Source: a virus
Length of the DNA: 24,703 nt
Strand: one strand, 5' to 3'
IMG/VR virus record: IMGVR_UViG_3300032291_001844
Location: 1-24,703 of that record
Position 1 is the stretch's first letter; every line of letters begins with the position of its first letter. Positions 1-24,703 of the stretch are shown in pieces. The notes under the pieces were generated by a model. It was not told the DNA's origin. It was given only the letters and a program-made list of their open reading frames with translations, and searched no databases. Made by a program: the position numbers and the translations under genes.

Positions 1-1
1 A

Positions 2-1126
2 TTACACAAGATTTGGGGAGTAGAGCAGTATGCTACTCATGCTCGCCTCAAAGGTGAAACTACTTTTACCTGCTATGAGTCAGTGGCAGAGCAATTGGCT
101 GGTTACACTAAAGAGCGGTATCAAGGTGCGCCGGAAAAGGTTATTGAAGAAGTATTTGCAATCTATCGAGGCATTAACATAGTACCAATTGACTACTACA
201 CCGAACAGGGTCTAATTACTGATATCAAAGTGCTTTATGACAGCATCAGTAATGAAGTTAAAAACGATCGTATTGGGCTGGGTAATAATCAAGGGCAGAC
301 TATTAATAGATTTTTATTCCCTAACATGATGACTGCTGAACCCAAGGGTCGTGGCAGTAACAGTCTACGTGATCGTTTCTTAGATGATCGTAAAATGCAT
401 CGTGCTATCAAACTCTGCTTTGAATTTCGTGAAGGACAGAATTTAGTTAGTCCTACAGCTTTACGTCGTGCTTTAGAATTAGTCACAGGTGAGAATGTGC
501 AGAACTTCAAACCCATGCATGCTCGTACTATTGTAGAATATCTATGTCCTACTCTATGGGGGCAGGTATATGACTATTCAGCTGGCTATGGTGGTCGTCT
601 ATTAGGTATCACTACCAGCAAGATGGTGTTTAACTATACAGGTATTGACCCTAACACTGAAACTGTGGCTAACTTAAATTATTTAAATAGTTTAATACAT
701 CTAGCCATTGGTAACAGCGGGAAAATTATACAAAGTGTCAGTGAAGAGTATGAGCCAGATGATATTGATCTAGCGTTTTCAAGCCCGCCATACTTTAACT
801 TAGAAAAGTATTGCGATGAGCCCACACAGTGTATGAATCGTTATACCTCAATTGACGAATGGTTTGAAGGATATGTAGTTCCTACCATGCGAAATATCCA
901 CAAAGGATTAAACGCAGATGGGGTGTTTGCTACCAACATCGCTGACTATAAGAGCTATGGTAATAAAGAATTCAAAGTAGTTGATCGTTGGATCAGCACT
1001 GCTGAAAGCCTAGGGTTCAAACACAAGCAGACTATCAAGATGATGTTAAATACTCGTCCAGGGGTAGGTAATAACAAAGTAGAAGGGCGTGAAAAGTTTG
1101 AGGGTGTATATGTCTTCACAAAATAA
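2..1126 (+). CDS. DNA methyltransferase, N4-cytosine/N6-adenine type (5' end outside window)
   Basis: The frame stays open to the left edge, so the true start lies outside the window; the GTG at 83 is internal to an open frame and need not be the start. Counting from that GTG, a glycine-rich AdoMet-binding motif I (DYSAGYGGRLLG) lies at about 164-175 and a catalytic motif IV (SSPPYFNLEKY) at about 233-243. SPPY is the signature of amino-methyltransferases acting on exocyclic N4 of cytosine or N6 of adenine. Order I before IV is seen. No restriction endonuclease or specificity subunit is visible nearby, so this is probably a solitary phage methylase that protects or marks the genome; that role is inferred. 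The target base and site cannot be read from the sequence. The class is well supported, the substrate is not. Confidence 0.82.
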   Translation, partial: LHKIWGVEQYATHARLKGETTFTCYESVAEQLAGYTKERYQGAPEKVIEEVFAIYRGINIVPIDYYTEQGLITDIKVLYDSISNEVKNDRIGLGNNQGQTINRFLFPNMMTAEPKGRGSNSLRDRFLDDRKMHRAIKLCFEFREGQNLVSPTALRRALELVTGENVQNFKPMHARTIVEYLCPTLWGQVYDYSAGYGGRLLGITTSKMVFNYTGIDPNTETVANLNYLNSLIHLAIGNSGKIIQSVSEEYEPDDIDLAFSSPPYFNLEKYCDEPTQCMNRYTSIDEWFEGYVVPTMRNIHKGLNADGVFATNIADYKSYGNKEFKVVDRWISTAESLGFKHKQTIKMMLNTRPGVGNNKVEGREKFEGVYVFTK

Positions 1127-1370
1127 TAATCATCTATATCAACCACAAGAACGCATCAACACCATCGTGGGTGATGATGGGAGTTGGTGGGAATTGTTAC
1201 GCAAGGCACAGTTAGAATATGGTGCCACCGGTGGGGATAAAGCTGACTTCCAATTTTGGCTTACTGAACACTATGGCATTCGTATCTACTATGACTACGA
1301 TGGTATATTACCTAACCATGATATAGTTGATGAAAAGAAATTCTTTTTATTTAAATTGAAATACACATGA
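1110..1370 (+). CDS. Small conserved phage protein, function unknown
   Basis: I chose the ATG at 1110 (86 residues) over the GTG at 1089 because a GAGG-like ribosome site lies just upstream and because it shortens the overlap with the methyltransferase from 38 to 17 bases. The protein is acidic and aromatic-rich, with a core WWELLRKAQLEYG followed by FQFWLTEHYGIRIYYDYDG. It has no membrane segment and no catalytic motif that I recognise. A small protein of this general form is common in T4-like phages as far as I recall, but I cannot name a function. Its stop overlaps the next start in an ATGA, so it is probably co-translated with the phosphoesterase. Confidence 0.75.
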   Translation: MSSQNNNHLYQPQERINTIVGDDGSWWELLRKAQLEYGATGGDKADFQFWLTEHYGIRIYYDYDGILPNHDIVDEKKFFLFKLKYT

Positions 1371-2170
1371 AGATAGCATTGGGTAGTGACCTACACTTAG
1401 AGTTTGGCGCGATAGAATTACATAACACAGAGGCAGCCGATGTATTGATCTTGTCTGGCGATATCATTGTGGCTAAACATTTGAATGGAGTCCATCACCA
1501 TGACAGTCGTTATAGGAAGTTCTTTAAGGAATGTTGTGAACGTTTTCCTAAGGTCATTTATGTCTTAGGTAATCACGAACACTACGCATATGACATACAG
1601 AATACTGTCGCACATTTAAAACGTGAACTGGTTCATGATAACTTATACATCTTAGACAATGAAACTGTAGACATTGCAGACTATACTTTCATTGGCACCA
1701 CATTGTGGACCAATATGAACGAAGAAGACAGTCTTACATTATATCATGTTGATAGCATGATGACTGATTTTAGAACTATCAATAACAGTGCTAGGACTGT
1801 AAATGAGTGGGGTAAGCCAGCACGACTGACTCCAGAAGATACTGTTGTGTTACATAAGAAAGGTATGGACTATATCAATCATGTTAGTACCCCAGTTGAT
1901 AAAAAGTATGTCGTGGTTGCTCACCATTGTCCTAGTTTTAAAAGCGTGCATCCTAAGTATGCTCACGACAAGATCATGAATGGTGCGTTTGCCAGTGACC
2001 TAGATGACTTCATCGCTTATCGTCCACAGATTCGTTTGTGGACACATGGTCATACGCATGAGCCGTTTGACTATGAAATTGGTACTACTCGTATAGTATG
2101 TAACCCTCGCGGCTATAGTGGTCATGAGCCAGGTGCTGATAGTTTCAAATTACAATATTTGGAAGTGTGA
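1367..2170 (+). CDS. Calcineurin-like metallophosphoesterase
   Basis: This 267-residue protein carries the full dinuclear-metal motif set of the family: DLH at residues 8-10, GD at 31-32, GNHEH at 68-72, a histidine pair in VVVAHHCPS near 186-187, and GHTH at 228-231 followed by a conserved NPRGY. Such proteins hydrolyse phosphomonoesters or phosphodiesters using Mn, Fe or Zn. The family ranges from nucleotide phosphatases to nucleases, so the substrate is open. Start at the ATG inside an ATGA overlap with the preceding gene, which implies translational coupling. It ends the first plus-strand group and faces the amidotransferase gene across 21 bases, in which I saw no convincing terminator. 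Confidence 0.9.
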   Translation: MKIALGSDLHLEFGAIELHNTEAADVLILSGDIIVAKHLNGVHHHDSRYRKFFKECCERFPKVIYVLGNHEHYAYDIQNTVAHLKRELVHDNLYILDNETVDIADYTFIGTTLWTNMNEEDSLTLYHVDSMMTDFRTINNSARTVNEWGKPARLTPEDTVVLHKKGMDYINHVSTPVDKKYVVVAHHCPSFKSVHPKYAHDKIMNGAFASDLDDFIAYRPQIRLWTHGHTHEPFDYEIGTTRIVCNPRGYSGHEPGADSFKLQYLEV

Positions 2171-2191
2171 TAACACCTAGAGCTAGACTGA

Positions 2192-2746
2192 TTAAACTTG
2201 ATAAGCCAATAAACTTCTAATTTCCGTTGGCAAAATTGGATCATCCATGCGTTCTGGATGCCAGGTAATACCTGCTATATTTTTATCTATCCACGCTTCA
2301 CAATTGCCGTCACTGTCTTGTGCTAAATTAACAGCATCACGATGTAACCGTGTTATCGTCTGTGTGTGAAAAGAATTTACTAAAATCTGTTCATTATCAT
2401 ATTCTACAACATGCTCGGTATCCATGTGGCCTTCACAAGCATCTACCTGTCCGCCTAATATATCAGTTAACAAAAATGCACCATGGCAGATACCCAAAAT
2501 AGGTTTTACCCGTTTCATCATTGCAGTAGCGATTTTTAGTTCTGTAGTACGTCGGATGGCGCTGTCATCGCCGCCTGTGATAATCAAACAATCCAATGAG
2601 TTGGCCAGTTCTTCAAAATCTTGATCTAGGCGATTTGGAATAAAAGAAAGCGTATGATTTTTTAAAAAACGGTACCAACCGTGTTCTAAACCATCATACG
2701 CCCTACCTTTGTGATACAGAACTCGTTGAGTGAGTCCTATGTTCAT
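2192..2746 (-). CDS. Class I glutamine amidotransferase-like (peptidase C26 type)
   Basis: The 184-residue product shows the catalytic triad layout of class I amidotransferases: nucleophile Cys87 in GICHG, and His163 with Glu165 in WHPER. ITGGDD at 56-61 forms the usual N-terminal loop. It resembles the gamma-glutamyl-GABA hydrolase (PuuD)/peptidase C26 branch and lacks any fused synthase domain, so it may hydrolyse a gamma-glutamyl bond or pass ammonia to a partner. It is shorter than PuuD, which is about 250 residues. It starts 7 bases after the stop of the upstream ferritin-like gene, so the two are probably one transcript; the ribosome site is weak, consistent with coupling. Its role in a phage is unknown. 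Confidence 0.85.
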   Translation of the reverse strand: MNIGLTQRVLYHKGRAYDGLEHGWYRFLKNHTLSFIPNRLDQDFEELANSLDCLIITGGDDSAIRRTTELKIATAMMKRVKPILGICHGAFLLTDILGGQVDACEGHMDTEHVVEYDNEQILVNSFHTQTITRLHRDAVNLAQDSDGNCEAWIDKNIAGITWHPERMDDPILPTEIRSLLAYQV

Positions 2747-2753
2747 ATGTTGC

Positions 2754-3464
2754 TTACCAACCGTAGGCTGTAGCAGCTAATTCACGTGCAGCTGGAGTAT
2801 CACATGTGTTGCCTGTGATGATTTCATATAGCTCTTTGCGCATTTGTTTTGCCATTGCCAAAGCACGCTCTGCAACTGCTGGGTCAGCATCTTGTAGTTT
2901 TTCTAAACGAACAGCACCAATGTTTGAATGGAAATGTTCGTCATCACCAATCTTTTTATATTTGTCAGCTACAAACTGATCAACTGCTTTAATTTCATGC
3001 ATGCATAACCAACTTGTTGCAGCACGACCTTCGGCAACTAACTGATAAACAGCTAATGCAACTGGGTCTGTGTCTGTGTTGTATGTTTGTAATGTTGCAG
3101 CACCTTTGTCGTCAGATTTGCGAGCAAATTCACGGTTTAGATACGCACCTGTGTCAACTGCTTCGCCGGAGATGTGCTCAATAACTTCCTTTACCAAGCG
3201 GAAATGAACAGCTTCATCTTGTGCTTGTTTAGTCAACAACAGCATTTCTTCTGCTGATGTTTCTGGTGGAAGATTGGCCACAGCTTCAGAGATTCCAATC
3301 ATATTCATATATTCGTTGGCTAAACGACCTTGGAAGTGTAGTAAGTACTCTTCTTTAGTTCTCGCCGGGTCATTAAACCAATGGCGAATGTTCATTTTAC
3401 TTGCTTCAAATAATGGTTGATTTTCCTCGCGGATTTTAGCAACTAATTCTTTACCTGTCATCAT
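2754..3464 (-). CDS. Ferritin-like diiron protein
   Basis: The 236-residue protein shows the four-helix carboxylate-bridged diiron pattern: Glu51 (ANEYMN), Glu84-x-x-His87 (DEAVHF), Glu145 (VAEGRA) and Glu176-x-x-His179 (EHFH). That E...ExxH...E...ExxH order matches ferritin-like oxidases and oxygenases more than iron-storage ferritin, which has a different set. The spacing resembles PaaA/PaaC-like and RNR-like folds; no closer family is recognised. Two ATGs stand in tandem at the start, preceded by a strong AAGGAGA ribosome site. A late-promoter-like box lies about 32 bases upstream. The adjacent amidotransferase follows within 7 bases. An oxidative tailoring activity is possible; the substrate is unknown. 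Confidence 0.75.
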   Translation of the reverse strand: MMTGKELVAKIREENQPLFEASKMNIRHWFNDPARTKEEYLLHFQGRLANEYMNMIGISEAVANLPPETSAEEMLLLTKQAQDEAVHFRLVKEVIEHISGEAVDTGAYLNREFARKSDDKGAATLQTYNTDTDPVALAVYQLVAEGRAATSWLCMHEIKAVDQFVADKYKKIGDDEHFHSNIGAVRLEKLQDADPAVAERALAMAKQMRKELYEIITGNTCDTPAARELAATAYGW

Positions 3465-3495
3465 GATAGTTCTCCTTGGTATGATGTTCTTACAG

Positions 3496-3504
3496 TTATT
3501 TATC
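3496..3504 (-). promoter_or_regulatory. Late-promoter-like box before the diiron gene
   Basis: Read on the minus strand this is GATAAATAA, close to the T4-type late promoter core TATAAATA. It lies 32 bases before the start of the ferritin-like gene, leaving room for the AAGGAGA ribosome site. Assignment is by motif and position only. Confidence 0.45.
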
Positions 3505-3512
3505 CAAATCTG

Positions 3513-3535
3513 TGTATAGTTACTATGTATAGTTA
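3513..3535. repeat. Direct repeat TGTATAGTTA in divergent promoter region
   Basis: TGTATAGTTA occurs at 3513-3522 and again at 3526-3535, 13 bases apart. The copies also create the small palindrome ATAGTTACTAT between them. The pair sits in the 124-base divergent spacer between the diiron gene (minus) and the AT-rich pair (plus), where an operator or promoter is expected. The remainder of the spacer is AT-rich with no gene. Confidence 0.4.
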
Positions 3536-3588
3536 TTAACTAATAATTTTTAACAAGATAATACACAATATAAGTATATTTACATAAC

Positions 3589-4209
3589 ATGAACACTTCA
3601 ACGAAATATTTTAATTACGGTATTCCACCCCACCCATTATTGCCGGTATATGGGCTGTATCAACCTAGTTTTGACCGTTTTTTAGTGGTACATACATCGT
3701 TATCTTTATTAAATAAGATAAAATCTTTGCTTACTTCAAGATATAATACATTTACAGTTTGTTTAAATACAGCAGACAACTACTTTTACAAAATAATTGA
3801 CAATTCTGTATGTGAAAATTGGACTTTTGAAAATAAAGATATGTTAAACATAAATTCACCTTCTAATATATTTATAGATGATGAAAATATCTGTGCTACT
3901 AACTTAATAGATAACACAGTATTGTCTGATGAAACTATTCTTAAAGAAAAACAATGGGTATTAATGTGCATGCACTGGGTGTATGCTATTACATTATCTA
4001 GGACCATTTATAATAATTGTACTTACTATGGAAAATTAGATACAGATCTTAGAAATATTATCGATCACGATTTAAACTACGTACCTGAAGAATCAATTGT
4101 GCCAAACAAAATTTTAAAATTACTATATTTTGGAGTAGATTTTGAAAAAACAAATTATCAAATTATAGAATTAGCGAATACTCACGAAATCCTTAGCTTA
4201 TATGCTTAG
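3589..4209 (+). CDS. Unknown protein, partner of the PP-loop ATPase
   Basis: The 206-residue product matches no family that I recognise. It is rich in Asn, Ile, Tyr and Leu, has no signal peptide and no clear membrane helix, and has several scattered cysteines without a CxxC metal motif. The coding sequence is much more AT-rich than the genes from 5361 onward. It starts the plus-strand group after the divergent spacer; no good Shine-Dalgarno precedes the ATG. Its last 8 bases overlap the start of the PP-loop gene, so the two are almost certainly co-translated and may form a complex or an enzyme-substrate pair. That pairing is an inference from position. Confidence 0.75.
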   Translation: MNTSTKYFNYGIPPHPLLPVYGLYQPSFDRFLVVHTSLSLLNKIKSLLTSRYNTFTVCLNTADNYFYKIIDNSVCENWTFENKDMLNINSPSNIFIDDENICATNLIDNTVLSDETILKEKQWVLMCMHWVYAITLSRTIYNNCTYYGKLDTDLRNIIDHDLNYVPEESIVPNKILKLLYFGVDFEKTNYQIIELANTHEILSLYA

Positions 4210-5359
4210 AAAAATCATCTATATAAATCAACTTTTATTAACAGATATTACTTTTAAACGATATCCATTATTAGAAAATTTGTTAGTAAACTATTATCCA
4301 AAATTTCATACTTACTTAAATGTTGGTAAGTTTACTGCTCATGCAAATGCCTATTTTAGGAGTGGAGTTAATTTATTTCCTTTTGATTATTCTACTGATT
4401 TTTTAAATGCTAGAATTCCTCAATTTGAACTTAATTTTAATTTATCATTTGAAGATGTCTGCGACAAAAGATGTTTGGAATTATTAAAAACTCATAGTGA
4501 TAAACCGTGGCATGTATTATGGAGCGGTGGTACCGATTCTACTACTATACTAGTAAGTATTTTGAGAAATACTACTCCAAAGCAAAGAAAAAATATATTT
4601 GTTTCTTGCAATAGAATAAGTGTTTATGAAAATCCTAGATTTTTCAATGATTATATATTCCCAAATTTTTCCATAGTCGATAGTTCGGCTATTATTTTAA
4701 CCAAAGAAAACTTAGAAAAACATTATTATTTTGATGGACACCCTGCAGATAATTTATATTCTGGAAAATTTCCTCAAAGCATGCTATTGGCAGATTCAAA
4801 AAGTTTTAATAGAGATATTAAAAACGATCCCGATCAACTAGTAGATTTTATAGCTAAAAAAATAGATAGAGAATTTGCAGTTTGGTTCTACGACGCCATG
4901 ATAAAAAATATAAATTCCGTAGACGTACCAATAAAAACATATCACGATTTTTTCTGGTGGATTCAATTTAACTTATCCTGGATAAGTAATAGAACGTTTC
5001 CGTTAAGATCCGGAATAATTTCTGCAGATAGTGTAAAACTTTACTTTGATAATTATATCCAATGGTATAATTCAAAAGAGTTTCAATTATGGGCTATGCG
5101 TAATAATGATGAAGGAATAAAATATGGTAATACAGTAGGTGAATATAAACTAAATGCAAAAAAATATATTTACGATTATACCAAAGATGAATATTTTTAT
5201 AAATTTAAAACTAAAATGGCATCTGGAGCGCACTTATCATCATGTGATAAAAATTTATTCTGTTTAACAGATGATTATTCTATTTTAACCTTAGAACAAG
5301 ATTACAAAGAAATTTTAAATCTTTTACCAACACATTTAACTAACAATAATTGGAAATAA
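4202..5359 (+). CDS. PP-loop ATP pyrophosphatase-like (adenine nucleotide alpha hydrolase) protein
   Basis: Residues 108-113 read SGGTDS within HVLWSGGTDSTTILV, the pyrophosphate-binding PP-loop of the N-type ATP pyrophosphatase family (asparagine synthetase B, QueC, MnmA, NAD synthetase). These enzymes adenylate a carboxyl or carbonyl group and then add a nitrogen or sulfur nucleophile. About 100 residues precede the loop, but I see no N-terminal Cys nucleophile of a glutaminase, and no CxxC pair as in thiolation enzymes. Thus it is not a plain AsnB or MnmA. The gene is strikingly AT-rich: bases 4561-4620 contain only 15 G or C. It overlaps the preceding gene by 8 bases and ends one base before the nucleotidase. 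The substrate is unknown. Confidence 0.75.
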   Translation: MLRKIIYINQLLLTDITFKRYPLLENLLVNYYPKFHTYLNVGKFTAHANAYFRSGVNLFPFDYSTDFLNARIPQFELNFNLSFEDVCDKRCLELLKTHSDKPWHVLWSGGTDSTTILVSILRNTTPKQRKNIFVSCNRISVYENPRFFNDYIFPNFSIVDSSAIILTKENLEKHYYFDGHPADNLYSGKFPQSMLLADSKSFNRDIKNDPDQLVDFIAKKIDREFAVWFYDAMIKNINSVDVPIKTYHDFFWWIQFNLSWISNRTFPLRSGIISADSVKLYFDNYIQWYNSKEFQLWAMRNNDEGIKYGNTVGEYKLNAKKYIYDYTKDEYFYKFKTKMASGAHLSSCDKNLFCLTDDYSILTLEQDYKEILNLLPTHLTNNNWK

Positions 5360-5360
5360 C

Positions 5361-5870
5361 ATGGCAACAATATTTTTAGACATGGATGGAGTAGTATCAG
5401 ACTTTGATGGCTACGCAGAACCAATAGTAGGATTTCGCACACCGGGCGGTGTACGTTATGATCAAGAAGGTTGGTCGTTGATTTCAGCTAACCAACGAGT
5501 GTATAGAGATTTACCTGAGATGAAGGATGCAGATCGATTGGTAAAAGAAGTTCAACAGTTGGCAAAAGATAATGGAATGGATGTACGTTTCTTAACTGCT
5601 ATCCCTAGACAGAACGATGTGCCTTGGGTACATTGGGATAAAATCAAATGGATTGAACAACGTTGGGCAGATATTCCTGTGTTCTTTGGTCCTTACAGCA
5701 ACGACAAACACCAACACTGTAAAAGCCTAGACGATGTACTAATTGATGATCGTCCTAGCAACATCGAGGAATGGCGTGCCGCTGGTGGTAAAGCTATTCT
5801 ACACACCGGTGATGTTATTGCTACACTGATCGACCTACGTAGTCTAGTGAAGAGTATCAGTGTTCAGTAG
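5361..5870 (+). CDS. HAD-family 5'-nucleotidase (cytosolic dNT type C-like)
   Basis: The 169-residue protein has the HAD motifs in order: DMDGV with Asp7 and Asp9 as nucleophile and acid, Thr79 in FLTAIP (motif II), Lys116 in the SNDKHQH region (motif III), and LIDDR with Asp129 and Asp130 (motif IV). The overall form fits the 5'(3')-deoxyribonucleotidase NT5C-like family, which dephosphorylates nucleoside monophosphates. In a phage it may tune nucleotide pools alongside NrdA/B; this is inferred. A GGAAA ribosome site lies inside the end of the PP-loop gene, one base upstream of the spacer. The base composition returns to that of the rest of the window. Its 3' end overlaps the opposing minus-strand gene by 27 bases. 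Confidence 0.85.
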   Translation: MATIFLDMDGVVSDFDGYAEPIVGFRTPGGVRYDQEGWSLISANQRVYRDLPEMKDADRLVKEVQQLAKDNGMDVRFLTAIPRQNDVPWVHWDKIKWIEQRWADIPVFFGPYSNDKHQHCKSLDDVLIDDRPSNIEEWRAAGGKAILHTGDVIATLIDLRSLVKSISVQ

Positions 5871-6077
5871 TTGATCAGGATTATCAACACCTAGCAGTCT
5901 AAATAGTTTTAATAAGTCCGCACTAAGTTCAAAGTCTACTGTAGGTGGAAATATAACATTTTTCATCTTACCATCGGCACCAATCACAAACACATAATCA
6001 TCTTCAGCTAATCCGTCAAATGGATCAGCGTCGTTTAAATTGGGGTCGTTTAAAAGCTCGTCTGTGATTTTTGCCAT
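5844..6077 (-). CDS. Small acidic phage protein, function unknown
   Basis: I chose the ATG at 6077 (77 residues) over the ATG at 6083 because the GGAAA ribosome site sits about 8 bases before the former and almost touches the latter. The product is acidic and begins MAKITDELLNDPNLND, with an aromatic-acidic centre. I recognise no domain. It overlaps the metalloprotein gene upstream by 53 bases in another frame and the convergent nucleotidase gene by 27 bases, so it is wedged between two real genes. A small, acidic protein of this form in this setting is likely real, but less certain than its neighbours. Confidence 0.65.
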   Translation of the reverse strand: MAKITDELLNDPNLNDADPFDGLAEDDYVFVIGADGKMKNVIFPPTVDFELSADLLKLFRLLGVDNPDQLLNTDTLH

Positions 6078-6732
6078 TGTCATTTTCCTTATAATATTTT
6101 ACGTTTGCTCGGACTTTCTTTAATAATAATTTTGTTACTTCGTGGTCTTTGCCAAATGCTTTATAATATTGTTTTAGATCTGGACTGTTAATCTTACTAA
6201 CACTAGTAATATTTAACTTGTATTTCATTAAATAGTGTCTAGCTGCTATGTTTTGAGCATAAGCGTCAATTTCATCAGGGTCGCCTAGATATTCCTGATC
6301 AGCTCGTTTGTCAAGATCTCTGTGATCACTCTTGTAAGTATTCCTATGATAGCGATATCTACGACTGCGGAATTGACGCTGATGTTCATACTCATGGATT
6401 AATGTTTCTAATAGATCCATGGCCAATTGGTCAGCCATTTCAGCTGAGATTGTAATAGGCACAGTCTTAGGATGATTTAAAATGAAGTCTAGAATAAACT
6501 GTTTCTTTTTAATCTCATCTAAGCCAGGATCATACTCTGCCCCAATGGTAAACTCACCAGGTTTAAGAGAACTTTTATCGCCAGTATAGAGTTTAACACG
6601 TATAGGATGTTGATGTTTATTTAGGTGTTTGCCAAGACGTTTGACAAGACTGCGAGGAGTAATACGCTCCCCAACCAACGTAGATAACCATTCGCTGATA
6701 TGATTATATTCTACTGTTGGATTTAGGTACAT
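6025..6732 (-). CDS. HExxH metalloprotein, possible zinc protease
   Basis: The 235-residue product has HEYEHQ at about residues 113-118, an HExxH zinc-binding motif within a predicted helix (LLETLIHEYEHQRQF). A second acidic stretch, GDPDEIDAYAQNIA, about 30 residues downstream could supply the third ligand, as in gluzincin-type or SprT-like proteins. Both termini are basic, with many His, Arg and Lys residues, suggesting nucleic acid contact. There is no signal peptide. An AAAGG ribosome site precedes the ATG. Whether it cleaves protein is unproven; it could be an assembly or scaffold-processing protease or a structural metal site. Confidence 0.7.
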   Translation of the reverse strand: MYLNPTVEYNHISEWLSTLVGERITPRSLVKRLGKHLNKHQHPIRVKLYTGDKSSLKPGEFTIGAEYDPGLDEIKKKQFILDFILNHPKTVPITISAEMADQLAMDLLETLIHEYEHQRQFRSRRYRYHRNTYKSDHRDLDKRADQEYLGDPDEIDAYAQNIAARHYLMKYKLNITSVSKINSPDLKQYYKAFGKDHEVTKLLLKKVRANVKYYKENDNGKNHRRAFKRPQFKRR

Positions 6733-6743
6733 AATTAACCTTT

Positions 6744-7055
6744 TTAAGTTATAATGCCGCCGTTACTTACCGGTTGGATACCAGTAGTAGTTTGTATATA
6801 ATAGTCTTCTACATCTTTAACTGTGGGACTGTGCATCATTATGTGTTGTTTACTTAACTGTATATTCTTTTCTATTTCACTGGTAAACAAACTCTGTATC
6901 AATCCAAGTCCTTTTTGGCTTGGCATAACAGTTGTAGGTTTATTAATAATAAACGCATCATCTGTTTCATCTACTACTTTTGCTACAATCTCATCACCAT
7001 TGAGAATTTTAAAGCTGACTACTGTGTCTTTCTCATATTTATTAGTTACTAACAC
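6744..7055 (-). CDS. Small conserved phage protein with a beta-rich, Sm-like N-terminus
   Basis: The start is GTG at 7055, supported by an AGGAG site 5 bases further upstream inside the end of the glutaredoxin gene (14-base overlap). The 103-residue product begins with a beta-strand pattern VVSFKILNGDEIVAKVVDE, like the first strands of Sm-like folds, and has a conserved-looking C-terminal DYYIQTTTGIQP. I recall similar proteins in T4-like marine phages annotated only as hypothetical. No catalytic residues are visible. RNA binding would be a guess. Its place right after glutaredoxin suggests expression with the nucleotide genes. Confidence 0.7.
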   Translation of the reverse strand: MLVTNKYEKDTVVSFKILNGDEIVAKVVDETDDAFIINKPTTVMPSQKGLGLIQSLFTSEIEKNIQLSKQHIMMHSPTVKDVEDYYIQTTTGIQPVSNGGIIT

Positions 7056-7305
7056 TTGAATCTCCTAGTTTATTGAATAATTCTTCATCTGACAACTTTT
7101 CTAATCCTTGATATCCACCTTCTACGAACAGTTCATCACCTAGGTAGATCTGTGGTGCTGTGCGATGTCCTTGAGCTATCAGCCACTCACGTGCTTCTTG
7201 ATCTTCATCGATTCTAATTTCTGTGTATGCGATATTTTTTGTTTTTAATAAATGTTTGGCCTTATCGCAAAAAGGACAATAATTTTTACTGTATACTGTT
7301 AACAT
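7042..7305 (-). CDS. Glutaredoxin
   Basis: The 87-residue protein has the dithiol active site CPFC at residues 11-14 and the cis-proline motif TAPQIY near residue 51, followed by the glutathione-contacting GGYQGL. Length and fold match classical glutaredoxins. It sits 9 bases after nrdB in the order nrdA-nrdB-glutaredoxin, so it most likely reduces the C-terminal cysteine pair of the phage NrdA, the role known for phage thioredoxin/glutaredoxin proteins. A GAGAG site precedes the ATG. It lies in the cytoplasm; no export signal is present. Confidence 0.93.
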   Translation of the reverse strand: MLTVYSKNYCPFCDKAKHLLKTKNIAYTEIRIDEDQEAREWLIAQGHRTAPQIYLGDELFVEGGYQGLEKLSDEELFNKLGDSSVSN

Positions 7306-7314
7306 TTCTCTCTC

Positions 7315-8415
7315 TTATAGCTCTGGTAAGTCATCATACTCAACATTTTCGCCCATGACTCCGATCACATAATTTGTTGATTCGTTTTCTTGTAAGGCTG
7401 TCTGTTTCTTGCTGGTGTCGCTGTGTTTGTTGAACCAAGGTATAGGTGTGGTTTTGGGTGCAGGGTTACTGTACTTAATACCAATTTCTTTTAGTGCGCC
7501 TACTGCTGTGTAGTCTACAAACTCTTTTAAGATAGCAGCGTTAAGTCCAATTACTGGACCTAGCTTAAACAAGTAGTCTGCCCAGGCTTTTTCTTCACCT
7601 ATGACATCAAGATACATTTGATAAACTTCAGCTTCACATTCTGCTTTGATATCTGCAAAACGTGGATCTTCTTTGACTACCTGATTAATCAAGAAAGCAG
7701 TCCATTCTTTATGTAATAACTCATCTTGTAAAATAAGACTAATAATGTTGCCGTTGCCAATAAAGATCTTATTCTCAACCATAGCAAGGCTTGTGGCAAA
7801 TGATACCATAAATCGGAATGCTTCTAAACCATAACTTGCGTGTAGAGCAAGCCATATAGCTTTGATATGATCCCTCTCATCTATCTTATTGCCCATTTCT
7901 TTACGACAGTTGATCACATGTAACTTATCATAATAGTTGCCAATGTTACTGGCCATGCCTACAATTTCTTGTGTATCATGTATAGTGTTGAATACATCTT
8001 TGGGCACGTTGTAGATATTACGGATAATATGGCTATAACTCTTGCTATGGATATTGGTTTCAAAGAAACTCCAATTACTGATAAGTGCTTCTAGTTCTGG
8101 CAGACTCACCACCGGCCCAAATACTTGATTAGGAGCACGACCTTGTAGGCTATCTAAAGCTGTCTGGCGCAGTAAATTACTGGTAAAGATATGTTTAACT
8201 GCATCGCTGGCATCTTTGAAATCTTGACTATCTTTGGTTAAACTAACTTCTTCTGGTTGCCAAAAGAAGCCTCTAGCAGTGGCTTCAAAGTTAGCAATCT
8301 TGTTATATTTTACTTCTTCAAAACGTTGGATAGTTACAGGCCCTGCTGGATCCAGAAACATCTTACGTTGTAGATAGTTTGTTTTAGTTGATAAATTGTA
8401 TTGTTCTTTACTCAT
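7315..8415 (-). CDS. nrdB: Ribonucleotide reductase class I beta subunit
   Basis: The 366-residue protein is the radical-generating diiron subunit. Ligands aligned with E. coli are Asp88, Glu119, His123, Glu198, Glu232 and His235, with radical Tyr127 in SKSYSH. Oddly, the first Glu and His are spaced ExxxH (ETNIH) rather than the usual ExxH; the offset to E. coli numbering rises from 4 to 5 exactly here, so one residue is inserted. All ligands are still present. The acidic C-terminal tail ending DDLPEL fits the NrdA-docking peptide. The start overlaps the nrdA stop in ATGA, so the two subunits are translated together. It acts in the cytoplasm to make deoxynucleotides for replication. Confidence 0.96.
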   Translation of the reverse strand: MSKEQYNLSTKTNYLQRKMFLDPAGPVTIQRFEEVKYNKIANFEATARGFFWQPEEVSLTKDSQDFKDASDAVKHIFTSNLLRQTALDSLQGRAPNQVFGPVVSLPELEALISNWSFFETNIHSKSYSHIIRNIYNVPKDVFNTIHDTQEIVGMASNIGNYYDKLHVINCRKEMGNKIDERDHIKAIWLALHASYGLEAFRFMVSFATSLAMVENKIFIGNGNIISLILQDELLHKEWTAFLINQVVKEDPRFADIKAECEAEVYQMYLDVIGEEKAWADYLFKLGPVIGLNAAILKEFVDYTAVGALKEIGIKYSNPAPKTTPIPWFNKHSDTSKKQTALQENESTNYVIGVMGENVEYDDLPEL

Positions 8416-10733
8416 AGTTTACATGCCTCGCAATCGTCATCGGTTTCATCTGGTTGTGCCGCTAATGTTGGTGCAATTTCTGCATCTGCTTTTGCACCTT
8501 GTTTATTGATCAGGCTGTAGTAGAATGTCTTGATCCCCCAAGCATGTGCCTGCATTAAGTTTTTAGCAATCAGTGTACTTGGAACTTTACGATCAGCCCA
8601 ATGTGCCGGATTGTAGAAAGTGTTTGTACTAATACTTTGATCTACATAAGCCGCTAGCACTGCTGCTGTTTTTAAATACCCATCGCAGTCAGTTTGTTCC
8701 CACATCAATTGATATTTATTTTTTAATTTATTATACTCCGGTACTACTTGTATAAAGCTACCTGCTTTTGATTCTTTAACAGATATTAAACTCATTGGCA
8801 TTTCAATACCGTTAGTTGAGTTAATTACCACACTACTACTTTCAACAGGAGCGATAGCCATTAATGTAGCATTACGTACACCATAGCTTCGCATGTCGCT
8901 ACGTAGTTGTTCCCAATCTAATTCACGTGTTGGAGTAAAGTCTGCTAGTTTGTTTACACCTCGAGCACGGTTTTCCCAAGGAAAATATCCTTTACCGTAG
9001 CGTGTATGCTCACTGTGTAAGCAAGCTCCACGTTCTTTAGCAAGTTCTACTGTAGCTTCTGTTAAGTAGAAGGCCTGATGTTCCATCCATGTCTTAACTT
9101 CTTGTAGTGCGTCTTTCTCACCATAGCGTAGATTCTTTTTAGCATGCCAATAAGCAAGATTGGTAATACCAATGCCTAGTGGCTGTATTTCATCATTACT
9201 TAATTTACTTTGTATGCTTAGGAAATCTTGGTAATCTAAAATATTACACAGACTACGTTGTAAAATTCTGCAAGCACGTTTCATGTCTTCTGGATTGCGG
9301 AAAGCACCCCAATTTATACTACCTAATGTACACAGGGCAATGCGACCAGAGGCGTCATCTAAGCGTTTGAAACTCTTAGTGGGTAGTAAAATCTCGCAAC
9401 ACAGATTACTTTGATAGATGGTATGATAGTCAGGATCAAATGGTCCTTGTTTCATCACGTTGTCGATAAACACAAGATAGATACGTCCTGTGTCAGTACG
9501 TTCTTTTAAGATGCCACCTTTGAATACTTCTTCCGCACTTAATACTTTCTTACGCAAACCTTTTTGCCGTTCATACTTAACGTACAACTCTTCGAACAGT
9601 TTTGTATCTTTATAAAACGCTTCATACAAATCAGGAACTTCGTTAGGATCAAAGAATGTAATATTTTCTTTGTTCTTAAAACGTCTCCAGAACATAGCGT
9701 TTAATACCACACCATAGTCCATATGACGCACACGTGTTTCTTCTGTGCCTTGATTGTTCTTTAATACGATCAAATCATCAAATTGATGATGCCATATAGG
9801 ATAGAATACTGTAGCACTTGCATTGCGTATTCCACCTTGACTGCAACTACGTAAGTCCCCAAACCATTTCTTAAGGAAGGGGATCATGCCAGTGTGCATG
9901 ATTTCCCCGCCTCGTATAGGACTCCCCAAAGGGCGCAAACGACCTATCTCTAGACCAATACCAGCACGCTTGCTGGCATACTTGGCCATCATCTCTCCTG
10001 ATGCAAAGATACTATCTAAGTCATCATCACTTTTAATCAGCACACAACTGCTGAATTGTTTTGTAGGGGTACCTAGGCCAGCGAGCACTGGAGTGGCGAG
10101 TGTGAACAATCCGTCACTGGCGCAGGTATAGTAATCTTTAATATATTTTAATCTTTGACTGGGATTCTCTTTGTGAAACACAGTTGCGGCTGCCACCATA
10201 TATCGAACCTGTGGTGTTTCGTAAATTTGTTTTGTACTACGATTTTTAACTAGATACTTTTCAATCAGCTGTTCAATCGCCGCATAACTATAGTCTTCAT
10301 CTTTAGCATGATCAATAAGTTCTTCCATCTTGTTCCACTCTTCTTCTGTGTACCAAGATAATAATTCTTCAGTATACAAGCCTGTGGCTACGTTTGTTTT
10401 TACGATTTCGTATAAGTGAGGAACTTGATAGTCACCGTAGATGTCTTTGCGTAACATGCTTAGGCGTTGTTTGCCTGCTACAAATTGATAATTGGTGTGT
10501 CCAACATCTGGATTGTGTTCTACGTCAATTAGGTCAACAATGGCACGTAGGGTGATTTCATCAATTTCACGTGTGCTAATACCATCATAGAAATGCGGTT
10601 GTGCTTTGATCTCAATCATACTCTGACTAACGTCAGCTACGCCCTGACAAACTTTTGCTACCTGGGCTTGCCATTTTGTAAGATCCAATGGTACGATCGC
10701 ACCACTGCGTTTTTTAACTTGAATATTGCTCAC
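8412..10733 (-). CDS. nrdA: Ribonucleotide reductase class I alpha subunit
   Basis: The 773-residue catalytic subunit reduces ribonucleoside diphosphates. An N-terminal ATP-cone (about residues 1-90, starting IQVKKRSGAIVPLD) predicts allosteric activity control by ATP/dATP. Active-site residues are visible: Cys230 in SSCVLI and Cys468 in ALCTLGS as the redox pair, and Asn443, Cys445 and Glu447 in SNLCCEI. The radical-transfer tyrosine pair is in TFYYSL near the C-terminus, and the tail CEACKL supplies the re-reduction cysteines (CxxC, shorter than the E. coli spacing). The start is GTG at 10733 with an AGAGG site upstream. No intein or split is seen. It is followed by nrdB and glutaredoxin. 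Confidence 0.96.
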   Translation of the reverse strand: MSNIQVKKRSGAIVPLDLTKWQAQVAKVCQGVADVSQSMIEIKAQPHFYDGISTREIDEITLRAIVDLIDVEHNPDVGHTNYQFVAGKQRLSMLRKDIYGDYQVPHLYEIVKTNVATGLYTEELLSWYTEEEWNKMEELIDHAKDEDYSYAAIEQLIEKYLVKNRSTKQIYETPQVRYMVAAATVFHKENPSQRLKYIKDYYTCASDGLFTLATPVLAGLGTPTKQFSSCVLIKSDDDLDSIFASGEMMAKYASKRAGIGLEIGRLRPLGSPIRGGEIMHTGMIPFLKKWFGDLRSCSQGGIRNASATVFYPIWHHQFDDLIVLKNNQGTEETRVRHMDYGVVLNAMFWRRFKNKENITFFDPNEVPDLYEAFYKDTKLFEELYVKYERQKGLRKKVLSAEEVFKGGILKERTDTGRIYLVFIDNVMKQGPFDPDYHTIYQSNLCCEILLPTKSFKRLDDASGRIALCTLGSINWGAFRNPEDMKRACRILQRSLCNILDYQDFLSIQSKLSNDEIQPLGIGITNLAYWHAKKNLRYGEKDALQEVKTWMEHQAFYLTEATVELAKERGACLHSEHTRYGKGYFPWENRARGVNKLADFTPTRELDWEQLRSDMRSYGVRNATLMAIAPVESSSVVINSTNGIEMPMSLISVKESKAGSFIQVVPEYNKLKNKYQLMWEQTDCDGYLKTAAVLAAYVDQSISTNTFYNPAHWADRKVPSTLIAKNLMQAHAWGIKTFYYSLINKQGAKADAEIAPTLAAQPDETDDDCEACKL

Positions 10734-10747
10734 TTGATGCCTCTTGT

Positions 10748-11209
10748 TTAGTATTTGTCTAACTGTAAATCTGTGCTTGAATATCGATACAATAGCTGTA
10801 ATTGCTTTTCTTCTACTTGTTCTGTATTTACTATTTCGTAGGGCCAGTAATTAAGAACATATTTTCCTTGATCCATGTATACTACGGCGTAGCGTTCTTT
10901 ATCCTTGTAATCGTAGTAAACACGTAGTTCTAAGTCTTTGGTTCTGTGACTGGTAAAGTATATAGTATACAGGATTCCTAAGGCTTTTGCAACATTACAG
11001 TAATAATTTTCAGACAATAATGTCCAAGGGTCCGGCCACGTGTGTGGTTCGCTGGGATCCAAATAATAGGTTACGTATGGAGCAGTGCTCCACATTTTGT
11101 TAAGTTCTTGAATTGCTTGATCTAATGGTAAATGACTGAGTTTGTTGCGGAAGTCCTTCCACTCTGCCAGCCTATCATTAACCCGCAGATTCCAAAAATT
11201 TTGCCACAT
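10748..11209 (-). CDS. Conserved phage protein of unknown function
   Basis: The 153-residue product is very rich in Trp and Tyr, with a conserved-looking N-terminus (WNLRVNDRLAEWKDFRNKL) and a centre containing APYVTYYLDP and WPDPWTLLSENYYCNVAK. I remember this arrangement from T4-like marine phages, where it carries no known function. No catalytic motif, signal or membrane segment is seen. It begins 2 bases after the fibre-like gene ends and lies just upstream of nrdA, so it may be transcribed with either group. Confidence that the gene is real is high; confidence in any function is nil. Confidence 0.8.
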   Translation of the reverse strand: MWQNFWNLRVNDRLAEWKDFRNKLSHLPLDQAIQELNKMWSTAPYVTYYLDPSEPHTWPDPWTLLSENYYCNVAKALGILYTIYFTSHRTKDLELRVYYDYKDKERYAVVYMDQGKYVLNYWPYEIVNTEQVEEKQLQLLYRYSSTDLQLDKY

Positions 11210-11211
11210 GA

Positions 11212-11811
11212 TTAAGCAAACGTTCTAATTGAATAATATGTTAAATAAGCTGGATATGTAGTATTTGTTGAAGTATAGTAAATAGCAGCGGTATTGCCAC
11301 TACTGCCAACTACACTTAATACTATTCCAGTTTCAGCAGTTTCAGTATAATCATCTTGATAAGAAACAACACCGTTTAAATTTGTACTTGAAATAGTACC
11401 AACCCTATAACTAGTAGCCAAAGCATTAGCAGTGGCTCTAGAAATACTATAATCAATTATACTTCTTTGAGTTGGTAGGGCTATGTTAGCTGATGATGCT
11501 ACACTGTTATTATTTGCCAAGGCAGAAGTAACTGGTGCACCAATAGCTGCTTCTAGATTTGCGACATTGCCTTGTAGAATAGTAATCTCTGATATAATGA
11601 TGCCAATATTAGCTAGAGCAGCACCAATTGGACTATAGATAGTAAGAATTTCTGTATTACCAATTTCTGGGGCGCCTTCAGTCAGCGTACCATTACCAAT
11701 GAACAGTCGACGTTCGTCAATACTCCAACCCAATTCCCCACTGGCTAATTGTGGAATGTCTTCCCCGTAACCACGTCTTACCTGAATTTTTGAAATTTGT
11801 ATTACAGCCAT
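11212..11811 (-). CDS. Fibre-like virion protein
   Basis: The 199-residue product opens with VRRGYGEDIPQLASGELGW and then DERRLFIGNGT, the N-terminal signature seen in many phage tail fibre and head fibre proteins, where this short beta segment precedes a trimeric coiled coil. A heptad-like stretch follows (ISEITILQGNVANLEAAIG, about residues 90-110), and the rest is rich in Ser, Thr, Asn and Ala, as in fibre shafts. It has no enzymatic motif. A late-promoter-like box lies 25 bases upstream and an AAGG site precedes the ATG, which fits late expression of a structural gene. Which virion part carries it cannot be told. Confidence 0.72.
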   Translation of the reverse strand: MAVIQISKIQVRRGYGEDIPQLASGELGWSIDERRLFIGNGTLTEGAPEIGNTEILTIYSPIGAALANIGIIISEITILQGNVANLEAAIGAPVTSALANNNSVASSANIALPTQRSIIDYSISRATANALATSYRVGTISSTNLNGVVSYQDDYTETAETGIVLSVVGSSGNTAAIYYTSTNTTYPAYLTYYSIRTFA

Positions 11812-11835
11812 GTCAGCACCTTAATTCGTTATCTA

Positions 11836-11845
11836 GTATTTATGC
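11836..11845 (-). promoter_or_regulatory. Late-promoter-like box before the fibre-like gene
   Basis: On the minus strand the sequence is GCATAAATAC, matching the T4-type late core. It straddles the stop codon of the upstream exonuclease gene and lies 25 bases before the start of the fibre-like gene, with an AAGG ribosome site between. The same CTAGTATTTA string (plus strand) recurs at 14333. Confidence 0.5.
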
Positions 11846-12553
11846 TAACTTATAATACTGCTCTACTCTGTTAAACCAACGGTCCATCCATATTGTCCAT
11901 TCATTGCCGCTTACCGTCCACGTTTGAAATTCTGGTTTAGTAAAGCCACCCTCTGTTAGTGTTTTAGGTGCCACAGCCATTAAGATCACGCCCTGACGTA
12001 TATCAGTACCATGAACTTCGTTATGAGCGGCAGCATAGGCGCATAATTGAAGGAAATAGTCTTCAATCCACTCGGTTTTCTTGGGTTTATTAGTCTGTTT
12101 ATAGTCGATAATTGCCGGAGCACCCTTGTATACTCCACAGGCATCCGTTGTGCCTGCATACAAGCCTGGAACGTATAACGGCACTTCAATACCCCATACT
12201 TCATCTACGTGTTTTAACCCATGTTCTACAATTTCCTGCGCCATGGCGTAGCTTTGTTGACTGTTTGGATTAGTACCGGGCTGGCCCATTTCACGATTGT
12301 TGCGCACATAGTCTTCTAACCATTTGTGCATGCGTGTTCCGCGACTTGCGGCTTCTGTGGTAATTTCTTGTGCCTTGGCTTCGCCCACTGATTTTCGCCA
12401 ATTAGCCAGTGCATCACGTTTCTCCTGTGGTTTGGTACGATCTAATATTGTAGTAACGCTAGGAACACGTGATCCATCTGGTAAGGTATAAAGACGTTTA
12501 CCTTCTACTGTGTCACGATTAATGGGGGTATAGTTGTATTTTTGTATAAGCAT
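11840..12553 (-). CDS. PD-(D/E)XK exonuclease (Cas4/RecB-like)
   Basis: The 237-residue protein has the RecB-type nuclease motifs: RGTRMHKWLED with His76, GTTDACG with Asp137, IIDYKQTNK with Asp150 and Lys152 (the D-x-K pair), and the trailing QLCAY with Gln169 and Tyr173. Such exonucleases are common in T4-like phages of aquatic bacteria and act in recombination or host DNA breakdown. I see no four-cysteine Fe-S cluster like that of true Cas4, so it is the single-domain RecB-like form. It starts 31 bases after the iscA stop. The start is ATG; the ribosome site is weak. Confidence 0.85.
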   Translation of the reverse strand: MLIQKYNYTPINRDTVEGKRLYTLPDGSRVPSVTTILDRTKPQEKRDALANWRKSVGEAKAQEITTEAASRGTRMHKWLEDYVRNNREMGQPGTNPNSQQSYAMAQEIVEHGLKHVDEVWGIEVPLYVPGLYAGTTDACGVYKGAPAIIDYKQTNKPKKTEWIEDYFLQLCAYAAAHNEVHGTDIRQGVILMAVAPKTLTEGGFTKPEFQTWTVSGNEWTIWMDRWFNRVEQYYKLA

Positions 12554-12558
12554 CTTAC

Positions 12559-12573
12559 TAGTATATATTACTA
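12559..12573. repeat. Short inverted repeat TAGTA-N5-TACTA
   Basis: A perfect 5-base stem with a 5-base spacer fills the spacer between iscA and the exonuclease gene. It resembles the longer AGTATT/AATACT palindromes at 13481 and 14333. On its own it is weak evidence for an operator. Confidence 0.3.
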
Positions 12574-12584
12574 ACTATAAGATG

Positions 12585-12911
12585 TCAAACAGTAAATGAT
12601 TCTCCGCAACCACAACGTGCTTTTTCATTGGGATTAGAAAATTCAAAGCCTTCGTTCAAACCTTTTTTAGCATAATCAATTTCCATACCATGTAAATACA
12701 CCAAATCTTTTTTATTAATTACAAGTGTAACTCCACGGTCTGGTATTTCAAGATCGCCTTCAAACAATTGATCAGCAAATTCTAACATATAAGCAAAACC
12801 ACTACATCCGCTGGTACGCACACCAATACGCATGCCAATTCCTCGGCCGCGATTATATAATGCATCTTGCATGTGTTTAGCGGCACTGGCTGTTAGTGAG
12901 ATCATATCCAT
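12585..12911 (-). CDS. iscA: A-type Fe-S carrier protein
   Basis: The 108-residue protein has the three conserved cysteines of A-type carriers: Cys36 in TSGCSGFAY and Cys100/Cys102 in CGCGESF. The surrounding residues (GLNEGFEFSNPN before the C-terminal pair) are closer to IscA as I remember it than to SufA or ErpA, although the three are hard to separate by eye. It receives Fe-S clusters from a scaffold and hands them to target enzymes. Its ATG shares one base with the stop of the DUF1289 gene, which itself overlaps iscU, so the three are translationally coupled. A cysteine desulfurase (IscS) is absent from the window and would have to come from the host. Confidence 0.9.
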   Translation of the reverse strand: MDMISLTASAAKHMQDALYNRGRGIGMRIGVRTSGCSGFAYMLEFADQLFEGDLEIPDRGVTLVINKKDLVYLHGMEIDYAKKGLNEGFEFSNPNEKARCGCGESFTV

Positions 12912-13087
12912 TATTTAAACCAACCTTTAGCTTTTTTCTCTAGTCTGTTTAATACTGTTTGTTTTTCTTCATCAGTCATATTATACCACTCTACAACTTC
13001 GTCTACTGTGCGACCACAGCCCACGCAGACTTCATTGTCATAGCGGCATACTGATATGCAAGGGCTTTCAATGGGTGATTTCTTCAT
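12911..13087 (-). CDS. DUF1289 small four-cysteine protein
   Basis: This 58-residue gene is easy to miss for its size. It begins MKKSPIESPCISVCRYDNEV and continues with CVGCGRT and EEKQTVLNRLEKKAKGWFK. The cysteines Cys10, Cys14, Cys21 and Cys24 in the order SPCxxxCxxxxxxCxGCGR are the signature of DUF1289, a widespread proteobacterial family predicted to bind a metal or Fe-S cluster. The reading frame runs cleanly from the ATG at 13087 to a TAA at 12911. It overlaps the end of iscU by 20 bases and the iscA start by one base. Its position inside an Fe-S assembly operon supports a role in cluster handling; the function is not established. Confidence 0.88.
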   Translation of the reverse strand: MKKSPIESPCISVCRYDNEVCVGCGRTVDEVVEWYNMTDEEKQTVLNRLEKKAKGWFK

Positions 13088-13457
13088 GTTTCTTTCTATA
13101 GTCTGCTATTGCGCTCTTGATCGCATCTTCTGCAAGCACCGAGCAATGTATCTTGACGGGCGGTAACGCAAGTTCTTCTGCGATATGTGAATTTTTGATG
13201 TCTTGTGCTTCGTCCAGTGTCTTGCCCTTGAGGAGCTCGGTGACAAGGCTACTACTAGCAATAGCACTGCCACAACCATACGTTTTAAATTTGGCATCTG
13301 TTATGATCCCTTCATGTACTTCGATCTGTAGTTTCATCACATCACCGCAGGCTGGTGCACCTACCATACCTGTTCCTACATCTGGACTATCCTTGTCCAA
13401 GGTGCCCACATTACGAGGATTTTCGTAATGATCTAGAACTTTTTCTGAATAAGCCAT
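13068..13457 (-). CDS. iscU: Fe-S cluster assembly scaffold
   Basis: The 129-residue protein carries every IscU hallmark: Cys37 and Asp39 in GAPACGDVM, Cys62 in YGCGSAIASSS, and Cys105 after the HscA-binding motif LPPVK (98-102) with His104. It builds [2Fe-2S] clusters from iron and sulfur delivered by IscS. Length equals that of bacterial IscU and no residue needed for function is missing. The sequence is very like proteobacterial IscU from memory, which suggests capture from a host. A CGGAG ribosome site stands 7 bases before the ATG. Upstream lies a sigma70-like promoter and a palindrome. IscS, HscA, HscB and ferredoxin are not present nearby. Confidence 0.95.
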   Translation of the reverse strand: MAYSEKVLDHYENPRNVGTLDKDSPDVGTGMVGAPACGDVMKLQIEVHEGIITDAKFKTYGCGSAIASSSLVTELLKGKTLDEAQDIKNSHIAEELALPPVKIHCSVLAEDAIKSAIADYRKKHEEITH

Positions 13458-13480
13458 ATATAAACTCCGATAGTATAGTA

Positions 13481-13496
13481 AAATACTACAGTATTT
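13481..13496. repeat. Perfect palindrome AAATACT-AC-AGTATTT
   Basis: Two 7-base arms with a 2-base centre overlap the -10 and the late-type box of the iscU promoter. Half-sites match those of the palindrome at 14333-14349. This may be an operator or merely the consequence of repeated promoter boxes facing each other. Confidence 0.45.
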
Positions 13497-13511
13497 AGTG
13501 TGTTATGTCAA
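13483..13511 (-). promoter_or_regulatory. Promoter region of the Fe-S operon
   Basis: On the minus strand a perfect -35 TTGACA (13506-13511) is followed after 17 bases by TAGTAT (13483-13488), a 4-of-6 match to -10. Between them is CTAAATAC (13491-13498), the late-type box found in other spacers. The two could give early and late expression from one region. The leader of about 25 bases contains the CGGAG site of iscU. Confidence 0.5.
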
Positions 13512-13513
13512 GC

Positions 13514-14332
13514 CTAACGGTAAAATTTAAGTTCTTGCTCTGTTACCAATGGAGGAAAATTAGGTTTTTCTAAATTGGTTTCGTGTTCGCCCAATGCCGT
13601 ATGCCAAGTTAAATCTTGTGGGCAAAATTCGCATTGTGCTATGGGTGTGTCTTTAGTTTTGGCAAAATTTTGTAGGTCTTCTTCACTGCAATCAGCAGAT
13701 AATGGTTTGTAACTATATAACAGCTCACGTTGCCTGTCGTCCAATGTCAATCCAAATTGATTATCAAAATCTGGTAAATTACTCATAGCAGGACATTTAT
13801 ACAACTTGCCTTGATACATAGTATGATCGTGTTTCATGTCACAACTGTTAAAAGCCTTTACAGGGTCGCTGGTATGTAAAACAAAATGATCATCTTGTTT
13901 TATAACTGTGCTTTGGTGAAAAGTGTATGCTTCGATAAATCCTGCACGATGTTTCCAACGCTCACGTATTTCGTCTGCTGTTTTGGGGTCGTGCAGACTA
14001 ACTCCGTATCCAATATTATACTTGCCCCAAAAATCCACGTGTTCTGGTCGCTGATATGTACCGTTAGTCTGTACCATAATGACTGCATTAGGCCATAGTC
14101 TACGTAGATTCATGGCCCATAATTCTAAATCAGGATTAAGCGTTGGCTCGCCACCTATAATAGTTATTCTTGGAAGATCTAATCTTTTAGCCCATGCTTC
14201 ATAGGCGTCGGCATGATCTGCCCACAGTTGATGCCCTTTAAAATTATAGTTGTTAAAGCGATTACAGCCGCGACAGCTGAGATTGCAGACGTTGGTTATA
14301 TAAAATTCTACTACTGGAAATAAACGAATCAT
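13514..14332 (-). CDS. Radical SAM protein with C-terminal cysteine cluster
   Basis: The 272-residue protein has the radical SAM [4Fe-4S] motif CNLSCRGC (Cys16, Cys20, Cys23) and the AdoMet-binding GGEPTLNP (60-67). C-terminal cysteines Cys164, Cys180, Cys215, Cys234 and Cys237 (the last two as CEFC) suggest a SPASM- or twitch-like auxiliary cluster, as in enzymes that modify peptides or other large substrates. The substrate is unknown. It lies directly upstream of the Fe-S assembly operon, from which it could draw clusters. A 17-base palindrome containing a late-type box abuts its ATG, with no Shine-Dalgarno visible. It is not closely related to the two paralogues near the helicase. Confidence 0.85.
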   Translation of the reverse strand: MIRLFPVVEFYITNVCNLSCRGCNRFNNYNFKGHQLWADHADAYEAWAKRLDLPRITIIGGEPTLNPDLELWAMNLRRLWPNAVIMVQTNGTYQRPEHVDFWGKYNIGYGVSLHDPKTADEIRERWKHRAGFIEAYTFHQSTVIKQDDHFVLHTSDPVKAFNSCDMKHDHTMYQGKLYKCPAMSNLPDFDNQFGLTLDDRQRELLYSYKPLSADCSEEDLQNFAKTKDTPIAQCEFCPQDLTWHTALGEHETNLEKPNFPPLVTEQELKFYR

Positions 14333-14349
14333 CTAGTATTTAATACTAG
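14333..14349 (-). promoter_or_regulatory. 17-base palindrome with late-type box abutting a start codon
   Basis: CTAGTATTTAATACTAG is a perfect inverted repeat with a single central base. Read on the minus strand it contains TTAAATACTAG, and the radical SAM ATG follows at once. It also covers the stop codon of the upstream gene. If the box is used as a T4-type late promoter, transcription would begin near or inside the start codon and give a leaderless message. Confidence 0.45.
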
Positions 14350-14732
14350 AATATATCAGCGTCGCGTTTTTTTGCAGCACGTGTAGCCATAGTTGATACT
14401 GTGTCTACTGGTGCATCTGTAGCTTCACCGTCGGGAGTAACTGTGGTCGTAGCTTCATCCTCTGATGATTCATCAGCTGAACGTAGTTCTACATAGTCAG
14501 CGTTGTAATTTTTGATTAGATTTTTTACTGCTGGATTGGTGTCAACAGCGTTGACTAATGCGTCATAGTCAAATGTTCGATCTGTGTTTAGTACTAGATT
14601 GATCAGACTTTTTGTTGAAATTTTTGGTGGAGTTGGTATGTCTTTGTAGCGGTGTTGAATAAGCTCCAGAGCCGTTAGTAAATTAGATTCTGGAGTATTT
14701 GTTGGGCCATGATTGAATTCATGTAAGCGCAC
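14346..14732 (-). CDS. Phage protein of unknown function, late block
   Basis: The 128-residue product begins MRLHEFNHGP and has an alpha-helical N-terminal two-thirds, then an acidic Ser/Thr/Ala-rich tail (from about residue 85) and a basic end. No known domain is recognised. It follows the 227-residue helical protein with a gap of 2 bases and belongs to the same run of late genes. The short MxLxEF start resembles that of several neighbours. It is probably a small virion or prohead component; this is inferred from context only. Confidence 0.7.
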   Translation of the reverse strand: MRLHEFNHGPTNTPESNLLTALELIQHRYKDIPTPPKISTKSLINLVLNTDRTFDYDALVNAVDTNPAVKNLIKNYNADYVELRSADESSEDEATTTVTPDGEATDAPVDTVSTMATRAAKKRDADIF

Positions 14733-14734
14733 GA

Positions 14735-15418
14735 TTAACGCTGTTCGCGACCTAATTCTTCTGTGCCACCTACTGCTGAGTCTGTAGCGCCAAATTCATC
14801 AGCGTCTAAATCACTGCCTGGGGCCGGAGGTAATTCAGTACCACCACTTAGATCAGCGCCTGTTTGGTCGCCCGGTAATGCCATTGGTTGATCAACAGCT
14901 TCACCTGATAAGATTCTAACGCCATTGTCAACACCTTCACGTGCTGATTGTAGGTTTTGCATCAGTGTGTCTAATGTTGTGCCTACTGCGTTTTTAAATG
15001 CTTCTGCTTGTTCACTACCAATTTGGTCACGGATTGAATCAAGTAGTTGAGGTAATTGTTCATTTTGCATTTTACCAACTTTTTCAATTGCGTCTTGAAC
15101 TGAATCAACCATGTCTTTAGCAGCTAACAATACTTCAGCATTAGCAACTTCACCTTCGTTTAGTTGTGTACGACGTTCTTCTAACCAAGCAGTCAATCCT
15201 TCTTGAACTGTTAGTAATTCCATATAACGTGGATTTGTTTCTGCTGTGTGTAGATTAGTACTGTGACGAATTTTGTTTAAATTAGCTGAAATAGTTTCGC
15301 TTAAACGTTCCGCTTTAGCTACTGTAAGATTGCTAAAATTAATTTGAAAACCAAAACGGCTTTCCATTAACTTGTTGATCTTACGTGATGATTTAGTTTG
15401 CATTTCTGCTAATTTCAT
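14735..15418 (-). CDS. Helical phage protein, probable prohead or virion component
   Basis: The 227-residue product is nearly all alpha-helical in appearance up to about residue 170 (for example RLSETISANLNKIRHS and LLAAKDMVDSVQDAIEKVGK), followed by a low-complexity Gly/Asp/Pro/Glu tail. This layout recalls scaffolding or prohead core proteins of T4-like phages, and I recall similar proteins in marine T4-like genomes, sometimes listed as structural. No enzymatic motif is present. An AGGAA ribosome site precedes the ATG. The assignment to the prohead is tentative. Confidence 0.72.
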   Translation of the reverse strand: MKLAEMQTKSSRKINKLMESRFGFQINFSNLTVAKAERLSETISANLNKIRHSTNLHTAETNPRYMELLTVQEGLTAWLEERRTQLNEGEVANAEVLLAAKDMVDSVQDAIEKVGKMQNEQLPQLLDSIRDQIGSEQAEAFKNAVGTTLDTLMQNLQSAREGVDNGVRILSGEAVDQPMALPGDQTGADLSGGTELPPAPGSDLDADEFGATDSAVGGTEELGREQR

Positions 15419-15433
15419 GGTAATAATTCCTGT

Positions 15434-15925
15434 TTAGACTTTAATATATTTAGCCAGATCTAAGTTTTTCTTTATTTCTTTTTTGGCAGTTTCTATGCGA
15501 TGCTGGGTTTCTTGATAGCGTGTACTATAGAACTCTTCTCCCCACGAATCACCTGTTTCTTGAGCCTTTTTATAGCGTAAACGATACAATGCGGCGTCAA
15601 ATTCCAGTCGATTTAGTAGGCTGTCACAGTCACGTATATCCTGAGCCAGTTGTAGCTTTTCTTTGTGTAGAGCTATACAGTAGAATATAGCATCTTTACG
15701 ATTGAAGAAATCAAACAAAGTTTGGTTGTGTTCCTGTACTCGCCAACATTTATCATCAACCTTAACCACACGATAACGACCCACTAATACATCAGTACCT
15801 ATCTGATAGCAGAATGGTAATTCACTAGGGGCTTCGGCTATTCGTGCTAGTTCATCCTGTGTAAATCTACGGATTTTTTCAACGTCAAAACTAGTTGATT
15901 TGTTTTTTGTAGTGGATTTTGCCAT
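15434..15925 (-). CDS. Conserved phage protein of unknown function
   Basis: The 163-residue basic protein has a beta-rich middle (VLVGRYRVVKVDDKCWRVQE, read in part) followed by a long C-terminal coiled-coil-like helix from about residue 90 (KEKLQLAQDIRDCDSLLNRL). No catalytic motif is visible. It overlaps the upstream 69-residue gene by 35 bases in another frame and precedes the helical 227-residue gene by 15 bases. A structural or assembly role is plausible from its place in the late block. Confidence 0.7.
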   Translation of the reverse strand: MAKSTTKNKSTSFDVEKIRRFTQDELARIAEAPSELPFCYQIGTDVLVGRYRVVKVDDKCWRVQEHNQTLFDFFNRKDAIFYCIALHKEKLQLAQDIRDCDSLLNRLEFDAALYRLRYKKAQETGDSWGEEFYSTRYQETQHRIETAKKEIKKNLDLAKYIKV

Positions 15926-16100
15926 CTTGATTAGTACGTAGTAACACGTCTTTGTTGGTTAGACTGTTAGCTAACAACTGTTCACGTTCATTGAATTGAC
16001 TCTTTGCGATAGAGATATCATCAACGAATTGTTCAAGAACTTCTTGTTCTTCGTTGGTGATGGGCAGTAGTATTTTGTTTGTGAGTTCAACTATCTTCAT
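15891..16100 (-). CDS. Small phage protein of unknown function
   Basis: The 69-residue protein begins MKIVELTNKILLPITNEEQ and is helical and charged, without cysteine or membrane segment. The ATG has no Shine-Dalgarno; instead the late-type box CTAAATAC ends 4 bases before it, in the 12-base spacer after the membrane protein gene. It overlaps the next gene by 35 bases. The pairing of a box and a start at this distance is the same as for the radical SAM gene at 14332. Confidence 0.65.
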   Translation of the reverse strand: MKIVELTNKILLPITNEEQEVLEQFVDDISIAKSQFNEREQLLANSLTNKDVLLRTNQDGKIHYKKQIN

Positions 16101-16104
16101 GTAA

Positions 16105-16112
16105 GTATTTAG
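16105..16112 (-). promoter_or_regulatory. Late-promoter-like box in a 12-base spacer
   Basis: The spacer between the coiled-coil membrane protein gene and the 69-residue gene reads CTAAATACTTAC on the minus strand, so the box fills most of it and the ATG follows 4 bases later. This leaves no room for a ribosome site. Confidence 0.4.
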
Positions 16113-16376
16113 TTACTTGAAGAGTGCGTGTCCGATAAATCCAATAAGTCCTGCTAGGATTACGCCTAAGATGCTGACTAAGGTGCTGACACTTTGCTTG
16201 CCGCGACCTTCAAATTTCTCGTCCAGACTTTCCTTGATGCCAACTAGGTAGCCTTCAAGTTTATCCATACGATGTTCTAAGTTTTCTAGTTTAGTTTCCA
16301 AGTTTGCGTACCTAACGGCACATATTTCAACGTGGGCTTCTAGACTCTGTTTTTCAATTTCTGCTGGTTTGGCCAT
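16113..16376 (-). CDS. Coiled-coil protein with C-terminal membrane anchor (XhlA-like)
   Basis: The 87-residue product has a coiled coil from about residue 20 to 55 (YANLETKLENLEHRMDKLEG) and one strongly hydrophobic helix near the C-terminus (VSILGVILAGLIGFIGHALF, residues 67-86). That layout is like the haemolysin XhlA/holin-associated proteins of phages, which sit in the inner membrane and help lysis. No endolysin or second holin gene is next to it, so the lysis role is inferred. A strong AGGAAGG ribosome site precedes the ATG. Three TTAAGGCxCA repeats lie in the leader. Confidence 0.72.
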   Translation of the reverse strand: MAKPAEIEKQSLEAHVEICAVRYANLETKLENLEHRMDKLEGYLVGIKESLDEKFEGRGKQSVSTLVSILGVILAGLIGFIGHALFK

Positions 16377-16411
16377 CTCGCCTTCCTAAGTGAGCGATGC
16401 CGTCTTTTGAG

Positions 16412-16446
16412 TGAGCCTTAACAATGTGCCTTAATATGTGCCTTAA
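16412..16446 (-). repeat. Three 10-base repeats TTAAGGC(A/T)CA in a leader
   Basis: On the minus strand TTAAGGCACA occurs at 16437-16446 and 16425-16434, and TTAAGGCTCA at 16412-16421, spaced 12 and 13 bases apart. A partial fourth copy lies at 16447-16456. They fill much of the 101-base gap between the 147-residue gene and the membrane protein gene. No other gene is visible in the gap. Confidence 0.5.
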
Positions 16447-16477
16447 TGAATGCCTTTGAGCATCTAATATATTTAAC

Positions 16478-16921
16478 CTATACCTTGATACTTTTAAAGT
16501 ATATGTTATTCCATGGACCTTTCGGCGTAAACACTGCAAGTTTGGGTAAGATAGTTTCTGTCAGACCCAGTATCATTGGAGTTATCTTAAAGTCATATTT
16601 TACTAGACCAAATTTATCTGGACCTTCTTGATAGATATCAGCATAGTCAACACCAAATTTAAATGTCCAGATTTTATGTTCGCCTGTGTAATTAATACCA
16701 AAGTTATAACCAATGACATCATCAACAAAATTGTTGGTTTCCATTATAGTGGGTTGTGTGCGCAGGCTCAAGATTTGCTGAACAGTTTCCCAGTTACGTT
16801 GCTGATTCCGTTTTAGTTCATTTGGTTGTGAGAATGTTACAACTCCTGTGGGAGTTATATCTACTAGAGTAAAACCTTGATAGAGATATTGTTGAGTGTC
16901 CACAGTGATATTTATAGACAT
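16478..16921 (-). CDS. Probable phage structural protein, unknown family
   Basis: The 147-residue product is beta-rich, with aromatic residues alternating through NFGINYTGEHKIWTFKFGVD (about 72-91) and no catalytic motif. It begins MSINITVDTQQYLYQGF and lies between the terminator of the 123-residue gene and the coiled-coil membrane protein, in the late block. I recall no function for it. Only a poor ribosome site can be seen because the upstream sequence is the T-rich end of the terminator. A virion role is likely by position and composition, not proven. Confidence 0.68.
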   Translation of the reverse strand: MSINITVDTQQYLYQGFTLVDITPTGVVTFSQPNELKRNQQRNWETVQQILSLRTQPTIMETNNFVDDVIGYNFGINYTGEHKIWTFKFGVDYADIYQEGPDKFGLVKYDFKITPMILGLTETILPKLAVFTPKGPWNNIYFKSIKV

Positions 16922-16951
16922 AAAAAAACGGCACTATAAAAGTGCCGTTTT
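16922..16951 (-). terminator. Rho-independent terminator after the 123-residue gene
   Basis: On the minus strand CGGCACT-TTTAT-AGTGCCG forms a perfect 7-base stem (16929-16935 with 16941-16947), followed by seven T and preceded by four A. It begins about 27 bases after the stop of the 123-residue gene, and its T-tract runs to the ATG of the next gene. The flanking A and T runs also allow weak function on the plus strand. Confidence 0.9.
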
Positions 16952-16977
16952 GTGTTACTTGATTACTAAGTTTTAGA

Positions 16978-17349
16978 TTAGTATGTGAATGCTGCTGCTG
17001 TTGCACCTGAAACACCAGAACCATTTACGTATGTGTTGCAATACGCTTGTAGTGATGTTGGACCAGTTGATGGACTTGGAGCTGCACCAGAAATAGCAAC
17101 ACGGAATGTGTTACCTGATACTGGAGCACCTAATAGTTCGATTGAACCAACTTGCTCAATAGCTAAAACTAATTTTTCATAGTCTGAACCTGTTGCTAGA
17201 TAATTGATTAGTGTAGCATTACCATATGTAAATAAACCTGCTGATGTGATTGTGTAGTGCGTTAACTGACGACCTGTAATCTGTGCATTACCAAATGAGG
17301 TACCGTCTGCTGGGCGTGCTCCACCGTTTGTTCTTGTAATTGTTGCCAT
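16978..17349 (-). CDS. Small Gly/Ala/Thr-rich protein in its own transcription unit
   Basis: The 123-residue product is rich in Gly, Ala, Ser and Thr, with a central helix-forming part (DYEKLVLAIEQVGSIELLG) and one cysteine. It has no enzymatic motif or signal peptide. It alone in the window has a complete unit: a GCATAAATA late-type box, a GAAA-capped hairpin, an AGGAGA ribosome site 8 bases before the ATG, and a strong terminator. Such isolation suggests high, separately tuned late expression, as for a head decoration or other abundant virion protein. The family is not recognised, so that is inference. Confidence 0.75.
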   Translation of the reverse strand: MATITRTNGGARPADGTSFGNAQITGRQLTHYTITSAGLFTYGNATLINYLATGSDYEKLVLAIEQVGSIELLGAPVSGNTFRVAISGAAPSPSTGPTSLQAYCNTYVNGSGVSGATAAAFTY

Positions 17350-17370
17350 TTTATATTTCTCCTAAGTTTT

Positions 17371-17384
17371 TACGCTTTCGCGCA
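17371..17384 (-). promoter_or_regulatory. GAAA-capped hairpin in the leader of the 123-residue gene
   Basis: The minus strand reads TGCGC-GAAA-GCGTA: a five-pair stem (one G-T) closed by a GNRA tetraloop. It lies just after the late-type box and before the AGGAGA site (17358-17363). Stable 5' hairpins can protect abundant phage messages from decay. Confidence 0.5.
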
Positions 17385-17390
17385 TACTTT

Positions 17391-17399
17391 TATTTATGC
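17391..17399 (-). promoter_or_regulatory. Late-promoter-like box of the 123-residue gene
   Basis: GCATAAATA on the minus strand overlaps the stop codon of the preceding 414-residue gene and lies about 41 bases before the start codon. It is one of the best matches in the window to the T4-type late core. Confidence 0.55.
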
Positions 17400-18638
17400 T
17401 TTTGATAAAAAATTCGTCCTGGAGAACTGTAGGCGATCCACTAGCTTAACAGCACCGCCATTGTGTCCTATAGCTACAAATCCTTCTGGACTGGTAACCT
17501 TGTAACCATCATTGGTCTTTTGGAATGTGCCTATGCCTTCTACCTGCTGTAGTTTGCGTAACAGCATGCCTTTGAGCTCTATAATACGTTTATATGTGGC
17601 TAATATACCTGTTAAATTATTACTGTTGTCAGCGATCCATTGTTCTTTGGCTTTGATCTTGGCTAATCTAGCCTGCGCCGCACGACCTTGTGGACCACCT
17701 GATAATTCTTCAATACCTTTCATCATTTCTTGTTCGTAGTGGTTGATAAAATCCTGTAAGAATTTTGTAGGGTCTACTGCCTGACTACCTGCACGAATCA
17801 TTTTATTAATAAAAGGTTTGACCATGCGATTAAACTCTCGATCCTGCAGAATGATATCAAATCTCTGCGGTCCAATCTTCTGCATGGTCTTAGCAGTTGC
17901 CGCTAGATATTTTTGTATTTTAGCATCTTCTGTAGGAGTTAAACTAGCAATGCCTGTGTAGTCTTTATATGTAGCATCATCGAACCATACGTCTTGAGTC
18001 TGCGTAAATCCTGTGACATTTACACCAAATTGTGCTGTCATGCTGTCCAGGCTGTCGCCGCCGGTATATGTAGTATGGAATATGATACCTAGTTTAGCAC
18101 GAGCGATCTGCTGACCAAGTTGACTGTTGACCGGTACTGCATAGGTAATAGTGTTAGGAGTGAATACATAGCATTCTTCGTCGTTGACTTCTACACGATT
18201 AACTTTACCCGGAGTAAACATCAAGTCACCCTGCACCACTCCGCCAATATTTAACTTGCTGAGATATTTCAATGCTGATAATAATATTTCTGCTAGCTCG
18301 AGTTGATCACCATAGAAGTTTTGTATATCTTTAGCTGACTTGCAGAGTTTAGGTTCACCTTTGCTAAACACTGATTTAGTGCCTACAAAGAAACGACTAT
18401 CCGCTGGATCTATACCGCAGATGATCGCTGGCGATCCGTCCCATTTAACTGTCAACTGTGTGGTAGTACCTGTGCCTTCTGCCAGCATGTGTCGTAGGCT
18501 GTCAATGTAGTTAAGTGCTTCTTGTGCTCCAGCGTAGCCATTATTGAACACTAGATCTTCGATATGTTCAAGATGAGTGTTCTTGCTTTCTGTTAGCAAG
18601 AAGTTGGGAGTCTGTCCTTTAATTTCAAATAATTTCAT
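17394..18638 (-). CDS. Phage protein with ligase-like nucleotidyltransferase motifs (DUF6267-like)
   Basis: The 414-residue product contains VKWDGSPAI near residues 64-72, which matches motif I (KxDG) of ATP-dependent DNA/RNA ligases, where Lys is adenylated. FFVGTKSVF follows at about 83-91, and VVQGDLMF near 134-141 resembles motif III (GEL-type). A convincing motif V (KxK) is not identified. I recall an uncharacterised family, DUF6267, in T4-like marine phages with this KWDG core. Function may be nucleotidyl transfer, but a structural role is possible, because it sits in the late block. It starts by a one-base overlap with the 584-residue gene. The early part has LLTES (15-18), a possible prohead-protease site. 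Confidence 0.72.
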   Translation of the reverse strand: MKLFEIKGQTPNFLLTESKNTHLEHIEDLVFNNGYAGAQEALNYIDSLRHMLAEGTGTTTQLTVKWDGSPAIICGIDPADSRFFVGTKSVFSKGEPKLCKSAKDIQNFYGDQLELAEILLSALKYLSKLNIGGVVQGDLMFTPGKVNRVEVNDEECYVFTPNTITYAVPVNSQLGQQIARAKLGIIFHTTYTGGDSLDSMTAQFGVNVTGFTQTQDVWFDDATYKDYTGIASLTPTEDAKIQKYLAATAKTMQKIGPQRFDIILQDREFNRMVKPFINKMIRAGSQAVDPTKFLQDFINHYEQEMMKGIEELSGGPQGRAAQARLAKIKAKEQWIADNSNNLTGILATYKRIIELKGMLLRKLQQVEGIGTFQKTNDGYKVTSPEGFVAIGHNGGAVKLVDRLQFSRTNFLSKA

Positions 18639-20392
18639 TATGCTTGTTTCTGCATGGCAGCCTGTAATTTTTGTTGGAACTTGGCTTGCTCATCTGCTGT
18701 TGGAGCACCTGGATTACGAGCCGGTGAAACTTTACCCACTGCTAGGTCAGCTGTACCTGTACCTTTGGGTTGTATATCTGAGTAAGCTACTTTAGGTTTT
18801 TTAGCAGGGGATCCTCCACCTGTTGTAGTGGGTGGTGGTGTTGCTGTAGTATTTGAAACTCCTGGTACTGTTAATCCTGTTGCTCCTCCACCTGGCACTG
18901 CGATTGGTCTGGCATCTGTTGGGACCCCTATTACTTTTGGTGCTGAGGTTGGTTGTGTCACTGGAGCACCCGGTGCAGATAATGTTGATGTGCCAGGAAG
19001 TTTTATCGCAGCCGGAGCTGCTGTTGGTTGCTGGCCTTGTTCAAATGCATCTAGTTGTTTTAGCAGTTGTTGTTTTTGTTGTAAATTTAATTTGCCAACG
19101 TCAGGTAATCTTGATCTATCAACACTGGCAAAGGGTGCCACTGCTTTCATCGCTCCAGTGATCACTGATTTATCAATACCCTGTGCAGTTAACAAATCAA
19201 TGATCGCTTCGCTGTCTGTTGGGCTACCAGCTTTCTTCCATGCTGACTGTAGTTTGTCGGCTGTGGTTTTGGTAGTAATGTTGCGCCCTACACGTTGTAT
19301 TTGTTGTCCAACAGCGGCTGCACCTTGTTTGATACCTTGTCCTACTTGCTGTGCTGTTTTTTTAAATGCTGTATTAACGGCACCACCAGTTTTAAATTTA
19401 TCAAACAGGCCTTCTGCAATGATGATATGTTCAAACAATGCAGTAACTTGTTCTGGAGTATATGTACGGCTTTCAAAATTAGGATATTTTGCATTAAATG
19501 CCGCATCTTTTGCTGCTCTTGCTACTGTACTAGCCTCAGAACTAAAAACTGCACTAGGATCAGCCGCAACTAATTTGTTAACACCAGCTAGAAACTCTCT
19601 TGGGAATAATCCAGAATCAGTCACATCGAAGCTAGCCACAAGTTCACCAGTGGCTTTACTGACGAGGTTAATATTTGAACCGCTAGGCACATAATTAAAG
19701 TCGTTTGGGGTATAATATTTCAAATAATATTTGGCTAGTTTTGTTTGTTCTGCATCAAATCCGCTAGCAACATCACCGGCTTGTTGAGCACCCAGAGTAC
19801 CTTGATCACCTCTAATGTAGTCACCAAGTTTACTAGCACCGTAGGCCAATGCACCTGTTTTAGCACCAGAGTATAGTGCTGAACGGATATCTTCACCTTG
19901 TAGAGCTTTGTCTGTGGTTTTTAACAGTGCCAATGCAGCCGCACCGCCAAGACCTGCTGAACTGATACCAGCCGCGGCAATTAGTGCCGAGTAGACAAAT
20001 CCTTGTATGATAGGATGTTTCTTAGCAAAGTCACGATACTTTTGTACATACTGCATGGCACCTTGATCACCGCCGGTTGCTTGTTTAAGTTTCTCGGCGG
20101 CTTGGTCATATGCTGATGCAAAGTTCTGCATTGGTGCACTGTCATATATCTTATTTTTTAAATTGTTCCACGCACCTGCGGCTGCCACTGCGGCATCTTT
20201 GGTCTGACCAACAGCAGTGCGATTACCACCTGCGGCTGTGGCACCTTGTTCGATCTGTTGGAATAACTGTGTGATCTGGGCAGGGTTTAATGCCGCTTCT
20301 TTAATAGTGCGACCCACGCTTTCCCATAGGATAAAATTATTCTTTGCCTGAGGAGCAAGTCCTTCGTATAGATAAATGTTTGATATTTTCAT
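18638..20392 (-). CDS. Large Ala-rich phage protein, probable virion or prohead component
   Basis: The 584-residue product begins MKISNIYLYEGLAPQAKNNF. A hydrophobic Ala/Gly segment, FVYSALIAAAGISSAGLGG (about 132-150), could cross or enter a membrane. A helical part with LFEHIIIAEGLFDKF (319-333) follows, then a long Pro/Ala/Thr/Gly-rich tail from about residue 440. LYE|G at 8-11 and IAE|G at 325-328 match the (L/I)xE cleavage rule of T4 gp21 prohead protease. These traits suggest an internal head or injected protein; there is no enzymatic motif. Similar proteins occur in marine T4-like phages as I recall. It follows the 212-residue gene after 2 bases. Confidence 0.75.
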   Translation of the reverse strand: MKISNIYLYEGLAPQAKNNFILWESVGRTIKEAALNPAQITQLFQQIEQGATAAGGNRTAVGQTKDAAVAAAGAWNNLKNKIYDSAPMQNFASAYDQAAEKLKQATGGDQGAMQYVQKYRDFAKKHPIIQGFVYSALIAAAGISSAGLGGAAALALLKTTDKALQGEDIRSALYSGAKTGALAYGASKLGDYIRGDQGTLGAQQAGDVASGFDAEQTKLAKYYLKYYTPNDFNYVPSGSNINLVSKATGELVASFDVTDSGLFPREFLAGVNKLVAADPSAVFSSEASTVARAAKDAAFNAKYPNFESRTYTPEQVTALFEHIIIAEGLFDKFKTGGAVNTAFKKTAQQVGQGIKQGAAAVGQQIQRVGRNITTKTTADKLQSAWKKAGSPTDSEAIIDLLTAQGIDKSVITGAMKAVAPFASVDRSRLPDVGKLNLQQKQQLLKQLDAFEQGQQPTAAPAAIKLPGTSTLSAPGAPVTQPTSAPKVIGVPTDARPIAVPGGGATGLTVPGVSNTTATPPPTTTGGGSPAKKPKVAYSDIQPKGTGTADLAVGKVSPARNPGAPTADEQAKFQQKLQAAMQKQA

Positions 20393-20394
20393 GA

Positions 20395-21033
20395 TTATGC
20401 CGCCATCTTCATTGACGCTTGTAGTTGACGTCGTAGTTCACCACGTTCTTCTGCTGTTAATTTATCCAATGGTACCGGTAACGGTATAGGCTCTTCTGCA
20501 GGGTTAGCCTGAGGTTGTGTGGGTGCCTGCGCAGTTGCTGGTTCTTGTGCAGGTGTCTGTGCAGTTGCTGGTTGTTGTGTGGGTGTCTGTGCAGTCGCTG
20601 GTTGTTGTGCAGTTGCTGGTTGTGCTGTGGCTGTGCCTGATCCTTGCTGTGCTGTGCCTTTCTTAACCATGTATCCACTGACTTGTTGATTCAACCATTT
20701 GTTGATCTGTGTTGGCGTAGAGCCTGCTGGTGCAACAGTTGGGCTGGTGCCGGAGAATTGTGTAAACCAAGCTACTGCATCATCTGCTGTGGGAGGTTTA
20801 CCTGTGCTCATCCGTATATTTGTAGCCATATCCGCCCAATCGTCGGCAGCATTACTAGAAACTGTTCTAACTAAATCCTGCTGTTTGTTAGCTCTACCTT
20901 GCTGTCGATACCCGGCCTTGGCGCCTTGTAGTCCGCCCTGTGCTAGGCCTTTAATGCCAGCGCCTACCTGTTTGGCAAAATCTATAGGGCCTTCATCTAA
21001 TTGTTGTTCTACTAATATTTCATTAATCTTCAT
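20395..21033 (-). CDS. Low-complexity phage protein with Pro/Gln/Ala repeats, possible head protein
   Basis: The 212-residue product starts MKINEILVEQQLDEGPIDF, with two possible prohead-protease sites (LVE|Q at 7-10, LDE|G at 12-15). Residues 20-60 are Gly/Ala/Gln/Arg-rich and basic. Residues about 130-175 are PATAQTPTQQ-type repeats coded by exact 30-base DNA units, then a helical end (LTAEERGELRRQLQASMK). The N-terminus resembles that of the 584-residue neighbour. An AGGAAGA ribosome site precedes the ATG. No enzymatic motif is seen; an internal head protein is a reasonable guess. Confidence 0.72.
   Translation of the reverse strand: MKINEILVEQQLDEGPIDFAKQVGAGIKGLAQGGLQGAKAGYRQQGRANKQQDLVRTVSSNAADDWADMATNIRMSTGKPPTADDAVAWFTQFSGTSPTVAPAGSTPTQINKWLNQQVSGYMVKKGTAQQGSGTATAQPATAQQPATAQTPTQQPATAQTPAQEPATAQAPTQPQANPAEEPIPLPVPLDKLTAEERGELRRQLQASMKMAA
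20521..20610. repeat. Three tandem 30-base repeats inside a coding region
   Basis: Units at 20521-20550, 20551-20580 and 20581-20610 are nearly identical and in frame, coding ten-residue PATAQ-(T/A)P(T/A)Q(Q/E/P) blocks of the 212-residue protein. A partial unit follows at 20611. Copy number is likely to vary between strains by slippage. Confidence 0.85.
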
Positions 21034-21316
21034 TGTTGATCTTCCTGATACCGCGTGAGAATTTTGCAGGATCTTGGCCCTTGATAGCGTTTAATAAGCG
21101 ATTTTCTAGCTTAGTGGCTGTTTCAACATCATAGTTTTCACGTATGTGATTGATAAGATTAATAGCACCATTGATGATGTTATTAGCACGTGATTCAAGG
21201 AGATTTTCCTTGTCCTTGTGCGTTAATAACTCGTCTAATTCGGTGAGTAGGCTACGGGTGCGTTTCTGCAAGATCTTGCTCCAGTTTAGAGTATTTATCA
21301 AATCCGCAGTTATCAT
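21023..21316 (-). CDS. Conserved helical phage protein of unknown function
   Basis: The 97-residue product is helical and charged (RSLLTELDELLTHKDKENLL, ESRANNIINGAINLINHI), ending KGQDPAKFSRGIRKI. I recall this small protein in T4-like marine phages without function. The first ATG at 21316 gives a 65-base overlap with the radical SAM gene upstream, and a GATAAATAC late-type box lies within its first codons, so the true start may be a few codons downstream, for example a TTG near residue 16. It overlaps the next gene by 11 bases. Confidence 0.7.
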   Translation of the reverse strand: MITADLINTLNWSKILQKRTRSLLTELDELLTHKDKENLLESRANNIINGAINLINHIRENYDVETATKLENRLLNAIKGQDPAKFSRGIRKINNED

Positions 21317-22301
21317 TACAGCAGACTAAACGACCATCTTCAAATGTGTCTTTATTCCAGCTGTCTTCTACTTGATTAAACCATTGTATACATTTATCTA
21401 AGCTGTATTCTAATGCATTATTTTTAGAAATTAACGGAGCTATCTGTGCATTAACCGCTTCGTGATATTCCCCCTTGCCATAAGTTTTAGGATTGAATCC
21501 CATATAACAGCAAGGATATACATCGCCTATCGAGCTAATATAAATTGATCGTGCTTTTTTGGTATAACAATCTATGTTATCTTTAGGTTTGATGTAAGGT
21601 ATAATATCTTCTAATAAAATCATGTCCGTGCGTTTTTTATGGAACAATATTTCAAAACTAGTTTCACCTTGATAATTGCCTAATATATGTAACAAATTAC
21701 CCTGTTTATCATATACTGGTCCACTATCTCTTCCATGATCTATCAATTCAAAATCTGTAAATCCTAATTGTTTTGCTAACTTTTTACAGTCGTTAATTTG
21801 ATGTTTGTTATGATCAAATCTTATCATTTTCCATACAGCCATTCCGCCTGCTGATATAAAAATTTTAGCATTTTTTATAATAGTTTTCCAATTGGTATTT
21901 TGTCTATACAAATGATGTGTGTCTTCTAATCCATCTAAACAAAATAAAACATTTACTTTTGCTTGGGCCAATCGTTGCCAAAAAGATTTATCTCTGGCAG
22001 ATGCATTAGTACTGATGTCTATAATTAAATTTTTGTTTTGTGATCTAAAATATTCAACGATATCCGGTGTTTCTGGATTCATCACAGCATCACCAAAATT
22101 ACCATTGATATTGATACGATTCAATTGTTTTAAAAGTGCAGAAGTGAAAATATGTTTGGCATTATCTAATGTTAGATTAGCCTCAACATATCCATCATTG
22201 TAAGGATACCCACGAAAATTACGGGGACATAAAGGACATCGAGCATTACATAGGGATGAGATTTCTAGATGAATTTCTCTAATCTGATCATAGGATATCA
22301 T
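21252..22301 (-). CDS. Radical SAM/SPASM-like protein (paralogue A)
   Basis: The 349-residue protein has CNARCPLC (Cys18, Cys22, Cys25) as the cluster motif and GNFGDAVMNP (67-76) in the place of the GGEP motif. The C-terminus has Cys245, a Cys264-Cys265 pair, Cys304, Cys327-Cys328 and Cys332, fitting a SPASM auxiliary-cluster domain. The product is thus a candidate peptide or macromolecule modifier. It is clearly related to the gene on the other side of the helicase: both share STN-x-S, a FWQ/WWQ-x-L, a VWKMIRF/IWKYIPF block and ELGF. Its ATG overlaps the helicase stop (ATGA). The coding sequence is AT-rich next to the helicase. Substrate unknown. Confidence 0.85.
   Translation of the reverse strand: MISYDQIREIHLEISSLCNARCPLCPRNFRGYPYNDGYVEANLTLDNAKHIFTSALLKQLNRININGNFGDAVMNPETPDIVEYFRSQNKNLIIDISTNASARDKSFWQRLAQAKVNVLFCLDGLEDTHHLYRQNTNWKTIIKNAKIFISAGGMAVWKMIRFDHNKHQINDCKKLAKQLGFTDFELIDHGRDSGPVYDKQGNLLHILGNYQGETSFEILFHKKRTDMILLEDIIPYIKPKDNIDCYTKKARSIYISSIGDVYPCCYMGFNPKTYGKGEYHEAVNAQIAPLISKNNALEYSLDKCIQWFNQVEDSWNKDTFEDGRLVCCNDNCGFDKYSKLEQDLAETHP
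21291..21299 (-). promoter_or_regulatory. Late-promoter-like box before the 97-residue gene
   Basis: GATAAATAC on the minus strand lies within the overlap of the radical SAM gene and the annotated start of the 97-residue gene. If used, transcripts would start downstream of the first ATG, favouring a later start codon and marking the switch from replication to late genes. Confidence 0.4.
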
Positions 22302-23692
22302 TCTGAGGTATTCTTAAGACCAGCTAACATGCTCTTAAGTTTGCTACTGTCCACACCTGCTTGTATCTTAGATTCTTCGCCGGGTGCTACTGTTGAATTT
22401 GTTTTGATCTGACTTAGGATATTAGTTGCACCAACTCCACGCAATCCGCTTTCCTGTGCTTCTTCACCTGGATCTGTAATACGCAGTGTTTCTAAATCAA
22501 ATTCCAGATCTACTTTCATACCCACGCCACTTGAACTACGTGTCTTCATAAGTTGCAGTTGATAACGACCCCGCTCACGCATGGCACGGCTAGTAAAGAT
22601 ACCAAACACGTTATCAGCTGTGTTGATCTTACTTAACCCGCCTGCGATATGACTATGGTCAAATTCAATCTCTTCAACTGCACCACGATTAAGTTGTGAC
22701 GCTGTAATCATTAATATGTTTAACTCACGTGCTAAATTTCTTAACTCTTCTGACACATATTTGTCTTTGACAAACAAGTCATTTGGGCTGACTTTAGCAC
22801 TTACAGGCATGACCAAATCCAAATAGTCTACCATGATAAAGTCTATTCGTAATCCTGTTTGTACTTGTAATTCTTTAAGATAAGATCTAATTTGATTTAC
22901 ATTACTCTGTGCTGGCATATACTTGATACGTAAAGCACCCGACTTCTTACCTACCATTTTAACTTTCATTTCAACTGTGTCAAGATCCTTGAACACTTCT
23001 TTGGTGCTACAGTTAGCTACCATACTGTCCATACGCATAGCGCACAAGCCTTCACTGAGTTCTAATGTTAAGAACACACCGTTAAGTCCTTGTGTACACC
23101 AATTAATAGCGATGTTCTGCATGAATAAACTTTTACCTGAACCCGATCCACCTGCAAAGATATTAAGTTCACCACGGTTCATACCACCAAATAATCGTTT
23201 ATCAAGAGTTGGCCAACCAGTGCTTACCTGCCCGTTATTGCTCTTGATCGCCAACAATCTAGCACGTGGATCCAAGAAATAGTCAGTGCCCATGTCTTTG
23301 GTTAATGATATTTGTACTGCATCTTTGATTAGTTTTTCTACAGGATCATAATCACCTTTTTCTAGCAAGTCTGCTGATTTGAGGATCGCCCGTTCTAATT
23401 CATTCCTGCGAGTAAAGCCTTCAAACTCCGCCATGAACCAACTGTAGTGATCTTCTGTCAGATCTGGTACACGTTTAAGATCAACGCTGGTAACTGCTTT
23501 TACCTGCTCATGTGTGGGCATGGCTTTATGATCATCAGTGTGTGACTTGATAAACTTAGCCACTTCACGTAGACTTCGATCAAAGTTTTCTGGATTATAG
23601 ATATTCTGCACACGCACATAGCTCTGTGCATCTTCTAGCATCATTTCTAAAAATAGTTTCTGTAGTTCTGGGGAGTATTCTTTCGTTGTCAT
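22298..23692 (-). CDS. gp41: Replicative DNA helicase (T4 gp41/DnaB family)
   Basis: The 464-residue protein has the RecA-fold motor: Walker A GGSGSGKS at 181-188, Walker B in DFIMVDYLDLV with Asp289, and a sensor-like TASQLNRG near 330-337. An arginine-rich RERGRYQLQLMKTR near 370-385 fits the arginine finger and late motifs. The N-terminal 130 residues are helical, as in gp41 and DnaB. It unwinds the replication fork as a hexamer in the 5'-3' direction and pairs with a primase, which is not in the window. Its ends overlap the two flanking radical SAM genes by 4 bases each. Confidence 0.94.
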   Translation of the reverse strand: MTTKEYSPELQKLFLEMMLEDAQSYVRVQNIYNPENFDRSLREVAKFIKSHTDDHKAMPTHEQVKAVTSVDLKRVPDLTEDHYSWFMAEFEGFTRRNELERAILKSADLLEKGDYDPVEKLIKDAVQISLTKDMGTDYFLDPRARLLAIKSNNGQVSTGWPTLDKRLFGGMNRGELNIFAGGSGSGKSLFMQNIAINWCTQGLNGVFLTLELSEGLCAMRMDSMVANCSTKEVFKDLDTVEMKVKMVGKKSGALRIKYMPAQSNVNQIRSYLKELQVQTGLRIDFIMVDYLDLVMPVSAKVSPNDLFVKDKYVSEELRNLARELNILMITASQLNRGAVEEIEFDHSHIAGGLSKINTADNVFGIFTSRAMRERGRYQLQLMKTRSSSGVGMKVDLEFDLETLRITDPGEEAQESGLRGVGATNILSQIKTNSTVAPGEESKIQAGVDSSKLKSMLAGLKNTSE

Positions 23693-24597
23693 AGTTTAGG
23701 GCAATTAAAAGTACAGTAATTTAGTTTAGCATCTTCTAGTGTAGAATAAAAGTCTTTAAGGTAATCTAAAACTTGTGTAATAGTAGTTTTACTTATGTCG
23801 TAGTGATCTTTGTTCTTATAGAATTCGGTTTTATAATAAAATCTATGATCTCCTGCAAAACAACAGGAAGTATAAAATCCATCAGCTGATATATAATGTT
23901 GGGAATTATCAATCTTGCATTTTGGTGTTATTTCTCCCGTTCTTTCCAGATTATTTTTCCACTTAACTATGCTATCACTACGAATAGTAGTATTGTGTTT
24001 ATTTGGTTTTAACCAATCATCTTCTCCGTCCCATCTGTCACTTGGCCTTACTGAAAATTCATCAAACCCAAGTTCTTTAGATAATTTATTAACCTGATCG
24101 ATATCATTCTCATTGAATGAAAATGGAATATATTTCCAAATTGATTTTACATGAGAATTAGTTACTGTATCAACACCCCAATGAATTGATTCCCAATCAG
24201 CATTTATCCTATACTGTGTAAAATTATCAGGAGTTCCGTCGATGGCAAAAATTATCGTATCATCTTTATCTAATAGCGAAACTAATTGTTGCCACCAGAT
24301 TTTTGTTTTGTAACTGCCGTTAGTGGACAAACTTATTATGCATCTTTGTTCTTTAAAATAGTTAATCATTTCAAACAGTTGATCGTAATATATAGGATCA
24401 CCATAATTTCCGCAAAGATTTATACCTTTGCCTGTGAGATCTATATCTAAAAATGATTTTAAATGATCTAGATTTAAATTTTTATTTGTCCAACGTTTAG
24501 GAAATTGTTCAATAAATTTTGTGCGACTACAACGAGGGCACTTTAAGGTGCACATATTTGTAGGTTCGATATGCAAGCCTTGTAGTTGATCAAGCAT
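23689..24597 (-). CDS. Radical SAM/SPASM-like protein (paralogue B)
   Basis: The 302-residue product has CTLKCPRC (Cys16, Cys20, Cys23) and CGNYGDPIYY (62-71) in the GGEP position. Auxiliary cysteines are Cys227, the Cys245-Cys246 pair, Cys295 and Cys299. It is a diverged copy of the radical SAM protein at 21252-22301, about 45 residues shorter. Its coding sequence is AT-rich compared with the helicase gene. It overlaps the preceding unidentified gene by 8 bases and the helicase by 4, so it is embedded in the replication operon. Possible targets include phage or host proteins or a peptide; nothing in the sequence identifies one. Confidence 0.84.
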   Translation of the reverse strand: MLDQLQGLHIEPTNMCTLKCPRCSRTKFIEQFPKRWTNKNLNLDHLKSFLDIDLTGKGINLCGNYGDPIYYDQLFEMINYFKEQRCIISLSTNGSYKTKIWWQQLVSLLDKDDTIIFAIDGTPDNFTQYRINADWESIHWGVDTVTNSHVKSIWKYIPFSFNENDIDQVNKLSKELGFDEFSVRPSDRWDGEDDWLKPNKHNTTIRSDSIVKWKNNLERTGEITPKCKIDNSQHYISADGFYTSCCFAGDHRFYYKTEFYKNKDHYDISKTTITQVLDYLKDFYSTLEDAKLNYCTFNCPKL

Positions 24598-24703
24598 ACA
24601 ATTTTTTCTTCATTAGTTCAATCTTGAGTTTACTCGTCTGCTTGCTGTCTAAGATAGTTTTTAGAACAAACAACTTGCCATATTTTACCACTGCTTCATT
24701 TAC
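24590..24703 (-). CDS. C-terminal 37 residues of an unidentified gene (start outside window)
   Basis: The minus-strand frame is open to the right edge and ends at TGA 24590-24592. The visible end is VNEAVVKYGKLFVLKTILDS, then KQTSKLKIELMKKKLYA. It overlaps the radical SAM start by 8 bases. In T4-like phages a recombination or replication protein often precedes gp41, but these residues are too few to name one. Confidence 0.7.
   Translation of the reverse strand, partial: VNEAVVKYGKLFVLKTILDSKQTSKLKIELMKKKLYA

Follow-up and report, generated by a model that had tools for sequence, protein, structure and literature searches.

The synthetases closest to the locus described here belong to the AsnB class, in which AsnB itself carries an N-terminal Ntn domain with a Cys at its mature N-terminus. 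In the lasso-peptide cyclase systems McjC/McjB, an AsnB-like enzyme is accompanied by a small dedicated partner. Two other groups, whose names have been given to PP-loop genes in phage genomes, are recognisable by their cysteines: MnmA-type thiouridylases contain a conserved catalytic pair, and QueC has conserved zinc-binding cysteines.

The window considered here, a stretch of 24,703 nucleotides that makes up positions 1 to 24,703 of the virus record IMGVR_UViG_3300032291_001844, encodes a PP-loop protein with an AsnB-type synthetase domain, preceded by a gene for a smaller protein, the partner. We hold with moderate confidence that the two form a two-component, ATP-dependent acyl-adenylating amide synthetase whose specificity is set by the partner. 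The pair belongs to a real and widespread family of two-component AsnB-type synthetases in environmental phages, one that is apparently undescribed. Partners of this family fall into two superfamilies, types A and B, and that of the window is of type A.

Layout and base composition of the locus

The pair and its immediate surroundings comprise the following features.

2192..2746, minus strand: class I glutamine amidotransferase-like protein (C26; Pfam Peptidase_C26 E 2e-15, GATase E 1.1e-11)
2754..3464, minus strand: ferritin-like diiron protein (fold from motifs), divergent neighbour of the pair; weak match to R2-like ligand-binding oxidase (E 1e-4)
3589..4209, plus strand: type A partner ORF, 206 aa, first gene of the pair
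4202..5359, plus strand: AsnB-type synthetase-domain protein (the PP-loop protein), 385 aa, without a glutaminase domain, second gene of the pair
4202..4209, plus strand: 8-base overlap of partner stop and PP-loop gene start
4523..4540, plus strand: PP-loop SGGTDS, residues 108-113; S, G, G, D and S each 62/62 in alignment A6
4748..4750, plus strand: Asp183, 62/62
5207..5215, plus strand: Lys336 and Lys338, both 62/62
5361..5870, plus strand: 5'(3')-deoxyribonucleotidase-like HAD protein (PHROG 2643 E 2.7e-28; Pfam NT5C E 2.2e-6)

The ORFs and the sequence bear out a first-pass annotation that had reported ORFs of 206 and 385 residues, their 8-base overlap and a PP-loop in the longer protein, which reads LWSGGTDST. 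That annotation had also placed the pair alone on the plus strand. In fact the nucleotidase-like gene starts 1 base past the PP-loop stop in the same direction, so that the pair is the head of a three-gene run, and further plus-strand ORFs lie between 83 and 2170.

The pair is indeed more AT-rich than its surroundings, with a GC content of 0.272, whereas 1771-bp windows from the rest of the contig average 0.396 (sd 0.023, minimum 0.351). The mobile cassette proposed from this and from the strand arrangement is not supported. In 69 of 71 family loci the pair has a lower GC content than its own flanks (mean difference -4.6 points), the window being the extreme at -12.2 points; low GC is thus a habit of the family and by itself no sign of a recent arrival of the window copy. 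Moreover, in the kin phage L093 the corresponding site holds a pair of unchanged orientation, with an enzyme only 32 % identical to that of the window beside neighbours that are 75 % identical; this suggests a fixed locus that diverges fast or is allele-swapped.

Elsewhere in the window there are genes that read from the sequence as NrdA/NrdB-, helicase- and tail-like, a part of these names having been tested. Three radical SAM proteins are encoded within the 24.7 kb (13514-14332, 21252-22301 and 23689-24597), the last two of which are paralogues (26 % identity, E 5e-27), and a 235-aa protein (6025-6732), without a confident family, has a HEYEH zincin-like motif noticed by eye.

The PP-loop protein and its partner

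Structure prediction, which had been suggested as a check, gave a confident model of the PP-loop protein (mean pLDDT 91.9, pTM 0.92, built from 62 family sequences) with an AsnB-class synthetase fold; for the partner the outcome was a moderate model (pLDDT 78.8) without a credible fold match among solved structures. The top match of the PP-loop model is the hydroxyamidotransferase TsnB9 (VIA Z 13.4, 266 residues aligned, 4.8 A), followed by beta-lactam synthetase (12.5), human ASNS (12.2), AsnB (11.5) and carbapenam synthetase (11.2). The five enzymes of this class, at Z 10.8-13.4, stand above other PP-loop enzymes, GMP and NAD synthetases reaching 7-9.8 over about 130-170 residues. Foldseek matches are weaker (best E 2.2e-4, TM 0.33-0.41 for the top three), and sequence identity to the AsnB-class structures is 8-13 %. 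Since TsnB9, beta-lactam synthetase and AsnB outrank the GMP and NAD synthetases, ligation or amidation, as surmised at first pass, is the likely chemistry predicted from the model.

The active-site residues are conserved. S108, G109, G110, D112, S113, D183, Q295, W297, K316, K336 and K338 are invariant in all 62 family sequences. Asp183 presumably corresponds to AsnB's second metal-binding Asp, within a G-x-x-x-D motif whose Gly (Gly179) is found in 45 of the 62 members. Lys336 and Lys338 stand, as we assume, at the place of the catalytic Lys of beta-lactam synthetase and AsnB (Lys443/Lys449); the structural alignments, which give ranges and not residue pairs, end at 338 against 443 of 1mb9_A and at 337 against 448 of 1ct9_D. 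The position three before Asp183, which we take to be catalytic in the AsnB/beta-lactam synthetase class, is Glu or Asp in 59 of 62 sequences. The window protein has His180 there instead, so its own activity could differ.

Pfam returned no family for the window protein at E values up to 1, Asn_synthase (PF00733) included, while a paralogue from Pseudomonas phage Cygsa01 (P0001) reached this family at E 0.045, below the cut-off. PHROGs and NCBIfam gave only sub-threshold matches of PP-loop size, at E 0.012 (QueC-like) and E 0.021, respectively. A match to QueC or AsnB, looked for as evidence against an unusual enzyme, was thus not obtained at the family level, but the AsnB-type domain fold was (Z 11.5). 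The protein begins at the synthetase region: chains of the class align only from residues 139-189 onwards, its second residue is Leu, and an N-terminal Ntn (glutaminase-type) domain is absent, nor was one matched in the partner model among solved structures. The earlier statement that known subfamilies do not fit therefore stands as regards conserved thiolation cysteines and a glutaminase domain, both of which are missing, but not as regards the AsnB-type fold, which fits. Given this fold and an invariant active site without the glutaminase domain, the protein probably works like an AsnB-type synthetase, yet lies outside that family.

A tRNA- or nucleobase-modifying enzyme, either QueC-like or thiouridylase-like, is a very unlikely reading of the same protein. 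It would account for the PP-loop, for matches of the QueC-like PHROG 1550 to 30 of the 62 members (E up to 0.01) and for the mnmA annotation deposited for Cygsa01. However, the QueC-like match of the window protein covers the PP-loop region only (residues 78-123), and AsnB-class structures rank first. The best Cys column of the family alignment is occupied in 27 of 62 sequences, so there is no conserved thiolation cysteine; the window protein itself has Cys at 87, 91, 136, 348 and 354. QueC was rejected on this column count, on the lack of a Pfam match and on the restriction of the window match to the PP-loop, MnmA and other thiolases likewise for want of conserved cysteines, and the MnmA label of the Cygsa01 proteins is unsupported by the same count.

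The type A partner of the window consists of a small beta-containing N-terminal domain and a helical C-terminus, with the motif YGLYQPSFDRF. No significant match to it was found in the family libraries (Pfam, PHROGs, NCBIfam) or, as a lone query, in a single-sequence search. The claim that the 206-residue protein has no known family thus holds for these libraries; the PP-loop protein has only the sub-threshold matches mentioned above. The best structural match of the partner is BFVD A0A6J5LWH7 (E 2.8e-9, 27 % identity), and its significant BFVD matches are uncharacterised phage proteins only. Weak matches to prefoldin, eIF2B and similar proteins were judged not credible; one of residues 16-82 to a chain of the Mu tail fibre/chaperone complex (Z 3.0, 22 chains compared) falls in the noise range and is not taken as a sign of homology.

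The window partner has the conserved residues S49-S50 and C75. Among type A partners Ser50 and Cys75 are common to 84 % each, and type B partners have no common Cys and no common attachment-type residue. Modification of the partner by the PP-loop protein, which had been put forward, is for this reason not favoured, though type A partners do share Cys75. Type A clusters are joined by profile comparison with probabilities of 99.0, 92.7 and 87.3 %, and type B clusters with 87.3 %. Between the two types, hhalign gave E 0.0047 for clusters 30 and 2, and E 0.044 with a probability of 1.2 % for the full alignments.

The coupled pair across phage and cellular genomes

A permissive search of phage genomes (E up to 10) with the PP-loop protein found one distant full-domain match, in Pseudomonas phage Cygsa01 (E 3e-6); with a threshold of E 0.01 that query had returned nothing, despite this E value. 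Cygsa01 has two paralogues, XAI71054.1 and XAI71056.1, and a first profile made from these and the window protein led to four IMG/VR loci. One of them, L004, encodes a PP-loop protein that is 41 % identical over nearly its full length, with a homologous partner in front. A second profile matched at least 599 IMG/VR stretches, at least 399 of them encoding relatives; 80 were kept, and removal of identical proteins left 75 distinct loci including the window and Cygsa01. An IMG/VR match of 21 residues (L001), in whose locus no PP-loop gene was seen, was taken as chance. For the alignment, near-copies above 85 % identity were dropped (74 to 64 PP-loop proteins), as were L018 and L086, which have open ends, to give 62 sequences; L006, L009 and L083 were included in the alignments with a partner type assigned by eye or from weak matches. 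At least 44 cellular loci of the PP-loop family were found in bacterial and archaeal genomes.

The profile search in other phages that had been called for shows that the coupled pair recurs. With Cygsa01 set aside, 71 of 74 loci have an ORF on the same strand whose end is at the PP-loop start or a little ahead of it, and a type A or B partner lies directly upstream in 68 of the 74 distinct loci (type A in 36, type B in 32). In L071, L064 and L068 the upstream gene is of neither type. In 69 of 71 cases no more than 30 nt separate the partner stop from the nearest PP-loop start, a 4-base overlap (-4) being the commonest spacing (33/71). Recurrence of the coupled pair in so many distinct phage contigs makes it more than chance. 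In a quick maximum-likelihood tree of 81 PP-loop proteins, with 32 and 35 A/B rows, there is one switch between A and B partners: the partner co-diversifies with the enzyme. Such tracking through great divergence is best explained by an obligate subunit; the two proteins appear to make up an obligate two-component enzyme whose parts diversify jointly.

A toxin-antitoxin or anti-defence pair might be imagined from two coupled, AT-rich and accessory genes, the enzyme being present in up to six copies in one 244-kb contig. We give this hardly any credence: the synthetase active site is complete, the neighbours are metabolic and there is no positive evidence for it.

That the family appears undescribed rests on scans of Pfam, PHROGs and NCBIfam and on the published papers searched, mostly at the level of their abstracts, in which no description of a PP-loop/partner family was found.

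Several arrangements depart from the simple pair. Tandem pairs occur in contigs L061, L075 and L084. Directly behind a radical SAM gene, L091 has a 491-aa ORF (1433-2908; PP-loop match E 2e-31), possibly a fused partner and enzyme. Further PP-loop-bearing proteins of clusters 3 and 18 are encoded near the pair in 18 and 9 of the 68 type A/B loci, respectively (for example L035:5038-5913, L027:8780-9937 and, by eye, L093:1881-3176).

Neighbouring genes, proposed reaction and known systems

The PP-loop protein would bind ATP and Mg in its PP-loop and adenylate a carboxylate with release of pyrophosphate; an amine or ammonia would then attack the acyl-AMP as in AsnB or beta-lactam synthetase, here without a glutaminase domain. 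The partner, of about 200 residues and encoded upstream, stands where the N-terminal domain of AsnB or beta-lactam synthetase would be, and most probably binds the PP-loop protein so as to select or position the substrate. Against an amide synthetase speaks the fact that the family has no constant neighbour that could act as a glutaminase or supply ammonia, the GATase occurring mostly without the pair.

In a split glutamine-dependent amidotransferase, ammonia for the PP-loop protein would come from the GATase-like protein (2192-2746), with the diiron protein acting in the same pathway. The GATase-like protein matches NF045546 (E 9.9e-23) at 81 bits against a cut-off of 250. The four genes lie together in the window and in L004, where the homologues of the diiron protein are 39-40 % identical, and the GATase and diiron genes lie beside a divergent pair in L093, L094 and L096. 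Their occurrence in L004 at first gave the appearance of one module. However, in the 159 IMG/VR loci fetched with the diiron protein or GATase (L090-L248), the diiron protein was matched in 156 and both genes are present in 122, but only 15 have any PP-loop match, some of them distant; among the PP-loop loci, blastp finds both genes only in the window and L004. The four-gene unit is weakened accordingly, we regard the split amidotransferase as improbable, and the diiron protein and GATase are treated as a widespread two-gene phage module that neighbours the pair.

For the two-component synthetase, the neighbours differ between the two clades. Of the 36 type A loci, 24 encode a TctC/DctP solute-binding protein no more than 3 genes away. 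In type B this holds for 3 of 32 loci; for far anchors on the same contigs the figure is 4 of 230, and for anchors in other phage loci 109 of 1017, the last being a control that is not neutral, as its loci were chosen by GATase or diiron protein and some have TctC themselves. Of 128 neighbours for type A and 121 for type B, the scans covered 105 and 115, respectively. TctC/DctP proteins bind organic carboxylates, and AsnB-type enzymes activate carboxylates; a carboxylate was therefore chosen as the substrate class for the window, the likeliest substrate of its clade being a small carboxylate of the TctC/DctP-bound kind. In 12 of the 36 type A loci no TctC/DctP gene lies within 3 genes, nor does one adjoin the pair in the window; L093, with its divergent pair at the same site, has a protein reading as TctC after the GATase.

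Type B loci contain a cupin (12/32), a one-cluster radical SAM protein (9/32) and a Cys-rich tail-adhesin-like protein (8/32), each of which is found in 0 of 36 type A loci. The Cys-rich protein has a tail-adhesin-like N-terminus, is encoded 3-5 genes upstream and in 7 of 8 cases ends in CGG or GGGG. A Polynucleobacter contig shows the order tail fibre-like, Cys-rich protein, radical SAM, small protein, partner B, PP-loop and cupin-like protein. In Xanthomonas sp. GPE 39 and X. albilineans a poly-Pro protein precedes the pair, and in GPE 39 genes for a cupin-like protein and for a prolyl 4-hydroxylase (PDB match E 1.6e-41) lie downstream. In Bacteroidota the enzyme occurs with a cupin-like protein and other small genes, no phage genes being recognised by eye. 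For this sister clade we take a peptide tail of a virion protein to be the likeliest substrate.

Such neighbours could also mean that the whole family serves virion maturation, by introducing amide or isopeptide linkages into a tail-tip protein that has a repetitive C-terminus and is recognised by the partner, in the manner of a RiPP-like cassette. The Cys-rich and poly-Pro loci are consistent with this, as is the position of the Cygsa01 paralogues directly behind a tail fibre and a Gly-rich adhesin-like gene; the Mu tail fibre/chaperone match of the partner would be a further hint were its Z of 3.0 not in the noise range. However, the Cys-rich protein and the one-cluster radical SAM are absent from the type A loci, and a Cys-rich tail protein occurs with the same kind of radical SAM but without a PP-loop neighbour in Achromobacter phage JWF and L293. 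We consider virion maturation by the whole family possible though not probable. Doubtful, too, is a combined reading in which a two-component, glutaminase-free AsnB-type class acts on virion tail-tip C-termini in type B and on solute-binding-protein carboxylates in type A. The type B targets would then be repetitive C-termini (Cys-rich, poly-Gly or poly-Pro, often ending in GG or DG), and with its radical SAM, cupin and prolyl-hydroxylase companions the synthetase would subject the virion's adhesion end to RiPP-like chemistry.

The Cys-rich proteins of L030, L031, L034, L048, L049, L057, L067 and L072 contain 17-31 Cys. They have C-termini such as NCNCACTYNC...CDCACGG and are followed by a radical SAM of one cluster; similar cases are seen at L290:2908-3303 and L293:547-1455. 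In phage JWF (L088:2793-4244 and 4950-6314) a tail fibre has NCNCDCNCNCSC running into a Hint-type domain and lies two genes before a radical SAM that is 42 % identical to that of L031. Proteins with a very long poly-Pro end are encoded beside partner B and PP-loop genes in L264, L277 and L288; in L264 (4230-5258 and 9779-10642) a prolyl 4-hydroxylase follows (PDB match E 1.6e-41).

With the two-component synthetase, an apparent orphan becomes a large enzyme family whose make-up is fixed and open to test: two proteins together with ATP, a carboxylate and a nucleophile. For the annotation of such PP-loop genes in phages this is firmer ground than the labels 'MnmA' or 'QueC-like'. Should the sister clade indeed act on tail tips, phages would use natural-product enzymes for the chemical maturation of their adhesins, and host recognition could be approached from a new angle. 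Should the window clade act on carboxylates, phage-encoded TctC/DctP proteins would gain an enzymatic companion. In published work (PMC4164917, PMC6359870), tctA is named as a viral auxiliary gene.

The two Cygsa01 proteins deposited as 'MnmA', XAI71054.1 and XAI71056.1, are members of the family with 24 % and 17 % identity to the window protein; unlike the latter, they have no type A or B partner directly upstream and lie in a tail-fibre region. The best structural match of the partner, A0A6J5LWH7, is an uncharacterised protein of an uncultured Caudovirales phage. AsnB, beta-lactam synthetase, carbapenam synthetase and TsnB9 share with the PP-loop protein the synthetase fold, SGGxDS, the metal-site Asp and, apparently, the places of the lysines, but at 8-13 % identity and with a family, PF00733, that the window protein does not match. 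AsnB-class enzymes carry their own N-terminal Ntn domain, whereas here a separate, coupled partner without a fold match is found instead. McjC/McjB resembles the pair in joining an AsnB-like enzyme to a small partner, and peptide substrates are conceivable for type B; it differs in that the partner described here has no recognisable fold among solved structures.
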